Part shown: positions 1 to 64,000 of the stretch, piece after piece
Numbering within the stretch: position 1 is the stretch's first letter
Layout of the letters: the number at the start of each line of letters is the position of its first letter
Assembly: GCF_019801965.1 (NCBI RefSeq)
Contig: NZ_JAHVIA010000005.1
Location: 1-64,000 of the forward strand
Length of the DNA stretch: 64,000 nt
Source: Salipiger bermudensis
GTDB lineage: Bacteria > Pseudomonadota > Alphaproteobacteria > Rhodobacterales > Rhodobacteraceae
Direction of reading: 5' to 3'
The notes under the pieces: generated by a model
The model's input: only the letters and a program-made list of their open reading frames with translations
What the model was told of the DNA's origin: nothing
The model's database searches: none
Translations under genes and position numbers: made by a program

Positions 1-105
1 CGCAAGATCGCCGAGAACGACTACGGCGCCCTCGGCGACACCTCGACCCTCGCCGATCCCTCGGTGGTCGACGACCTCATCGAAAACCGCGCCAACAAGG
101 GGTGA
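1..105 (+). CDS. acs: Acetyl-CoA synthetase (AMP-forming), C-terminal end only
   Basis: Only the last 34 codons are in the window, in frame from base 1 and ending in TGA at 103-105. The peptide contains GDTSTLADP followed by VVDDLIEN, which matches the extreme C-terminus of AMP-forming acetyl-CoA synthetases; the E. coli enzyme has [12 protein letters not shown] at the same place. The enzyme activates acetate to acetyl-CoA, releasing AMP and pyrophosphate. The catalytic and acetylatable lysine lies just upstream, outside the window. The identity is supported by context: an adenylate kinase that can recycle AMP and an acetate-type symporter follow on the same strand. The identification rests on one short conserved segment plus this context. 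Confidence 0.8.
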
Positions 106-111
106 TCTGAG

Positions 112-798
112 ATGGACGGACAAACCATGACCGCCGCCCCCGTGCTCATCCTTCTCGGCCCTCCGGGGGCCGGGAAAGGCACCCAGGCGCGCATGCTCGA
201 AGAGAAATTCGGCCTCGTGCAGCTCTCGACCGGCGACCTTCTGCGCGCCGCCGTGGCCCAGGGCACCGAGGCTGGCAAGCAGGCCAAGGCCGTCATGGAA
301 GCCGGCGGGCTGGTCTCCGACGAGATCGTCATCGCCATCCTGCGCGACCGGCTCGCCGAGCCCGATTGCGCCAAGGGCGTGATCCTCGACGGCTTCCCGC
401 GCACCACCGTGCAGGCCGAGGCGCTTGACCGTCTTCTTGCCGAGACCGGCCAGAAGATCGACGCTGCGGTCAGCCTCGAGGTGGATGACGCCGCGATGGT
501 GACCCGGATCTCGGGCCGCTACACCTGCGGCGGGTGCGGCGAGGGCTATCACGACGCCTTCAAGCAGCCCGCCAAGGCGGGCGTCTGCGACAAGTGCGGC
601 GGCACCGAGATGAAGCGGCGCGCCGACGACAAGGCCGAGACCGTGGCCAGCCGGCTCGAGGCGTATCACGCCCAGACCGCGCCGCTGATCGGCTATTACG
701 AGGAGAAAGGGGCGCTGTCGCGGATCGACGCGATGGGCGCCATCGACAAGATCGCCGCCGATCTCGGCGCGATCGTGGAGGACGCGACGGCCCACTGA
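112..798 (+). CDS. adk: Adenylate kinase, zinc-lid type, in an acetate operon
   Basis: The enzyme converts AMP and ATP to two ADP in the cytoplasm. The P-loop GPPGAGKGT lies near residue 17, followed by the AMP-site LSTGDLLR and the DGFPRTTVQAE segment. The LID (about residues 140-165) carries two CxxC pairs (CGGC and CDKC), so it should hold structural zinc. The 228 residues match the long-lid family (about 215-225); an alternative ATG at 127 would give 223 residues, and neither start has a clear Shine-Dalgarno sequence. It starts 6 bp after the acs stop. The usual alphaproteobacterial adk sits in the ribosomal-protein operon after secY, so this is probably a second copy. Its likely job is to clear the AMP made by acetyl-CoA synthetase; this is inferred from position. 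Confidence 0.92.
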   Translation: MDGQTMTAAPVLILLGPPGAGKGTQARMLEEKFGLVQLSTGDLLRAAVAQGTEAGKQAKAVMEAGGLVSDEIVIAILRDRLAEPDCAKGVILDGFPRTTVQAEALDRLLAETGQKIDAAVSLEVDDAAMVTRISGRYTCGGCGEGYHDAFKQPAKAGVCDKCGGTEMKRRADDKAETVASRLEAYHAQTAPLIGYYEEKGALSRIDAMGAIDKIAADLGAIVEDATAH

Positions 799-865
799 GG
801 GCCGCCGCAGGGCCGCACCTCGGGACGGGGGCGGCCGGGACATCAAGGAGAGGAGGGACCCGCTC

Positions 866-1129
866 ATGGCGGATCACACATCGAGCGGCGAGGCCTATTG
901 GAAGGCCAACCTGCGCATCATCATCGTTAGCCTCATCATCTGGGCCATCTGCTCGTTCGGCTTCGGCATCCTGCTGCGCCCGATGCTCTCGGGCATCACG
1001 GTGGGCGGCACCGACCTGGGCTTCTGGTTTGCCCAGCAGGGCAGCATCCTGGTCTTCCTGGCGCTGATCTTCTTCTACGCCTTCCGGATGAACAAGCTCG
1101 ATAAAGAGCACGGCGTGGACGAGGAGTAA
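866..1129 (+). CDS. DUF4212 small subunit of a sodium/solute symporter
   Basis: An 87-residue membrane protein with two hydrophobic segments (about residues 15-37 and 54-74) and a charged C-terminal tail. It has the DUF4212 pattern: a YWKANLRI-like start followed by an aromatic-rich first helix. It has a strong AAGGAGAGGAGGG ribosome site and ends 6 bp before the large symporter gene. Family members are encoded directly upstream of VC_2705-type solute:sodium symporters and are thought to be their small subunit. Separate transport activity is not expected. The pairing here is textbook for the family, so the call is firm even though the molecular role is unproven. Confidence 0.88.
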   Translation: MADHTSSGEAYWKANLRIIIVSLIIWAICSFGFGILLRPMLSGITVGGTDLGFWFAQQGSILVFLALIFFYAFRMNKLDKEHGVDEE

Positions 1130-1135
1130 GTCGAT

Positions 1136-2914
1136 ATGGATCAGTTTACCATCAACCTGCTGTTCGTGGGCGCGTCGTTTGCGCTCTACATCGGCATCGC
1201 GATCTGGGCCCGCGCGGGTTCCACGTCGGAATTCTACGCCGCCGGTCGCGGCGTTCACCCGGTCACCAACGGCATGGCGACCGCGGCCGACTGGATGTCG
1301 GCGGCGTCGTTCATCTCGATGGCGGGCCTCATCGCCTTCGTCGGCTATGACAACTCGTCCTTCCTGATGGGCTGGACCGGCGGCTACGTGCTGCTGGCGC
1401 TGCTGCTTGCGCCCTACCTGCGCAAGTTCGGCAAGTTCACCGTGTCGGAGTTCATCGGCGACCGCTTCTACAGCCCGACCGCGCGCCTGGTGGCCGTGAT
1501 CTGCCTGATCATCGCCTCGACCACCTACGTGATCGGCCAGATGACAGGCGTCGGCGTGGCCTTCGGCCGCTTCCTCGAGGTCGACAGCACCACCGGCCTG
1601 CTGATCGGTGCGGTGATCGTCTTCGCCTACGCCGTGTTCGGCGGCATGAAGGGTGTGACCTACACCCAGGTGGCGCAGTACTGCGTGCTGATCCTCGCCT
1701 ACACCATCCCGGCGATCTTCATCTCGCTGCAGCTCACCGGCAATCCGATCCCGGCCCTTGGCCTGTTCGGCGACTCCACGTCGGGCGAGCCGCTGCTGGC
1801 GACACTCGACGGCATCGTGACCGATCTCGGCTTCGCCGAGTACACCGCGCACAACGGTGACACCTTCAACATGGTGCTCTTCACCCTGTCGCTGATGATC
1901 GGCACCGCCGGTCTGCCGCACGTCATCATGCGCTTCTTCACCGTGCCGAAGGTGGCCGACGCACGCTGGTCCGCCGGCTGGGCGCTGGTCTTCATCGCCC
2001 TGCTCTACCTGACCGCCCCGGCGGTGGGTGCCATGGCGCGCCTCAACATCACCCAGCAGTTCTGGCCGGAAGGTGTCGAGGGTCAGGCCGTATCGATCGA
2101 GCAGATCGAGAGCGATCCGACCTATGACTGGATGCAGACCTGGCAGCAGACCGGCCTTCTGGGCTGGGAAGACAAGAACGGCGACGGCCGCATCCAGTAC
2201 TACAACGATGCGTCCGACGCGATGGCCGAGCGTGCCGCGGCAGAAGGCTGGCAGGGCAACGAGCTCACCAACTTCAACCGTGACATCCTCGTTCTCGCCA
2301 ACCCCGAGATCGCCAACCTTCCGGGCTGGGTGATCGGTCTGGTGGCTGCCGGTGGCCTCGCCGCCGCGCTCTCCACCGCCGCCGGCCTGCTGCTCGCGAT
2401 CTCCTCGGCGGTGAGCCACGACCTGATGAAGGGTCAGCTGACCCCGAACATCAGCGAGAAGGGCGAACTGATGGCGGCGCGTGTCGCAATGGCGGTGGCC
2501 ATCGCGGTGGCGACCTGGCTGGGCCTCAACCCTCCGGGCTTCGCAGCACAGACCGTGGCCCTGGCCTTCGGTATCGCGGCGGCGTCGATCTTCCCGGTGC
2601 TGATGATGGGCATCTTCTCGAAGGTGAACAAGCAGGGCGCGGTTGCCGGCATGCTGGCAGGCCTGCTCACCACCCTGATCTACATCTTCCTGCACAAGGG
2701 CTGGTTCTTCATCCCCGACACCAACGCCTTCACCGATGCCGATCCGCTGCTCGGCACCATCAAGTCGACCTCGTTCGGCGCGGTGGGTGCGGTGATCAAC
2801 TTCGCGGTCGCGTTCACCGTCTCCAAGATGACGGCACCGATCCCGCGGGAGATCAGCGAGCTGGTGGAAAGCGTGCGCGTGCCGCGTGGCGCGGGCGCAG
2901 CCCAGGACCACTAA
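1136..2914 (+). CDS. Sodium:solute symporter, VC_2705/ActP-like (probable acetate uptake)
   Basis: A 592-residue polytopic inner-membrane protein of the SSS family. The N-terminus shows the usual short first helix and then FYAAGRGVHPVTNGMATAADWMSAASF, here quoted in parts (FYAAGRG; TAADWMSAASF), the conserved sodium-site region of ActP-like carriers. About 13 helices are visible, with a soluble insertion at about residues 320-380 (GQAVSIEQIESD to NFNRDIL) that is typical of the VC_2705 subfamily. It follows its DUF4212 partner and acs/adk, so acetate or another short-chain monocarboxylate is the likely substrate. True ActP lacks the DUF4212 partner, so the symbol actP is withheld. A double terminator follows. 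Confidence 0.9.
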   Translation: MDQFTINLLFVGASFALYIGIAIWARAGSTSEFYAAGRGVHPVTNGMATAADWMSAASFISMAGLIAFVGYDNSSFLMGWTGGYVLLALLLAPYLRKFGKFTVSEFIGDRFYSPTARLVAVICLIIASTTYVIGQMTGVGVAFGRFLEVDSTTGLLIGAVIVFAYAVFGGMKGVTYTQVAQYCVLILAYTIPAIFISLQLTGNPIPALGLFGDSTSGEPLLATLDGIVTDLGFAEYTAHNGDTFNMVLFTLSLMIGTAGLPHVIMRFFTVPKVADARWSAGWALVFIALLYLTAPAVGAMARLNITQQFWPEGVEGQAVSIEQIESDPTYDWMQTWQQTGLLGWEDKNGDGRIQYYNDASDAMAERAAAEGWQGNELTNFNRDILVLANPEIANLPGWVIGLVAAGGLAAALSTAAGLLLAISSAVSHDLMKGQLTPNISEKGELMAARVAMAVAIAVATWLGLNPPGFAAQTVALAFGIAAASIFPVLMMGIFSKVNKQGAVAGMLAGLLTTLIYIFLHKGWFFIPDTNAFTDADPLLGTIKSTSFGAVGAVINFAVAFTVSKMTAPIPREISELVESVRVPRGAGAAQDH

Positions 2915-2926
2915 GCCTCAAGGGTC

Positions 2927-2946
2927 AGGCCGCGCGGCGGCCTTTC
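2927..2946 (+). terminator. Hairpin directly after the symporter gene
   Basis: Perfect 7-bp stem AGGCCGC/GCGGCCT with a 3-nt loop at 2927-2943, 13 bp after the symporter stop and followed by TTCCCC. It has few T residues, so it may be a weak terminator or an mRNA 3' stabiliser ahead of the stronger one downstream. Confidence 0.55.
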
Positions 2947-2958
2947 CCCTACCCTTTC

Positions 2959-2995
2959 ATCCCGTCCCGCGTTACTCCGGGGCGGGATTTTCGTT
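2959..2995 (+). terminator. Rho-independent terminator
   Basis: Stem ATCCCGTCCC (2959-2968) pairs with GGGGCGGGAT (2979-2988) with one G-U wobble and a 10-nt loop, followed by TTTCGTTT. It closes the acs-adk-symporter transcript before the signalling gene that follows, which therefore probably has its own promoter or depends on read-through. Confidence 0.75.
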
Positions 2996-3026
2996 TCCAC
3001 CGTTCCGCCTGACCGGGAGGGCCGCC

Positions 3027-4850
3027 ATGCCGATCGCACCCGAAGAGCTGCTCCGCTTCCTCAGCGGCGTGCACCCGTATGACGCGCTCGACACCGACGC
3101 GCTGGAAAGCCTGGTGCCGCAATTCGTGCAGCGCCGCCTCCCCGCCGGCGAGCCGATCTATGCCTACGGCCACCCGCTCGAGGGGCTCTACCTGATCCAT
3201 TCCGGGCAGGTCGAGATCCGCGACGAGAACGAGGTCGTGGTCTCGCTGCTGGGGCCGCGCAACTCCTTCGGCGAGCGCGGGCTGGCGCGCGACGGCATCG
3301 CCGCCACCTCGGCCCGCACGGTCGAGGAGACGCTGCTGCTGATGCTGCCGGTCTATGCCTTCAACGAGCTGGTGCGCGAGCACCCGGCCTCGAAGCGCTT
3401 CTTCGACCGCTCGCGCGGCGCCAAGCCGCGCAAGACCGACCTCGCCCACAGCCGGGTCGAGACGCTGATGGCCCCCAAGCCGCTGACCCTGCCGCCCTCG
3501 GCCACCGTGCAGGAGGCCGCGAAAGCGATGGCCGAGCGCCACGTCTCCTCGGTTTGCGTCACCGACGCCGAGCGGCTTCTCGGCATCCTCACCGTCCGCG
3601 ACGTCTCGGGCAAGGTGGTGGGCGCCGGCCTGCCCTTCGACACGCCGCTGGCGCGCGTGATGACCGTCGATCCGATGACCCTGCCGCCCTCTGCCATCGG
3701 CTCGGACGTGCTGCACATGATGATGGAGCGCAATATCGGCCACGTGCCGGTGAGCGAGGGCGGCAAGCTTGTCGGCATGGTCACCCAGACCGACCTGACC
3801 CGCTTCCAGGCGGTCAGCTCCGCCGAGCTGGTGGCCGAGATCGCCCGCGCCGAGAGCCCTGCCCGCATGGCCGAGGTCACCGCGCGCATCCCGCAGCTTC
3901 TGGCGCAGCTCGTCGCCAGCGGCAACCGCCACGAGGTGGTGACGCGGCTGATCACAGACATCGCCGACACCGCCACCCGCCGCCTGCTGGCGCTTGGCGA
4001 AGAGACGCTCGGCGCGTCGCCGGTGCCCTATCTCTGGCTTGCCTGCGGCTCGCAGGGGCGTCAGGAGCAGACCGGCATCTCGGATCAGGACAACTGCCTG
4101 TTCCTCGACAATGCCGCCAGCGACGACGACCTGCGCTACTTCGCGGAGCTCGCCAAGTTCGTCAGCGACGGGCTCGATGCTGCGGGCTACTACTACTGCC
4201 CCGGCGAGATGATGGCGACCAACCCGCAATGGTGCCAGCGCGTCGGAACATGGCGGCAGTATTTCACCAACTGGATCAAGAAGCCCGATCCCAAGGCGCA
4301 GATGCTGGCCTCGGTGATGTTCGACCTGCGCCCGATCGGCGGCACCAAGGCGCTTTACGAGGAGCTGCAGGCCGAGACGCTGGCGGCGGCGGCGAAGAAC
4401 TCGATCTTCGTGGCCCACATGATCTCGAACTCGCTCAAGCACACGCCGCCCCTTGGCCTTCTGCGCGGCTTCGCCACGATCCGCTCGGGCGAGCACAAGA
4501 ACACCGTCGATCTCAAGCATAACGGCGTGGTGCCGGTGGTCGATCTGGCGCGGGTCTACGCGCTGCAGGGCGAGCTTGCGGAGGTCAACACCCGCGCCCG
4601 CCTCGAGGCGGCGGTGGCGGCGGGCAAGCTCTCGGGCTCGGGCGGGCAGGATCTGCTCGACGCCTACGACCTGATCGCCGAGACCCGTCTCGAGCATCAG
4701 GCGGCACAGGTGAAGCGCGGCGAGGCGCCCGACAACTACCTCGCCCCCGCCGACCTGTCGGATTTTGAGCGAAGTCATCTGCGCGATGCCTTCGTGGTGA
4801 TAAAGTCGCTGCAATCGGCCCTCGGGCACGGGCGCGGCATGCTGGGCTAG
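3027..4850 (+). CDS. cNMP-binding/CBS-pair/DUF294 nucleotidyltransferase-like regulator
   Basis: A 607-residue cytoplasmic protein. The order is a cyclic-nucleotide-binding fold (about residues 15-115), two CBS domains (about 140-265), a DUF294 nucleotidyltransferase-like domain with GSQGR near residue 341 followed by SDQDN (the GS...DxD pattern of GlnD-like transferases), and the DUF294 C-terminal domain. Start ATG 3027 was chosen because GGGAGG lies 8 bp upstream; a longer frame to 2886 would run back into the terminator. Family members sit beside VC_2705-type symporters and DnaQ-like exonucleases, and are thought to sense adenylates and modify or regulate a partner. The target is unknown. 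Confidence 0.85.
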   Translation: MPIAPEELLRFLSGVHPYDALDTDALESLVPQFVQRRLPAGEPIYAYGHPLEGLYLIHSGQVEIRDENEVVVSLLGPRNSFGERGLARDGIAATSARTVEETLLLMLPVYAFNELVREHPASKRFFDRSRGAKPRKTDLAHSRVETLMAPKPLTLPPSATVQEAAKAMAERHVSSVCVTDAERLLGILTVRDVSGKVVGAGLPFDTPLARVMTVDPMTLPPSAIGSDVLHMMMERNIGHVPVSEGGKLVGMVTQTDLTRFQAVSSAELVAEIARAESPARMAEVTARIPQLLAQLVASGNRHEVVTRLITDIADTATRRLLALGEETLGASPVPYLWLACGSQGRQEQTGISDQDNCLFLDNAASDDDLRYFAELAKFVSDGLDAAGYYYCPGEMMATNPQWCQRVGTWRQYFTNWIKKPDPKAQMLASVMFDLRPIGGTKALYEELQAETLAAAAKNSIFVAHMISNSLKHTPPLGLLRGFATIRSGEHKNTVDLKHNGVVPVVDLARVYALQGELAEVNTRARLEAAVAAGKLSGSGGQDLLDAYDLIAETRLEHQAAQVKRGEAPDNYLAPADLSDFERSHLRDAFVVIKSLQSALGHGRGMLG

Positions 4851-4874
4851 GGCCCGCTCTCTGGGAGGAGAAGA

Positions 4875-5387
4875 ATGTTTCTGGAACTGATCGCCGTTTT
4901 CGTCGCGGGCTTTGCCGGTGCGGGCGCCATCATGCTGCTCAACAAGGTCTTCGGCGGACGGCTGCCACGCTGGCTGGCGCCGGTGGGCGCGGGCGTGGCG
5001 ATGATCGCCACCACGATCTCGAGCGAGTATGGCTGGTACGGGCGCACCGCCGAGGCGCTGCCCGAGGGCTTCACCGTGGCCCAGGTGCATGAGTCGCGCG
5101 CGCTCTACCGCCCCTGGACCTACGCCGTGCCGATGGTCGACCGCTTCATCGCCGTCGATCACGGCACCCGCCGCGCCAATAGCGAGACCGAGGGGCTCTA
5201 TCTCGCCGATCTCTACTTCTTCGCACGCTGGCAGCCGGTGCAGTCGGTCGAGATGATGGTCGATTGCGTCAACCACCGCCGCGCCGACCCGGCAGGAGGC
5301 GACGGCGGCGCGCCGGTCTGGCGCGAGGCGGGTGCGGATGACGCCATCGTCGCGGCGGTCTGCGACGCGCCGGAGGGCACCGCATGA
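4875..5387 (+). CDS. Small two-helix membrane protein of unknown function
   Basis: 170 residues with a strong GGGAGGAGAAG ribosome site. Two hydrophobic segments (about residues 2-20 and 33-50) are followed by a hydrophilic domain with a cysteine-containing C-terminal half (VDCVNH, AAVCD). I do not recognise the family. It sits between the DUF294 regulator (24 bp upstream) and the exonuclease (4-bp ATGA overlap downstream), so it is probably translationally coupled to the exonuclease and part of the same unit. The topology suggests a membrane anchor with a soluble domain of about 115 residues. Confidence 0.75.
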   Translation: MFLELIAVFVAGFAGAGAIMLLNKVFGGRLPRWLAPVGAGVAMIATTISSEYGWYGRTAEALPEGFTVAQVHESRALYRPWTYAVPMVDRFIAVDHGTRRANSETEGLYLADLYFFARWQPVQSVEMMVDCVNHRRADPAGGDGGAPVWREAGADDAIVAAVCDAPEGTA

Positions 5388-6793
5388 TCACCAAGCTGAG
5401 CCTGCGGCTGCGGATCTTCCTGTTCTTCGTGCTGCTGGGCCTCGGCGGCAGCGTGGCGGTGGGCATCGCGCTGGGGTTCGGCTACGTCCGCGCGCTCGAC
5501 ACCACCCCCGCCAACGGCTTCGTCTTCGCCGGCATCCTCTCGGCGCTGGCGCTGCTGGCGCTGACCGCCGGGATCTGGCTGCTGTTCGACGAGAACGTCG
5601 CCAAGCCGATCGAGAAGCTCGCCGCCGAGATGCGGGTGCGCGCCCATGCCGGCGTCGCCCGCGAGGTCGACCTGCAATCGGCGCGCTATCTCGGCGATCT
5701 CGCCCATGCCGCCCACGCGGTCTCCGAGCGGCTCACCGACAGCACGATGGACACCGCCCAGAAGATCGCGCTCGAGACCGAGCGGCTGGCGCGTGAGAAG
5801 GAGCGCCTCACCGCCCTGCTCACCGAGATCCCGGTGGCGATGATCCTGGTGAACCCGCGCGGCCAGATCGTGCTCTACGACGGCCAGGCGGCGGAGGTGC
5901 TGGCGCAGCTGCACGTGCCGCGCCTGAACGCGCCGCTGTCCGATTTCTTCGAGGCCAAGGGGCTCGATGCGGCGGTGAAGACGCTGCACAAGACCGGCCG
6001 CGAGGTGAGCTTCGTGGCCGAGGGTGTCGACGGCGCGCAGAGCTATTCGGCGCGGCTGAAACCGATGGAGGGCGGCGGCTACATGATGGTGATCGACGGC
6101 GCCCAGACCCACATGGCGCCCGAGGCCGAGCGCCCGCTGGTCTATGATTTCGACCTTCTGACCCACGATGCCCCCGAGGCGGTCGAGGAGACGCCGCTGG
6201 CGGCGCTGAGCTACACCGTGTTCGACACCGAGACCACGGGGCTTCTGCCGCACAAGGACGAGGTCGTGCAGATCGGCGCGGTGCGGGTGCTGAACGGGCG
6301 CATCGTGCCCGGCGAGGTGATGGACCAGCTGGTCGATCCCGGCATCCCGATCCCGCCCAGCTCCACGAAGGTGCACCAGGTCAGCGACGCGATGGTGCGG
6401 GGCCAGCCCGACATCGCCGAGGCCGGGCGGCGCTTTCACCGCTTCGCTAAGGGCTCGGTCATAGTGGCGCACAATGCGCCCTTCGACATGGCCTTCCTGC
6501 GCCGCCACCGCGCCCGCATGGGGGTCGAGTGGGATCACCCGATCCTCGACACCGTGCTGCTCTCGGCGGTGCTGTTCGGGGCCAGCCAGACCCACACGCT
6601 CGATGCGCTTTGCGAGCGGCTCGGCGTCGAGATCCCGCCGCAGCTGCGCCACACGGCGCTCGGCGATGCCCATGCCACGGCGCAGGTGCTGGTGATGATG
6701 CTGCCGATGCTTCAGGCCCGCGGCATGACAACGTTCGGCGACGTGCTCGAGGAGACCCGCAAGCACGGCCGTCTGCTCGAAGACCTGAACTGA
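5384..6793 (+). CDS. Membrane-anchored DEDDh 3'-5' exonuclease (DnaQ-like)
   Basis: 469 residues. Two N-terminal transmembrane helices (about residues 8-30 and 45-67) are followed by a HAMP-like linker, a helical segment and a PAS-like region (about 140-235), then a C-terminal exonuclease domain. Exonuclease signatures are FDTETTG near residue 281 (Exo I, catalytic D and E), a central HNAPFD motif (Exo II) and HTALGDAHAT near 423 (Exo III, H and D). This layout looks like a sensor histidine kinase whose kinase was replaced by a polymerase III epsilon-type nuclease. Genes of this kind accompany DUF294 regulators and acetate-type symporters. The nuclease substrate (DNA, RNA or a small nucleotide) is unknown. 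Confidence 0.88.
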   Translation: MITKLSLRLRIFLFFVLLGLGGSVAVGIALGFGYVRALDTTPANGFVFAGILSALALLALTAGIWLLFDENVAKPIEKLAAEMRVRAHAGVAREVDLQSARYLGDLAHAAHAVSERLTDSTMDTAQKIALETERLAREKERLTALLTEIPVAMILVNPRGQIVLYDGQAAEVLAQLHVPRLNAPLSDFFEAKGLDAAVKTLHKTGREVSFVAEGVDGAQSYSARLKPMEGGGYMMVIDGAQTHMAPEAERPLVYDFDLLTHDAPEAVEETPLAALSYTVFDTETTGLLPHKDEVVQIGAVRVLNGRIVPGEVMDQLVDPGIPIPPSSTKVHQVSDAMVRGQPDIAEAGRRFHRFAKGSVIVAHNAPFDMAFLRRHRARMGVEWDHPILDTVLLSAVLFGASQTHTLDALCERLGVEIPPQLRHTALGDAHATAQVLVMMLPMLQARGMTTFGDVLEETRKHGRLLEDLN

Positions 6794-6855
6794 AGCCCCC
6801 CCCCGGCAGAGCGCAGACGCGCCCTGCCCTCAAAGCCCGCCCGCGGGGACCTCCG

Positions 6856-8178
6856 TCAGCCCAGCACCGCCTTCATCGCGGCGTCGAGCTTGTCGACCAG
6901 CTCGCCCACCTGATCCTCGCTGAGGATGAAGGGCGGCGCGAGCAGGATGTGGTCGCCATTGGCGCCGTCGATGGTGCCACTCATCGGGTAGCAGATCAGA
7001 CCCTCGGCGAAGGCCGCCTTCTTGAGCTTGCCCGCCACCCCTTTCGCGGGATCGAGCGGCGCCTTGGTGTCGCGATCCGCCACCAGCTCAATGCCGAGAA
7101 ACAGCCCCCGGCCCCGGATGTCGCCGACATTGGCGTGCTGGCCGAAGCGCTCTTCCAGCGCACCGCGCAGCATCGCCCCGACAGGTGCCACCCGCTCGAC
7201 CAGCTTGTCGTCCACCAGCCGGTCGAGCACCGCGTTGGCGCCGGCGCAGGAGGTCGGGTGGCCGAGATAGGTGTGGCCGTGCTGGAAGAAGCCCGAGCCG
7301 TTCTCGATGGCGGCGTAGATCTCCGCCGAGCACAGCATCGCCCCGATCGGCGCGTAGCCCGCGCCCAGACCCTTGGCGATGGCGCAGATGTCGGGCGAGA
7401 CGCCATCCTGCTCGCAGGCGAAGAGCGTGCCGGTGCGGCCCATGCCGCACATCACCTCGTCGAGGATCAGCAGGATGCCGTTCGCGTCACAGATCTCGCG
7501 GATGCGCTTGAAATAGCCCGGAACCGAGGGCACCGCTCCCGCCGTCGCGCCGACCACCGGCTCGGCCACGAAGGCCATGACGTTCTCGGCGCCGAGCTCC
7601 TCGATCTTCTCCTTGATCTCCAGCGCCAGCCGTGCGCCGTATTGCTCCTCGGTCTCGCCGGGATGGATGCCGCGATAGGCGTAGCACGGGGCAACGTGAT
7701 GCACGTCGATCAGCAGCGGCGCGAAAGGCTCCCTGCGCCATATGTTCCCGCCGGTCGCCAATGCGCCGAGAGTGTTTCCGTGATAGCTCTGCCGGCGCGC
7801 GATGATGTGGCGCCGCGCCGGTTCGCCCTTCTCGAGGTAGTACTGCCGCGCCAGCTTCAGCGCCGACTCCATCGCCTCGGACCCGCCGGCGACCACGTAG
7901 ACCCGGTCAAGCCCTTCAGGCGCCAGCGAAATCAGCCTGTCCGCGAGGCGCTCGGCGGGCTCGGATGTGAAAAAGCCGGTATGCGCGAAGGCCACTTGCC
8001 CAAGCTGCGCCTGCATCGCCGCAACGACCTTCGAATCGCTGTGCCCGAGGCAGGACACCGCCGCGCCCCCGGAGCCGTCGAGGTAGGCCTTGCCATTGGA
8101 ATCGTAGAGATAAGCGCCCTCGCCGCGGGAAACGACCGGCGGGAGAGACTTGGTGTGACGCGGGAAAATATGAGACAT
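6856..8178 (-). CDS. Class III PLP-dependent aminotransferase
   Basis: 440 residues, the normal size for class III (omega) aminotransferases. The PLP lysine lies in [15 protein letters not shown] near residue 268, preceded by the [14 protein letters not shown] strand carrying the PLP-binding aspartate. The start at 8178 has an AAGGATGG ribosome site on the minus strand; upstream in-frame ATG codons lack one. The enzyme probably transfers an amino group between an omega-amino compound or amino acid and pyruvate or 2-oxoglutarate. It is divergent from a TAXI-TRAP transporter, so the imported compound may be its substrate or product. The exact substrate cannot be read from sequence. Confidence 0.9.
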
Positions 8179-8303
8179 CGCGGACCATCCTTGAGCCTGA
8201 CGCGGGGTCATGCATCGGCAATCTTGCCCTGTTTGCATCCTCGCTTAGTTCTGGGCACTATCATCAGCACAAATTCAATCAAGATCACAGGGAGAACGAT
8301 CTG
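8179..8303. promoter_or_regulatory. Divergent promoter region, aminotransferase / TAXI transporter
   Basis: This 125-bp gap must hold the promoters for both directions. CACTATCAT around 8258-8266 could supply a -10 for the plus strand, but no convincing -35 or dyad operator was found. Only the position is firm. Confidence 0.4.
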
Positions 8304-9269
8304 ATGAAAACCACCCTCTTCGGCGCCGTCCTGTCTGGCGCGCTCGTCATGGGCGCGGCAGCCAGCGCGCAGGACCAGCAGTTCATCTCCATCGGGACCG
8401 GCGGCGTGACCGGCGTGTACTACCCGACCGGCGGCGCGATCTGCCGTCTGGTGAACAAGAGCCGCAAGGAGCACGGCATCCGCTGCGCGGTCGAATCGAC
8501 CGGCGGCTCGGTCTACAACATCAACACCATCAAGGCCGGCGAGCTCGAGTTCGGCGTGGCCCAGTCCGACTGGCAGTACCACGCCTATAACGGCAGCTCG
8601 CAGTTCTCCGACAACCCGTTCCCCGAGCTGCGCGCGGTGTTCTCGGTCCACCCCGAGCCCTTCACCCTGCTCGCCCGCGCCGATGCCGGCGTCGAGAAGT
8701 TCGAGGACATCGCCGGCAAGCGTGTGAACGTGGGTAACCCGGGCTCCGGCCAGCGCGCCACGATGGAAGTCGTCATGGACGCCTTCGGCATCGGCATGGA
8801 CGATCTCGCCCTCGCCACCGAGTACAAGGGCTCCGAGATGGCCCAGCAGCTCTGCGACGGCAACATCGACGCGATGATCTACACCGTGGGCCACCCGGCG
8901 GCGGCGATCCAGGAAGCCACCACCACCTGCGACGTGAAGCTCATCGACGTGGTCGGCGAGCCGATCGACAAGCTCGTGGCCGACAACCCCTACTACCGCG
9001 TCGCCACCATCCCCGGCGGCATGTACGCGGGCAATGACGAAGACACCACCACCTTCGGTGTCGGCGCCACCTTCGTGACCTCCTCCGAGGTGCCGGAAGA
9101 CGTGGTCTACGTTGTTGCCAAGTCGGTGATGGAAAACATCTCGGACTTCCAGCAGCTGCACCCGGCCTTCGCCAATCTCGATCCGGCACAGATGGTCCAG
9201 GATGGTCTGTCGGCGCCGCTGCACCCCGGTGCAGAGAAGGCCTACAAAGAGCTGGGCCTGATGGAATAA
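8304..9269 (+). CDS. TAXI-family TRAP transporter solute-binding protein
   Basis: 321 residues with a Sec signal peptide (about residues 1-23, cleavage after AASA-Q). The mature start [20 protein letters not shown] contains the GTGGxxGxYYPxGG signature of TAXI (TRAP-associated extracytoplasmic immunogenic) proteins. It binds a ligand in the periplasm and delivers it to the fused permease encoded downstream. GGGAG lies 8-12 bp before the ATG. Characterised TAXI proteins bind glutamate/glutamine-like or other dicarboxylate ligands, but the substrate here is open. An 11-bp stem-loop follows the stop, which would favour higher levels of this binding protein than of the permease. Confidence 0.93.
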
Positions 9270-9283
9270 GGGCACGCTTGCCC

Positions 9284-9310
9284 GCGGGCGCCGGCTCTTC
9301 CGGCGCCCGC
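9284..9310 (+). terminator. Stem-loop between binding-protein and permease genes
   Basis: Perfect 11-bp stem GCGGGCGCCGG/CCGGCGCCCGC with a CTCTT loop, 15 bp after the TAXI gene stop and not followed by a T-run. It is best read as an mRNA 3' stabiliser or partial terminator, of the kind that raises binding-protein expression over the permease. An A/T-rich stretch at about 9354-9375 downstream could hold a secondary promoter. Confidence 0.6.
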
Positions 9311-9393
9311 ACAAAGCTCTGAGGCTGCGCGAGAGAAACAGCGCAACCCGCTCAAAAACATAAAATATATCCTTTCAACAGGGGGACTGGGCG

Positions 9394-12021
9394 ATGGTGG
9401 ATCAACCGTCAACGGAACGCACTGCCGACGACATGGTGGCGGAGGCCGATACCGGCGCGCGCAACCCGACCAACTGGCAGGGCACGCTGATCATCGGCAC
9501 CTGCATCGCGTGGTCGCTGTTCCAGCTCTACATCGCCTCGCGCATCCCGGGCATGCTCGCGCAGGCCACCGGCATGAGCATCTTCGCCAATATCGTGGCG
9601 CAGGCCCGTTTCGTGCACCTGGCCTTCGCGCTGGCGCTCGCCACCATGGCCTTTCCCCTGACCAAGACCGCCCCGCGCGACCGCATCCCCGCCTATGACT
9701 GGGCGCTCCTGGTGCTTGGCGTCTCGGCCTGTCTCTACCTCGTGGTCTTCCGCTTCGAGATCGCCAGCCGCCCCGGCCTCTGGAGCGCCACCGACATCAC
9801 CATGTCGGCCATCGGCATGATCTGCCTGATGATCGCGGTCTACCGTTCGCTCGGCCTGCCGCTGGTGATCATCGCCTGTATCTTCGTGGCCTTCGCCTTC
9901 TTCGGCGGCTACTCGGAATGGGCCCGCAACATCACCAATTACGGCGGCGCCTCGCTGTCGAAGGCGCTGGGGCATTACTGGATGCAGACCGAGGGGGTCT
10001 TCGGCGTGGCGCTCGGCGTCTCGACCGCGATGATCTTCCTCTTCGTGCTGTTCGGCGCCCTGCTCGACCGCGCCGGCGGCGGCAACTGGTTCATCCAAGT
10101 CGCCATCGCGCTGCTGGGCGCGCTGCGCGGCGGCCCGGCCAAGGCCTCGGTGCTGTCGTCGATGCTGACCGGCATGATCTCGGGCTCGTCGATCGCCAAT
10201 ACCGTGACCACCGGCACCTTCACCATCCCGCTGATGAAGCGCATCGGCTTCCCGGCCGAGAAGGCCGGTGCCGTCGAGGTGGCCTCCTCGACCAACGGCC
10301 AGCTGACCCCGCCCGTCATGGGCGCGGCGGCCTTCCTGATGGTCGAATACGTCAACATTCCCTATATCGACGTGGTCAAGCACGCCTTCCTGCCGGCGGT
10401 GATCTCCTACATCGCGCTGCTCTACATCGTGCATCTCGAGAGCCTGAAAATGGGGCTCAAGGGGCTCGAGAAACCGGGCCGGCGCATCGGCGTGCTGATG
10501 ATCCTGATCCTGTTCCTGTCGGGCTTCATCCTGCTCGGCGCGCTGACCTTCCTGATGATCGGCCTGCGCACCCTGCTCGAGCCGATCATGGGCAACTCGA
10601 TCTATGCCGCCGTGGCCCTCGTCGCGGTGATCTACCTGGTGCTGCTGAAGATCGCGGCGAGCCTGCCCGAGATCAAGGAAGACACCGATCCAGACGCGCC
10701 GCCCAAGGCACCGCGCCTGACCCCGACGCTGATCGGCGGACTCTACTTCGCCATCCCGATCTTCATCCTGGTGTGGAACCTGATGGTGCGGACCGACACG
10801 CTCGACCGGCTGTCGCCGGCGCTCTCGGCCTTCTGGGCCACCTTCTTCATGATCATCATCGCGCTGACCCACCGCCCGCTCAAGGCAATGTTCCGCGGCC
10901 ATGACGTCGGCGTCGAGGCGCGCGCCGGCTGGGGCGATTTCGTGCAAGGTCTGATCCTCGGCGCGCGCAACATGATCGGCATCGGTGTCGCCACCGGCGC
11001 CGCCGGCATCATCGTGGGCACCATCTCGCTGACCGGCGCGCACCAGGTCATCGGCACGGTGATCGAGGTGATCTCGGGCGGCAACCTGATGGTGCTGCTG
11101 ATCCTCGTGGCAGTACTCTCGCTGATCCTCGGCATGGGCCTGCCGACGACCGCCAACTACATCGTCGTGTCCTCGCTGATGGCGCCCGTCATCATCAGCG
11201 TCGGCGCGCAGGTGGGGCTGGTGGTGCCGCTGATCGCGGTCCACATGTTCGTGTTCTACTTCGGCATCCTCGCCGACGATACGCCACCGGTAGGCCTTGC
11301 CGCCTATGCGGCGGCGGCGATCTCGCGCGGCGACCCGATCAAGACCGGTCTGCAGGGTTTCGGCTATGACATCCGCACCGCCCTGCTGCCCTTCCTGTTC
11401 ATCTTCAACACCGACCTGCTGCTCATCGACGTGAGCTTCGGGCACGCGGTCTTCGTGTTCTTCATCGCCTTGTTGGCGATGTTGCTCTTCGCCGCCGCGA
11501 CGCAGGGCTACTTCATCGCCAAGTCGCGGATTTGGGAGAGCGCGGTGCTGCTCTTCATCGCCTTCATGCTGTTCCGGCCGGGCTTCTTCCTCGACATGGT
11601 CGAGGAGCCCTATGTCTCGGCCTCCGGCGGCGCGGCGCTCGAGCTGATGGCCGAGGAGCCCGATGGCGCCGAGATCCGCGTCTTGGTCGAGGGCCCCGAT
11701 TTCGACACCGGGCAGCTGCGCCCGACCACCGTCGTCATCCCGGCGGTCGCGGGCGATGCCGAGACGGCGCTGGCCGATCAGGGCCTGACGGTGATGGAAG
11801 AGGACGGACGGCTGCTGCTCGACGAGCCCTTCCCCGGCACGCCGCTCTTCGATCAGCTCGGCACCGAGTATGATTACTACGGCGACAACCCGGTGGTGAT
11901 ATCGGCGGTCGAGGTCGCAAACGAGCGCATCGCGAAGGAATGGTTCTTCATTCCGGCGCTGCTGCTGCTGGCGGGGATCGTGATGATCCAGCGCCCGCGC
12001 GCCACGCAACCGGCCTTCTGA
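9394..12021 (+). CDS. TRAP transporter fused 4TM/12TM permease with C-terminal DUF3394-like domain
   Basis: 875 residues. The N-terminal third (about residues 30-170) corresponds to the small DctQ-type subunit and the central part (about 190-680) to the DctM-type ion-coupled translocase, with TRAP motifs such as ASSTNGQLTPPVMGAAAF and GMGLPTTANY. After about residue 735 comes a roughly 110-residue extracytoplasmic domain, then a last helix near 849-867. This tail resembles the DUF3394 extension known on some fused TRAP permeases. The protein imports the TAXI ligand using a sodium or proton gradient. The ribosome site is GGGGGACTGGGCG. The neighbouring universal stress protein starts 12 bp after its stop. 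Confidence 0.92.
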   Translation: MVDQPSTERTADDMVAEADTGARNPTNWQGTLIIGTCIAWSLFQLYIASRIPGMLAQATGMSIFANIVAQARFVHLAFALALATMAFPLTKTAPRDRIPAYDWALLVLGVSACLYLVVFRFEIASRPGLWSATDITMSAIGMICLMIAVYRSLGLPLVIIACIFVAFAFFGGYSEWARNITNYGGASLSKALGHYWMQTEGVFGVALGVSTAMIFLFVLFGALLDRAGGGNWFIQVAIALLGALRGGPAKASVLSSMLTGMISGSSIANTVTTGTFTIPLMKRIGFPAEKAGAVEVASSTNGQLTPPVMGAAAFLMVEYVNIPYIDVVKHAFLPAVISYIALLYIVHLESLKMGLKGLEKPGRRIGVLMILILFLSGFILLGALTFLMIGLRTLLEPIMGNSIYAAVALVAVIYLVLLKIAASLPEIKEDTDPDAPPKAPRLTPTLIGGLYFAIPIFILVWNLMVRTDTLDRLSPALSAFWATFFMIIIALTHRPLKAMFRGHDVGVEARAGWGDFVQGLILGARNMIGIGVATGAAGIIVGTISLTGAHQVIGTVIEVISGGNLMVLLILVAVLSLILGMGLPTTANYIVVSSLMAPVIISVGAQVGLVVPLIAVHMFVFYFGILADDTPPVGLAAYAAAAISRGDPIKTGLQGFGYDIRTALLPFLFIFNTDLLLIDVSFGHAVFVFFIALLAMLLFAAATQGYFIAKSRIWESAVLLFIAFMLFRPGFFLDMVEEPYVSASGGAALELMAEEPDGAEIRVLVEGPDFDTGQLRPTTVVIPAVAGDAETALADQGLTVMEEDGRLLLDEPFPGTPLFDQLGTEYDYYGDNPVVISAVEVANERIAKEWFFIPALLLLAGIVMIQRPRATQPAF

Positions 12022-12033
12022 GGAGGAGAGGCA

Positions 12034-12459
12034 ATGTACCAGACGATCCTGCTGGCGGTGGACATCAACGATCTGCCGGAATCGGGCCACGTGGCCGAGG
12101 CGGCGGTGCGCATGGCCAAGGACGAGGGCGCCACGCTACACGTGGTCAACGTCATCCCCGGCTCGGGGATGGCGATGGTCGGCTCCTATCTCGGGCCAGA
12201 TCAGGCCAACGCCATCAAGGCCGAGGCCCGCGACAAGCTCACCGCATGGGCAAAGGCGGCGATCCCCGAATACCTGCTCGGCAAGGTGAAGGTGACGCAG
12301 GGCACGATCTACCACGAGATCATCAAGGCGGCGAAGGAGCTCGACGCCGAGGTCATCGTGGTGGGCGCCCACCGCCCGGCCCTGAAGGACTATCTCGTCG
12401 GCCCCAACGCCGCCCGCGTGGTGCGCCACGCGCCGCAGACCGTCCTGGTGGTGCGCTGA
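12034..12459 (+). CDS. Universal stress protein (UspA family), TRAP-associated
   Basis: A 141-residue single-domain cytoplasmic Usp with the start MYQTILLAVD and the C-terminal pattern VVGAHRP...VGPNAARVVRHAPQTVLVV. The ATP-loop pattern G2xG9xG(S/T) is altered (GAHR in place of GxxG), so nucleotide binding may differ from UspA. It is encoded 12 bp after the TRAP permease with a strong GAGGAGGAGAGG site. In Halomonas the comparable TeaD regulates the TeaABC ectoine TRAP transporter, so a similar role in setting transport activity is plausible here by analogy. Confidence 0.9.
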   Translation: MYQTILLAVDINDLPESGHVAEAAVRMAKDEGATLHVVNVIPGSGMAMVGSYLGPDQANAIKAEARDKLTAWAKAAIPEYLLGKVKVTQGTIYHEIIKAAKELDAEVIVVGAHRPALKDYLVGPNAARVVRHAPQTVLVVR

Positions 12460-12472
12460 GCCGAGCGGCCCC

Positions 12473-12498
12473 GGCCCGTCGCGCCCGAGCGGCGGGCC
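12473..12498. terminator. Hairpin between convergent genes
   Basis: GGCCCGTCGC (12473-12482) can pair with GCGGCGGGCC (12489-12498) with one G-U wobble and a 6-nt loop. It lies in the 39-bp gap between the convergent usp and XRE-cupin genes and could end transcription from both sides. There is no T-run. Confidence 0.4.
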
Positions 12499-13053
12499 TC
12501 AGATCCGCGCAACGACCACCACGTAGCTGCAGGGCGCGTCGCTGCGGTTGACGAAGCTGCAGCGCCGTGGCGTGCCGAGGGTCAGGCAATCGCCCGGCCC
12601 CACCTGCCAGACCTCCTTGCCCTCCTCGAAGGTCAGCTCGCCCGACTGAACCCAGATGCTCTCCATCAGGAAGCCGAAGCTCTGCGGCGGAAAGCTCACC
12701 CGCGCGCCCGCCGGGAGCGTCACCTTGACGATCTCCAGCTTGCGCCGTCCGGCCTCGACCGGGGGCGTGAGCACCTCGCGGACATAGCCGGTCTCGGGAT
12801 CCTGCCAGACCTCGCGATCCCGCGCCCGCGACAGCCGCGAGGCGCCGGTCACCGGCTCGGCCAGCATCTCGGACATCGTCATGCCGAAGGCCCCCGCGAG
12901 CCGCCCGATCACCGCCGCCGTAGGGCTGCTCTCGTCGGCCTCGATACGATGGATCATCGCGCGCGAGACCCCTGCCCGTTCCGCAAGCTCGGTCAGCGAC
13001 CATTCGCGCCGCTTTCGCTCATCCTGGATCTTTCGGGCTAGACCTGTGCTCAT
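12499..13053 (-). CDS. XRE-family regulator with C-terminal cupin domain
   Basis: 184 residues. An N-terminal helix-turn-helix (about residues 10-62, RREWSLTELAERAGVSRAMIHRIE in parts: LTELAERAGVS and RAMIHRIEA) is followed by a cupin (about 105-180, with FGFLMES and GDCLTLGTPRRCSFVN). Proteins of this layout usually repress a neighbouring gene and sense a small molecule through the cupin. The start at 13053 lies 4 bp from a perfect palindrome; frames that extend upstream would cross that palindrome and the start of the divergent GNAT gene. There is no Shine-Dalgarno sequence, so the mRNA may be leaderless. Confidence 0.9.
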   Translation of the reverse strand: MSTGLARKIQDERKRREWSLTELAERAGVSRAMIHRIEADESSPTAAVIGRLAGAFGMTMSEMLAEPVTGASRLSRARDREVWQDPETGYVREVLTPPVEAGRRKLEIVKVTLPAGARVSFPPQSFGFLMESIWVQSGELTFEEGKEVWQVGPGDCLTLGTPRRCSFVNRSDAPCSYVVVVARI

Positions 13054-13056
13054 GGC

Positions 13057-13072
13057 GTCTAATATATTAGAC
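13057..13072. promoter_or_regulatory. Perfect 16-bp palindrome, probable XRE-cupin operator
   Basis: GTCTAATATATTAGAC is a perfect 16-bp dyad in the 21-bp gap between the divergent regulator and acetyltransferase start codons. It is far more A/T-rich than its surroundings and contains -10-like TAATAT/TATATT hexamers on both strands. This suggests an operator overlapping two divergent promoters, bound by the adjacent XRE protein. Confidence 0.75.
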
Positions 13073-13074
13073 AA

Positions 13075-13620
13075 ATGCTTCCCGATCCAAGCCTTTCCGC
13101 CACCGCCCCGCAGATCGACGACGCCTCCGAGGCGGATCTTCCGGGCATTCTCGAGATCTACAACGACGCGGTGCACAACACGCTGGCGATCTGGAACGAG
13201 ACGCCGGTCGATCTCGCCAACCGCCGCGACTGGTGGCAGGCCCGGCAGGCGCAGGGCTACCCGGTGCTGGTGGCACGCGACGCCGGCGGCGCGGTGCTGG
13301 GCTATGCCAGCTTCGGCGACTGGCGGGCCTTCGAGGGCTTCCGCCACACCGTCGAGCATTCGGTCTACATCCACCCTGAGGCGCGCGGACAAGGGCTCGC
13401 GCGCGTGCTGATGACGGCGCTGATCGAAAGGGCGCGCGGCCTCAACAAGCATGTCATGGTGGCCGGCATCGAGAGCGGCAACGCCGCCTCCATCGCGCTG
13501 CACCGCAGGCTCGGCTTCACCGTCACCGGAGAAATGCCGCAGGTCGGCTGCAAATTCGGGCGCTGGCTCGACCTCACCTTCATGCAGCTGGCGCTCGACG
13601 CCCGCGAGGTGCCGGAATGA
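13075..13620 (+). CDS. GNAT acetyltransferase, phosphinothricin/methionine-sulfoximine type
   Basis: 181 residues. The start (ILEIYNDAV) and the acceptor region (HTVEHSVYIHPEARGQGLARVL, shown here as HTVEHSVYI and RGQGLARVL) match the PAT/Bar/YncA branch of GNAT enzymes; the acetyl-CoA loop is RGQGLA. It is followed by AGIESGNAASIALHRRLGF, another hallmark of that branch. It would N-acetylate amino-acid analogues such as phosphinothricin, methionine sulfoximine or methionine sulfone. The ATG at 13075 is only 2 bp from the operator palindrome and has no Shine-Dalgarno sequence. The gene overlaps the next gene by 4 bp and is probably repressed by the divergent XRE-cupin protein. Confidence 0.87.
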   Translation: MLPDPSLSATAPQIDDASEADLPGILEIYNDAVHNTLAIWNETPVDLANRRDWWQARQAQGYPVLVARDAGGAVLGYASFGDWRAFEGFRHTVEHSVYIHPEARGQGLARVLMTALIERARGLNKHVMVAGIESGNAASIALHRRLGFTVTGEMPQVGCKFGRWLDLTFMQLALDAREVPE

Positions 13621-14054
13621 CCCTTCTCGTCACCCTGCTGCTGCTGGTCACCGCCGGCAGCGCGCTGGTGCTGCAAAACGCGCTGATGCTCGAGGCGCGC
13701 ACCGTCTCGGGCTCGATCTGGGTGGCGCTCTGGCTGAACTCGGCGGTGGGTCTGGTGGTGCTGAGCGTCACCGCGCTGGCGGTGGACGGGCCCGAGGCCT
13801 TCGCCCGGCTCGCAAGCGGGCGCTGGTGGATCTTCCTCGTGCCGGGGCTCCTGGGCACCCTCTTCGTCTTCGCCAGCCTCACCGGCTATGCGCAGGTTGG
13901 CGCGACCCTGACGATCTCGGCGCTGGTCGCCTCGCAGGTGGTCGCGGGGCTCGGCTTCGACACGCTGCGCGGCACCAGCGTGGCGCCGCTGCAGATCCTC
14001 GGGCTGGTGCTTCTGGTGGTCGGCGTGGCGCTGGTGATCGGCGCGCGGAGCTGA
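13617..14054 (+). CDS. DMT-superfamily transporter, YdcZ/DUF606-like
   Basis: 145 residues with five predicted helices and the repeated small-residue pattern of DUF606/YdcZ proteins (LTGYAQVGATLTISALVASQ in part: GATLTISALVASQ). These are half-size members of the drug/metabolite superfamily and may work as dimers. The ATGA overlap with the GNAT gene shows translational coupling, so the pair may detoxify and export one class of amino-acid-like compound. That role is inferred from the pairing. Confidence 0.85.
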   Translation: MTLLVTLLLLVTAGSALVLQNALMLEARTVSGSIWVALWLNSAVGLVVLSVTALAVDGPEAFARLASGRWWIFLVPGLLGTLFVFASLTGYAQVGATLTISALVASQVVAGLGFDTLRGTSVAPLQILGLVLLVVGVALVIGARS

Positions 14055-14067
14055 GCCGGAATCCGCC

Positions 14068-14100
14068 GCGGGGCCCGGACGGCCTGCGCCCGGACCCCGC
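14068..14100. terminator. Hairpin between convergent transporter and cydX genes
   Basis: GCGGGGCCCGG (14068-14078) pairs with CCGGACCCCGC (14090-14100) with one mismatch and an 11-nt loop. It sits between the convergent ends of the DMT transporter and the cyd operon and could act in both directions, although there is no T-run. Confidence 0.5.
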
Positions 14101-14134
14101 TTGCATGCGAGGCGGGACGATGCCCAGCATGATC

Positions 14135-14272
14135 TCAGTGCTCGTGCTCTCCCATCGGGCAATCGCCCTCTTCGGAGAGGCAGGCATCGCTGCGCAGCTC
14201 GAGCCACATCGCGTTCAGCACCGCGAAGAGCGCGGCCAGCGGAAGGCCAAGGATCCAGGCGAAATACCACAT
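14135..14272 (-). CDS. cydX: CydX, small subunit of cytochrome bd oxidase
   Basis: A 45-residue protein starting MWYFAWILGLPLAALFAVLN, which is the CydX/CbdX signature: one transmembrane helix with the conserved Trp-Tyr-Phe-x-Trp start and the NAMWLE turn after the helix. The tail carries two cysteines and histidines (C31, C38, HEH end). It follows cydB by 16 bp with a GAGGAGAG ribosome site. CydX stabilises the haem-containing CydAB core in the inner membrane. The gene is short enough to be missed by automated calling; its position at the end of cydAB and its N-terminal motif make the call firm. Confidence 0.93.
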   Translation of the reverse strand: MWYFAWILGLPLAALFAVLNAMWLELRSDACLSEEGDCPMGEHEH

Positions 14273-14288
14273 GATGTCTCTCCTCTTC

Positions 14289-15452
14289 TCAGTAGACGGA
14301 GTGGGAATTGGCGGTGACGTCGTCCTCGGTGACCTTGCCCCAGAGCACCTTGTAGACCCAGGCGGTGTAGGCGAGGATCAGCGGCATGAAGATCGCCGTG
14401 ACCACCAGCATGATGAACAGCGTGCGGTGCGAGCTCGAGGCATCCCAGACGGTCAGCGAGCTGTTCGGATCGACGGTCGAGGGCAGGATGAACGGAAACA
14501 TCGTCAGCCCCACCGAGGCGATGATCCCGAAGATACCGAGCTTCGACCAGAGCAGCGTCGAGACCTCGTAGCCCTCACGCAGGCCGCGCACCGCCATGGC
14601 GATGCCGACAAAGCCCATGAGCGGCGCGATGGCGATCCACGGCCGCTCGGCATAGGCCGAGAGCCAGCTGCCGCCGCGCGAAACCTCGGAATAGAGCGGG
14701 TTGGACGGCCCGTTGGCCACCACCTCGCCCGTCAGCGCGAAGCCGTCGACGCCGAAGGCCAGCCACAGCCCCGCCAGCGCGTAGGCGCCTGCCGCGACCA
14801 TGCCCGCCACGGTGCCGATGGTCCGGGCGCGGATCGCGACCATGCCCTCGGTCTTCAGGCTCAGCCAGGCCGCCCCGTGCATCAAGAGCATCGACAGCGA
14901 GACCACGCCCGAGAGCAGCGCGAAGGGGCGCAGCAGGCCGAGGAACTTCATCGCGAAGTTGCCGTCATACATCGGCATCAGATCGGGCGTCAGGTGGAAC
15001 GGCACCCCCAGCAGCACGTTGCCCACCGCCACGCCGAAGAGCAGCGCCGGCACCGCGCCGCCTGCGAAGAGCGCCCAATCCCAGCTCTTGCGCCAGGTCG
15101 CGCTGTCGCGCTTGGAGCGGTACTTGAACGCCACCGGGCGCACGATGAAGGCGGCGAGCACCACGAACATCGCGAGGTAGAAGCCCGAGAAGCTCACCGC
15201 GTAGAGCGGCGGCCAGGCGGCGAAGATCGCGCCCCCGCCAAGGATGAACCAGACCTGGTTGCCCTCCCAGACCGGGCCCACGGTGTTGATCGCCACGCGG
15301 CGCTCGACATCCGAGCGGGCGACGAAGGGCAGCAGCGCGCCCACGCCCATGTCGAACCCGTCGGTGAGCGCGAAGCCGATCAGCAGCACGCCCAGAAGCG
15401 CCCACCAGATCACGCGCAGCGTGTCGAAATCGATCAGTTCATAGAGGATCAT
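14289..15452 (-). CDS. cydB: Cytochrome bd ubiquinol oxidase subunit II
   Basis: 387 residues, the family size. It starts MILYELIDFDTLRVIWWALLG (quoted in part), then has GFALTDGFDMGVGALLPFV, the conserved GFDMGVG motif of CydB, and WEGNQVWFI. Nine helices are visible. It forms the second half of the bd oxidase, which reduces O2 with ubiquinol in the inner membrane and is typical of low-oxygen, nitric-oxide or peroxide stress. Its start lies 5 bp after the cydA stop and uses GGAG from the end of cydA as ribosome site. Confidence 0.96.
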   Translation of the reverse strand: MILYELIDFDTLRVIWWALLGVLLIGFALTDGFDMGVGALLPFVARSDVERRVAINTVGPVWEGNQVWFILGGGAIFAAWPPLYAVSFSGFYLAMFVVLAAFIVRPVAFKYRSKRDSATWRKSWDWALFAGGAVPALLFGVAVGNVLLGVPFHLTPDLMPMYDGNFAMKFLGLLRPFALLSGVVSLSMLLMHGAAWLSLKTEGMVAIRARTIGTVAGMVAAGAYALAGLWLAFGVDGFALTGEVVANGPSNPLYSEVSRGGSWLSAYAERPWIAIAPLMGFVGIAMAVRGLREGYEVSTLLWSKLGIFGIIASVGLTMFPFILPSTVDPNSSLTVWDASSSHRTLFIMLVVTAIFMPLILAYTAWVYKVLWGKVTEDDVTANSHSVY

Positions 15453-15457
15453 GTCGC

Positions 15458-17071
15458 TTACTCCGCGGGGTTGGTGGCAAAGGGGCCCTGCCCGTCATGG
15501 GTGCGCAACCGGTGTTCGTGGCGCGCCTGCCAGGCCTCAGTCTCGGGCACGTCCTGGAACGGGCCCTTGCGGATGTATTTCACCATCAGGCCCATCTCGA
15601 TGACGAAGAGCACCGAGTAGAAGGTGACGAAGCCCGCCAGCGTGATCAGCAGATCGGCGATGCTCAGGTACGAGGCGCTGAGCGCCGTGGGCAGCACGCC
15701 GTCGACGGTCCAGGGCTGGCGTCCGAACTCGGCCACGAACCAGCCCAGCTCGGCGGCGATCCACGGTGTCGGGATGATCGCGACCGCCGCGTAGAGCGAC
15801 CAGCGCGGAAAGCGCATCCGGTAGAACGACGCCCGGATGAAGAAGAACACCATCACCGCGATGAAGCTGAAGCCGAGCGCCACCATCAGGCGGAAGGCCC
15901 AGAACAGCGGCGCAACGCCGGGAATGGTGTCTTCCGCCGCCAAAGCGATCTGTTCCTCGGTGGCGTCGCGCGGATCGTCGACATAGCGCTTGAGCAGCAT
16001 GGCGTAGCCCAGCGTATCGGAATGCGCCTCGAAGGTGGCGCGCACCTCTGGCGGCGTGGCATCGCGCAGCTCGCGGATGGTCATCAGCGCGTCGTAGGCG
16101 ATGAGCCCCTCGCGGATCATCTCTTCCGAGCGCGCCTCGAGCTCGTTGATGCCGGGGATCTCGGTATTCAGGCTGCGGGTGCCGATCAGCCCCATCACCC
16201 AGGGGATCTCGAGCGCATAATGCGTCTCACGCGCCTCCTGGTCGGGAAAGCCGATGGCGGTGAAGGGCGCCGGGGCCTCGTGGGTCTCCCACATCGCCTC
16301 GATGGCCGCGAGCTTCATCTTCTGGGTATGGCTGGCCGAGTAGCCCGACTCGTCGCCCAAAACGACCACCGAGAGCGCCGCCGCAAGCCCGAAGGACGAG
16401 GCCACCGCGATCGAGCGGCGGGCGAGATCCTTGTGCCGGCCCTGGATCAGGTAGAGCGCCGAGACGCCGAGCACGAAGACCGAAGCCGTGACATAGCCCG
16501 CCGAGACCGTGTGCACGAACTTGGCCTGCGCCACCTCGTTGAACAGCACCTCGAAGAACGAGGTCATCTCCATGCGCATGGTGTCGGGGTTGAATTCCGC
16601 CCCCACCGGGTTCTGCATCCAGCCATTGGCGATCAGGATCCACAGCGCCGAGAAGTTCGACCCGAGCGCCACCAGCCAAGCGACGATCAAGTGCGCCACC
16701 TTGCTCAACTTGTCCCAGCCGAAGAAGAAGAGCCCCACGAAGGTCGCCTCGAGGAAGAAGGCCATCAGCCCCTCGATGGCGAGCGGCGCGCCGAAGATGT
16801 CGCCGACATAGTGGGAGTAGTAGGACCAGTTCATGCCGAACTGGAATTCCATGGTGATGCCGGTGGCAACGCCGAGAACGAAGTTGATCCCGAACAGCGT
16901 GCCCCAGAATTTCGTCATCTGCCGCCAGATGGGGCGGTTCGTCATGACGTAGACGGTTTCCATGATCGCCACGAGGATCGACAGACCCAGCGTCAGCGGC
17001 ACGAAGAGAAAGTGATACATCGCCGTCATCGCGAATTGCAGGCGCGACAGCTCGACCAGCCCGATCTCCAT
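15458..17071 (-). CDS. cydA: Cytochrome bd ubiquinol oxidase subunit I
   Basis: 537 residues. The N-terminus LSRLQFAMTAMYHFLFVPLTLGL holds the haem ligand His near residue 20 (MYHFLFVP), and AKFVHTVSAGYVTAS holds the second conserved His near 184. GRQPWTVDGVLPTA in the C-terminal half is a bd-oxidase signature. The Q-loop between helices 6 and 7 spans about residues 240-375. The ribosome site is AAGGAG. It is the quinol-oxidising, haem b/d-bearing core subunit. Its promoter region overlaps the end of cydC and contains a perfect FNR-type box, so it can be transcribed on its own as well as from upstream. Confidence 0.97.
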   Translation of the reverse strand: MEIGLVELSRLQFAMTAMYHFLFVPLTLGLSILVAIMETVYVMTNRPIWRQMTKFWGTLFGINFVLGVATGITMEFQFGMNWSYYSHYVGDIFGAPLAIEGLMAFFLEATFVGLFFFGWDKLSKVAHLIVAWLVALGSNFSALWILIANGWMQNPVGAEFNPDTMRMEMTSFFEVLFNEVAQAKFVHTVSAGYVTASVFVLGVSALYLIQGRHKDLARRSIAVASSFGLAAALSVVVLGDESGYSASHTQKMKLAAIEAMWETHEAPAPFTAIGFPDQEARETHYALEIPWVMGLIGTRSLNTEIPGINELEARSEEMIREGLIAYDALMTIRELRDATPPEVRATFEAHSDTLGYAMLLKRYVDDPRDATEEQIALAAEDTIPGVAPLFWAFRLMVALGFSFIAVMVFFFIRASFYRMRFPRWSLYAAVAIIPTPWIAAELGWFVAEFGRQPWTVDGVLPTALSASYLSIADLLITLAGFVTFYSVLFVIEMGLMVKYIRKGPFQDVPETEAWQARHEHRLRTHDGQGPFATNPAE

Positions 17072-17090
17072 AACTGGACTCCTTGGCAGT

Positions 17091-17171
17091 TATTCCGCAT
17101 CCACGATGCGAATTATCCGCCGTTATATTCTGCATTCACGATCCGTATTTGATCCGGATCAAATTCCGCAT
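17091..17171 (-). promoter_or_regulatory. Repeated Rrf2/NsrR-type half-sites at the cydAB promoter
   Basis: The motif ATTC(C/T)GCAT begins at 17092, 17127 and 17163, a spacing of 35-36 bp. The first copy forms a dyad CGCAT-CCACG-ATGCG (17096-17110). The motif resembles the perfect dyad in front of cydD and points to a common regulator, most simply the NsrR-like protein encoded upstream of cydD. Confidence 0.6.
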
Positions 17172-18851
17172 CACGGACGCGGCATCAGGCCGGTGAGCGG
17201 TTTTTTCGGGCGCGACCTGCAGGCATGTTCCGGCACAGGAGAGCTCGGCCGCGCGATGCGCGGCCATCAGGATCGCCGCCTCCGGCAGCGCGGCGCGGAT
17301 CCCGGCCATCACGGCGCGGGCGGTGGCATCGTCGAGCCCCTCGGTCGGCTCGTCGAGCAGCAGGAGCTGCGGGCGCCGGAGCAGCGCGCGGGCCAGCACC
17401 AGTCGCCGCGCCTCACCGCCCGAGAGCCCGACGCCTCGGAAGCCGAGCCGCAGGTCGAGCCCGCCACGGGCGCGGAGGGTCTCCGCGAGGCAGACGCTCT
17501 CGAGCGCCTCCCAGAGCGTCGCGTCGCCAGCCGCTGGCGCGGCGAGTCGCAGGTTTTCGGCCACCGTCCCCGCGATCAGCGCATGGCGCTGCGGCACCAG
17601 CGCGATGCTGTGCGCGCGGTTGTCTTGCGACAACTCCGCGACCGGACGGCCGCCCCAGCGCACCGCCCCCTCAGCAGGCGCCAACGCCCCGGCGGCCAGC
17701 AACAGCAGCGTGCTCTTGCCGCTGCCGCTCGGGCCCGCAAGTGCCACGGTCTCGCCCGGCGCGACGGTCAGGTTGACCGGCGCGAACAGCGCGGCCGCCG
17801 AGCCGCCGCGGCGATAGCCGACGCCGCTCATCTCCAGCACCGCGCCCTCGGACACGTGCACGCTGCGCTCCTCCGGCGCCTCCGCCGCGACCGAGGGCAA
17901 CACCCGCCGTGCCGCCATCACCATACCGCCGATTTCGGCCAGCGCGCGGCGCACCGGAGCCACGGTCTCGGCCAATGCCAGCGCCGCGAAGACCCCGATC
18001 GCCGCCTGCGCCGCGCTGATCTCTCCCGCCTGCACCAGCCGCGCGCCAAGCCCGAGCGCGCTAGCGGTCAGCGCCGCACCGATAAGGTCGAGCCCGAGCC
18101 CGGTGCGCCGCTGGATCCGGTCGAGCTTCCGCGTGGTCCTGGAATGGCGCTCGAACGCGCCTTGCACATGCGCCGCCACCGCTTGGAGCTGGCCATACAT
18201 GGTCAGGTCATCGCGCCCGGCGATCAGGTCGATGAGCCGGGTCCGGCTCGCCATCAACGCCGCCTCGACCTGCCGCGAGGGCCGGCGCGCGATGCGCTGT
18301 CCGATCAGGAACACCAGCGTCGGCAGGAGCAGGTATCCCAGCCCCACGACCAGCCCGATCGACGGATGCACCAGCCACCAGAGCAGCGCCCCCGTGAGTG
18401 TGATCACGACCCAGCCCGCGAATGCCGGCAGCACCAGCCGAAGCAGCGCGCCGTCGAGCGCGTCGATATCGGCGGTGACGCGGTTGAGGAAGGCATTGGC
18501 TCGGAGCTTCTCGAGCTCGCGATGCGGCCTGGTGAGCAGGCCCTCGAGCAAGCGGATGCGCAGATCGGAGAGCGCGCGCAGGGTCGCATCGTGGGTCAGC
18601 AGCCGCTCGCCATAGCGCGCGGCGGTGCGCCCGAGGGCAAGGAAACGGACCATGGCCGACGGCGCGAAGACGTTGAACAGGATCCCGAGCCCGGCCATGC
18701 CGGCGGCGGCGGAGGCGGTGATGAACCAGCCCGACAGCCCCAGCAGCGCGACACCCATCGCCAGCACCGTGACCGTCAGTAGGAGCCCCAGAAGGAAGGC
18801 TTTCCGCTCGTATTTCACAATCAATGCAATGATTTGAAGAAGTCTCTTCAT
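17136..18851 (-). CDS. cydC: Thiol reductant ABC exporter, subunit CydC
   Basis: 571 residues: an N-terminal six-helix ABC exporter domain (with LSGWFITASAAAG and RYGERLLTHDATLR, characteristic of CydC) and a C-terminal nucleotide-binding domain with GPSGSGKST near residue 370 and LSGGEARRLVLARA. With CydD it exports cysteine/glutathione-type thiols to the periplasm, needed for bd-oxidase and cytochrome maturation. Its ATG overlaps the cydD stop (ATGA) and uses a GGAGGTG site inside cydD. The 3' end doubles as regulatory DNA for cydAB. Confidence 0.95.
   Translation of the reverse strand: MKRLLQIIALIVKYERKAFLLGLLLTVTVLAMGVALLGLSGWFITASAAAGMAGLGILFNVFAPSAMVRFLALGRTAARYGERLLTHDATLRALSDLRIRLLEGLLTRPHRELEKLRANAFLNRVTADIDALDGALLRLVLPAFAGWVVITLTGALLWWLVHPSIGLVVGLGYLLLPTLVFLIGQRIARRPSRQVEAALMASRTRLIDLIAGRDDLTMYGQLQAVAAHVQGAFERHSRTTRKLDRIQRRTGLGLDLIGAALTASALGLGARLVQAGEISAAQAAIGVFAALALAETVAPVRRALAEIGGMVMAARRVLPSVAAEAPEERSVHVSEGAVLEMSGVGYRRGGSAAALFAPVNLTVAPGETVALAGPSGSGKSTLLLLAAGALAPAEGAVRWGGRPVAELSQDNRAHSIALVPQRHALIAGTVAENLRLAAPAAGDATLWEALESVCLAETLRARGGLDLRLGFRGVGLSGGEARRLVLARALLRRPQLLLLDEPTEGLDDATARAVMAGIRAALPEAAILMAAHRAAELSCAGTCLQVAPEKTAHRPDAASVMRNLIRIKYGS
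17149..17162. promoter_or_regulatory. FNR/FnrL box upstream of cydAB
   Basis: TTGATCCGGATCAA is a perfect palindrome and an exact match to the FNR-type consensus TTGAT-N4-ATCAA. It is centred 84 bp upstream of the cydA start codon and lies inside the last codons of cydC. It predicts oxygen-responsive control of cydABX by an FnrL-type activator. Confidence 0.88.
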
Positions 18852-20482
18852 GCATCACCTCCCGCCGCCGGCCCAAGGCTCACCTGCCGCAAGAGGCGTG
18901 CCGCGAGCGCGCCATCATGGGTCGCGACAACGAGCGTGCCGCCGCGCCGAGCGAAGGCCAGCAGCGCTTCGGTGATCGCGGCGGCGGTCTGGGCGTCGAG
19001 ATCGGCGGTGGGCTCGTCGGCGAGGATCAGCCCCGGCGCACCTTGCATGGCCCGCGCCAGCGTCACCCGCCGTGCCTCGCCGCCCGAGAGCCCGGCGCCG
19101 CGCTCGCCCAGCATTGTGTCGAGCCCCCGCGGCAGCGCCTCGAGCACGCCGCCAAGATGCGCCGCCTCGGGCGCCACCGAAGCACCGAAGCCGATATTGT
19201 GGCGCAGGCTGCGGGCGAGAAAATGCGGCGCCTGTGGCATCCAGCCGATGCGCCCGCGCCACACGTCGGCGCTGGCCGCGTCGAGCGGCGCAGCACCCAA
19301 CGTGATCACGCCCTCTTCGGGGCGCTCCAGCCCCGCGATGAGCCTCAGCAGCGTGGATTTCCCCGCCCCGCTCGGCCCGGTGATCGCGACCGTGTCGCCG
19401 GGAGAGATCTCAAGCTCGGGGTAACGGATGCCGTGATGGCAGAGTCCGCTCAGCCGCAACACCGGCAGCGGCCCCGAGGGTGGCAGCGCCACGCCCTGCC
19501 CAAGCCGCGCCGCGCGCGGCTCTGCGCGCCACGCCTCGACCTCGGCCAGCACCGCATCGGCCCCGGCCTTGTCGTGCCAGGCGGCGGCGAGATCGCGCAA
19601 CGGCTGGAAGAACTCCGGCGCCAGCAGCAGCAGGAAGATCCCCGCCGCCGGGGAAAGCTCCGCGCCCCAGCTGCCCCAGCCAAGCTCTCCCAGCAGCGTG
19701 AACCCGACCCAGATCGCCACCATCGCCACCCCGAGCGCCGAGAACAGCTCGAGCACGGTCGAGGACAGGAAGGCGATGCGCAGCACCGCGATGCTGCGGT
19801 CGCGCAGGCGCTCGGAGGCCTCGGCAAAACCCGTCACCAGCGGCCCCCCGGCACCGATGAGGCGCAGGTCGGAGAGCGCTGCCAGCCGGTCGACCAGCAG
19901 GTCGCTGAGCGCCCCGATCTCGACCATCTGGCGCTCGCTCGCGGCCTTCGCCGCCCAGCCGACCAGCGCCATGAAGACCGGGATCAGCGGTCCCGCGAGC
20001 AGCAGGATCAGCGCCACCGCCCAGCTGTGCCAGAGCGCGAGCGCGAGGATCACCAGCGGCATCACCATCGCGCGCAGCCGCGCCGGGCGGTAGCGTGTCA
20101 GGTAGGGCCGCAAGGCTTCGAGCTTCTCCCCCGCCAACGCCGCCATCGCGCCCGCCCCGCCATGGCGCGCGGCATCGGCCGAGCCGGCCTCGCGCGTCAC
20201 GATTTCCGCACGCAGCGCCACGATGCGGGCATCCGCGGCCTCCGACAGCACCCGCTGCGCCAGCGCCTCGCACCCGGCGCGCAGCGCGGCCAGCGCGAGG
20301 AAGGCCGCCGCGGCGCCCAGGGCCGGAACCTGCGCGGGATCGGTCAGCAGCCCGCCCAGAACCCAGGCGATCACCGCCGCCTGCAGCGGCCAGGTCAGGG
20401 CCGGCAGCAGCGCCAGCAGGATGCCGCGCCTCTCGGGCTCGGGCGGCTCGGGGAGACGGGAGGGCTCGGCGGGGGCTGTCAT
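18848..20482 (-). CDS. cydD: Thiol reductant ABC exporter, subunit CydD
   Basis: 544 residues from the chosen start; an ATG at 20497 would add five residues but lies inside the dyad operator and has no ribosome site. The exporter membrane domain (about residues 20-300) is followed by a nucleotide-binding domain with GPSGAGKST near residue 370 and LSGGEARRVTLARAM. It partners CydC in a heterodimeric inner-membrane thiol exporter. It is the first gene of the cydDCABX unit and is divergent from the NsrR-like gene. Confidence 0.93.
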   Translation of the reverse strand: MTAPAEPSRLPEPPEPERRGILLALLPALTWPLQAAVIAWVLGGLLTDPAQVPALGAAAAFLALAALRAGCEALAQRVLSEAADARIVALRAEIVTREAGSADAARHGGAGAMAALAGEKLEALRPYLTRYRPARLRAMVMPLVILALALWHSWAVALILLLAGPLIPVFMALVGWAAKAASERQMVEIGALSDLLVDRLAALSDLRLIGAGGPLVTGFAEASERLRDRSIAVLRIAFLSSTVLELFSALGVAMVAIWVGFTLLGELGWGSWGAELSPAAGIFLLLLAPEFFQPLRDLAAAWHDKAGADAVLAEVEAWRAEPRAARLGQGVALPPSGPLPVLRLSGLCHHGIRYPELEISPGDTVAITGPSGAGKSTLLRLIAGLERPEEGVITLGAAPLDAASADVWRGRIGWMPQAPHFLARSLRHNIGFGASVAPEAAHLGGVLEALPRGLDTMLGERGAGLSGGEARRVTLARAMQGAPGLILADEPTADLDAQTAAAITEALLAFARRGGTLVVATHDGALAARLLRQVSLGPAAGGDA

Positions 20483-20491
20483 CGTGATAAT

Positions 20492-20508
20492 CCGCATTTG
20501 GAATGCGG
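20492..20508. promoter_or_regulatory. Perfect dyad operator in front of cydD
   Basis: CCGCATT-TGG-AATGCGG is a perfect 7-bp inverted repeat, 10 bp upstream of the chosen cydD start. It resembles NsrR boxes, which are built on GCATTT...AAATGC half-sites, and matches the repeats at the cydAB promoter. It could block cydD transcription or translation initiation. Confidence 0.75.
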
Positions 20509-20535
20509 CTTTAGCGCCAAAGCTCGCCGCCGTAC

Positions 20536-20549
20536 TTGATCTGGCTCAA
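20536..20549. promoter_or_regulatory. Imperfect FNR-type box between cydD and the Rrf2 gene
   Basis: TTGAT-CTGG-CTCAA matches the FNR consensus at 9 of 10 defined positions. Its centre lies about 60 bp from both the cydD start (20482) and the Rrf2 gene start (20602), so it could serve either divergent promoter. Confidence 0.6.
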
Positions 20550-20601
20550 GGAAATTCTGCATCCTGTTCACAAGATAAGGATCGTGACGAAGGAGGACGT
20601 C

Positions 20602-21069
20602 ATGCGCCTGACAACCCGTACCAACCTTGCGGCCCGGATCCTGATGGCCTGCGCGCTGAACCCCGACCGGCTGTTGCGCACGGCGGAGATCGCGGCACTG
20701 TGCAACTGCTCGACCAACCACGCCGCCCACGTGGTGCAGCGCCTGCATGCGGAGGGCTATCTCGAGGCGCAGCGCGGCCGCGCCGGTGGCATCCGGCTGG
20801 CCCGGGCGCTGTCGCAGGTGTCGATCGGGGCGGTGTTCCGGCTGTTCGAGTCCGAGATCCCCTTCGCCGAGTGCTTCGACGCCGAGACCAACAGCTGCCC
20901 GCTTGTCGGCACCTGCCGCCTGCGCAGCTATATCCAGCGCGCGCTCGAGGCCTTCTACCACGAGCTCGATCTCGTCACGCTCGAGGATCTGGTGCGCGGC
21001 AATTGCGGGCTGGCCGAGCTGCTGGCGCTGCAGCCGGCGCCCCCGAGGGATTGCGCGCCGAGGCTGTAG
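20602..21069 (+). CDS. Rrf2-family regulator, NsrR-like
   Basis: 155 residues starting MRLTTRTNLAARILM, with AAGGAGG 7-13 bp upstream; longer frames have no ribosome site. A winged helix (about residues 10-75) is followed by AECFDAETNSCPLVGTC, giving a Cys-x7-Cys-x5-Cys cluster pattern for an iron-sulfur centre. The AECFD...NxCPL form is what I recall for alphaproteobacterial NsrR-like proteins, which sense nitric oxide; RirA has the same cysteine spacing, so iron sensing is the alternative. Divergence from cydDCABX and the shared dyads suggest it represses the bd oxidase until NO or cluster loss releases it. Confidence 0.87.
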   Translation: MRLTTRTNLAARILMACALNPDRLLRTAEIAALCNCSTNHAAHVVQRLHAEGYLEAQRGRAGGIRLARALSQVSIGAVFRLFESEIPFAECFDAETNSCPLVGTCRLRSYIQRALEAFYHELDLVTLEDLVRGNCGLAELLALQPAPPRDCAPRL

Positions 21070-21371
21070 CGCCGTGGCATGAGATGTCTTGCCGCCGAGG
21101 CAAGGTGCGAGCGCAGCCTGAAGGGCCGTTTGCCAAAACGGAAAGCCTGGGGTTCAGTCTGCGTACTGCGCCCGCAGCGAAGACTATGCCATTTTGAGAC
21201 GCCGGCGTCGCCGGCACGATCAGACCAGCGGCATCGCTTTTTGTGACGGCCGCCCCGCCCGCTCCCGCTATCCGAGCGTCGACCTGGCGCTCAGCCGCGT
21301 CAGCTCCCCCGAGCGCCAAGTGTCAGGATGAGCCTAAGAGACTGCCCCCGCAGGTGGCGCATTCACCAGCA
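21070..21371. other. Intergenic stretch without a supported gene
   Basis: 302 bp between the convergent Rrf2 and RTX/Hint genes. It holds a perfect GCCGGC-GTC-GCCGGC hairpin at 21201-21215 and a T5 run at 21238-21242, which may end transcription of the Rrf2 gene. A 56-codon open frame at about 21079-21246 has no ribosome site and an Arg/Lys-rich composition typical of non-coding GC-rich DNA. Nothing else is recognisable. Confidence 0.5.
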
Positions 21372-23606
21372 TCACGCGCTCAGCCTCTGCACTTGACTTG
21401 CCAACGTGCGGAGACGTCCCGGGGTGCCCGAGAGCGCGCGGAAAGCGGCGATCTCACGCACCGGCGGCCCGTAGCAGGCCGGGTTCGGCAGCACCTCGTG
21501 AAGCGAGCGGCGGGCGGCGAAGCTCAGCCCGGCCAGCGCCTGCGGGCCGGGATACATGGATTCGCTCAGCACCCCCTCGGCGCGGATCAGCTGGTGACAC
21601 GGCAGCAGAAGGTGGATGTATTCGATCTCCTTGCGCCCCCTGGCCACCTGCGCCCCGCACCAGCCTGCCTTGACCATGTGGGTCGCGCGGACGAGGCGAT
21701 TGTCGACCAGCATCGCGTGCTGCGGAGACACCAGCAGATCGCGGGCCGCGCCGGTCAGGTCCCGGCGCAGGCGGATCGGGCGCAGGCGCGGCGCGGCCGC
21801 GAGCCGGGCGGCGTCGAGGCGGGTCCGGCCGATCCAGAGCACCGGCTGGGCGCCCGCGTCCTCGGTCATCACCAGGTCGCCGCGCTGGAGCGTCTCGATC
21901 GCGACCTCTCCAGAAGGTGTCAGGATGCGGGTCCCGGCGCCGAAACAGACGACGCCGGTGCTCTCGTTGGTGAAGGCGCTGCTATCGGCCCCCTGGACGG
22001 TGAGCGCATCGCCCGCGCCGAAGCGAGCGTTGTCGGAATAGTCGACGGAGCCACCGTTCTCGAGGCTGTTGGACTGGTTGAGCAGCCCGTCATCCTCGAA
22101 GTCGGCGCGCAGCTCGACCAGCGAGTCGTAGAAGGATGACAGTTCGATGCGATCGTTGTTGGTGGCGTCTCCGTCGCGGATCGTGCCGGTGTTGCCGCTG
22201 CCGAAATCCGTGATGGTGTCGGCGCCGTCGCCGGGCTGGTAGGTGAAGACATCGTCGCCATCCCCGCCGGTCAGCAGGTCGTCGCCGCCGCCGCCGCCGA
22301 GGCTGTCATTGCCGGTGCCGCCCGAGATCGTGTCGGCCCCGGAGCCCCCGAGGATGGTGTCGTCGCCTTGGTTGCCCGAGAGGCTCATGTCGGCCGGCGA
22401 GAGGCTCGCATCGATGCTGTCGGCGTTCTTCGAGCCCGAGACCGCCTCGACCTCGTAGAACTGGCCGGTGGCCGTCCCGAAACTGTAGGTGCCGTATTCC
22501 CAGCCGCCGAAGGTGACGGTGGCCCCGTCGGCGCCGCTTGCCTCGAAGTCGAGCGTGTCGGTGTCCGGCGGCAGCGGGTCGCCATCCTCGCCGGCATAGA
22601 TGAAGCCGGTGCCGTCGGTGTCGCGGATGAGGAAGGTGTCGGAACCGGAATCGCCCCAGAGCGAGTCGGTGCCGGTGCCGCCGGTCAGGGTGTCGTCGTC
22701 ATCCCCGCCGGTGACGCTGTCATCGCCTGCGCCGCCCTCGACATAGTCGGCGCCGCCCTCGCCGTAGAGGGAGTCCTGCCCCGCGCCGGCGACGAGGCTG
22801 TCTTCCCCGTCGCCGCCGATCAGGCTGTCATTGTCGTCGCCGCCCAGCAGGGTGTCATTTCCCGCGCCGCCGGTGAGCGTGTCGTTTCCGCTGCCGCCCA
22901 GAAGGATGTCGTTCTCGGCGCCGCCGGTGAGCGAGTCGTCGCCCGCGCCGCCGTCGATGAAATCGTCGCCGCCGCCCCCGGAGATCGTATCGTTGCCGTC
23001 GCCGCCGTCGATGGCGTCGCTCCCCGTGGTCACCGCGTCGCCATCGGCATCGGTGTAGCCGAGCGCGATGCTGTCATCGCCCGAAGTGCCGTCCACCGCG
23101 GTGCCGAAATCGGCCTGCTCGCGGGTGGCAGCCATGTCGCCGGTCGCGGACGCGACGGAGTCGAGCGTCAGCATCAGGATGGGCTTGGCGGTCAGCGCGT
23201 CCTGATCGGCATTGGCGGTCTCCTCCGGCGCGAGGTAGGTGTTGCCGTCGCTGTCCTGGAATACCGTTGCGGTGATGGTCGCGGTCGTGCCGTCGGCATA
23301 GACAAGCGTGGCGTTGTAGACCGCAACGCTGTCGAAGGTCCGCGCCGGGCCGCCATCGACAGAGAACTGGTCATCGCCGCCGCTGTTGTCGCTGTCATAG
23401 GCGCCCGCGTCGCCGGTGGAGGTGTCGAGCGCGGTGAGCGTCTGCACCTGGTCGAACAGCGGATCATCGACAGAGCCGTGCGTCCCGAGAAGCGCATCGG
23501 CGTTCTCGGCGGTGTCGTTGCCCTCGGTGGTGTCGATCCGGGGCAGGACACCGAGGGAGATGATCTCGAAATCTGTTGAGCTGGCCAAGGGAGAGTCGGC
23601 TTTCAC
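21372..23606 (-). CDS. Secreted RTX-repeat protein with C-terminal Hint domain
   Basis: 744 residues from a GTG start with AAGAGA 7 bp upstream; no in-frame ATG with a ribosome site exists. After an N-terminal beta-rich region (1-150) come two blocks of calcium-binding RTX nonapeptides (GGxGxDxLx), about residues 175-325 and 410-460. A Hint (hedgehog/intein-like) domain starts at about residue 553 with CFGAGTRILTPSGEVAIETL and has SPQHAMLV as its block-B TxxH equivalent. RTX repeats indicate calcium-dependent folding after type I secretion. There is no intein C-terminal His-Asn plus extein, so this is not an intein. Adhesion or self-processing roles are possible; the function is unknown. Confidence 0.87.
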   Translation of the reverse strand: MKADSPLASSTDFEIISLGVLPRIDTTEGNDTAENADALLGTHGSVDDPLFDQVQTLTALDTSTGDAGAYDSDNSGGDDQFSVDGGPARTFDSVAVYNATLVYADGTTATITATVFQDSDGNTYLAPEETANADQDALTAKPILMLTLDSVASATGDMAATREQADFGTAVDGTSGDDSIALGYTDADGDAVTTGSDAIDGGDGNDTISGGGGDDFIDGGAGDDSLTGGAENDILLGGSGNDTLTGGAGNDTLLGGDDNDSLIGGDGEDSLVAGAGQDSLYGEGGADYVEGGAGDDSVTGGDDDDTLTGGTGTDSLWGDSGSDTFLIRDTDGTGFIYAGEDGDPLPPDTDTLDFEASGADGATVTFGGWEYGTYSFGTATGQFYEVEAVSGSKNADSIDASLSPADMSLSGNQGDDTILGGSGADTISGGTGNDSLGGGGGDDLLTGGDGDDVFTYQPGDGADTITDFGSGNTGTIRDGDATNNDRIELSSFYDSLVELRADFEDDGLLNQSNSLENGGSVDYSDNARFGAGDALTVQGADSSAFTNESTGVVCFGAGTRILTPSGEVAIETLQRGDLVMTEDAGAQPVLWIGRTRLDAARLAAAPRLRPIRLRRDLTGAARDLLVSPQHAMLVDNRLVRATHMVKAGWCGAQVARGRKEIEYIHLLLPCHQLIRAEGVLSESMYPGPQALAGLSFAARRSLHEVLPNPACYGPPVREIAAFRALSGTPGRLRTLASQVQRLSA

Positions 23607-23860
23607 GTCATGTCTCTTGACGGCATCCCACCGCTGTAAGGCGAGAATTGGGTGGAACGCGGGCCTTTGGATGCCGGGCCGCGCTCCGCGGTGCGTTGCC
23701 CGTCGCAATGCTCAAAAGTTGGACCAGATCGCGCCGCCCGTCCCAGCCTGCCACGCTTCGGAGAGCCCCTCGGCCCGACGACATGGATCCCGTGCCGAAG
23801 GACCCGGAGCTTAAAGGGCGACTTTCCAGCCGCGATGGCGGCGCTCCACGGGCGCGCCTG

Positions 23861-25183
23861 CTACGCGGCCTCCGCCCCGAGCCGTCTGGCGAGGATCGCG
23901 GTCAGGACCACGGCGATGACGAGACACACGGCGCCGACGAGCCAGGCCACTTGTGTCGAGTAGAGATCGGCGATGGCGCCCGCCAGGACCAAGCCCAGTG
24001 CGGCCCCGAGCTGCTGTATCAGCGATCTCAGAGACAGCATCGTGGATCGCTGGCGGTCTTCCACGCATCTGTGCAGCACGCTGCTGGCCGGGGTCTCGGA
24101 CACGCCGAGGACGATGGAATAGGCGATGAAGACCAGCACGAAGCCGGCGATCCCCTCCTGCAGCGCCAGGGCAACCTGAATGCCCGCCAGGCAGGCGAAC
24201 GCTGCCGCGAGGGTCACGGCGTGCCGCCGCCTGAAGAGTCGGCTGACGCGCGGAGACAGCCAGGCGCCGAGCGCGATCGAGAAGAAGTAGGTCGCGGTTA
24301 GGACCCCGATGACAGTGTTTGCGTGGCCCTCATCCAGCATCGGCTTTGCATAAGTCGGCCAGATCACCTCGACCGGGTTGGTCGCCATGAGAAAGAATGC
24401 CAGGGCCGTGAGCAGCACCGACAGCGCCGGATGCCGCAACGCAAGGCGGCCCGCGTCCCTGATGACCTGCGGCACCGTGGCGAACCCCTGCCTGAGGGCC
24501 CCGGGATCAAGTGGCCGTGGCGGCTCCGCGATGATCAGCAGGGTGTAGACGAGCACGCCGAGCATCACCCCGAAGCTCGCCACGTAGGAGACATCGTAGA
24601 CACTGGCGCCATGGCGCTCCGCCACCGCACCGAAGAGATCGGGAAGCGCGCCTCCCAGAACCGCGCCGACCGCCAGCCCCATCGCATTGGCCCATTGCGC
24701 CCGTGCGAGCGCTGGCTGGACATCCACGTTTGGCGCAGCCGCCCTGAAGGTCTCCACGAACCAGGCATCGAGCGTGCCGGATCGCAGCGCGCGGCCAAGT
24801 CCGATGAAGGCAAACGACAGCTCCAGCACATGGAAATCGCGGGTCGACAGGAAGAGCGCAAGCGAGATCAGGCTGGCGACCACCGCCGCCAGGAACACCG
24901 GCTTGCGCCCGATCGTGTCGGCCAGTCCTCCGAAGGGCAGCTCCATCGTCATCGTCGTGACGGAGTAGATCCCGAAGAGAAGCGAGATCTGAAACAGGTC
25001 CATGCCGCGATCGGTCAGCGCCAGAGCGACGACGGCGACCGTCAGCCCCATCGCGAAACGATCGAGAAACTGGTGTATCTGAAACACCCGGATGTGCCGC
25101 CGCGCGGCGCCGGTCAGCAGGGCGTGGGAGAAGTCCGTCTCGGAAGCCATGCGCGGAGCATCGGCGCTGAGGGCGACAGACAC
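23861..25183 (-). CDS. MFS transporter
   Basis: 440 residues, 12 predicted helices. FGIYSVTTMTMELPFGGLADTIGRKP contains the loop 2-3 MFS motif (GGLADTIGRKP), and a second half-repeat begins after about residue 230. The substrate cannot be read. Start is uncertain: a GTG at 25183 gives the full frame and an ATG at 25150 would remove 11 residues; neither has a good ribosome site. The gene stands alone between the RTX/Hint gene and the tRNA and could be accessory. Confidence 0.85.
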   Translation of the reverse strand: MSVALSADAPRMASETDFSHALLTGAARRHIRVFQIHQFLDRFAMGLTVAVVALALTDRGMDLFQISLLFGIYSVTTMTMELPFGGLADTIGRKPVFLAAVVASLISLALFLSTRDFHVLELSFAFIGLGRALRSGTLDAWFVETFRAAAPNVDVQPALARAQWANAMGLAVGAVLGGALPDLFGAVAERHGASVYDVSYVASFGVMLGVLVYTLLIIAEPPRPLDPGALRQGFATVPQVIRDAGRLALRHPALSVLLTALAFFLMATNPVEVIWPTYAKPMLDEGHANTVIGVLTATYFFSIALGAWLSPRVSRLFRRRHAVTLAAAFACLAGIQVALALQEGIAGFVLVFIAYSIVLGVSETPASSVLHRCVEDRQRSTMLSLRSLIQQLGAALGLVLAGAIADLYSTQVAWLVGAVCLVIAVVLTAILARRLGAEAA

Positions 25184-25439
25184 AACGGCTTAAGGCGGAC
25201 CGGGATCAATTCCGCTCGCGCCACGGCGGTCAACGGCGTGGGGACGGCGGTATGGCGCTCCAGGGTGAGTCTGTCATCACGGCTTGCGGCCCCCGAAAGA
25301 CGCGCCGCGACCGGACGGGTTGGAGCCCGGGCCAGCGGAGCTCTTCAAGCGAGATGTCAGGAAGCATTTCGCGCACCGGAGAGGCTGCACCGCAGTTGCG
25401 CCGGAAAGGACCTCTATGAAGGGGTCGCGTGAAGGAAAA

Positions 25440-25516
<77 letters not shown>

Positions 25517-25589
25517 CTGCGCCGGGGTGATAGTGCAAAGCAAAGCGGCCCGCAATCGGGAATTCTCGCGCCGCGCCGCTTTCCTGCGC

Positions 25590-26603
25590 TCACGCCGGGC
25601 GGCGCGCTTCGGCCAGCATCGTCATCTGGGGGATCATCTCCGAGACCGTCACCTCCGCGAAGCCGGCCCCCCGCAGATCCGCCGCCAGCCCCTCGGCATC
25701 GATCGAGCGCGCCTCGGGGGTAAATGCCGTGTGCTGGAGCTGCCAGAGCGCCGCCAAAGGCGGGCCGCTGCGGTCCGCATGGACGACGAAATCATGGATC
25801 AGGATGCGCCCACCCGGCACCAGCCGCTCAAAGGCGCCGCGCAGCAGACCCTCATGCGCCGCCCCCGGCACACCTGAGAACAGGTAGGACATCAGCACCG
25901 CGTCCTGCCCGCCGGGCCAGTCGGTCTCGAGCGCGTTGCCCTCGACGTAAGCGATCCGGTCCGAGAGCCCCGCCCCCTCCACGTGGCGCCGGCCGAGCGC
26001 CGCGACATTGGGGAAATCAACGATGGTGACCGAGAGCTCGGGAAACGCCTTGCACAGCGTGATGGCGAAGGCGCCGGTGCCGCCGCCCACGTCGAGCAGG
26101 TGCCGCGCCTGCGAGAGATCAATGCGCTTGGCGAGCTGTCGCGCCGGGCCGAGCGAGCCCGCGTGCTGGCTCTCGGAATAAAGCCGCGCCTGCTCGGGAT
26201 CGGAAAACCACTGCTCGTAGGACGCCGTGGCCCCCTCGCCCAGCGTCCCCGAAACCGCGTCGCCCAGCTGGCCCATGAGCCCGTACATCTGCTTGCCGAC
26301 CTGCAGGCGCAGGTAATCGCCGAAATCGTATTTCGCGCCCTTCACCAGGAAGGCCTCGGCGGCGGGCGCATTGGCAAAGCGCCCCTCGGAGACGGTCAAC
26401 AGCCCGAGCCCCGCCAGCGCGGTGAGCAGCGTCTCGGCGCGGTCGCGGTGCAGCCCGGTGCGCGCCGCCAGCGCCTCGGCATCGAGCGCCCCCTCGGCCA
26501 GCACGGTGAAGACCCCGTGGTCAAGCGCCGTGAACAGCGCCTGCGATCCCATGAACCCGAAGGCAATGCGCGAAATCTCGTCGGCTTCCGTGACCGGCCC
26601 CAT
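25590..26603 (-). CDS. SAM-dependent O-methyltransferase, acetylserotonin/caffeate type
   Basis: 337 residues. An N-terminal winged-helix dimerisation domain (about 10-100) precedes the class I methyltransferase fold, with SAM motif [13 protein letters not shown] near residue 168, VDFPNV (motif II) and [10 protein letters not shown] (motif after strand 5). The start has GGGAGAG 4-10 bp upstream. It would methylate a hydroxylated small molecule in the cytoplasm. In phototrophic relatives such genes occur in carotenoid or bacteriochlorophyll clusters (CrtF, BchU), but no such cluster is seen here, so the substrate is open. Confidence 0.87.
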
Positions 26604-26719
26604 GCAGTCTCTCCCGTGTCGGTGTGATCGGGGAGAGGCTATCAGGGGCGCGCGGCCTGTCCAGACCGATTGCCCGAAACCGACGCGGGATGTCGGTTTC
26701 GGGCGACAAACGTCACGTC

Positions 26720-27940
26720 TCAGGCAAAGAGCTCGTGCGCCAGCTCCAGCGCGTCGATCAGCGTGTCGACCTCGGCCTCGGTATTGTAAAGCGCGAAGGA
26801 GGCGCGGCAGGTGGCCGAGACGCCCAGGTGATCCATCAGCGGACCGGCGCAATGGTGGCCCGCGCGCACCGCGACGCCCTTCTTGTCGAGAATGGTCGAG
26901 ATGTCATGCGCATGGGCCGCACCGTCGAGGGTGAAGGAGAAGATCGCCGCCTTGCCGGGCGCATGGCCCTGCACCTGCAGCCAGTTCAGCCCGGCGAGCC
27001 GCTGCTGGGCATAGGCCGCGATGCGCGCCTCGTGGGCGGCCACGTTCTCCATGCCGAGCTGCATCATGTATTCGAGCGCCACGCCGAGGCCGATCTGCTG
27101 AACGATGCCCGGCGTGCCGGCCTCGAACTTCATCGGCGGATCGGCATAGGTGACGCACTCCTTGTGGACCTCGCGGATCATGTCGCCGCCGCCGAGGAAG
27201 GGCCGCATCTCGGCCATCCGCTCCTTGCGGATCCAGATCGCGCCCGAGCCCGAGGGGCCATAGAGCTTGTGGCCGGTGATGGCGTAGAAATCGCAGCCGA
27301 TCTCCTCGACATTCACCGGCATGTGCACCGCGCCCTGCGAGCCATCGACCAGCACCGGCACGCCGCGTTCGCGGGCCGCCGCACAGATCGTCTTGACGTC
27401 GACCACGGTGCCCAACACGTTCGACAGTTGGGTGATCGCGACGAGCTTGGTCTTCGGCCCGATGGCGTCGATGACCTTCTGCGGATCGAGCGCGCCGGTC
27501 TCGTCGACATCGACCCACTTGATCACCACGCCCTGCCGCTCGCGCAGGAAATGCCAGGGCACGATATTGGCGTGGTGCTCCATCACCGACAGGACGATCT
27601 CGTCGCCCGGCTCGAAGCGCGGCATGGCCCACGAATAGGCCACGAGGTTGATGCCCTCGGTGGTGCCGGAGGTGAAGACCACCTCCTCCTCGTCCTTCGC
27701 GCCGAGGAAGCGGGCGATGATGCCGCGTGTGCCCTCGTATTTCTCGGTGGCGAGGTTCGACAGGTAATGCAGGCCGCGGTGGACGTTGGCGTATTCCTCG
27801 GCATAGCCGCGCGTCACCGCGTCGATCACCACCTGCGGCTTCTGCGCCGAGGCGCCGTTGTCGAGATAGACCAGCGGCTTGCCGTTCACCTCCCGGGAGA
27901 GGATCGGGAAGTCTTTGCGGATTTCGGTCACGTCATACAT
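26720..27940 (-). CDS. sufS: SufS-type cysteine desulfurase
   Basis: 406 residues, the family size. PLP lysine is in ITGHKLYGP near residue 225 and the catalytic cysteine is in RAGHHCAGP near 364, matching E. coli SufS (K226, C364). It takes sulfur from cysteine for iron-sulfur cluster building on SufBCD. Start at 27940 (MYDVTEIR) overlaps the stop of the preceding Yip1 gene by one base (TGATG), so translation is probably coupled. It is the last gene of the suf transcript here; a second desulfurase stands at the front of the operon. Confidence 0.95.
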   Translation of the reverse strand: MYDVTEIRKDFPILSREVNGKPLVYLDNGASAQKPQVVIDAVTRGYAEEYANVHRGLHYLSNLATEKYEGTRGIIARFLGAKDEEEVVFTSGTTEGINLVAYSWAMPRFEPGDEIVLSVMEHHANIVPWHFLRERQGVVIKWVDVDETGALDPQKVIDAIGPKTKLVAITQLSNVLGTVVDVKTICAAARERGVPVLVDGSQGAVHMPVNVEEIGCDFYAITGHKLYGPSGSGAIWIRKERMAEMRPFLGGGDMIREVHKECVTYADPPMKFEAGTPGIVQQIGLGVALEYMMQLGMENVAAHEARIAAYAQQRLAGLNWLQVQGHAPGKAAIFSFTLDGAAHAHDISTILDKKGVAVRAGHHCAGPLMDHLGVSATCRASFALYNTEAEVDTLIDALELAHELFA

Positions 27941-28518
27941 CAGATCGCCATCGCGTTGGGGCTTATGCCCATCAGGGATACGAGCAGGCTCATCGCCATG
28001 ACAAGCACAAGCCCGCCGATGACGAGCACGGCGAGTGCCCGCAGCAGGTTGTTGAAGCCATGAGCCACGTCGAGGAAATTCAGGATTATGTAGATGCCAG
28101 CGAGGAAGCCGAGCACCGCGAGGATCGAGGCCAGCGCCGGCGCCAGCAGCGCCGCCAGCGCGACGATCACCTGCCACAGAACCCGCACCGCCTGCAGCCA
28201 GGCCAGCAGCACGGCAAGATCCTCGGCCCGACCGGTGCCGCCCATGAGCCGCCCGACCCCGGTAAGCACCATCACCGACACCATCAGCATCGCTGCGAGC
28301 AGCGCGCCGAAGAGCACCGGGCTCATCACGAAGGGCAGCGCGCCCGCGCCCATGCCGAGCTGCAGAACGCCCATCACCAGAGCGTTCAGCGCCACCACCA
28401 GCGCCATCGCGGTCAGGATGGCCTCGTGGCTGAGCCGTGTCGCGATCAAGAGCTGCGCCACGTCGCGCGGAGCGGTGACGGTCTGCCAGGCCAGACGGAG
28501 AACACCGGCCGGCGTCAT
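27940..28518 (-). CDS. Yip1-family membrane protein
   Basis: 192 residues, five predicted helices after a short amphipathic N-terminus (RLAWQTVTAPRDVAQLL), with the Yip1-domain pattern of small-residue-rich helices. It overlaps the preceding Yip1 gene by 4 bp and sufS by 1 bp. Yip1 proteins in bacteria have no established role. The gene pair within suf is a conserved arrangement as I recall it from roseobacters; a membrane role connected with iron-sulfur assembly is only inferred from position. Confidence 0.83.
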   Translation of the reverse strand: MTPAGVLRLAWQTVTAPRDVAQLLIATRLSHEAILTAMALVVALNALVMGVLQLGMGAGALPFVMSPVLFGALLAAMLMVSVMVLTGVGRLMGGTGRAEDLAVLLAWLQAVRVLWQVIVALAALLAPALASILAVLGFLAGIYIILNFLDVAHGFNNLLRALAVLVIGGLVLVMAMSLLVSLMGISPNAMAI

Positions 28519-29003
28519 GCGGTCTCAGCCTTCTGCGCGGCAGCGAGGCCCGAGAGCCAGAACCAGAGGAACACCGCGAACCAGACCAGCCCGACGATGG
28601 TGAGCTGCAGCCCCGGCCCCATCAGCCCGGCCACCAGCCCGTTGAGCAGCACCAGCGGCGTTGCCGCCAGAAGCGCCCAGAACAGCGCCAGCCGCGCGCC
28701 ATACGCGCTGCCCTTGCCGCCGAAGAGCTTGGCAACGAGGTGGCTGAGGAAGGCAATGAGGTAGAAGAGGAGCGGCGCAAGCACGAGCCACGCCAGCAGC
28801 GCCCCGCCCAGCAGCGGGTTGAGCTCGGTGTCTTCCAGATGCGCCTGCCGCGACAGGGCCGGCATCTGCGCGATGAAGAACAGCGCGCAGGCCGCCATGA
28901 CGAGCATCAGCGCACGGTCTTCGCGCGGCCCCTGCGAGAGGAGCCGCGCGACAACCTTTCCCGGCCCCCGGTAGGTGGCCAGGATTTCGCGCGAGAGCGA
29001 CAT
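28515..29003 (-). CDS. Yip1-family membrane protein (first of two)
   Basis: 162 residues, four to five predicted helices, starting MSLSREILATYRGP. It resembles the adjacent Yip1 gene in topology and may be its paralogue. The start overlaps the sufD stop by one base (TGATG), which indicates coupled translation within the suf operon. The function is unknown. Confidence 0.83.
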   Translation of the reverse strand: MSLSREILATYRGPGKVVARLLSQGPREDRALMLVMAACALFFIAQMPALSRQAHLEDTELNPLLGGALLAWLVLAPLLFYLIAFLSHLVAKLFGGKGSAYGARLALFWALLAATPLVLLNGLVAGLMGPGLQLTIVGLVWFAVFLWFWLSGLAAAQKAETA

Positions 29004-30280
29004 CAGCCGCGGCGCCGCAGCAGCCAGGCTTCGACGCGCTCGACGATCTCTTCCTGCAGACCCTCGTCCTCGATCTCCTGCACCGCTTCCGCGATGAAGG
29101 CGATGGTCAGCAGGTCTTCGGCGATGCCGCGCGGCAGGCCGCGGGCGCGCAGGTAGAACAGGCCGTCCTCGTCGATCGCGCCCGAGGTCGAGCCGTGCGA
29201 GCAGGCCACGTCATCGGCGTAGATCTCGAGCTCCGGCTTGGCGAGGAACTGGCTGTCATCGTCGAGCAGCAGCGACTGCGAGATCTGGTAGCCGTCGGTC
29301 TTCTGGGCGTCGGGCTTGACGAGGATCTTGCCCTGGAACACGCCGGTGGCACCGTTGCGCAGCACCTTCTTGAAGACCTGCCGGCTTTCGCAATTCACCG
29401 CGTCATGGGTGATGAACACCGTGTCGTCGTGGTGGAAATCGCCATCGCCCATGCAAGCGCCGGCCACGTGGGCCACCGCGTCATCGCCGTTGAGCTCGAG
29501 CACGCACTCGTTGCGCGTCATCACGCCGTTGACCGTCAAGGTGAAGGTCTTGAACGTGCTCTCGGTGCCAAGGCGGCCGAAAATGTGGGTCGCCGCGCGG
29601 CGCTCGTGATCGCGGCCCTGCGTGCGCACGTGGTGGAAGCCGGCATTGTCGGCCACGTCCACTTCCATCACCTTGTTGAACCGTGCCGCCGCCGGGCCGT
29701 TCTCGAGGATGGTGACGTCGCCGCCCTCCTCGACCTTGACCACGTGGTGCAGGATCGCGTCGGAACTCTCCGACTTGTGATGATAGATCAGGTTGATCGG
29801 CTTGGCGACCTTGCCGGTGACGCGCATCAGGATGCCGTCGCTGGCGAAGGCGGTGTTGAGCGCCGCCAGCGGACGCTCGACCGGGGTCTGGCCGTTGGTT
29901 TCCAGCGTGCCGTAGAGATCCTTGGCCCAGTGGATATCCGTCGCCTCCGCGAGGCGGGCGATCTCGACACCCTCGAGCGCCAGCTCGTCCGATGCCTCGG
30001 CATCGAACACGCCATCGACGAAGACGATCTTCAGGCGGTCGCGCTCACCGAAGATCGGCGCCTCGCCGCTGTCGAACACCGACGCCTTGGGCGCCTCGGC
30101 GCTGACCAGCGTCTCGGGGCGGGTGTATTTCCAGTACTCGTCGCGCGCGTGGGGCAGCCCCATGGCGCGCAGACGGGCCAGCGCGTCCTTGCGTGCCGGC
30201 GCCGACCAGCCGCCCTCGGGCAGCGAAAGCGCCGCGATGCGGGCTTCGGTCGCGTCCTGTTTCGGTTGCGGAAGAGCCAT
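29003..30280 (-). CDS. sufD: Iron-sulfur cluster assembly protein SufD
   Basis: 425 residues with the SufB/SufD beta-helix core and C-terminal conserved segment CSHGSTSGAIDEDGLFYLRARGL (key pieces CSHGSTSG and LFYLRARG). The Cys-Ser-His within this segment belongs to the SufB-SufD interface. It forms the SufB-SufC2-SufD scaffold that builds 4Fe-4S clusters. AGGAGG lies ahead of the ATG, which follows the sufC stop with no gap. Confidence 0.95.
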   Translation of the reverse strand: MALPQPKQDATEARIAALSLPEGGWSAPARKDALARLRAMGLPHARDEYWKYTRPETLVSAEAPKASVFDSGEAPIFGERDRLKIVFVDGVFDAEASDELALEGVEIARLAEATDIHWAKDLYGTLETNGQTPVERPLAALNTAFASDGILMRVTGKVAKPINLIYHHKSESSDAILHHVVKVEEGGDVTILENGPAAARFNKVMEVDVADNAGFHHVRTQGRDHERRAATHIFGRLGTESTFKTFTLTVNGVMTRNECVLELNGDDAVAHVAGACMGDGDFHHDDTVFITHDAVNCESRQVFKKVLRNGATGVFQGKILVKPDAQKTDGYQISQSLLLDDDSQFLAKPELEIYADDVACSHGSTSGAIDEDGLFYLRARGLPRGIAEDLLTIAFIAEAVQEIEDEGLQEEIVERVEAWLLRRRG

Positions 30281-31036
<756 letters not shown>

Positions 31037-31080
31037 GTTTTTCTCCTGTCGGCCGCGGGCCGATCTTCCTCTTTCCGGCC

Positions 31081-31683
31081 TCAGGGCCGCATCGTCAATT
31101 GCATGATCCGCAGCAGGCGCTTCACAGGGAACGGCTGCGGGGTGATCTCGAACCGGGCCATGCGGCCGGTCATTTCGGGGTGGCCGAGGAACTCCTCGAC
31201 CTTGTGGTAATGCTTGCGCTGCGCGTAGTCGTCGAAGAGCAGCGTCAGAGGTTTCTCGGCCAGGAAGGCGGCGGCCAGCGCGCAGCCCTCGCGGAACCGC
31301 CCGTCAACCAGCACCACGTCAGGCTGGCGGAACTCGGGCAGTTCCCAGACCTCGAGCGGGTAGCGCATCCAGCGCCGCCACTCGGACTCGTCGACCGGAT
31401 GGCCCCACTCCTTGGTGGCACCGATATCCGACCAGATGACATCGACCTCGGTGCCCTCGACCGGCGGGTTCTCCGAGAACCAGCCCCGCATCATCTGCGC
31501 CCAGTCCCGGTCGCTCTCCACCGCGAAGACGGTCCGCCCCGGCAGCTCGGAGGCCACCACGGTCGAGCCGCCGGTGCCGTATTCGAGGATCACCTCGGCC
31601 CGGCCATAGGCCTCGCGCAGCAGCGCCGCCTCGGGCTCGGGCATGGTCAGCTCCGGCCGCGATATGGTCGCGGTCGCCGTCAC
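31081..31683 (-). CDS. SAM-methyltransferase-like protein in the suf operon
   Basis: 200 residues. An [10 protein letters not shown] motif near residue 33 resembles a class I methyltransferase glycine loop, followed by FAVESD (acidic residue after strand 2) and VVLVDGR. The C-terminal half is not typical, so enzymatic activity is uncertain. The GTG start overlaps the YbjQ-like stop (GTGA). It is embedded between sufB and sufC; a specific role in iron-sulfur assembly is not established. Confidence 0.75.
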
Positions 31684-31994
31684 TCGATCACCACCGCCGT
31701 GCCGGAGGCCGAGACCATGAGCATCGAGTTGCCGACCACCTCGTAGTCGATATCGACACCCACCACGGCGTTGCCGCCCGCCGCCACCGCGCGCTGTTCG
31801 AGCTCGCTGAAGGCGACCTCGCGGGCATCCTGCAGCTTGCGCTCATAGGCGCCCGAGCGGCCGCCGACGATGTCGGTCACCGAGGCGAAGAGATCGCGCA
31901 TCACGTTGGCGCCCATGATCGCCTCGCCAACCACCACCCCCTTGTAGGCGGTGATGCGATGGCCCTCGATGCTGTTGGTCGTGGTCACGATCAT
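31680..31994 (-). CDS. YbjQ/UPF0145-family protein
   Basis: 104 residues, [14 protein letters not shown] start and [15 protein letters not shown], both diagnostic of the YbjQ (UPF0145) family. These small proteins form pentamer-like beta rings and have been annotated as heavy-metal binding, without firm proof. GGAGAG lies ahead of the ATG. Its place in the suf operon makes a metal-related role plausible. Confidence 0.88.
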
Positions 31995-32025
31995 CGTTTC
32001 TCTCCAGCCCCTTGCAGGACAAATC

Positions 32026-32223
32026 TCAGACGGCGGTGAAATATTTCATCGCCATCATGACGAGCATGGCGAGCCCTGCCGCCGCGCTCGCCGTGAGCAG
32101 GACCGAGCCGCCCAGCAGGCCCTCGGTCTTGCCCTTGCGCCTGCGGATGCCAAGCCCGATCAGCACGCCGATGAAGACACCGATGCCGGTGCCAAGCGAC
32201 TGGATGGCGAGTTGCTGGATCAT
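32026..32223 (-). CDS. Small two-helix membrane protein in the suf operon
   Basis: 65 residues, two transmembrane segments (about 8-27 and 38-60) separated by a basic loop (RRRKGKTEG). The ribosome site is GGAGAGACCGGAG. I do not recognise a family. It lies 49 bp after the sufB stop and 31 bp before the YbjQ gene on the same strand, so it should be co-transcribed with them. Confidence 0.75.
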
Positions 32224-32272
32224 CTCCGGTCTCTCCCGAGAGGGTGGGCTTGCCGCCCACCCGTGCCCAATG

Positions 32273-33805
<1,533 letters not shown>

Positions 33806-33884
33806 GCGTTTTCTCCTGTCATCACGCGTCCTGCGCGTGTCTCGTGCGTCCATCGGCGCGCCGGGCGCCGCCTGTTCTCATCTC

Positions 33885-33935
33885 GCGCCTACCGGCGCGG
33901 TCATTTCACCCTGCGCCTACCAGCGCGGTCATCTC
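33885..33935. repeat. Pair of 23-bp direct repeats, each with an internal dyad, upstream of sufB
   Basis: GCGCCTACCGGCGCGGTCAT at 33885 recurs at 33913 (GCGCCTACCAGCGCGGTCAT) with one change; both are followed by T/C-T-C. The first contains a perfect GCGCC-TACC-GGCGC hairpin. They sit 80-110 bp upstream of the sufB start, between the desulfurase and sufB. They may be regulator sites or processing hairpins. Confidence 0.55.
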
Positions 33936-34025
33936 GTTACGCCTTGCGGCGCTCTCCTCGACGACGCGGGCCGGTCTAGCCCCTCGCGTCAGGCTCGGCA
34001 GCCACAAGCGTCGCGCGCGCGTCGC

Positions 34026-35060
34026 TCAGCCCGTCCGCCGCCGGTATTGTTTCAGCCAGGCCTCCGCAAAGCCCCGGACCTCTTCCTCGCGCGACTGCGG
34101 CCCGAGGCTGACCCGGATCGCGCAGCGCGCGGTTTCCTCGTCATGGCCCATCGCCTGCAGCACATGGCTCGGGCGCAGCTTGCCGCTGGAGCAGGCCGAG
34201 CCCGCGCTCACGGCAAACCCCGCCAGGTCCATCTGCATCACCTGCGTCTCGCCTTTCCAGCCGGGCAAGGCGAAGCAGGAGGTGTTCGGCAGGCGCGGCG
34301 CGTCCTTCCCGACAAAAATAGTCTCTTTCGCGCCGTCTGCAACGATATTTTCTAGAACGCTTCTAAGTTTCTCGACCCGCTCCCAGACGCCCCGCTCGAG
34401 GTCGCGCGCCGCGGCCTCCGCCGCCGCGCCGAAGCCGGCGATGCCGATCAGATTCTCGGTGCCGGCGCGCCGGCCCATCTCCTGGCCGCCGCCCCGGAGC
34501 TGCGCCTGAAGGTCGGTGCCGCGCCTCACCACCAGCGCGCCGATACCCTTGGGCCCGCCGAGCTTGTGGGCCGAGACCAGCGCCGCGGTGCAGCCGGTCC
34601 AGTTGAAGGCGAAGGGGATCTTGCCGAAGGCCTGCGTGGCATCGACCACCGCCAGCCCCTGCGGCAGTTCCTGGATCACCCCGGTCTCGGAATTCGCCGC
34701 CTGCAGCGCGGTCCGCTCCGGCGCGCTCACCTGCACTTGGCCACGCCCGTCGACCGCAAGCGACGGCTCGACCCAAGCCGCCACCGCATCATGCTCCACC
34801 GGCGCGCCGACCAGCCCCCGTCCGGCACAGGCCAGCGCCGCCGCCTCGGTGGCGCCCGAGACGAAGATCACATCCGCCCCCTCGGCCCCGAACGCCGCCG
34901 CGACTTGGCCACGCGCCCGCTCCATCAGCGCCTTGGCGGCGCGGCCCTCCGCATGCACGGAGGACGGGTTGCCCACCACGTCCATCGCCGCGATCATCGC
35001 CTCCCGCGCCTCGGGGCGCAGCGGAGCGGTGGCATTCCAGTCGAGATAGGCGCGCGTCAA
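34026..35060 (-). CDS. IscS/NifS-like cysteine desulfurase at the front of the suf operon
   Basis: 344 residues, class V aminotransferase fold, shorter than IscS (about 400). The PLP lysine is in VSAHKLGGPKG near residue 166 and the active cysteine in GSACSSGKL near residue 290, which is the IscS/NifS form, unlike the SufS form at the other end of the operon. It would supply sulfur for clusters or tRNA thiolation. A patch at about 34315-34378 is unusually A/T-rich and uses rare codons (AGA, CTA, ATT, TTT) amid a very GC-rich gene, and holds an Irr-box-like dyad. Confidence 0.9.
   Translation of the reverse strand: MTRAYLDWNATAPLRPEAREAMIAAMDVVGNPSSVHAEGRAAKALMERARGQVAAAFGAEGADVIFVSGATEAAALACAGRGLVGAPVEHDAVAAWVEPSLAVDGRGQVQVSAPERTALQAANSETGVIQELPQGLAVVDATQAFGKIPFAFNWTGCTAALVSAHKLGGPKGIGALVVRRGTDLQAQLRGGGQEMGRRAGTENLIGIAGFGAAAEAAARDLERGVWERVEKLRSVLENIVADGAKETIFVGKDAPRLPNTSCFALPGWKGETQVMQMDLAGFAVSAGSACSSGKLRPSHVLQAMGHDEETARCAIRVSLGPQSREEEVRGFAEAWLKQYRRRTG
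34351..34367. promoter_or_regulatory. Irr-box-like dyad inside the desulfurase gene
   Basis: TAGAA-CGC-TTCTA (34353-34365) is a perfect 5-bp dyad sharing the core of the TTTAGAA-N3-TTCTAAA box found upstream of iscR. It lies within an A/T-rich, rare-codon patch of the coding sequence, about 550 bp upstream of sufB. It could be an internal iron-responsive control site or a chance match. Confidence 0.45.
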
Positions 35061-35109
35061 ATCTAGCTCCTAGCCGGGCCAGCCAGCGGGCCCCATGATC
35101 TTCTCTGGT

Positions 35110-35161
35110 TCAAAAATACCTCGGGGGAGTCCGCGCTTGCGCGGACGGGGGCAGCGCCCCC
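35110..35161 (-). terminator. Strong terminator after iscR, family-type repeat
   Basis: On the minus strand, GGGGGC-type and GTCCGCGC-AA-GCGCGGAC (35129-35146) stems are followed by TCCCCCGAGGTATTTTTG. The nested GC-rich hairpins plus T5 make a good terminator in the 139-bp gap between iscR and the desulfurase. The CTCCCCCGAGGTATTTTTG wording is one I recall as recurring many times in Rhodobacteraceae genomes. Confidence 0.7.
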
Positions 35162-35188
35162 TCTCTTCCCGGCCCCCTCTCTTCCCGG
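35157..35188. repeat. Perfect 16-bp tandem duplication
   Basis: CCCCCTCTCTTCCCGG occurs twice without spacer (35157-35172 and 35173-35188), between the iscR stop and the terminator hairpins. It looks like a recent slippage duplication. Confidence 0.85.
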
Positions 35189-35199
35189 ACGCCCGGGCC

Positions 35200-35661
35200 T
35201 CAGGCCTCGTCCACCACCGCGAAGAGCGAGGGCACCGCCGGGCACGGGGCCAGCGAATTGCCCACCACGTCCGACAGCCGCGTCTGGTGCAGGAACACGT
35301 AGACATGCGCCGAGAGGCTCTGCCACAGCCGGTTGTTGAGCGATTGCGCCCGACTGCCCGAGGTCGCGCCCGAGGCGCCGGCGCCCTTGTGCATGGCATC
35401 GACGGTCTCGTCCACGGCGCCGAGGATGTCGACCACCCGGATCTCCGAGGGCGGCCGCGCCAGCCGGTAGCCGCCGCCCGGGCCGCGCACCGACTCGACG
35501 AGCCCGGCGCGCCGCAGCTTGACGAAGAGTTGCTCGAGATAGGGCAGCGACACGTCCTGCCGTTTCGAGATGTCGCCCAGCGTCACCAGAACGCCCTCCG
35601 GCTGCATCGCGATATCGGTCAGCGCGACCATCGCGTAGCGCCCCTTGGTACTCAGCTTCAC
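35200..35661 (-). CDS. iscR: IscR, Rrf2-family regulator of iron-sulfur assembly
   Basis: 153 residues starting MKLSTKGRYAMVALTDIA, the IscR form, with GPGGGYRLAR in the wing. The three clustered cysteines that bind the 2Fe-2S centre in E. coli IscR are absent: that stretch reads HKGAGASGATSGS. The only cysteine is at about residue 140 (LAPCPAV). Rhodobacter sphaeroides IscR likewise lacks the triad and binds a cluster with a single cysteine while repressing iron-sulfur genes. It should repress the suf operon that follows and itself. Its transcript probably meets a strong terminator before the desulfurase gene. Confidence 0.93.
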   Translation of the reverse strand: MKLSTKGRYAMVALTDIAMQPEGVLVTLGDISKRQDVSLPYLEQLFVKLRRAGLVESVRGPGGGYRLARPPSEIRVVDILGAVDETVDAMHKGAGASGATSGSRAQSLNNRLWQSLSAHVYVFLHQTRLSDVVGNSLAPCPAVPSLFAVVDEA

Positions 35662-35791
35662 GCCCTGCCCTCCATCTCATCGGCCGCAGATCCCCGGCCC
35701 CAACAGATCGCGACCGTCATAGGCCCGGCCCCGGACCCGCGCAATCCCGCAGCGGCCCGCGGCCTGCAAGGCCGCCCACCACCGGCAAAGA

Positions 35792-35820
35792 TTGACCTTG
35801 CCAGACCAATTGCCTATCTG
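35792..35820 (+). promoter_or_regulatory. Possible sigma-70-type promoter for the hydrolase gene
   Basis: TTGACC (35792-35797) and TATCTG (35815-35820) are separated by 17 bp on the plus strand, a reasonable housekeeping promoter about 100 bp upstream of the hydrolase start. The Irr-type box would then lie about 25-40 bp downstream of the start point. Confidence 0.4.
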
Positions 35821-35850
35821 CAATCGGAGACCCCCGGCCCAAGACCGGAA

Positions 35851-35867
35851 TTTAGAAACGTTCTAAA
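35851..35867. promoter_or_regulatory. Irr-type iron-control box
   Basis: TTTAGAA-ACG-TTCTAAA is a perfect 7-bp inverted repeat matching the Irr/ICE consensus of alphaproteobacteria (TTTAGAA-N3-TTCTAAA). It lies between the divergent iscR-suf genes (start 190 bp away) and the alpha/beta hydrolase (start 57 bp away). It predicts iron- or haem-responsive control of one or both. Confidence 0.8.
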
Positions 35868-35923
35868 GTGCCCCTGATCAGGCGTCAAGCCGCCGGGCAC
35901 CTGTTGAGGAGCAGACCGCACCT

Positions 35924-36577
35924 ATGCCCGAGGTGATTTTTCCCGGACCCGAAGGCCGCCTCGAAGGCCGCTACCACCCGCAGAAGGAAAGCGACGCGCC
36001 GATCGCCATCGTGCTGCACCCGCATCCGCAATTCGGCGGGACGATGAACAACAAGGTCGTCTACAACCTGCACTATGCCTTCTACAACATGGGCTTCACG
36101 GTGCTGCGCTTCAACTTCCGCGGCGTCGGCCGCAGCCAGGGCGAGTATGACCAAGGCGTTGGCGAGCTGTCGGATGCGGCCTCGGCGCTCGACTACCTGC
36201 AGTCGATGAACAACAATTCCAAGCATTGCTGGGTCGCGGGCTTCTCGTTCGGCGCCTGGATCGGCATGCAGCTGCTGATGCGCCGCCCCGAGATCACTGG
36301 CTTCGTCTCGGTCTCGCCGCCGGCCAACATGTACGATTTCACCTTCCTCGCCCCCTGCCCGGCCTCCGGCCTGATCATCAACGGCACCGCCGACCGCGTG
36401 GCGCCGCCGGCTGACACCACCGCGCTGGTCAACAAGCTCAAGGAGCAGAAGGGCATCACCATCACCCACGAGGAGATCGAGGGCTCCGGGCACTTCTTCG
36501 AAGAGCCCCACATGGAGACCATGATCGACGGCGTGACCGGCTACGTGAAGCGTCGCCTGACCGAGAGCACCCGCTGA
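35924..36577 (+). CDS. Alpha/beta hydrolase
   Basis: 217 residues. Oxyanion region HPHPQFGGTMNN (pieces HPHPQFGG) and nucleophile elbow GFSFGAW near residue 108, with a late histidine in GSGHFF near residue 192, are typical of the small HPHP-type alpha/beta hydrolases. No transmembrane segment. GAGGAG lies 14 bp upstream of the ATG. The substrate is unknown. It is divergent from iscR and shares the Irr-box region, so iron-linked expression is possible. Confidence 0.88.
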   Translation: MPEVIFPGPEGRLEGRYHPQKESDAPIAIVLHPHPQFGGTMNNKVVYNLHYAFYNMGFTVLRFNFRGVGRSQGEYDQGVGELSDAASALDYLQSMNNNSKHCWVAGFSFGAWIGMQLLMRRPEITGFVSVSPPANMYDFTFLAPCPASGLIINGTADRVAPPADTTALVNKLKEQKGITITHEEIEGSGHFFEEPHMETMIDGVTGYVKRRLTESTR

Positions 36578-36590
36578 GGAACCGCCGCCG

Positions 36591-36821
36591 ATGTCCCTGA
36601 CCCAGGAGCTTGCCGACAAGCTGGCCGAAGACACCTTCAAGGTGATGAAGGCCACCGGCGACGAGCGCTTCTACATGGAAGTGGCCAAGGTCATCGGCGC
36701 CTCCTCGACGACGCTCGAGGAGGCCTTCCTGACCTCCGTGCGCGTGCGCCTCGCAGAGCAGCGCGCGCGCCGCTTCATCACCGACCGGCTCTCCGAGATC
36801 GCCCGCGAAAAGGGCGCCTGA
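36591..36821 (+). CDS. Small conserved helical protein of unknown function
   Basis: 76 residues, all-helical composition, GAGGAA ribosome site, 14 bp after the hydrolase and probably co-transcribed with it. It has the pattern of a real small gene (balanced charged residues, third-position GC bias) but no motif I can name. Confidence 0.75.
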   Translation: MSLTQELADKLAEDTFKVMKATGDERFYMEVAKVIGASSTTLEEAFLTSVRVRLAEQRARRFITDRLSEIAREKGA

Positions 36822-36874
36822 GCGCCCGGTGATCCGGGCCGGCGGCTCATCCCAGACCGACGGAGACCGGCCCG

Positions 36875-37495
36875 ATGACCTCCCCCCAGATCGAGACCGC
36901 GCGGCTCGATGCTCAGAGCGAGCCCACCCGGCTCGACGCCCAGATGGCCTTCCTGATGGAAGCCGACCGCCTCAAGGCGATCACCCGCGCCACCCGCAAC
37001 CATGACGGCCGGTTCGAGAACTCGGCCGAGCACAGCTGGCACCTGGCGCTCTTCGCGCTGGTGCTGGGCGAGCACGCACCCGAAGGCATCTCGGTCGAGC
37101 GGGTGATCCGCATGCTGCTGATCCACGATCTCGTGGAGATCGACGCCGGCGATGCGCCGTTCTTCGGCGAGGTCGACGAGGCCGCGAAAGAGGCCGAGGA
37201 GACCGCCGCGGCGGAGCGGCTCTTCGGACTGCTGCCCGACCCGCAGGGCGCCGAGCTGCTGGCGCTCTGGCACGAGTTCGAGGCCAACGAGACCCCGGAC
37301 GCTCGCTTCGCCAAGTCGCTCGACCGCTTCCAGCCGCCCAATCTCAACCTCGCGTCCGGCGGCGGCAGCTGGGACGATTACAACGTCACCCATGAGGTGT
37401 TCGAGGCCCGTATGGGCCCCAGGATCCGGCACGGCGCCCCGGCGCTCTGGGACTGGCTGGCACCGCGCGTCAAGGCCTTCTTCGCCCGGCGCTGA
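36875..37495 (+). CDS. HD-domain hydrolase (YfbR/HDDC2-like)
   Basis: 206 residues. Metal-binding residues are visible: His in ENSAEHSWHLAL (near 51-54), the HD pair in LLIHDLVEIDAGD (near 89) and acidic E/D residues after it. This combination (EHSWH ... HDLVEIDAGD) fits the 5'-deoxynucleotidase-like HDDC2/YfbR branch, which releases phosphate from nucleoside monophosphates. GGAG lies upstream. It is the third gene of the hydrolase unit and ends before a convergent terminator. Confidence 0.88.
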   Translation: MTSPQIETARLDAQSEPTRLDAQMAFLMEADRLKAITRATRNHDGRFENSAEHSWHLALFALVLGEHAPEGISVERVIRMLLIHDLVEIDAGDAPFFGEVDEAAKEAEETAAAERLFGLLPDPQGAELLALWHEFEANETPDARFAKSLDRFQPPNLNLASGGGSWDDYNVTHEVFEARMGPRIRHGAPALWDWLAPRVKAFFARR

Positions 37496-37511
37496 GCGGC
37501 ACATACAAGAA

Positions 37512-37543
37512 GGCCAAGACTTTTCATCCGAAAAGTCTTGGCC
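37512..37543. terminator. Perfect 14-bp hairpin between convergent genes
   Basis: GGCCAAGACTTTTC / GAAAAGTCTTGGCC pair perfectly around an ATCC loop. It lies 17 bp after the HD-hydrolase stop and could end transcription from both directions. Confidence 0.7.
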
Positions 37544-37570
37544 CATGTCTTGCGTCAGGCACCGAGCGGC

Positions 37571-37598
37571 CGAAGATCCTTCGCAGGAAAAATCTTCC
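37571..37598 (-). terminator. Second hairpin, on the lpd side
   Basis: On the minus strand, GAAGAT ... ATCTTC arms enclose CCT/AGG with an unpaired T-stretch (GAAGATTTTTCCTGCGAAGG). It lies 22-49 bp after the lpd stop and is a plausible lpd terminator. Confidence 0.45.
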
Positions 37599-37619
37599 GC
37601 CCCCCGGATCAGAACCGGA

Positions 37620-39014
37620 TCAGTAGTGGATCGCACGGCCCCAGGCGTCGAGCACGCTCTCGTGCATCATCTCCGACAGGGTCGGGTGCGGGAAGACGGT
37701 GTTCATCAGGTCTTCCTCGGTGGTCTCGAGCTGGCGCCCCACAACGTAGCCCTGGATCAGCTCGGTCACTTCCGCGCCGACCATGTGGGCGCCCAGCAGC
37801 GCGCCGGTCTTCTCGTCGAACACGGTTTTGACCATGCCCTCGGGCTCGCCGAGCGCGATCGCCTTGCCGTTGCCGATGAACGGGAAGCGACCGACCTTGA
37901 CCTTGTAGCCGGCCTCCTTGGCCTGCGCCTCGGTCAGGCCCACGCTCGCCACCTGCGGGTGGCAATAGGTGCAGCCGGCGATGCTGTCGGGATCGACCGC
38001 GTGCGGATGGCCGCCGGCGATCAGCTCCGCCACCATGACACCCTCGTGGCTCGCCTTGTGCGCCAGCCAGGGCGCGCCCGCCACGTCGCCGATGGCATAG
38101 ACGCCCTCGATGCCGGTGCGGCAGTGCTTGTCGGTCACCACGTGGGTGCGCTCGACCTTCACGCCCAGCTCCTCGAGACCGAGCCCCTCGACATTGCCGA
38201 CGATGCCCACGGCGGAGATCACCGTGTCGAACTCCTCGGTGGTGGTCTTGCCGTTCTGCTCGATATGCGCGGTGACCTTGCCCTGCCCGCGGTCGAGCTT
38301 CTTGACCATGGTCTTCTCGCGGATCTTGAGCCCCTGCTTCTCGAACTGCTTCTTGGCGAATTTCGAGATTTCCTCGTCCTCCACCGGCAGGATGCGGTCC
38401 ATCACCTCGACCACCGTCGTGTCGGCGCCGAGCGTGTGGTAGAAGCTGGCGAACTCGATGCCGATGGCGCCCGAACCGATCACCAGCAGCTTCTTCGGCA
38501 TGCGCTTGGGCTGCAGCGCCGCCTTGTAGGTCCAGACCAGATCGCCATCCGCCTCGAGGCCGGGCAGCTCGCGGGCGCGGGCGCCGGTTGCGATCACGAT
38601 GTTCTTGGCGGTGAGCTCCTCGGTGCCCTTCTCGGTCTTGACCGAGACCTTGCCCTTCCCGGTGATCTTGGCGTCGCCCATGATCGAGGTCACCTTGTTC
38701 TTCTTCAGAAGATGGGTGACGCCCGAGTTGAGCTGCTTGGCCACGCCGCGCGAGCGCTTGACCACCGCGTCGAGATCGAAGCCGATCTTTTCGGCCGAAA
38801 GGCCGTATTCCTTGGCGCGGTGCATGAAGTGGTAGATCTCGGAAGACCGCAGCAGCGCCTTCGTCGGGATGCAGCCCCAGTTGAGGCAGATGCCCCCCAT
38901 ATGCTCGCGCTCCACGCAGGCCACCTTGAGCCCGAGCTGGGCGCCGCGGATCGCGGCGACATAGCCGCCCGGTCCCGCGCCAATCACGATCATGTCGAAG
39001 CTTTGCGAAGCCAT
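37620..39014 (-). CDS. lpd: Dihydrolipoyl dehydrogenase
   Basis: 464 residues. FAD motif GAGPGGYVAAIRGAQLG (GAGPGG), redox-active disulfide in CLNWGCIPTKAL (Cys-x4-Cys), NAD motif IGSGAIGIEFA and catalytic HPTLSE near the C-terminus give a complete flavoprotein disulfide reductase. GGAG precedes the ATG at 39014; upstream in-frame codons lack a ribosome site. It is the E3 component of the 2-oxo-acid dehydrogenase complexes or of the glycine cleavage system. No E1/E2 genes are adjacent, so the complex it serves is not known from this window. Confidence 0.95.
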   Translation of the reverse strand: MASQSFDMIVIGAGPGGYVAAIRGAQLGLKVACVEREHMGGICLNWGCIPTKALLRSSEIYHFMHRAKEYGLSAEKIGFDLDAVVKRSRGVAKQLNSGVTHLLKKNKVTSIMGDAKITGKGKVSVKTEKGTEELTAKNIVIATGARARELPGLEADGDLVWTYKAALQPKRMPKKLLVIGSGAIGIEFASFYHTLGADTTVVEVMDRILPVEDEEISKFAKKQFEKQGLKIREKTMVKKLDRGQGKVTAHIEQNGKTTTEEFDTVISAVGIVGNVEGLGLEELGVKVERTHVVTDKHCRTGIEGVYAIGDVAGAPWLAHKASHEGVMVAELIAGGHPHAVDPDSIAGCTYCHPQVASVGLTEAQAKEAGYKVKVGRFPFIGNGKAIALGEPEGMVKTVFDEKTGALLGAHMVGAEVTELIQGYVVGRQLETTEEDLMNTVFPHPTLSEMMHESVLDAWGRAIHY

Positions 39015-39142
39015 GGCTCTCTCCGTCCGTGTCAAATTAGTTTGGCATTAAACCATTTTCCGGAATGCTTCAACGCAAAGCAAAGCCGGGCAGCGGGAAT
39101 CCTCCGTGCTCCCCCGCGAAGCGCCTTGGACGGCGCAGCGAA

Positions 39143-39174
39143 AGGGCCCGCGCGATCACCATCGCACGGGCCCT
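39143..39174 (-). terminator. Terminator after the DUF924 gene
   Basis: A stem of AGGGCCCG/CGGGCCCT extended by GCGAT/ATCGC with one mismatch and a 4-nt loop, followed on the minus strand by TTTCGC. It lies 43 bp after the DUF924 stop. Confidence 0.65.
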
Positions 39175-39216
39175 GCCGAAATGAAAAGCCCAAGTTGTCC
39201 GTCGCTAACGGAGGGC

Positions 39217-39798
39217 TCAGGCGGCCTCGGTCTGCAGCTTGCGCACCGTGGCGCCGTAGCCGCCGCCCTCGACATAGGCGCGCTCCGCCGCGGTCGAGGC
39301 GCGCTCCAGCGCCGCGTTGCGGGTCGGGAAGCGCCCGAAATCGCGGATCACCTCGCGGTGGGCGCGGGCATGCAGCAGGTTGGATGCGCCGCTCTCGGGC
39401 ATCCGCTCCTTCATCAGCCGGATGCAGCGATCCTGATCGCAGAGGTTCTCGGAATGCATCAGCGGCAGGTAGAAGAACTGCCGCGCCGGCTCATCGATCT
39501 TGAGATCCCAGCCGCGCCAGATCGCCTGCTTCGCCGCCGCCATCGCGATCTCGTCGGAGGCAAAGGCCCGACCGCTGCCGCGGAACATGTTGCGCGGGAA
39601 CTGGTCGAGCAGGATGATATAGGCCAGCGCCCCGCTCGGATAGGTCAGCCACAGGCCGAAGCGGCCCTCCATCGCGGCTTCCCAGGTCTCTTCGAACTGC
39701 TCGCGCACGCGGGCGTCGAGCGCCTCGTCCTGCGCGTACCAGCGCTTTTCTCCGACCTCGTCGAGCCAGAATGTCAGTATCTCCTCGGGCCCCTTCAT
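39217..39798 (-). CDS. DUF924-family protein
   Basis: 193 residues with the DUF924 hallmarks: LTFWLDEVGEKRWYAQD near the start (LTFWLDE), LLDQFPRNMFRG, and FFYLPLMHSEN. These proteins are helical, resemble TPR folds and have no known function. The start at 39798 has AAGGAG 13 bp upstream; ATG codons further upstream lack a site. It stands alone between two terminator regions. Confidence 0.9.
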   Translation of the reverse strand: MKGPEEILTFWLDEVGEKRWYAQDEALDARVREQFEETWEAAMEGRFGLWLTYPSGALAYIILLDQFPRNMFRGSGRAFASDEIAMAAAKQAIWRGWDLKIDEPARQFFYLPLMHSENLCDQDRCIRLMKERMPESGASNLLHARAHREVIRDFGRFPTRNAALERASTAAERAYVEGGGYGATVRKLQTEAA

Positions 39799-39919
39799 GG
39801 CCACATGCTCCTTCTCGCCTCGCCCCTGTTCGAGCGTCATGTAAAGGTTACATTCCACTTAGAACCGAGCAAAAGTAAAATATTCTGTCAATTACGACAT
39901 TCCGGCAGTGCGAGGCCCC

Positions 39920-41200
39920 TCAGGAGGCCTCCCGCAGGGCATCGGCCTCCGCTTCCGCCTCGGCCTCCGCGGTCTCGATGGCCACTTCCTGCGCCACCGC
40001 GACGGCGACCGGCGAGGCGCTCGGCGAGACCGCGGTATAGGCGCTGGTGCTGTCCACCGAGGGGGCCGCGCGCTTGGTCATGCGGAAGAAGGCGTAGCCG
40101 GTGAGGCTCAGCAGCAAGACCGCGATCAGCGCGAAATAGGCCCCCGGTCCGAACACCTGCATGGCGTAACCGGTGATGATCGGGCCAGCGATCGCGCCCA
40201 CCCCGTTGACGAAGAGCAGGCCGGCCGAGGCGGCGGCCATGTCATCATGTTCGAGATAGTCGTTGGTATAGGCAATCAGCAGCGAATAGAGCGGGTTGGA
40301 CGCCCCGCCGATGACGAAAGCGGCCGCCAGGACGACGACGAACTGGCCGGTCATGACGGTTGCGAAAACCGCGGCGATGCCGCCGATCAGCGCCACCACG
40401 GCGACCAGCTGGCGGCGGTCCATACGGTCGGAGAGCCAACCCAGCGGATACTGGGTCACCAGCGCGCCGACATAAAACGAGGCGACGAACATCGAGATCT
40501 GGGTCAGCCGCAACCCGGCCTCTGCCGCGAACACCGCCGCCATGCCGAATTGCGCGGCGAACACGCCGCCCAGCAGGAAGATGCCAACGAAGCCCAGCGG
40601 AGACACGCCGTAGAGCTCACGCAGGCTCATCCGCTTGGTGGTCGCGAAGGCCGGCGTCGGGCTCACCGACAAAAGAATCGGCGCGAATGCGATGGAAACG
40701 AGCACCGAGGGAATGACGAAGAGCAGGAAGCCCGAGGGATCGGGCACCAGCAGCATCGCCTGCGCCGCGATGATGCCCAGCATCTGCACCATCATGTAGG
40801 CCGAGAGCGCCTGGCCCCGGCTCTCGTTCGAGGTCGAGTTGTTGAGCCAGCTTTCGGCGGTGACGTAGACGCCGCAATAGCAGAAGCCGATGATCATGCG
40901 CTCGATGGTCCAGGCCACCGGATGGGGGAAGGAGGGGTAGAGGATCAGCACCGCCGAGATGAACGAGCCCAGCGCGGCGAAGACCCGCACGTGGCCGACG
41001 CGGCGGATCATCCCCGGCGTCAGCAGCGAGGCGATCAGGAAGCCCGCGAAATAGGCCGACATGACGACCGACATCGAGAAGGCCGAGAAGCCCTCGCCGG
41101 AGCCGCGCACACCGAGCAGCGAGCCCTGCAGACCGTTGCCCAGCATCAGCAGCAGCATCCCGAGAAGCAGCGCCCAGGAATGTTTCAGAACGTCGAGCAT
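39920..41200 (-). CDS. MFS transporter, YfkF/CsbX-like
   Basis: 426 residues with 12 helices; the N-terminal half has the GMIRRVGHVRVF loop and the second half PLGWLSDRMDRRQLV, an MFS A-motif. The C-terminal tail is rich in Ala and Glu (AEAEAEAEAD) and cytoplasmic. GGGGAG precedes the ATG. The substrate is not readable. It ends with its own spacing and shows no obvious operon partner. Confidence 0.87.
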   Translation of the reverse strand: MLDVLKHSWALLLGMLLLMLGNGLQGSLLGVRGSGEGFSAFSMSVVMSAYFAGFLIASLLTPGMIRRVGHVRVFAALGSFISAVLILYPSFPHPVAWTIERMIIGFCYCGVYVTAESWLNNSTSNESRGQALSAYMMVQMLGIIAAQAMLLVPDPSGFLLFVIPSVLVSIAFAPILLSVSPTPAFATTKRMSLRELYGVSPLGFVGIFLLGGVFAAQFGMAAVFAAEAGLRLTQISMFVASFYVGALVTQYPLGWLSDRMDRRQLVAVVALIGGIAAVFATVMTGQFVVVLAAAFVIGGASNPLYSLLIAYTNDYLEHDDMAAASAGLLFVNGVGAIAGPIITGYAMQVFGPGAYFALIAVLLLSLTGYAFFRMTKRAAPSVDSTSAYTAVSPSASPVAVAVAQEVAIETAEAEAEAEADALREAS

Positions 41201-41313
41201 GGCGGCTCCCCTTCTTGCGTCGTCTTGCGTCCAGCGTCGTGCTCGCGCGATGCGGCGATTCCGTTTCGCCAGAGCCGTCGCATCACGCCCCGTCAAACGC
41301 AAGCACAGAGCGC

Positions 41314-42363
41314 CTAAGGAATCAGCAAAGACGCATCGCCGTAGGAGAAGAAACGATAGCGCTCCGAGATGGCATGTTCGTAAATCCCCATCATCCGCTC
41401 GCGCCCCATCAGCGCCGAGACCAGCATCATCAGGGTGGATTTCGGCAGATGGAAGTTGGTCATCAGCGCGTCGGTGACGCGGAAGGCGAAGCCCGGGTAG
41501 ATGAAGATGTCGGTGACGCCCTGCCACGGCGCGATGGCGCCGCTGTCGCGCGCCGCGGTCTCCAGAAGGCGCAGCGCCGTGGTGCCCACCGGGATCACCC
41601 GCCCGCCCGCCGCCTTGGTGGCAGCGATCTCGGCGGCGGCGGCCTCGCTGACCTCGCCCCATTCGCCATGCATCTTGTGGGTGGTCACATCATCGACCTT
41701 GACCGGAAGGAAGGTGCCGGCGCCGACATGCAGCGTCACCTTGGTGAACGCGACCCCGTGCGTCTCGAGCGCGGCCAGCAGCTCCGCGTCGAAATGCAGG
41801 CTGGCGGTCGGCGCGGCCACGGCGCCCTTCTTCTCGGCCCAGACGGTCTGGTAATCGCGCTTGTCCTGCGCATCGGCGGCACGCTTGGCGGCGATGTAGG
41901 GCGGCAGCGGCATGGCGCCGGCCTCGGCCAGCGCGGCGTCGAAATCCTCGCCCTCGAGGTTGAAGCGCATGAGCCCCTGCCCCTCCTCGCGCGCCTCGAG
42001 CGTCGCCGAGAGCGCCTCGGAGAACACCACCGTCTCGCCCTCGCGCAGCTTCTTCAGCGGCTTGACCAGCGCCGCCCAGAGCCCGCCCGGGCGCGGCTCG
42101 AGCAGGGTGATCTCGATCTGCGCCTGCGTCACCCCCTGCGCACTCTCGCGCGTGCGATGCCCCGAAAGCCGCGCCGGAATCACCTTGGTGTCGTTCAGCA
42201 CCAGCCGGTCACCGGGGCGCAGCCACTGCGTCAGGTCGCCCACCACCGCGTCGGTGATCGTGTCGCCCTCGGCCACCAGCAGACGCGCCGAGGAGCGCGG
42301 GTTGGCGGGGCGGGTCGCGATCAGCTCGTCGGGCAGATCGAAATCGAAATCGCTCAGGTGCAT
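41314..42363 (-). CDS. queA: tRNA preQ1(34) S-adenosylmethionine ribosyltransferase-isomerase
   Basis: 349 residues, the family size, starting [20 protein letters not shown] ([11 protein letters not shown]) and containing [27 protein letters not shown] and [14 protein letters not shown], all QueA signatures. It adds the ribosyl group of SAM to preQ1 in tRNA to make epoxyqueuosine, the step after Tgt, which is encoded about 7 kb away. AGAGG precedes the ATG. The gene lies 25 bp after the AsmA-like gene on the same strand. Confidence 0.96.
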
Positions 42364-42388
42364 GGATCCTCTCGGGTCGGGAATGGTC

Positions 42389-45300
42389 TTACTGGCTGAC
42401 GCTCGGGGGCGGGCGGCGGAAGATGTCACGGAAGATGCCCGGGGTGAAGGCCGAAAGCGGATTGACCGAGACCTGCGGATCGCTGGCGGCGCCGCGCAGG
42501 TTGAAGTTGAAGCCGATGAGCCCCTCGCCCTTGCGGGCGAAGAGCTGCCCGATGCCATTAAGGATGTAGATCGGCGACAGCACGCCCTGCATGTCCATCC
42601 GCTTGTCGGCGAGGTTGTAGAACCCGTCCATCGAGATGCCCATCGAGGGGCCAATTGCGCTGGAGCGGGTCAGCACCACCTGACGCGGGCTCAGCCGGAA
42701 GCGCGCCTCGACCTCGGAGAAGTAGATCCCCGCGCCGTTCAGCTCGTCGAGCAACCCGACCACCGAGATCGCGTCGAGCAGGCCGGTGATCGCCGGGGCG
42801 TCCTGCAGCCGGGTCTCGCGGATCACCAGGTTGCCGTCATAGGTGCCGTCCTGCCCGCGCACCGGCACCAGCGTCAGGTCGAAGGTGCCGTCCTTGACGT
42901 TGTTGAACACCCCCGCTCCGGCCAGAACGTCGCCGGCATCGCGGGCGCGGATGCGGATGGCGCTGCCGCCGTTCTGCGGCACCAGCGCGCCCTCGATCTC
43001 GGCCCGTCCGAGATCGGCGGTGAAATCGCCGGTCAGCCCGCCGGCATCGCGGAAGCGCCCCTCGAAACCGGTGACCGCGATGCTGTCGGAAACCTGCAGC
43101 CTCTCGAGGCTGATCTGCATCGGCCCGGTCGCCCTGCCGCCGCCTCCGCCGCCCTGCCCGAACGGCGCACTGCGCATGTCGACCCGACCGCCGCTGAGTG
43201 TGATCGCCGGCGGCGCACCGCGGCCCTGCGCCGTCAGCACTACCGAGCTGTCGAGCCAGCCCCCGACCCGCAGACGCGGCAGCTCGAGCCGTCCGAAGCT
43301 GCCGTCGGGGTTGAGCCGCACACGCCCCTCGGCCTCGAGTCCGGCCCCCGACAGCGCCAGCCGCTCGATCTGCACCGGCTTGCCCAGCGCCCCCGTCACC
43401 TCGAGCGCCCCGGTCTGCTGCTGCGACAGGCGCCAGCCGATCTGCGGCAGCGCAAGCCCCACACCGGCCAGCGACGAGCTGAGCGCGAAGCGCGGCGTCT
43501 CGCCCGGCGCGAGATCGATGCTCAGCGCCGCGCGCCCCTGCCCCGAGATCGTCCCCGGCGACAGTGTCAGGCCCAGCGCCTGCGCCACCGGCTCCGAGAG
43601 CACGATCTCGCCCGCGACCCGGCTGCCCGCCCCCGGCTCCAGCGATTGCGTCCAGCTGCCTTCGAAGGGCACGCCGTCGAAATCGACCGCGCCCGAGATC
43701 GCCACCTGTGCATCGTCCACCGCCAGCGCAAGCCGCTCGGCGCCGAGGGTCTTGCCCGGCACCACCTGATCGCTCACCACGTCGCGCAGCGTCCCGGTGA
43801 GGTCGATCGCCATGTCCTCGCGCTTCACGCCCTTCTTCAGCGGCATGACGATGGTGCCCTCGACCTCCGCGGTCCCCTCGCCGAGCGCCACCGGCCGGCC
43901 GGCCTTGCGCATGATCTCGAGCTTGGGGCTGTCGATATAGGACAGCGCCGCCACCAGCGGGCCCTCCGCCTTCAGCGTCAGCTCGCCGGTGGCCGGCTTC
44001 TCGCGCATGTCGCGGATCACGAAGCGGCTGCCCGCCCCCTCGAGCACGCCGCCCTCTGGCGGGGTGACCTTGGCGGTCTCGACGGTGACCGCGAGCCGGT
44101 GGTCGTAGATCGTCAGCTGGCCCTCGGCCTCGGTCAGGCGCGGCAGGTTGCGGGCATAGGTCAGCGCGCCGCCGGTAATGCGCGCGTCGATATAGGTCTC
44201 GGGCTTCTCGTTCGGCGCCTTGCGCACCGAGAAGATGCCGTGCTCGATGCCGCCCGCATGGACGTTGTCGGCCACCCATTTGCGCGGCTTCGACTGGATG
44301 CGCTCCGGCCAGTAGGACAGCAGCGTCTGGTGATCCATCTCCTCGAGCCGCCCGTCGAGCGCCAGCCGCCAGCCGTCACTCTCGGCGCTCAGCGCGCCCG
44401 AGAGGCGCAGCGGCAACGCCGGATCGGTGCTGCGGAACCGGCCCAGCTCGAAATGGAACGGCGCGAAGCCGAGACGCCAGTCGAGCTCGGCGCCGTCAAG
44501 CGTGAAGGGCCTGTCGAAGATGCCCTCCGCATCCGCCTCGAAGCGGCTCACCCGGAACTGCCCGGTCATGCCGTCGGGGAGGCCCGCCTCGGCGCCGCGC
44601 AGCACCGCGCGACCGTCGGCGATCACCGTGCCGACGGCGCTCGCGACCGCGATCTCGTCGAAGCTCAGCTCCGAGCGCGCGGGATCGTAGGAGAAATAGG
44701 TCCGCGCCAGGTCGAACGGAATCGGCTGGGTGCGGGCGTTGGGCTGCAGCACGCCGGCGCCGATCTGAAGCGTCGCGTTCAGCGCGCCGAGATCGCCGGT
44801 CTCGGTCATGGCGCCCCGCAGCGCCCCCGAGATCGGCGCCCTGAGGCCACCGAGCCAGGCCAGCGCCGCGCTCTGGGTGGCGATGTCCTGCGCCGGCAGG
44901 GCGCTGAGATTCATCCCGAAGCGCGCCGATTGCGCGCCGATCACGCTCTCGGCGCTGATCGCCAGAGTCGCGGCCACGTCGCCGGTGCCGAGCAGCGCCA
45001 CGTCGCCCGCCAGCCGCAGCGTGCCGTCTTCACGGCTCAGGCTGAGACGCCCGCCATCGGCGGTCCAGCCGCGTCCGGCGCGGGCATCCTCGTAGCGGAT
45101 GGTCAGCGCCTCCGCCTCGATCCGGCGCAGGCTCTCGAAGCGCGGATCCGACAGCGCGGCGTCGACCTGCGCGATCAGCGTCGGGATGTCTGGCGCCTGC
45201 GTGCCGGAGGCAAACGCGTCGCCGAGCGCAAGCCCGACCTTGCCGGTCTCGTCGCGGCGCAAGCTCATGCTGGCCCCGGCGAGGCTCACCCGGCCGAGCT

Positions 45301-45685
45301 GCAGCTCGCCGCGCAGCAGCGGCAGTGGATCGAGCCCGGCGCGCAGGTCTGCCAGCGTCGCCACCGGCACACCCTCGCTGGTCTGCAGATCCACGTCGGA
45401 TAGCACCACCCGCGCCAGCCCGTCGCGCTCCACCAGAACCGCCATGTCGCCGAAATTGATGGTCAGCCCCGGCAGCGCCTCGCTGAGCCGGTCCTCGATG
45501 CGCTCGCGCAGCCAGTCCGGCGCCGAAACCGCCCGCCCAACCATCACCAGCCCGGCGACGCCCAGAACCAGCGCCAGCAGTGCCAGCAGGGCTGCGCCCT
45601 TGGCAAGCCGACGCACGCGCCTCCGCCGTGGCGCGCGGGGGGCCGGCGCGGCGGGTTCCGGCGTCTCGTCTCTGTCGGTGGTCAC
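42389..45685 (-). CDS. Large AsmA/YhdP-like envelope protein (DUF3971)
   Basis: 1098 residues from a GTG start; the basic segment [11 protein letters not shown] precedes one transmembrane helix (about 30-52), and the rest is a long beta-rich periplasmic region with AsmA-like repeats ending in a conserved C-terminal segment (GSAGIQ-like features, DMQGVLSP). Such proteins are now seen as bridges for phospholipid transport between the inner and outer membranes. The frame runs open upstream but across the divergent bcp promoter, so the GTG was chosen; its ribosome site is weak. It is upstream of queA in the same direction. Confidence 0.85.
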
Positions 45686-45775
45686 TGGCGATCCGGCCCG
45701 TTGCTTTGCTTTGTGCTCAAGGCGTTCTACACCGAAGGTCAGCAATAGAGAAACAGCAAGACCGGAGCCTTGCCC

Positions 45776-46228
45776 ATGAGCGATACCGCCCCCGATTTCA
45801 CCCTGCCTTCGACCGACGGCGCAGACGTCACCCTCTCCGCCCTGCGCCCGGCCGCCGTGGTGCTGTTTTTCTACCCGCGCGACGACACCTCGGGCTGCAC
45901 CAAGGAGAACCAGGAGTTCAGCGCCCTGCTGCCCGAGTTCGAGGCCGCCGGCATCAAGGTCTTCGGCCTGTCGAAGGACAGTCTCGCCAGCCACGAGAAG
46001 TTCATGAAGAAGAAGGAGCTGACCGTGCCGCTGCTCTCCGACGAGGGCTCCGATGTCTGCGAGGCCTATGGCGTCTTCAAGGAGAAGAAAATGTACGGCA
46101 AGACCTTCATGGGCATCGAGCGCAGCACCTTCCTGATCGATGCCGAGGGCAAGATCGCGAAGGAATGGCGCAAGGTGAAGGTGCCGGGCCATGCCGCCGA
46201 GGTGCTCGAGGCCGCCAAGGCGCTCTGA
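45776..46228 (+). CDS. bcp: Peroxiredoxin, Bcp/PrxQ family
   Basis: 150 residues. The peroxidatic cysteine is Cys41 in DDTSGCTKEN. The position five residues on (usual resolving cysteine of E. coli Bcp) is Gln, and the next cysteine is Cys95 (SDVCEAYG), so it is a 1-Cys or atypical enzyme. It reduces hydroperoxides with thioredoxin-type reductants in the cytoplasm. GGAG lies 8 bp before the ATG; an in-frame TTG at 45770 is less likely. It is divergent from the AsmA-like gene. Confidence 0.93.
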   Translation: MSDTAPDFTLPSTDGADVTLSALRPAAVVLFFYPRDDTSGCTKENQEFSALLPEFEAAGIKVFGLSKDSLASHEKFMKKKELTVPLLSDEGSDVCEAYGVFKEKKMYGKTFMGIERSTFLIDAEGKIAKEWRKVKVPGHAAEVLEAAKAL

Positions 46229-46263
46229 CAAGACGGATCGCGGACAGGAAAGGACAGGCCGGC

Positions 46264-47073
46264 ATGACGAAGACGCTGAGCGAGATGGCGGTGGAGGTGC
46301 TCACCACCGCCGACGGGCGCGAAAAGACCGCGCTGAGCCATGCCCATGCACGCGCCTGGCGCGCCTCCCGCGAGGCCGGCACGCCGATCCCCCTCGGCAC
46401 GGCGCAGCCGCCGCTGCGCCCCTCCCGCCCCGATGCGCCCGAATTGCTCGATCCGCGCGATGTCCCCAAGCGCAAGCCCGGCTCGGAGAAGGGCCGCATC
46501 GCGCTGCTGCACGCGGTGGCGCATATCGAGCTCAACGCCGTCGACCTGCACTGGGACATCATCGCCCGCTTCACCGACACCCGCTTTCCGCTCGGCTTCT
46601 ACGATGACTGGGTGAAGGCGGCCGACGAGGAGTCGAAACACTTCAACCTGATGTGCGATTGCCTCGAGGCGCAGGGCAGCTACTACGGCGCCCTGCCCGC
46701 CCATGCCGGCATGTGGCGCGCCGCCGAGGACACCGCCGAAGACCTGATGGGCCGGCTTGCCGTGGTGCCGATGGTGCTCGAGGCGCGCGGGCTCGATGTC
46801 ACGCCCGGCATGATCGAGCTGTTCCGCCGCGCCAAGGCCGAGGATGCCGTCGCCGCGTTGGAAACAATCTATGCCGAAGAAGTCGGCCACGTGGCCTACG
46901 GCTCGAAGTGGTTCCACTTCCTCTGCGGCCGTCACGAGCTCGACCCGAAGGACGTGTTCCACGATCTCGTGCGACGCTATTTTCACAGCACGCTCAAGCC
47001 ACCGTTCAACGACGAGAAACGCGCCGAGGCCGGCCTGCCGCTCGATTTTTACTGGCCGCTGGCCGAAGAATGA
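46264..47073 (+). CDS. DUF455 ferritin-like protein
   Basis: 269 residues with the DUF455 pattern: HAVAHIELNAVDLHWD (Glu and His ligands), DEESKHFNLMC and IYAEEVGHVAYG. The ExxH-type repeats match a diiron ferritin-like four-helix bundle, so it probably binds two metal ions. No activity is established for the family. It starts 35 bp after bcp on the same strand, and a joint role in peroxide or metal handling is possible. Confidence 0.88.
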   Translation: MTKTLSEMAVEVLTTADGREKTALSHAHARAWRASREAGTPIPLGTAQPPLRPSRPDAPELLDPRDVPKRKPGSEKGRIALLHAVAHIELNAVDLHWDIIARFTDTRFPLGFYDDWVKAADEESKHFNLMCDCLEAQGSYYGALPAHAGMWRAAEDTAEDLMGRLAVVPMVLEARGLDVTPGMIELFRRAKAEDAVAALETIYAEEVGHVAYGSKWFHFLCGRHELDPKDVFHDLVRRYFHSTLKPPFNDEKRAEAGLPLDFYWPLAEE

Positions 47074-47295
47074 CCGCTCGCAGGCAAACGATCCGGGCAA
47101 CAATGACGGAAAATTGAGCACCCGGAACCCGTTGAGGTCGGCGGTTTTTCGCCAGTCCAGCGCGATTCCGCCGCAGAAAAAGCACAGGAAGCCCAAAATT
47201 GTTGCGATCATGTCGCGGTCTCTTTACCCCAATGGCCAGACGTCGGGTGGGGAACCGGCGCGTTGGAACTTGCACGGGAACAGGGGACAAAAACG

Positions 47296-48606
47296 GTGAG
47301 AACGCGTTTCGCGATCAGAACCCATGCGCTGCTCGAGCGCGTCTTTCCAGAACGTCGGGTGTTTCTGAAATCAGACACCGACACACGCTTCATCCGGCTT
47401 CGGTCGGAGACGCAGGCGGTCGCCGCACTCGGTGCCGGCCTGCTGGTCGCCTGGACCATCGTCGCCACCGCGATCCTGCTGATGGACAGCATCAGCGCCG
47501 GGAATTTCCGCGAGCAGGCCAAGCGTGACCAGATCACCTACCAGCGCCGGCTCAACGAGCTCTCGCAGGAGCGCGACACCCGCACCGCGGAGTCGCTGGC
47601 GGCGCAGGAGCGCTTCAGCACCGCGCTCGAGCAGGTCTCGGCGATGCAGGGCAAGCTGCTCGACAGCGAGGCCCGCCGCCGCGAGTTGGAGACCGGGATC
47701 GACGTGATCCAGGCCACGCTGCGCGACACCATGCGCGAGCGCGAAGAGATCAACGAGCGCCTCGCCGCGCTCGAGACACAGATCGAGGGCGGCGACATCG
47801 CCGTCGCCGGGGCCGAGGATGCCGACGGCACGCTCGACCTGCTGGCAGAGGCGCTGGCCCGCACCGCCGAGGAGCGCGACCAGGTGGTCGCCGATGCGCA
47901 GGACGCGCTGGTGCGCGCCGACGAGATGGCCACCGAGCTGCGCCTGATGGAAGAGAAGAACGATCGCATCTTCCGCCAGCTCGAAGAGGCGATGACGGTC
48001 TCGGTCAAGCCGCTCGACAAGATGTTCACCGATGCCGGCATGGATCCCGACCGCATCATCAGCCAGGTCCGCCGCGGCTATTCCGGCCAGGGCGGCCCGC
48101 TGACCCCGCTGACCTTCTCGACCCGCGGCGAGGAGCCTTCTGCCGACATGGAGCGCGCCAACCGCATCCTCGGCGAGATGGACAAGCTCAACCTCTACCG
48201 CATCGCCGCCGAGAAGGCCCCCTTCGCGGTGCCGCTCAAAGATCCGTTCCGCTTCACCTCGGGCTTCGGCCGCCGCTGGGGCCGCCTGCATGCCGGCACC
48301 GATTTCGCCGCGCCGCACGGCACCGCGATCTACGCCACCGCAGACGGCGTGGTGACCCATGCCGGCTGGATGTCGGGCTACGGTCGCCTGGTGAAGATCA
48401 AGCACGAGTTCGGAATCGAGACCCGCTACGCGCACATGTCCAAAATCCGCGTGAAGGTCGGCCAAAGGGTCTCGCGCGGGGACCGTGTTGGTGATATGGG
48501 AAATACCGGACGGTCGACCGGGACGCATCTTCACTACGAAGTTCGCGTCGGAGGCGAACCCGTGAACCCCATGATCTACATCAAGGCTGCAAACGATGTT
48601 TTCTAA
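47296..48606 (+). CDS. M23-family (LytM-type) murein peptidase, membrane-anchored
   Basis: 436 residues from a GTG with AGGGGACA upstream. One transmembrane helix (about 38-60) is followed by a long coiled coil (about 70-240) and a C-terminal M23 domain with HAGTDFAAPHG near 330 (HxxxD) and THLHYEV near 410 (HxH), so all zinc ligands are present. It would cut peptidoglycan cross-bridges in the periplasm. The last 11 bases overlap the bactofilin gene, a pairing seen for cell-shape systems (LmdC-bactofilin), so it probably acts with that scaffold. Confidence 0.92.
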   Translation: MRTRFAIRTHALLERVFPERRVFLKSDTDTRFIRLRSETQAVAALGAGLLVAWTIVATAILLMDSISAGNFREQAKRDQITYQRRLNELSQERDTRTAESLAAQERFSTALEQVSAMQGKLLDSEARRRELETGIDVIQATLRDTMREREEINERLAALETQIEGGDIAVAGAEDADGTLDLLAEALARTAEERDQVVADAQDALVRADEMATELRLMEEKNDRIFRQLEEAMTVSVKPLDKMFTDAGMDPDRIISQVRRGYSGQGGPLTPLTFSTRGEEPSADMERANRILGEMDKLNLYRIAAEKAPFAVPLKDPFRFTSGFGRRWGRLHAGTDFAAPHGTAIYATADGVVTHAGWMSGYGRLVKIKHEFGIETRYAHMSKIRVKVGQRVSRGDRVGDMGNTGRSTGTHLHYEVRVGGEPVNPMIYIKAANDVF

Positions 48607-49117
48607 AAGCAAGATCAACGAGCCCGGCCCCAAGGCCGAGGACAACGCACCGAAGCCGGCCGCAGAAGCCCCGCGCGCATCCGGCGGCGACTTCAAGCCG
48701 GCCACTCCGCCCAAGGCGAAGCCGCCGGCGTCGGTGCTGTCGAGCGATCTGCACATCACCGGCAACCTCAAGACCACCGGCGACATCCAGGTCGAAGGCA
48801 CGGTCGAGGGCGATATCCGCGCCCACCTGCTGACCATCGGCGAGAGCGCCACGATAAAGGGTGAGGTCGTCGCCGACGACGTCGTCATCAACGGCCGCAT
48901 CGTCGGTCGCGTGCGCGGCCTGAAGGTCCGCCTGACCGCCACCGCGCGGGTCGAGGGCGATATCATCCACAAGACCATCGCGATCGAGAGCGGCGCCCAT
49001 TTCGAAGGCTCCGTGCAGCGCCAGGACGACCCGCTGTCGTCGCGCGGCAAGGGCGCTCCGGCGGCAGCACCGGCCCAGCAGCAGGCCGCGGCAGCACCGC
49101 AGGGCCAGGGCAGCTGA
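48596..49117 (+). CDS. Bactofilin
   Basis: 173 residues. A central bactofilin beta-helix (about 45-140) shows the six-residue repeat pattern (GNLKTTGDIQVEGTVEGDI in pieces: GDIQVEGTVEG, GEVVADDVVINGRIVG), flanked by a proline/alanine-rich N-terminus and an Ala/Gln-rich C-terminus. Bactofilins polymerise without nucleotide at the membrane and place cell-wall enzymes. The ATG lies inside the end of the peptidase gene in another frame, so the two are translationally coupled. A strong terminator follows. Confidence 0.95.
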   Translation: MFSKSKINEPGPKAEDNAPKPAAEAPRASGGDFKPATPPKAKPPASVLSSDLHITGNLKTTGDIQVEGTVEGDIRAHLLTIGESATIKGEVVADDVVINGRIVGRVRGLKVRLTATARVEGDIIHKTIAIESGAHFEGSVQRQDDPLSSRGKGAPAAAPAQQQAAAAPQGQGS

Positions 49118-49141
49118 GCCCAGCCTCCTACAGAATGACAG

Positions 49142-49174
49142 AACGCCGGGCCCAGCGCCCGGCGTTTTTGTTTT
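49142..49174 (+). terminator. Rho-independent terminator after bactofilin
   Basis: AACGCCGGGC pairs perfectly with GCCCGGCGTT around CCAGC, followed by TTTGTTTT. It lies 25 bp after the bactofilin stop. Confidence 0.93.
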
Positions 49175-49562
49175 GAGGGCAGTCGGTTGCGGGCCGAGGG
49201 CGCTTCGGTCGGGCACTGAGGTCGGGTGCTCGCGGGTTCGGCCGGATGACACTTGCCACTGAGCCAGGGGGGGGTGCGCGGCGCTGTCCGGCACCGAGGT
49301 GACGGCATTGCGCGCTCGGCCTAGTGCCATCCCGCCAGCCCTGTCACGTCTTCGGGCTGGGCCCTCGCCGAGTCCTAGAGCTTCCCCCGGGCAAGCGTCC
49401 TCCGAGCCTCCGACAAGGCGTCCGACAGCAAGCGCCGATACGCCCCTTGCCGCTCTTTCCCCGGAAGGCCCGCCACGAGGCGTTGGCCCCTGCAGGACAC
49501 CCTAAAAGTCCATGAGCCACGCGCCGGGCAATCCGCCCGCCCCGCAGCCCGTGGACCGCCCC
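49175..49562. other. Intergenic stretch without a supported gene
   Basis: About 390 bp between the bactofilin terminator and the end of tgt. I see no ribosome-site-led gene on either strand. A minus-strand frame at about 49377-49500 (42 codons from a GTG, ending LARGKL) has coding-like composition but no recognisable family or ribosome site; it may be a decayed gene remnant. No T-tract terminator for tgt is clear. Confidence 0.4.
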
Positions 49563-50690
49563 TCAGAGCGGCTCGATATCCCCCTCGGCGCGGCCGGCGT
49601 GGAAATCCGCCTCCCAGGCCTCGAACCGGCCCTCGGCAATGGCACCGCGCATCCCGTCCATGATGTCCTGGAAATATTGCAGGTTGTGCCAGGTCAGCAG
49701 CATCCCCGAGATCATCTCGTGCGAGCGGTAGACATGGTGCAGGTAGGCGCGCGAATAGCCGGTGCAGGCCGGGCAGGTACACTGCTCGTCGAGCGGCCGC
49801 GGATCGTCGGCGTGGCGCGCGTTCTTGATGTTGACCACACCGCGCCGGGTGAAGGCCTGCCCGGTGCGCCCCGAGCGGGTCGGCAGCACGCAATCCATCA
49901 TGTCGATGCCGCGCTTGACGGCGCCGACGATGTCGTCGGGCTTGCCCACGCCCATCAGGTAGCGCGGCTTGTCGACCGGCAGGTGCTCGGGCGCATGGTC
50001 GAGGCAGGCAAACATCGCCTCCTGCCCCTCGCCCACCGCGAGCCCGCCCACGGCGTAGCCGTCGAAGCCGATCGCCTTCAGCGCCTCGGCGCTCTCCTGG
50101 CGCAGATCCGCCTCGAGCCCGCCCTGCTGGATGCCGAAGAGCATGTGGCCGGGCCGGTCGCCGAAGGCCTCCCGCGAGCGCTCGGCCCAGCGCATCGACA
50201 GGCGCATGCTCTGCTCGAGCCGCTTGCGGTCGGCGGGTAGCGCCGGGCATTCGTCAAAGCACATGACGATGTCCGAGCCGAGCAGCCGCTGGATCTCCAT
50301 CGAGCGCTCGGGGGTGAGCATGTGCTTGGAGCCGTCGATATGGCTGCGGAAGCTGACCCCCTCCTCGGTGAGCTTGCGCAGATCGGCGAGGCTCATCACC
50401 TGGAAGCCACCCGAATCCGTCAGGATCGGACGCTCCCAGTTCATGAACTTGTGCAGCCCGCCGAGCTTGGCGATGCGCTCGGCGGTGGGCCGCAGCATCA
50501 GGTGATAGGTGTTGCCCAGCAGGATGTCGGCCCCGGTGGAGCGGACCTGCTCGGGCAGCATCGCCTTGACGGTGGCAGCGGTGCCCACCGGCATGAAGGC
50601 CGGGGTGCGGATCTCGCCACGCGGGGTCGAGATCACACCGGTGCGCGCCTTGCCGTCGGTGGCGTGGAGGGTGAAGGAGGTGGTGCTCAT
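49563..50690 (-). CDS. tgt: tRNA-guanine transglycosylase
   Basis: 375 residues, the bacterial Tgt size. Catalytic and binding motifs: [10 protein letters not shown] (preQ1 pocket), [28 protein letters not shown] with the nucleophilic Asp upstream, and the zinc site [16 protein letters not shown] (three Cys and one His). It replaces guanine-34 with preQ1 in tRNAs for Asp, Asn, His and Tyr. The product is modified by QueA, also in this window. AGGGAG precedes the ATG at 50690 with short spacing; upstream in-frame codons lack a site. Confidence 0.97.
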
Positions 50691-50869
50691 GCTCCCTGCT
50701 CTGCCCCAAAGCGCCGCCTTTGCCAAGCCCGCAGCCGCATGCCTGCGCCCCGCCGCTGCGGCAGCGCGGCGAAACGGCGACCGGAAGTGCCTCGCATTGT
50801 AATTCTACAGCTCGCGTTTACGCCTTGCGCCGATCCTCGCCCGGCCCCCACCCAACACGAGGCCCCCCC

Positions 50870-51187
50870 ATGACCCGCCGCTCGACGCCCCTCGCCCTCT
50901 CCCTTGCGCTCGCCCTGCCGCTCATGGCGCTGCCGCCCGCCGCGGAGGCCGGCTCCTGGTTCACCAGCACGACCAATCGCAGCCTGCGCGCCGACGCGGC
51001 CAACCCGCATCCCGGCGATGAATACCAGGGCCAGACCTATGTCACCCCGGGCGGCTGCTCCTACTCGCGGGCGCAGGCGCCGGGCTACAAGCCAACCTGG
51101 CACCTGATCCACAACGGCGCGAGCGCCGGCCTCACCAACGCGCATCGCGGCTGCCCGGCCATGCTCGGCGATTACGAGCGGCTCTAG
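50870..51187 (+). CDS. Small secreted protein of unknown function
   Basis: 105 residues with a clear Sec signal peptide (about 1-28, cleavage after AAEA-G). The mature part of about 78 residues has two cysteines (GGCSYSR and HRGCPAM) that could form a disulfide. GAGG lies about 9 bp upstream. I do not recognise the family. It precedes the glycosyltransferase pair by about 100 bp. Confidence 0.75.
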   Translation: MTRRSTPLALSLALALPLMALPPAAEAGSWFTSTTNRSLRADAANPHPGDEYQGQTYVTPGGCSYSRAQAPGYKPTWHLIHNGASAGLTNAHRGCPAMLGDYERL

Positions 51188-51284
51188 CGCCCGCGTCCCC
51201 CCCGCACCACACCCGCCGGTAAACCGCCCGGAGAGCGCGCCGCCACGATTGCGTGGCGCGCCGTCCCGCGCCACTCTCCGCGCC

Positions 51285-53192
51285 ATGAGCAGGACCGACC
51301 GCAGCGACGACACCGAGACCGGGACAGCCCCCGGAGCCGCAACCGGGGCAGACAGCAAAGCCGTGCCCCCGGTCGACGCCAAAACCGACGCCGAGACCAC
51401 GGCCCCGAGCGGGGCCGAGCCCGAGAGCACGTCCGAGAGCGGCAGCGACAGGCGCCCCACATGGCCCGGCGGCATCGATGCCGTGCTGACCCAGATGGAG
51501 GGCCGGCGCGATGCAATCACCTATGCCGAGGGCGAGGCCCCGCCGCCCGCCGATCTCGATCTCGCGCCGCTGGCCCTGCAGATCGTCGGCAACCCCGAGG
51601 ACGATCCCGCCGAGGATCGCCCCTTCCGCTCCAGCTATCACCGCAAGCGCTTCGACCTGCGCCGCGAGTTGCAGGGCCAGAGCGAGCTGGTCTTCCTCAA
51701 CGGGCTGCTCATTGCCCACCTGCGCAAGCGCGAGTTCCCCGCTCACCTGCCCGAACTCTTTCACAGGCTCTGGGCCGAACAGGGCGCGCACCTGCTCGAA
51801 AATCTCGACCAACGCTGGCTGGTCTCCGCCATCACCACCTTCGGCGATCACGGCCTCACCGCCACCCAGCGCTCGGTGGGTCTGGCGCTGACCGTGCTCT
51901 TCGGCACCATGAAGCTCTACGAATCCGAGCGGCTCTATTCCGGTCAGCCCGCCGACCGCCCCTTCGCGCTCGACCGCAAGGCCGGCGGCCGGCTGCCGCT
52001 CGAGATGGATGCCTACTCGATCGTCAATGGCGGGCTCGACGTCAACATGATCGGGCGGCTCTGGATGGAGGCCGAGGCCGACCCGGTGATCCGGCCCCTC
52101 GCCCATCACCTGCTTGATCTACTGATCCACGACGACCGGACGCTGTTTCGCCGTCTGATGACCATGCGCAGCCGCAAGGCCCGTCAGACGCAGGCCGCCG
52201 AGCCCGCCAAGCGCCCCGGCAACCCGGCGCCCGTCCCTGCCGCGGCGGCCACGCTGACGGCCGATACCCTGCGCTGGGGGCTGGTCTCGACGATCCGCGC
52301 GCCGCTGCCCGTCATCGCGCGTTTCGCCGCGCATCACCTCGCCCTCGGCGCCCACGCGCTGCATATCTATCTCGACGCCCCCGAGCCCGAGACCGCCGCC
52401 TTCCTCTCCCGCCACCCGAAGATCCACGTCACAAGCTGCGACGCGGCGTGGTGGCGGGACACCGGCAAGGAGCGGCCAGAAGCCCACCAGCTGCGCCAGG
52501 CCCACAACGCCACCCGCACCCTGCGCGAAACGGGCGGCAGCCTCGACTGGCTCGGCCATATCGATGCCGACGAATTCCTGCTCCCCGACAAGCCGATCTG
52601 CGAGATCCTCGCCGCCGTCTCGCGCGGCCACGCGCTGGCCCGGGTCGCCCCCGCCGAGGCGCTGGCAGTCAATGAGGGCTGGCCGCAGCACTTCAAGCGC
52701 ACCCATCACCATGCCGGGCGCAAGAAGGCGGTGCTGCAGGAGATCTACCCGACCTTCGGGCTGCATCTCTATGGCGGCTTCCTCAGCCACACCTCGGGCA
52801 AGGTCTTCGCCCGCACCGGCATCCCCGAGACCCGGCTCGGCATCCACACGCTGAAATACCGCGGCGAGGATGCCAGCAACCGCGCCAAGCTCGAGGGCAT
52901 CCACCTCGCCCACCTGCACGCCCCGAGCTGGGATCACTTCCGCGATCACCTCGCCTTCCGGCGCACCCAGGGCTCCTACCGGGCGCGCTCGGAGCGGTCC
53001 GAGATGGGCCAGGCCAACCTGATCGCCTTCCTTGCGGAAGAAGAGGGCGCGGACGGGCTCCGGATGCTGTTCGACGAGGTCTGCGCCGATACGCCCGGGC
53101 TGCGCGCCCGCCTCGCCGCCCACGACATGCTGCTGACCCGTGCCTTCGATCCCGACGCGGCGGTGGCCCGCGTCTTCGGGCCGCTGCCATGA
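51285..53192 (+). CDS. Glycosyltransferase family 2-like protein with long N-terminal domain
   Basis: 635 residues. The first 40 residues are a Thr/Asp/Glu-rich disordered tail, followed by a helical domain of unknown type (about 85-300). A GT-A glycosyltransferase domain starts near residue 329 (LVSTIRAP) and has HIDADEFLL near 425, the DxD-type metal site of the family-2 subgroup PF13704. The start ATG 51285 has no good ribosome site, and a longer frame begins at 51249. It overlaps the next gene by 4 bp. It would transfer a sugar to an extracellular polysaccharide or cell-surface glycan; acceptor unknown. Confidence 0.85.
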   Translation: MSRTDRSDDTETGTAPGAATGADSKAVPPVDAKTDAETTAPSGAEPESTSESGSDRRPTWPGGIDAVLTQMEGRRDAITYAEGEAPPPADLDLAPLALQIVGNPEDDPAEDRPFRSSYHRKRFDLRRELQGQSELVFLNGLLIAHLRKREFPAHLPELFHRLWAEQGAHLLENLDQRWLVSAITTFGDHGLTATQRSVGLALTVLFGTMKLYESERLYSGQPADRPFALDRKAGGRLPLEMDAYSIVNGGLDVNMIGRLWMEAEADPVIRPLAHHLLDLLIHDDRTLFRRLMTMRSRKARQTQAAEPAKRPGNPAPVPAAAATLTADTLRWGLVSTIRAPLPVIARFAAHHLALGAHALHIYLDAPEPETAAFLSRHPKIHVTSCDAAWWRDTGKERPEAHQLRQAHNATRTLRETGGSLDWLGHIDADEFLLPDKPICEILAAVSRGHALARVAPAEALAVNEGWPQHFKRTHHHAGRKKAVLQEIYPTFGLHLYGGFLSHTSGKVFARTGIPETRLGIHTLKYRGEDASNRAKLEGIHLAHLHAPSWDHFRDHLAFRRTQGSYRARSERSEMGQANLIAFLAEEEGADGLRMLFDEVCADTPGLRARLAAHDMLLTRAFDPDAAVARVFGPLP

Positions 53193-54124
53193 CCCGCTGG
53201 GGCACGGTCACCACCACCAACGCATCGCTTCCCGAGATCCTCGATTTCGCCGCCTGGCATATCGAGCTCGGCGCGCACCGGCTCTATCTCTATCTCGACG
53301 ACGACTCGCCTGAGGCGGAGGAGAGGCTCGCCGCCCACCCCAAGATCCGGGTCTTCCGCACCGATGACGCCTGGTGGGCCAAGCGCAACGGGCGGCCGAA
53401 GAAGCATCAGGTCCGGCAAGGCGCCAACGCGCGCCACGCCAACAACCGCAAGCCGGAGGTCGACTGGCTCGCCCATATCGACACCGACGAGTTCCTGCTG
53501 CCCTCCCGGCCGGTCGCCGAGACCCTCGCCGCCCTGCCCGAAAGCTGCCTCTGCGCCCGCGTCCGCCCGGTCGAGGCGCTGGCCCCGCTGGGCGCAGACG
53601 ACGAGACCGCCTTCAAGGCCTTCCCCCTAGACCAGACCCAACGGCAGCAGGCGGCGGAAGCCTGCTTTCCCACCTGGGGCGCGCATCTCTCGGGCGGATT
53701 CCTGAGCCATGTCGCCGGCAAGCTGTTCTTCCGCGCCGGCACCAAGGGCCTCAAGATCCGCATCCACAATGTCGAGCTCGACGGCCAGACCAATCCCGGC
53801 CAGGTCGAGCTGACCAGCCTCGAGCTCGGCCATTTCCACGCCGCCGACTGGCAGCATTTCCTGCGCCTCTACCGCTTCCGCCTGGCGCAGGGCTCCTACC
53901 GCGCCGAGCTCAAGCCGCAGACCCGCGGCGAAGGCGCGGTCAACCTCCATACGCTCTTCGCGATGATCGAAGACGCGGGCGGCGAGGATGCGCTGCGGTT
54001 GTTCTACGACGAGGTCTGCACCGCCCGGCCCGCCCTGCTCGAGCAGCTCTCGCAGCGCGGCCTGCTGCGCCGCCACCGCATGGAACTCGCCGCCCTGCGC
54101 CAGCGGCATTTCCCCGGCATATGA
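53189..54124 (+). CDS. Glycosyltransferase family 2-like protein
   Basis: 311 residues, almost a stand-alone version of the C-terminal domain of the preceding gene: shared blocks include AAWHIELGAHRLYLYLD versus AAHHLALGAHALHIYLD, HIDTDEFLLP near residue 97 versus HIDADEFLLP, and GGFLSHVAGKLFFR versus GGFLSHTSGKVFAR. The pair therefore looks like a tandem duplication in which one copy carries an extra N-terminal domain. ATGA overlap shows coupled translation. Confidence 0.88.
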   Translation: MTRWGTVTTTNASLPEILDFAAWHIELGAHRLYLYLDDDSPEAEERLAAHPKIRVFRTDDAWWAKRNGRPKKHQVRQGANARHANNRKPEVDWLAHIDTDEFLLPSRPVAETLAALPESCLCARVRPVEALAPLGADDETAFKAFPLDQTQRQQAAEACFPTWGAHLSGGFLSHVAGKLFFRAGTKGLKIRIHNVELDGQTNPGQVELTSLELGHFHAADWQHFLRLYRFRLAQGSYRAELKPQTRGEGAVNLHTLFAMIEDAGGEDALRLFYDEVCTARPALLEQLSQRGLLRRHRMELAALRQRHFPGI

Positions 54125-54351
54125 GCCGCAGGGCCGCGGCGGATGCGGCCAGTCGGGCGCAACTGTCCCAGTTTTCCGAACAACCCACGGGCGACTGTCC
54201 CCTTCAGCCCACGATTTTCCCTCTGAAATGGCACGCTGATTGACGTTTCCCCGCTGATTCCGGTAAAAGGCGCCACATCGGGATCGCATTCGCCATCACG
54301 CATGGGGCCAGACGGGCCCGATCCAGGACCATACGCGCGGGCCAAGTCTCA

Positions 54352-54375
54352 GTGTCCGCACCCCAAAACGGACAC
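54352..54375 (+). promoter_or_regulatory. Hairpin abutting the start codon of the RNA helicase gene
   Basis: GTGTCCG (54352-54358) pairs with CGGACAC (54369-54375) around CACCCCAAAA; the ATG begins 2 bases later. No Shine-Dalgarno sequence is present upstream. The 253-bp upstream region is long for this genome and suggests a structured 5' leader, as in cold-shock RNA helicase genes. Confidence 0.6.
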
Positions 54376-54377
54376 GC

Positions 54378-55889
54378 ATGACAAAGTTTTCTGATCTCAA
54401 CCTGAACCCCAAGGTTCTCAAGGCCATCGAAGAAGCGGGCTACGAGACGCCGACGCCGATCCAGGCGGGCGCCATCCCCCACGCTCTCGAGGGCAAGGAC
54501 GTTCTCGGCATCGCCCAGACCGGCACCGGCAAGACCGCCAGCTTCACGCTGCCGATGATCACCGCGCTGGCCCGGGGCCGCGCCCGCGCCCGAATGCCGC
54601 GCAGCCTCGTGCTCTGCCCGACGCGCGAACTGGCCGCCCAGGTCGCCGAGAACTTCGACACCTACGCCAAATACGTGAAGCTCACCAAGGCGCTGCTGAT
54701 CGGCGGCGTGAGCTTCAAGGAACAGGAACAGCTCATCGACAAGGGCGTCGACGTGCTGATCGCCACCCCCGGCCGCCTGCTCGACCATTTCGAGCGCGGC
54801 AAGCTGATCCTCACCGACGTGAAAGTCATGGTGGTGGACGAGGCCGACCGGATGCTCGACATGGGCTTCATCCCGGATATCGAGCGCATCTTCTCGCTCA
54901 CGCCCTTCACCCGCCAGACGCTGTTCTTCTCGGCCACCATGGCCCCCGAGATCGAGCGCATCACCAACACCTTCCTGTCGAACCCCGAGCGCATCGAGGT
55001 GGCCCGTCAGGCCACCGCGTCCGAGACCATCGAGCAGGGTGCCGTGTTCTTCAAGGCGTCGCGCCGAGACCGCGAGGGCAGCGAGAAGCGCAAGGTTCTG
55101 CGCACGCTGATCGACCGCGAGGGTGAGAAGTGCACCAACGCCATCGTCTTCTGCAACCGCAAGGTCGATGTCGACATCGTCGCCAAGTCGCTGAAGAAAT
55201 ACGGCTACAACGCCGAGCCGATCCACGGTGACCTCGACCAGTCGCAGCGCATGCGCACCCTCGACGGCTTCCGCGACGGCTCGATCCGGCTGCTGATCGC
55301 CTCCGACGTGGCGGCCCGCGGCCTCGACGTGCCGAGCGTCAGCCACGTGTTCAACTTCGACGTCCCCGGCCATGCCGAGGATTACGTGCACCGCATCGGC
55401 CGCACCGGTCGTGCCGGGCGCGAGGGCAAGGCCTTCACCATCGTGGTCCCGCGCGACGAGAAGAACTTCGAGGATGTGGAAAAGCTCATCCAGAAGGAGA
55501 TCCCGCGCGTCGAGCTGCCGGGCGTGAAGGCGCCCGAGGCGTCCGACGCCGCGGCCGACGAAGAGAAGACCGAGGCCAAGCCGAAGCGCACCCGCTCGCG
55601 CTCGCGCAAGTCCGACAAGAGCGCCGCACCGGCCGAGACCGCCGTGGCAGAGGCCCCCGCGACCGAGGCTCCGGTCGAGACGGCCGCGCCCGAAAAAGCT
55701 GAATCGGAAAAGGTCAGCTCCGAAAAGAGCGCATCGGACAAGAACGACGGCAACAAGGGTCGCTCCGACCGTGGCCGTTCGGATCGCGGCCGTGGCCGTG
55801 GCTCCAAGTCCGACAACAACGTGGTGGGCATGGGCGATCACATGCCCGAGTTCATCGCGCTGAGCTTCGACGAGCGCCGCGCCAGCTGA
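54378..55889 (+). CDS. DEAD-box RNA helicase, RhlE-like
   Basis: 503 residues. All core motifs are present: Q motif (TPTPIQ), Walker A AQTGTGKT near 48, PTREL, DEAD near 154, SAT near 186, and HRIGRTGRAGR near 338. From about residue 385 the tail is low-complexity (Glu/Ala/Lys, then RSDRGR repeats), a probable RNA-binding disordered tail. The core is of the RhlE type. It unwinds RNA duplexes and is expected to help ribosome assembly or decay in the cold. A rho-independent terminator follows. Confidence 0.95.
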   Translation: MTKFSDLNLNPKVLKAIEEAGYETPTPIQAGAIPHALEGKDVLGIAQTGTGKTASFTLPMITALARGRARARMPRSLVLCPTRELAAQVAENFDTYAKYVKLTKALLIGGVSFKEQEQLIDKGVDVLIATPGRLLDHFERGKLILTDVKVMVVDEADRMLDMGFIPDIERIFSLTPFTRQTLFFSATMAPEIERITNTFLSNPERIEVARQATASETIEQGAVFFKASRRDREGSEKRKVLRTLIDREGEKCTNAIVFCNRKVDVDIVAKSLKKYGYNAEPIHGDLDQSQRMRTLDGFRDGSIRLLIASDVAARGLDVPSVSHVFNFDVPGHAEDYVHRIGRTGRAGREGKAFTIVVPRDEKNFEDVEKLIQKEIPRVELPGVKAPEASDAAADEEKTEAKPKRTRSRSRKSDKSAAPAETAVAEAPATEAPVETAAPEKAESEKVSSEKSASDKNDGNKGRSDRGRSDRGRGRGSKSDNNVVGMGDHMPEFIALSFDERRAS

Positions 55890-55916
55890 GCCGGCCTTCT
55901 CGACAGAGAGATGGAG

Positions 55917-55950
55917 AAGCGGACCCTCGGGTCCGCTTTTGCTTTTTTGA
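55917..55950 (+). terminator. Rho-independent terminator after the helicase gene
   Basis: AAGCGGACCC pairs with GGGTCCGCTT across a tight TC turn, followed by TTGCTTTTTT. It lies 28 bp after the helicase stop. Confidence 0.9.
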
Positions 55951-55997
55951 CGATCCTCGTAGCGTTCGATCCATGCACGCGGCGCGGAATCAAGGCA

Positions 55998-56163
55998 GCA
56001 AGCCGCCGCGCCCATCGCCGGCCCGCCCCGACGGGCTGGCGATTTGGTGACACCTGCGCGACCTGTCGAGGTCTTTCGGATCTGGCTCGGATAAATCGAG
56101 AGGTTCTCCACGCAGATCGCCATCCCGCGCGCCGGCGATGGGCGCGACGGCCACCCTCGGCTT
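55998..56163. repeat. Long imperfect palindrome (about 140-165 bp) between convergent units
   Basis: The 15-bp sequence GCGCCCATCGCCGGC (56008-56022) recurs as its exact reverse complement at 56131-56145. Inside it, CGGGCTGGCGATTTG pairs with the complement of CAGATCGCCATCCCG at 13 of 15 positions, and the central part (CGACCTGTCGAG versus CTCGGATAAATCGAG) continues the pairing, so the whole element can fold into one long hairpin. No gene fits in it. Confidence 0.75.
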
Positions 56164-56164
56164 C

Positions 56165-56196
56165 ACAAGAAAAAGGCGGACCACACGGCCCGCCTT
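56165..56196 (-). terminator. Terminator of the ABC-transporter operon
   Basis: On the minus strand AAGGCGGGCC-GTGT-GGTCCGCCTT (56173-56196, one wobble) is followed by TTTTTCTTG. It lies 28 bp after the ATPase gene stop and ends the eight-gene operon. Confidence 0.88.
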
Positions 56197-56223
56197 TCCA
56201 GTCTCCCAACCTGCGCCCCGCAC

Positions 56224-57306
56224 TCAGTCGCGCAGCACCGCCATGCTGCTCTCGTCCCAGCCGATCCAGACCGGGGCCTCGCCCACCGACTGGCCGGTAT
56301 CGGCGTCGACATAGGCCTTGAGCGTGGCGCCATTGGCCTCCTCGACCATCAGGTCGAGCGCCATGCGGCTGCCGAGGAAGGTCTTGCCGACCACCCTGCC
56401 CTGCACCGCGTTGGCGGTCGCCGGGCGCTCGGCGTGGAAGCCCAGCCGCTCGAGCCGCACCGAGGCGGTGATCGACTCGCCAGCCTGCGGCACGCCACCC
56501 GGGGCGTGGCCGCGGAGCGTCGTGCCGAACCAGTCCATCACCACCGCGTTGCCGTCGGTGCCGCGCAGCTCGCCGGTGAGCAGGTTGGTCTCGCCGATGA
56601 ACTCGGCCACGAAGCGCGAGGCCGGGTGGAAATAGAGCTCTTCCGGCGTGCCGTCCTGCTCGACCTTGCCCTTGTTCATGACAACGATGCGGTCCGACAT
56701 GGTCAGCGCCTCTTCCTGGTCGTGGGTGACGAAGAAGAAGGTCTTGTTGGTGCGGCGCTGAATCGATTTCAGCTCCTGCTGCACCTGACCGCGCAGCTTG
56801 GCGTCGAGCGCGCCCAGCGGCTCGTCGAGCAGCAGGAGCGCCGGGTCTGGCGCCAGCGCGCGGGCCAGCGCCACGCGCTGCCTCTGGCCACCCGAGAGTT
56901 GCGCCGGGTAGCGGTCGCCATAGGCGGTGAGCTCGAGGAAGGACATGATCTCGTCCTGCCGCCTGGCGATCTCGGACTTGCCCATGCCCTTGAGCTCGAG
57001 CCCGAAGCCGATGTTCTGGCGCACTGTCATGTGCGGGAACAGCGCGTAGTCCTGAAACACCATGTTGACGTTGCGCTTCTCCGGCGGACGCTTGGTCACG
57101 TCGTCGCCGCGCAGCAGCACGCGGCCGCTCGAGGGCTGCTCGAAGCCGCCCAGGATGCGCAGCGTGGTGGACTTGCCGCAGCCCGACGGGCCGAGGAAGG
57201 TGACGAACTCACCCTGCGCGATGTCGAGCGTCAGGTTGTCGAGCGCCACGGTGTCGCCGAAGCGCTTGGTCACGCCTTCGAGGCGGACGAGAGGATCAGA
57301 AGACAT
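56224..57306 (-). CDS. Polyamine/opine-type ABC transporter ATPase (PotA-like)
   Basis: 360 residues. Walker A GPSGCGKST near 41, FQDYALFPHMTV (Q-loop), signature LSGGQRQRVALARAL near 138, Walker B LLLLDEPLGALD and switch His in VTHDQEEAL. A C-terminal TOBE domain (about 280-355) is typical of the PotA/PotG group. It powers the two permeases encoded 3 bp and further upstream in the same operon. Substrate class by family: polyamines, opines, or other small cationic compounds; the neighbouring enzymes favour an amine or opine-like compound. Confidence 0.93.
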   Translation of the reverse strand: MSSDPLVRLEGVTKRFGDTVALDNLTLDIAQGEFVTFLGPSGCGKSTTLRILGGFEQPSSGRVLLRGDDVTKRPPEKRNVNMVFQDYALFPHMTVRQNIGFGLELKGMGKSEIARRQDEIMSFLELTAYGDRYPAQLSGGQRQRVALARALAPDPALLLLDEPLGALDAKLRGQVQQELKSIQRRTNKTFFFVTHDQEEALTMSDRIVVMNKGKVEQDGTPEELYFHPASRFVAEFIGETNLLTGELRGTDGNAVVMDWFGTTLRGHAPGGVPQAGESITASVRLERLGFHAERPATANAVQGRVVGKTFLGSRMALDLMVEEANGATLKAYVDADTGQSVGEAPVWIGWDESSMAVLRD

Positions 57307-57309
57307 GGC

Positions 57310-58095
57310 TCAGCTATCCTTGTTCATGCGGCGGGTGAAACGCTCGGCCCAGACGCCGATCACGGCGGTCAGGACAAGCGCCACGGTCGCGATGGCGTTG
57401 ATCTCGGGCGACATGCCCGATTTCAGCTTGGCGAAGATCAGCACCGGCAGGGTCGGCTCGTAGCCGCCGAGGAAGAACGAGCGCACGAAATCGTCGAAGC
57501 TGAGAAGAAGGCAGAAGATGCTCGCGCCCATGATGGCCGGCACGAGATAGGGGAAGGTGATGCGCAGGAAGGCGATCAGCGGGTCGGCGCCGAGGTCGCG
57601 GGCGGCCTCGATCTGGCTCTTCGGCAGGGTCGAGAGCCGCGCCATCACCACCAGCACCACGAAGGGCACGTTGTGCACCGCGTGGCTCCAGACGATGGCG
57701 CCCATGCCCGGCTCGATGCCGAGATAGCGGGCATAGATCCGGAAGGCGATGGCCGAGATGATGCCCGGGATCAGCGCCGGCAGCACGGTCATCCCGAAGA
57801 TCACCGCCCGGCCCCAGAACTTGCGCCCCTCGAGCAGCACCGCGATCCAGGTCCCGACGATCACCGAGATCACCGTCGAGAGCACCGCGATGGCGACCGA
57901 GTAGCCGAAGGCGGCGAGCGTCTCGGTGTCGGCGAAGACGCCAGTGTACCAGTCGAGCGTCCAGGACTTGATCGGGAAGCCGATGAACTTGCTGTCCTTG
58001 AAGCCCATCATCACCATCAGGATCAGCGGCACGAAGACATAGGCCACGAAGGCCCAGTAGACGCAGGAGAGCAGGATGCGGTTGTGACGGGTCAT
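57310..58095 (-). CDS. ABC transporter permease (PotC-like)
   Basis: 261 residues, six helices, with the coupling EAA-type loop AARDLGADPLIAFLRITFP near residue 165. FDDFVRSFFLGG is characteristic of PotC-like permeases. The start at 58095 has GGGAG upstream and overlaps the preceding permease stop (ATGA); longer frames extend into that gene. It pairs with the other permease to form the channel. Confidence 0.93.
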   Translation of the reverse strand: MTRHNRILLSCVYWAFVAYVFVPLILMVMMGFKDSKFIGFPIKSWTLDWYTGVFADTETLAAFGYSVAIAVLSTVISVIVGTWIAVLLEGRKFWGRAVIFGMTVLPALIPGIISAIAFRIYARYLGIEPGMGAIVWSHAVHNVPFVVLVVMARLSTLPKSQIEAARDLGADPLIAFLRITFPYLVPAIMGASIFCLLLSFDDFVRSFFLGGYEPTLPVLIFAKLKSGMSPEINAIATVALVLTAVIGVWAERFTRRMNKDS

Positions 58096-59078
58096 TTGGT
58101 GTCTCCCTTGCGCAGGGCGTTCATCAGCCGCTGGAACGCGGCGGTGATGAGCAGCGCCGCGAGGAACATGATGACGGCGAAGGCCGCGCCCGTGGGCCAC
58201 TGGTCACCGGCGACGTGGAAGAAGCCCGCGATGGTCTCGGCAAAGACGGTGGTCGAGGGCCCGCCCAGCAGCACCGGGGTGGCGTAAAAGCCGGTCGAAA
58301 TCAGGAACACGAGCGTGCAGCCCGAAGAGATCCCCTCGAGGGTCATCGGCAGGGTGATGCGGCGGAACCGCGTCCAGGCGCCCGCGCCGAGATCGGCGGC
58401 GGCCTCGTTCATCGACTTGGGCAGCTTCTCGAGCGCCGAGTAGAGCGGCAGCAGCATGTAGAGGGCGGTCAGGTAGACGATGCCCACCCCCATGGAAAAG
58501 CTCGTGTACATGAACGGGATCGGCCGGTCGATCAGGCCGAAGAAACGCAGCACCATGTTCACCGCGCCGGTATTGCCGAGCAGGATCATGATGGCATAGG
58601 TCCGCACGATCTCGCCGACCCAGAACGGGATCAGCAGCAGCAGGAGCAGCAGCATCCGGTTCTTCGGGCTGACGTGGCGGGCCAGGAAATAGGCCACCGG
58701 GTAGGTGATGATCAGGGTGCAGAAGGTAAATACCCCGGCAAAGATCAGCGTCCGGAAGAACGGCATCCAGAAGATGCTGTCGCCGAAGAAGCTGAGGTAG
58801 TTGTCGAAGGTGAAATGCTGCTCGACGCCGGGCGCGACCGGGTAGGCATCGGTCAGCGACACGCGCAGCATCTGCAGCATCGGCCCGAGGTGCTGGGTCA
58901 GCACCCACAGGATCGGGAACACGGCGAGGATGAGGAACTGGCGGCGCGGCGAGGCGGTGGCGAAGGTTGCAAGCCACTGGTACGGCGCCCAGCTCGACAG
59001 GCGTCCCCAGAAGGTGCGGTCGGAGGCGCTCTCCGCGACGGCCCCGCGTTCTTCGCGCGCGGATGCGTCATAGGTCAT
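58092..59078 (-). CDS. ABC transporter permease (PotB-like)
   Basis: 328 residues: a hydrophilic N-terminus of about 45 residues, a first helix, then six more helices with loop NEAAADLGAGAWTRFRRITLP near residue 225 (EAA motif). WVGEIVRTYA is a PotB signature. AAGGAAG lies ahead of ATG 59078; upstream in-frame starts lack a site. The gene ends with a 4-bp overlap to the PotC-like gene. Confidence 0.93.
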   Translation of the reverse strand: MTYDASAREERGAVAESASDRTFWGRLSSWAPYQWLATFATASPRRQFLILAVFPILWVLTQHLGPMLQMLRVSLTDAYPVAPGVEQHFTFDNYLSFFGDSIFWMPFFRTLIFAGVFTFCTLIITYPVAYFLARHVSPKNRMLLLLLLLIPFWVGEIVRTYAIMILLGNTGAVNMVLRFFGLIDRPIPFMYTSFSMGVGIVYLTALYMLLPLYSALEKLPKSMNEAAADLGAGAWTRFRRITLPMTLEGISSGCTLVFLISTGFYATPVLLGGPSTTVFAETIAGFFHVAGDQWPTGAAFAVIMFLAALLITAAFQRLMNALRKGDTK

Positions 59079-59121
59079 TGGGTCTTCCTTTCGAGAGGAA
59101 CGACGGCGGGTCGTGTGAGGG

Positions 59122-59157
59122 GCCCGCCCGCCGGGCGCTCTGGCGCGGCGGACGGGC
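59122..59157 (-). terminator. Stem-loop between binding-protein and permease genes
   Basis: GCCCGCCCGCCG (59122-59133) pairs with CGGCGGACGGGC (59146-59157), one wobble, 12-nt loop, no T-run. Lying after the binding-protein gene, it probably stabilises that part of the mRNA and reduces permease expression, like the stem-loop in the TAXI operon at 9284-9310. Confidence 0.6.
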
Positions 59158-59176
59158 AATCAGGCGCGGCGCGCGT

Positions 59177-60283
59177 TTACGCGGCCTTGATGGCTTCCAC
59201 GGCCGGATCGACGAGGCCGTATTTCATCTCGTTCGCCTCGGCGCGGAAGAACTGCAGATTGGCGAGCTGCTCGTCCGGGAAGGAGGTCGATTTCTTCTCG
59301 AGGTCGGTCAGGTAGTTCGACGCGTCCTTGTAGGTCGAGATGAAGCCCGAGGCCTTGGTCATCGCGGCACCGATCTCGGGCGACGCGAGGATCGCGTTGA
59401 GGAAGGTGTAGGCGTTGTCCGGGTTCGGGCAGTTCTTGGCGATGTTGTAGGTGTAGACGAAGCCGTAGGAGCCTTCCTTCGGGATCGACATGCCAAGCGG
59501 GAAGCCGTCATTGATCAGGGCCGCCGCCGGGCCGTTCCACGAATGGCCGATGACGATGTCCTGGTTGACCATCATCTGCTGGAACTCGGCGCCGCCGTCA
59601 TAGTACTTGCGCACCAGCGGCTTCTTCTCAATCAGGAACTGCTTGGCTTCCTCGACGATCGCCGCGGCCTTCTCGGGGTCGTCCATGTAGGCGACCATGT
59701 TGCCGTCATAGCCCATCTTCAGCATGATGATCGACATCATGTCCTGGATGATATAGGCGGTCTGGCCCGAGTATTTCTCGCTGAAGAGCGTGTCCCAGGT
59801 CTCGGCCTCTTCCGGCGAGACGTAGTCGGTGTTGTAGGCCAGAACCTCCATGCCCGACAGGATCGGGGCGCCCCACTTCTCGCCGTTGATCGTCGACCAG
59901 TCGGATTCCGAGAAGGTCGGGTTGATGTTGCCCCAGTTGCTCAGACGGTCGGTGTCGAGCGGCGCAAGCAGGTCGCTGTCGATGAACTGCAGGAAGCGGT
60001 GGCCGGCCACGGTCATGATGTCCACAGACGGGTTCGGCGCCTCGGCAGCCAGCAGGTTGAACTGCTTGCCCTGGTCGTCGACGAGGCGGACGTTGACCTT
60101 GATGCCGGTCTCGGCCTCGAACTGCTCCTTGAACGCTTCCGGGACGAAATCGTTATAGGTCCAGATGTTGACCTCGCCGCCCTGCGCGTGGGCACGGCGC
60201 AGGTAGGCGGGGCTGGCAAGCGCGGCGCCGGTCATGGCCGCGGTGTTGAGGAATTTCCGGCGGTTGAGAATGAGCTTTGTCAT
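59177..60283 (-). CDS. ABC transporter substrate-binding protein (PotD-like), Tat-exported
   Basis: 368 residues. The N-terminus LNRRKFLNTAAMTGAALA holds a twin-arginine motif (RRKFL) and signal peptide, with likely cleavage near AHA (residue 33). WTYNDFVPEAFKEQFEAETG shows the start of the PotD/extracellular solute-binding fold. Ribosome site AGGGAG. It binds the imported compound in the periplasm. Polyamine-binding proteins of this family use acidic and aromatic residues in the cleft; the ligand cannot be deduced. It follows the enzyme genes by 41 bp. Confidence 0.92.
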   Translation of the reverse strand: MTKLILNRRKFLNTAAMTGAALASPAYLRRAHAQGGEVNIWTYNDFVPEAFKEQFEAETGIKVNVRLVDDQGKQFNLLAAEAPNPSVDIMTVAGHRFLQFIDSDLLAPLDTDRLSNWGNINPTFSESDWSTINGEKWGAPILSGMEVLAYNTDYVSPEEAETWDTLFSEKYSGQTAYIIQDMMSIIMLKMGYDGNMVAYMDDPEKAAAIVEEAKQFLIEKKPLVRKYYDGGAEFQQMMVNQDIVIGHSWNGPAAALINDGFPLGMSIPKEGSYGFVYTYNIAKNCPNPDNAYTFLNAILASPEIGAAMTKASGFISTYKDASNYLTDLEKKSTSFPDEQLANLQFFRAEANEMKYGLVDPAVEAIKAA

Positions 60284-60324
60284 GGTCGTCTCCCTGAGGG
60301 TTGGTATCCGTATCGTTTTTATGG

Positions 60325-61425
60325 TCAGGACGCCGGTTCCGGCGTCTTCCGCAGAAGGCCGGTACGGGCGGCCTGCCGCAGATCGTCGAGGCTGTAGCCG
60401 TCAAGCTCCAGCGCGTTGAGCAATTCGTTCTCGGCGGCGAAATCGCGGCCATACATGGCCGAGAAGATCTTGATCCCCGCCTCGTGCAGCTCGGCGGGTT
60501 TGCCCACCAGCCGGCCCAGAACGGCCGTGAGCTGCAGGCCGTAGGGCACGTCTTCGGTGACATAGCGGCTGTCGGCCGTCGCAGGCCCGGTGCCGCCATT
60601 GCCCTGCGCGTGCATCTGCTGGTTCATCTCCGAGATCGTCGAGATCGGCACGTGGAAGCTCTGGCTGAAATGCTCGAAGATGGTCTTGGTCTGCAGCCCC
60701 AGCGCCGCCACGATCTCGAGCCGCTCGGCATCCAGCGCCTCGAGCAGCGCGCCCACCTTGGGCGTGACATTCTGGCCCTGGCTCCAGCTCTCGCCGCGCT
60801 CCATGCGGGTGATGTTGCCAAGCGCGATGCCCAAGTGGTTCTGCGGGTTGAGGTTCGATAGCGAGATCGCCAGCAGCCCGTCGCGCGGCACGAAGACATC
60901 GCCGAAGAGCCGGGTGCAGACCGCCAGCGCGCAATCCGAACGGGTCTCGGGCACGGTGCAGAGATCGACCTTCTTGCGGACGGTGTTGACCTTGACGCTC
61001 GCCCCCTCGCCGCGCCGCCCGGTCACCACGGTGGTGCCCCAGGCGGTGATCGCCGCATCAACGCCGCGCTCGGCGAGTTTCTGCATCAGGTAGACCGCGC
61101 CCAGCGAGGCGTGGCTGCTGATGATGACGTGCTGACCATCGCGGATATGCGGCGCCAGCGCGTCGAACACAGCCTTGTGGCCATAACCCGGCAGCGCGAT
61201 CAGGATGGCGTCGTTCTGCTCTGCCAGCTCCTGCGCCGATCCGGCGATGCGCGGGGCAAACACCGTCTCGACGGCCCCGCTGGCCTCGAGCGGGCCGTCC
61301 TCGAGCGCCTTGGTGGACGCGCCCGAGGGCGACCACAGCATCGGCTCGTGGCCGTTCTGGTGCAGCAGCGCGGCGCTGCCGAAGGCGATGGAGCCGGCGC
61401 CGGCGATCCCGACCTTGGAGCTCAT
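60325..61425 (-). CDS. NAD(P)-dependent octopine/nopaline dehydrogenase-family enzyme
   Basis: 366 residues. Rossmann motif GAGSIAFGSAAL near residue 9, then a C-terminal helical domain (about 180-330) with NPQNHLGIALGNITRMERGE (pieces NPQNHLG, GNITRMERG), which matches the octopine/nopaline dehydrogenase domain whose His is catalytic. The family catalyses the reversible reduction of a 2-oxo acid with an amine (opine synthesis or breakdown). The start overlaps the preceding gene (4 bp). Together with the importer, it suggests the operon breaks down an opine- or N-alkyl amino acid-like compound. Confidence 0.9.
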   Translation of the reverse strand: MSSKVGIAGAGSIAFGSAALLHQNGHEPMLWSPSGASTKALEDGPLEASGAVETVFAPRIAGSAQELAEQNDAILIALPGYGHKAVFDALAPHIRDGQHVIISSHASLGAVYLMQKLAERGVDAAITAWGTTVVTGRRGEGASVKVNTVRKKVDLCTVPETRSDCALAVCTRLFGDVFVPRDGLLAISLSNLNPQNHLGIALGNITRMERGESWSQGQNVTPKVGALLEALDAERLEIVAALGLQTKTIFEHFSQSFHVPISTISEMNQQMHAQGNGGTGPATADSRYVTEDVPYGLQLTAVLGRLVGKPAELHEAGIKIFSAMYGRDFAAENELLNALELDGYSLDDLRQAARTGLLRKTPEPAS

Positions 61426-62009
61426 GCCGGCACCTCCTCGCGCACCGGATCGCCCAGCACGTGCATCAGCCGGTTGGCCCAGCCGAAGAGCGCGGTCGAC
61501 AGGATCAGGTCGAGGATCTCCTCGTCGTTGAGGCCGGCCTCGCGCAGCGTGGCCATGTCGGCCTCATCGGCCGCGACCGGGCTTTCCGAGAGCTTGCGCG
61601 CGAAGTCGAAAATCGCGCGATTGCGTGGGCTTAGATCCGCCTTCTCACCCTTCGCGAAAAGCTCGTCGGTAACGCTCGTGTCCTTCTCGAGCTTGGCGTG
61701 ACGGTCGGCATGGACGGCGGCGCAATAGATGCAGCGGTTGACCATGCTGGCGCCGATCGCCCCGAGCTCACGCTCGGCGCGCGACATGCCGCCCGGGTCG
61801 TACATGATCGCGTTGAACAGCGGCGAGCGCACCTTGAGGCTCTCCACGTCATGCGCCAGCGTCAGCACATAGGCCGAGACCTTGGTGTTCGACGGCGTCA
61901 CCGAGAGCGCGTCGAGCTGCTCCTCGGTGGCCTCCTGCAGGTCGACCGGCGTCACGCGCGGCTGCCATTGCGGGACGGTGCGGGTGAACTTGTGAACGAT
62001 GCGGCTCAT
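61422..62009 (-). CDS. AhpD/CMD-fold peroxidase-related protein
   Basis: 195 residues of the carboxymuconolactone-decarboxylase fold. The AhpD-type redox motif is CIYCAAVHADRH near residue 92 (CxxC followed by His), so thiol-based peroxidase activity is possible. It looks like the Avi_7169-type peroxidase-related subgroup as I recall it. The ATGA overlaps on both sides show tight coupling with the octopine-type and CMD genes. It may remove peroxide formed by the flavin monooxygenase. Confidence 0.85.
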   Translation of the reverse strand: MSRIVHKFTRTVPQWQPRVTPVDLQEATEEQLDALSVTPSNTKVSAYVLTLAHDVESLKVRSPLFNAIMYDPGGMSRAERELGAIGASMVNRCIYCAAVHADRHAKLEKDTSVTDELFAKGEKADLSPRNRAIFDFARKLSESPVAADEADMATLREAGLNDEEILDLILSTALFGWANRLMHVLGDPVREEVPA

Positions 62010-62488
62010 GCGGCGGCCCCTTTCATCAGGCGCAGCCCGGCGACCACGCGCAGCTGGTAGGCCACGAAGGCCACCAGCTCGCAGAGGCGCACGATATCGG
62101 CGTCATCGACGCCCGCGGCCTGCAGCTTGGAGATGTCTTCGGCGAGGATATCACGGGTGTGGTTCGCCGCCTTGTCGGCGAAGGCCACCACATGCGCGAG
62201 ACCCTCTTCCTCGCCGTCCTGCGAGGGATCGGCCAGACCGGCCATGTCGCCCGCGCCCGCGAGGTAGCGCTCGGCGAGATCGTTCTCGCCCGCCTCGTTG
62301 GCGATCCGCGCCGCCAGCGCCGCGCGCAGCGCGTGCGGGAAAGCGCCCGCATCCTTCGGCGTCAGGACGGCGTCCTCGGCGGCCTGCGTGGCCTCGATGA
62401 TGTTGGCGCGGGTCTCTGCCGCAGCGCCCGGGGCGCTGCCCGCGGTGATGCCCGCGGCGCTCAGTGTCGTGGTGTCGAAGATGGTCAT
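62006..62488 (-). CDS. CMD-domain protein without the CxxC pair
   Basis: 160 residues, starting MTIFDTTTLSAAGI with a ribosome site inside the preceding gene. It keeps the helical CMD-like pattern (FPHALRAALAARIANEAG, LCELVAFVAYQLRVVAGL in pieces) but has only one cysteine (VRLCELV). It fits the Avi_7170-type partner of the AhpD-like gene that follows. The two are probably a paired unit; the cysteine-poor member may be structural. Confidence 0.8.
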   Translation of the reverse strand: MTIFDTTTLSAAGITAGSAPGAAAETRANIIEATQAAEDAVLTPKDAGAFPHALRAALAARIANEAGENDLAERYLAGAGDMAGLADPSQDGEEEGLAHVVAFADKAANHTRDILAEDISKLQAAGVDDADIVRLCELVAFVAYQLRVVAGLRLMKGAAA

Positions 62489-63948
62489 GCCACCTGCCCT
62501 TCCTTTGCCGGTGTCAGTTCGCTCGGCTGCCATTCGCTGCCGTCGAGCTCAGGCGTTTCATAGTCCAGCATCGCCTGCCAGTGGGTTTCCAGATCCTCGG
62601 CATAGAGCGTGGCCGCCATGGCCTTGGCCAGCCAGGCCGCGCCCTCCGAGACGCCGGGGATGTCGCCGCTCACCTTGCCGAGGCTGGCGGAGGCCCCGTA
62701 GTTGAAGCAATAGACCTTGCTGAGCCACGGCACCTCGCCCGGCACCTTCTCGCGGAAGGTGAAATCGGGGTTGAGATAGGGGAAGCGGCCGAGATCGGCC
62801 TGCTTCTCGTCCTCGGGCGGGGTGTAGACGTCTTCCCAGAGCAGGATCTTGCCCGCCACCTCGCCAAACTCGGTGCGCGCCATCGGGTCGATGGTGAAGC
62901 CGGTGCCGAGGATGACGAAGTCGGCAACGTAGGAGGTGCCGTCGGCAAACATCACCTCGACCTCGTCGCCGCGCTCCTCGATGCGGGTGGTGGCCTTGCC
63001 GAAGTGGAAATAAGCGTTCGGATGGCGGCTCACCCGCAGGGTCGAGCCATGCGGCGGCGGCGTCTGGGTGGTGAAGCTGTATTGCATGAAGCGCCAGCGC
63101 CATTCGTCGGGCAGTTCGGAGAAGCCGGCGGTGAAGCCGTAGCTGCCGATGCCCATCATCTTGTTGATCGTCGGCATCTCCTTGCGCCGGATCAGGTGGC
63201 GGACCTCGCCCGCGCCGTGCTCGAGCGCCTCGGCGGCGTTGTCGACCGCCGACGCGCCAACGCCGATCACCGCCACGCGCTTGCCCTTGAGGGCGTCGAA
63301 ATCGATCTCGTCGGCGCTGTGCGCCCAGAAGCGGCGCGGCAGATCCTTGATGAAGCCCGGGATGTTGGGCCCGCCGGTGCCGTCACGGCCCGTGGCAAAG
63401 ACCAGCTTGCGGGTCAGGATCGTGCCCTCCGCCGCGCCCGACACGGTGAGCCGCAGCAGATCGCCCTCGGGCTCGACCTTGTCGACCGAGACGCCGTTTT
63501 CCACCGGCACGTTCAGTGCCTTGCGATACCAGCGCAGGTACTCCATCCACATCGGCCGCGGGATCTTGTCCATCGCCTCCCAGGCCTCGCGGCCGTGCTG
63601 GGCGCGATACCACGCCTGGAAGGTCAGCGCGCCGTGGCCGAAAGCCGGGCCGGTCAGCGTCTTGGGCGAGCGCAGTGTCTCCATGCGGGCATAGTTGAGC
63701 CACGGCCCCTCGAGCCCCGCCGGGTTGCGGTCGAGCACGCGGATGTTCTGCACGCCGCCGGTGGTCAGGCCGAGCCAGGCCACCATGCCGCACATGCCGC
63801 CGCCGATGATCACGACATCGCTCACGCCCTCCTGCGCCGGCACCCAGTCCTTGCCGGGGTAACACAGGAATTCGAGATCCTCGCGGAGACGGGCTTCCAG
63901 CACATCCAGGCCCTGAGCGTCGATCGGAGAGCGGTCATTCGTTTGCAT
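62485..63948 (-). CDS. FAD/NAD(P)H-dependent monooxygenase
   Basis: 487 residues from ATG 63948, which has AGGA 8 bp upstream; an ATG 9 bp further up overlaps that site and is less likely. FAD motif IIGGGMCGM near 48-55 and NAD(P) motif VIGVGASAVDNAAEAL near 228 are the two Rossmann loops of class B flavin monooxygenases, and ILGTGF(T) is the late ATG-like motif. The FxGxxxHxxxW fingerprint is only partly preserved (LPRRFWAHSAD). It would insert oxygen into an amine or carbonyl substrate. It is the first gene of the eight-gene operon. Its regulator is outside the window. Confidence 0.88.
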   Translation of the reverse strand: MQTNDRSPIDAQGLDVLEARLREDLEFLCYPGKDWVPAQEGVSDVVIIGGGMCGMVAWLGLTTGGVQNIRVLDRNPAGLEGPWLNYARMETLRSPKTLTGPAFGHGALTFQAWYRAQHGREAWEAMDKIPRPMWMEYLRWYRKALNVPVENGVSVDKVEPEGDLLRLTVSGAAEGTILTRKLVFATGRDGTGGPNIPGFIKDLPRRFWAHSADEIDFDALKGKRVAVIGVGASAVDNAAEALEHGAGEVRHLIRRKEMPTINKMMGIGSYGFTAGFSELPDEWRWRFMQYSFTTQTPPPHGSTLRVSRHPNAYFHFGKATTRIEERGDEVEVMFADGTSYVADFVILGTGFTIDPMARTEFGEVAGKILLWEDVYTPPEDEKQADLGRFPYLNPDFTFREKVPGEVPWLSKVYCFNYGASASLGKVSGDIPGVSEGAAWLAKAMAATLYAEDLETHWQAMLDYETPELDGSEWQPSELTPAKEGQVA

Positions 63949-64000
63949 ACGAATCATCCTAGTAGAAAAAGGTGTTTCGGTTCAGCATCAATTCGGCGTT
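63949..64000 (-). promoter_or_regulatory. Leader and probable promoter end of the eight-gene operon
   Basis: The last 52 bases hold the AGGA ribosome site and an A/T-rich stretch (TTTTTCTACTAGG on the minus strand), with TTGATG about 17 bp further up as a weak -35. The promoter and any regulator sites may extend beyond the window. Confidence 0.35.

Follow-up and report, generated by a model that had tools for sequence, protein, structure and literature searches.

A ten-gene alphaproteobacterial operon with an octopine/nopaline-family dehydrogenase, an N-oxygenase-like protein and a Pot-type importer, possibly for opine-like amino acids

Introduction

The noc and occ opine-catabolic operons of Agrobacterium Ti plasmids place an ABC importer near a gene for an octopine/nopaline-family dehydrogenase and amino-acid-degrading enzymes, an arrangement that is also found in the operon studied here. 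The dehydrogenase of this operon (ODH) has a single solved relative, N-(1-D-carboxyethyl)-L-norvaline dehydrogenase (1bg6), with which it shares its family and the catalytic His/Arg/Asp. The importer has its component types and folds in common with the PotABCD and PotFGHI systems. Adjacent CMD proteins likewise occur in the TIGR04029/TIGR04030 pair (Avi_7170/Avi_7169), each model resembling one of the two proteins encoded here (CMD1 and CMD2), and such pairs accompany luciferase-like monooxygenases and peptide importers. Four ABC genes, a monooxygenase gene (FMO), CMD1 and CMD2 are also present in SMb20278-SMb20285 of Sinorhizobium meliloti, a cluster that the available part of PMC3596328 describes as upregulated in a glnD mutant and terms a putative polyamine system with homology to potFHIG, assigning it no other role. 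This copy, which we equated with our locus L105 by gene content, figures in two expression papers, as far as their available parts go.

Results

The window, that is, the whole stretch of 64,000 nucleotides of Salipiger bermudensis DNA that was analysed, contains eight minus-strand open frames between 56224 and 63957 whose families were assigned by HMM, in agreement with the preliminary description, which had treated them as one unit. This single unit stood, but its size did not: a PLP enzyme and an MFS transporter are encoded upstream of the eight genes, across the window edge, giving an operon of ten genes. The features are the following:

66896-67357, divergent from the operon: Lrp gene, outside the window
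65322-66782, minus strand: PLP enzyme, cysteine-desulfurase-like (SufS-like), upstream of MFS and outside the window
63988..64000, minus strand: 3' end of the MFS transporter gene (full gene 63988-65325, beyond the window)
62485..63957, minus strand: FMO, NAD(P)/FAD-dependent monooxygenase, 490 aa (open frame and Pfam HMMs)
62006..62488, minus strand: CMD1, CMD/AhpD-fold protein without CxxC, 160 aa (4-bp overlap with FMO)
61422..62009, minus strand: CMD2, peroxidase-related AhpD protein with CxxC-x3-H, 195 aa (4-bp overlap with CMD1)
60325..61425, minus strand: ODH, octopine/nopaline-family NAD(P) dehydrogenase, 366 aa (4-bp overlap with CMD2)
59177..60283, minus strand: SBP, predicted Tat-type exported binding protein with PotD fold, 368 aa (HMM and structure model)
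58092..59078, minus strand: PER1, PotB-type permease (PotB model 181 bits, cut-off 348)
57310..58095, minus strand: PER2, PotC-type permease (PotC model 163 bits, cut-off 326; 4-bp overlap with PER1)
56224..57306, minus strand: ABC ATPase of PotA/PhnT type with TOBE domain (HMM)
56171..56198, minus strand: intrinsic-terminator-like hairpin 3' of the ATPase gene (12-bp stem and U-run)

The genes for the PLP enzyme and MFS overlap by 4 bp, 30 bp separate MFS from FMO, and wider gaps lie between ODH and SBP (41 bp) and between SBP and PER1 (98 bp). The eight genes had been credited with four 4-bp overlaps in a row; all four are present, but only those along FMO/CMD1/CMD2/ODH form a row, of three, the fourth joining the two permease genes. 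Similarly, the terminator that had been called clear does have its 12-bp stem and U-run, but the 76 bases folded in this region reached -31 kcal/mol (z = -1.6), a stability equalled or exceeded by 16 out of 200 shuffles, and the hairpin downstream of the ATPase gene was absent from the output of a consensus terminator scan. A sigma-70 scan gave no site.

ODH matched the C-terminal helical domain PF02317 with 119.4 bits (cut-off 30) and 1bg6 with an E-value of 8.9e-32. Its residues H197, R287 and D292, which we take to be catalytic from their positions in 1bg6, were present in all 74 alignment rows. pTiC58 carries a paralogue with 48% identity in its noc (nopaline) region, where the genes for arginase and ornithine cyclodeaminase flank it. 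The assignment of this protein to the octopine-type dehydrogenases was thus upheld, and ODH is, judged by its sequence, a true octopine/nopaline-family enzyme. Relatives of ODH adjoin NoxA/NoxB-like flavoproteins in L154, L155 and L168, and L110 carries a similar set by record annotation, while no NoxA/NoxB-type flavin opine oxidase was found among the ten operon genes.

Against Pfam, FMO scored 68 bits with Pyr_redox_3 (cut-off 30) and 40 bits with Lys_Orn_oxgnase (cut-off 21.3), and both dinucleotide-binding motifs were invariant in 27 rows. The best Foldseek matches of its structure model, which is of moderate quality (pLDDT 74.4), were N-hydroxylating monooxygenases (E about 1e-16), with putrescine and cadaverine N-hydroxylases among the matches. 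By motifs and modelled fold FMO is therefore N-oxygenase-like, N-hydroxylation itself being a prediction. CMD2 exceeded the cut-off of TIGR01926 (204 bits, cut-off 81.8) and kept C93, C96 and H100, an AhpD-like CxxC with the following His, in 72 out of 72 rows. CMD1 stayed below the cut-off of TIGR04029 (72 bits, cut-off 100.75), and CxxC was found in only one of its 70 orthologues and missing in the other 69. Of the pair first described as peroxidase-like, one protein thus has CxxC and the other lacks it.

SBP matched PF13416 with 104 bits (cut-off 27) and carries the Tat motif expected of the Tat-exported binding protein originally proposed, with R8 and R9 kept in at least 90% of 31 rows. 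Structural modelling of this protein, which had been suggested as a check, gave a model with pLDDT 87.8 whose nearest folds were PotD and PotF. However, of the PotD residues that we take to form the acidic/aromatic clamp contacting the amine (D168, W255 and D257), a single pairwise alignment at ~20% identity showed W255 replaced by F275 and D257 by Y277, both in 31 out of 31 rows, and D168 in a gap, while PotD W229 and E171 keep the counterparts W249 and D181. By this alignment, the polyamine clamp is replaced in SBP. In addition, all Pot equivalog cut-offs of NCBIfam were missed (PotA 365 of 482 bits, PotB 181 of 348, PotC 163 of 326 and PotD 70 of 582), and the ATPase fell just below the cut-off of the broader potA subfamily (348 of 355.6 bits). 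The importer is thus polyamine-type, as it had been called, in its fold and component types only, because amine-binding residues of PotD are lost. Genuine import of polyamines or diamines, coupled to N-oxygenation and oxidative degradation of the polyamine, would agree with the PotD/PotF fold of SBP, with the putrescine and cadaverine N-hydroxylases among the FMO matches and with the name given to the S. meliloti copy in the available part of PMC3596328. The SBP residues and the transporter scores, near as the ATPase comes to one cut-off, led us to drop this as the principal reading, and we consider it very unlikely.

All eight genes were present in 61 of the 69 loci that had been fetched with ODH, more than expected by chance. 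In the family sample of 295 genomes, each of the 13 that carry a close FMO had ODH about 1.1 kb away (within 1.2 kb). The search for conserved synteny proposed at the outset therefore showed the genes kept together in Rhodobacterales and Rhizobiales, so that the pathway idea withstood the first of the two refuting conditions set for it, a lack of joint conservation. An MFS gene occurred in 36 of the 44 loci of one group and a MATE gene in 11 of the 25 of the other, the SufS-like PLP enzyme in 36 of the 44 Rhodobacterales-type loci, and the regulators were of Lrp, LysR or XRE/cupin types. ODH was found without FMO and CMDs in L074 and L108. Distant FMOs had neither ODH nor CMDs in reach in L136, L141-L150, L169, L170 and L172-L174, which makes the chemistry joining the modules uncertain; the FMO contexts covered 16 of 17 places outside the own genome and 7 further family genomes, three more distant places being left out.

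The exporters, the opine-synthase-type fold of ODH and the N-hydroxylase-like FMO could also belong to a biosynthetic or detoxification operon, in which ODH would join an amino acid and an oxo acid and FMO would N-hydroxylate to give a metallophore-like compound, exported by MFS and recovered by the ABC system. This is quite improbable, since the ten genes include neither a metallophore synthase nor an outer-membrane receptor, the neighbours are amino-acid-degrading enzymes and the regulators are of the types listed above. Homarine or trigonelline catabolism was considered separately and rejected, as a literature search showed no fitting operon.

In some lineages, threonine-degrading enzymes of three unrelated kinds adjoined ODH: medium-chain TDH with KBL (L076-L078, L080, L085 and L088; above curated cut-offs in L076), SDR-type TDH with KBL (L108) and threonine ammonia-lyase (L161). 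Locus L084 extends past ODH and held no KBL or TDH. TDH is widespread in the family: 158 out of 295 genomes have it, as do 11 of the 14 whose ODH reaches at least 57% identity. Its mere presence therefore says little; as a pathway marker it was discarded, and only adjacency carries weight. Specifically, among genomes with ODH at this identity and a listed place for TDH (G711 left out), TDH lay at most 15 kb from ODH in 6 out of 10 and far away or on another contig in 4 out of 10, and in 23 chosen genomes, 8 of the 17 that have ODH contained TDH, against 0 of the 6 that lack it. In the S. bermudensis genome itself, KBL/TDH are separated from ODH by 13 kb that contain other genes.

The FMO/CMD genes adjoin two unrelated enzymes of cysteine-desulfurating type. 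In each of 36 rows, the SufS-like PLP enzyme kept the PLP lysine and both cysteines of RGGCACA, of which the second aligned with the desulfurase cysteine. Its score with TIGR01979, 106 of 475 bits, falls well short of the SufS threshold, and relatives of it adjoin a distant FMO in L169 and L170. Cds1-like cysteine desulfhydrases, below their curated cut-off (543 and 571 of 600), lie near FMO/CMD genes in L089 and L092, and one occurs with a RidA protein in L171. As far as sequence tells, these swapped neighbours hint at a released amino acid of the cysteine/threonine kind; the cysteine hint and the threonine hint belong to separate lineages and may concern different compounds.

The same neighbours could reflect organosulfur scavenging, in which S-substituted or cyclised cysteine (e.g. 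a thiazolidine-type adduct) would be imported, FMO would act as an S-oxygenase starting cleavage, CMD2 would handle the sulfenic/thiol product, the PLP enzyme would free sulfide and ODH would act only on the C-N bond of the adduct. Besides the SufS-like or Cds1-like enzymes adjoining FMO/CMD genes in several contexts, L114 combines a related PLP enzyme with a TauE/SafE exporter and an MBL protein that resembles persulfide dioxygenases (538 bits, cut-off 625), and a TauE/SafE gene adjoins ODH in S. meliloti L105. Nevertheless, FMO is closest in fold to N-hydroxylases, the ODH neighbours in Rhizobiales are threonine enzymes without sulfur enzymes, and the S. meliloti cluster, in the available part of its description, responds to nitrogen-regulation mutants; we regard this explanation as doubtful.

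Discussion

The gene content, operon structure, conservation, catalytic residues and recurrent neighbours were directly established, as was, by alignment, the clamp replacement. The best explanation, which we hold with slightly less than even confidence, is uptake and oxidative cleavage of a small opine-like (N-substituted) amino acid, with an amino acid part that would most likely be Cys- or Thr-like, as a source of carbon, nitrogen or sulfur; its substrate, step order and every reaction are what we infer. The compound would enter through the PotABC-type transporter with the help of the Tat-exported SBP, and ODH would oxidise the C-N bond with NAD(P)+, yielding an amino acid and an oxo acid. 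The N-oxygenase-like FMO may oxygenate a form resistant to ODH, or the product, and CMD2, which has the CxxC, may together with CMD1 reduce or remove an oxidised or peroxide by-product. The freed amino acid would be desulfurated by the PLP enzyme, while KBL/TDH, where they follow ODH, would convert threonine to glycine; MFS might export a surplus or toxic intermediate and Lrp might sense an amino acid.

A more specific proposal, speculative and rather unlikely in our view, is that the N-oxygenase and CMD pair work with the opine-type dehydrogenase to release Cys or Thr from opine-like or cyclic (thiazolidine/oxazolidine-type) amino acid-carbonyl adducts, an undescribed alphaproteobacterial pathway of marine and plant-associated bacteria. 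If true, it would add a third route of opine-like compound cleavage to those that rely on flavin opine oxidases or solely on NAD-linked dehydrogenases. Should the main reading be right, various marine and root-associated Alphaproteobacteria would possess a so far unassigned pathway for modified amino acids, of which one copy has been published as a putative system for polyamine uptake. The dehydrogenase paralogue of the classical noc region also merits attention.

As to differences from the described systems, the flavoproteins in noc are of NoxA/NoxB type and its importer is of the amino-acid type, in contrast to FMO, the CMD pair and the Pot-type importer of the present operon. In S. meliloti L105, where SMb20284 is the SBP, LysR replaces Lrp, ODH is divergent and the unit lacks the PLP enzyme and MFS. 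The importer differs from PotABCD/PotFGHI in its scores under the equivalog cut-offs and in its replaced amine clamp, the CMD proteins stay below the curated cut-offs of TIGR04029/TIGR04030 (72 of 100.75 and 155 of 233.15), and 1bg6 is a distant relative of ODH. Altogether, the parts are of known kinds.

Extent of the operon

Translation and HMM scans bore out the eight genes of the preliminary description, which lie on the minus strand and encode a flavin monooxygenase (FMO), two CMD/AhpD-fold proteins (CMD1 and CMD2), an octopine/nopaline-family dehydrogenase (ODH), a Tat-type binding protein (SBP), two permeases and an ATPase. After the last gene comes a terminator-like hairpin (56171-56198) bearing a U-run. 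Within the eight genes, four 4-bp overlaps were counted as described, but only three are consecutive. The limit of eight genes did not hold. The edge of the window falls 43 bp before the start of FMO and, in the assembly from which it comes (contig C5, 1-64000), an MFS transporter and a PLP enzyme continue the unit, so that the operon has ten genes with five 4-bp overlaps.

56224-57306, minus strand: ATPase
59177-60283, minus strand: SBP
60325-61425, minus strand: ODH
61422-62009, minus strand: CMD2
62006-62488, minus strand: CMD1
62485-63957, minus strand: FMO
63988-65325, operon continuing past the window: MFS transporter
65322-66782, same operon, beyond the window: class V PLP enzyme
66896-67357, divergent from the operon: Lrp gene

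Adjoining the operon are two neighbouring open frames of similar type (51249-54124, glycosyltransferase-like by eye) and a DEAD-box-helicase-like frame (54378-55889, by eye), which stand in the same order beside the operon in locus L034.

Conservation and organisation of the gene set

Using ODH as the scan query, 69 loci were obtained, a sample thus anchored on ODH, and a gene was counted as present when identity reached 34% across half its length or more and the E-value was 1e-10 or better. The full eight-gene set occurred in 61 of these 69 loci, including L092, whose FMO lies on the opposite strand. Among the others, contig ends truncate L060, L067, L068, L075 and L100, the short contig of L089 begins inside the cluster, L097 has a CMD1 that fell below the stricter threshold, and no FMO, CMD1 or CMD2 was present in L074 over the 21 kb examined. 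The nearest named genome among the loci was Salipiger bermudensis HTCC2601 (ODH 98% identical). An independent draw of 295 family genomes contained ODH (at least 57% identity) in 14 and FMO (at least 67%) in 13, all of them among those 14, with about 1.1 kb between the two genes. At E 0.001, 20 of 61 relatives had ODH (61% identity or above in 16 of them); at E 1e-50, 5 of 385 class genomes did, own genome included. The distribution is patchy.

We grouped the loci by organisation, a division of our own, into 44 of Rhodobacterales type (L034-L075, L099, L101) and 25 others. The former carried Lrp in 35 cases and the PLP enzyme and MFS in 36 each, and 14 of the latter had an XRE/cupin gene. L076-L088 shared the order ABC-FMO-CMD1-CMD2-XRE/cupin-ODH, followed by the threonine-degrading enzymes KBL in nine and TDH in six; L082, L083 and L086 stop just beyond ODH, L084 extends past it with neither enzyme, and the XRE/cupin-bearing L100 is a fragment. 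Nine loci (L090, L091, L093-L098, L102) presented a racemase-ABC-FMO-HCCA isomerase-CMD1-CMD2-MATE series with ODH and Lrp divergent from it, and the plasmid records of A. fabrum (pAt) and S. meliloti (pSymB) contained related sets that include LysR.

ODH and its relatives lie beside opine and threonine enzymes in some loci

ODH matched PF02317 at 119 bits, and the sole solved relative found was the opine dehydrogenase 1bg6 (E 8.9e-32). The His, Arg and Asp at the positions that we take to be catalytic were present in 74 of 74 aligned rows. Relatives with 43-50% identity lie in the pTiC58 noc region, flanked by arginase and ornithine cyclodeaminase; in L154, L155 and L168, adjoined by NoxA/NoxB-like flavoproteins; and in A. 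vitis (L110), with a similar set by record annotation. Passages of PMC4575208 describe flavin opine dehydrogenases and place arginase and ornithine cyclodeaminase downstream of opine cleavage. The pTiC58 relative (L109, 14950-16032), an octopine/nopaline-family dehydrogenase gene of the nopaline-catabolic region, also sits near NoxA/NoxB-type genes. Elsewhere, the ODH partners were a PAAT importer and an XRE gene (L111) or an aminotransferase and an FAD oxidoreductase (L167), and no recognised partner was present at the L166 locus.

Threonine-degrading enzymes of three unrelated kinds adjoin ODH. Medium-chain TDH and KBL stand beside it in L076-L078, L080, L085 and L088 (the L076 proteins exceed curated cut-offs) and across Lrp from it in eight Rhodobacterales-type loci and L135. 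SDR-type TDH and KBL are its neighbours in L108, where FMO and the CMDs are absent (PDB threonine dehydrogenases matched, E about 1e-151), and threonine ammonia-lyase in L161 (623 bits, cut-off 496). Altogether, 14 of the 69 ODH-anchored loci had KBL and TDH, and 3 more KBL without TDH. TDH is widespread in the family, occurring in 158 of 295 genomes; therefore, its adjacency to ODH, not its presence, is the evidence on what ODH may release.

In the own genome, TDH, KBL and an XRE/cupin regulator lie 13 kb from ODH, outside the window (74460-77413 in its coordinates; L103 12460-15413). This TDH is the only one there at E 1e-60, and several other genera have a similar cluster right beside the operon.

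Desulfurating-type enzymes and the FMO/CMD proteins

The operon PLP enzyme resembles SufS, and its 43 PDB matches are nearly all named cysteine desulfurases; it scored far under the SufS cut-off, and all 36 aligned rows retained its PLP lysine and two cysteines. Its relatives adjoin a distant FMO in L169 and L170, are separated from one by some 4 kb in L175, and accompany a persulfide-dioxygenase-like protein and a TauE/SafE exporter in L114. In Geminicoccus (L089, L092), a Cds1-like cysteine desulfhydrase (543 bits in L089, cut-off 600) occupies the site upstream of CMD1; in L171, a relative scoring 571 bits comes after CMD1, CMD2 and a Rid-family gene. Since two unrelated desulfurating-type enzymes hold similar places, these arrangements suggest the formation of cysteine or a close analogue.

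FMO has both dinucleotide motifs, and its predicted structure, of moderate quality (pLDDT 74.4), gave lysine, ornithine and putrescine N-hydroxylases as top fold matches (E about 1e-16, TM about 0.6). CxxC and His were kept in 72 of 72 CMD2 rows, whereas CxxC was missing from 69 of 70 CMD1 rows, so one member of the pair seems to be active and the other supporting. The trio of FMO, CMD1 and CMD2 is also seen where ODH is missing, together with an amino-acid importer (L113, L114), with an importer judged by eye to be of dipeptide type (L137, L171) or with no importer (L138, L140); in L112, L139 and L175, CMD2 was matched and CMD1 was not. FMO relatives with no CMDs in reach, at 44-53% identity (L136, L141, L169, L170, L172, L173, L174) and 36-42% (L142-L150), count against a fixed FMO/CMD module.

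Among distant loci, L136 and L162 both carry an importer that looks dipeptide-type by eye, and their M24 peptidases are related. An FMO relative accompanies these genes at one locus and an ODH relative at the other, as though both enzymes served one import route. A membrane-dipeptidase-like gene (by eye) lies near distant FMO relatives in L173 (7468-8487) and L175 (8246-9235).

The importer and comparison with known systems

The importer had been described as polyamine-type. Its fold agrees, PotD and PotF being closest to the SBP model (pLDDT 87.8), but the polyamine label is unsafe because several of the aligned PotD contact residues are replaced. At the positions that we take to be PotD contacts (W229, E171, D257, W255, Y85 and D168), W229 and E171 correspond to W249 and D181, D257, W255 and Y85 to Y, F and H (all three invariant across the 31 rows), and the alignment sets a gap against D168. 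These replacements may argue against a polyamine ligand, the mapping being suggestive and short of proof because the alignment is about 20% identical.

By gene content, the S. meliloti locus matches the eight-gene cluster SMb20278-SMb20285, which passages of PMC3596328 describe as a homologue of potFHIG and a putative polyamine system, and report as upregulated in a glnD mutant and repressed in a glnB glnK mutant under nitrogen limitation. An Hfq study quantified SMb20284 and listed it with transport proteins that may take part in taking up polyamines (PMC3484140). Searches of the open-licence literature listed no paper assigning a function to this gene combination. The parts of the operon are of known kinds, and the data fit a system that imports and oxidatively cleaves an opine-like derivative of an amino acid of the cysteine/threonine type.
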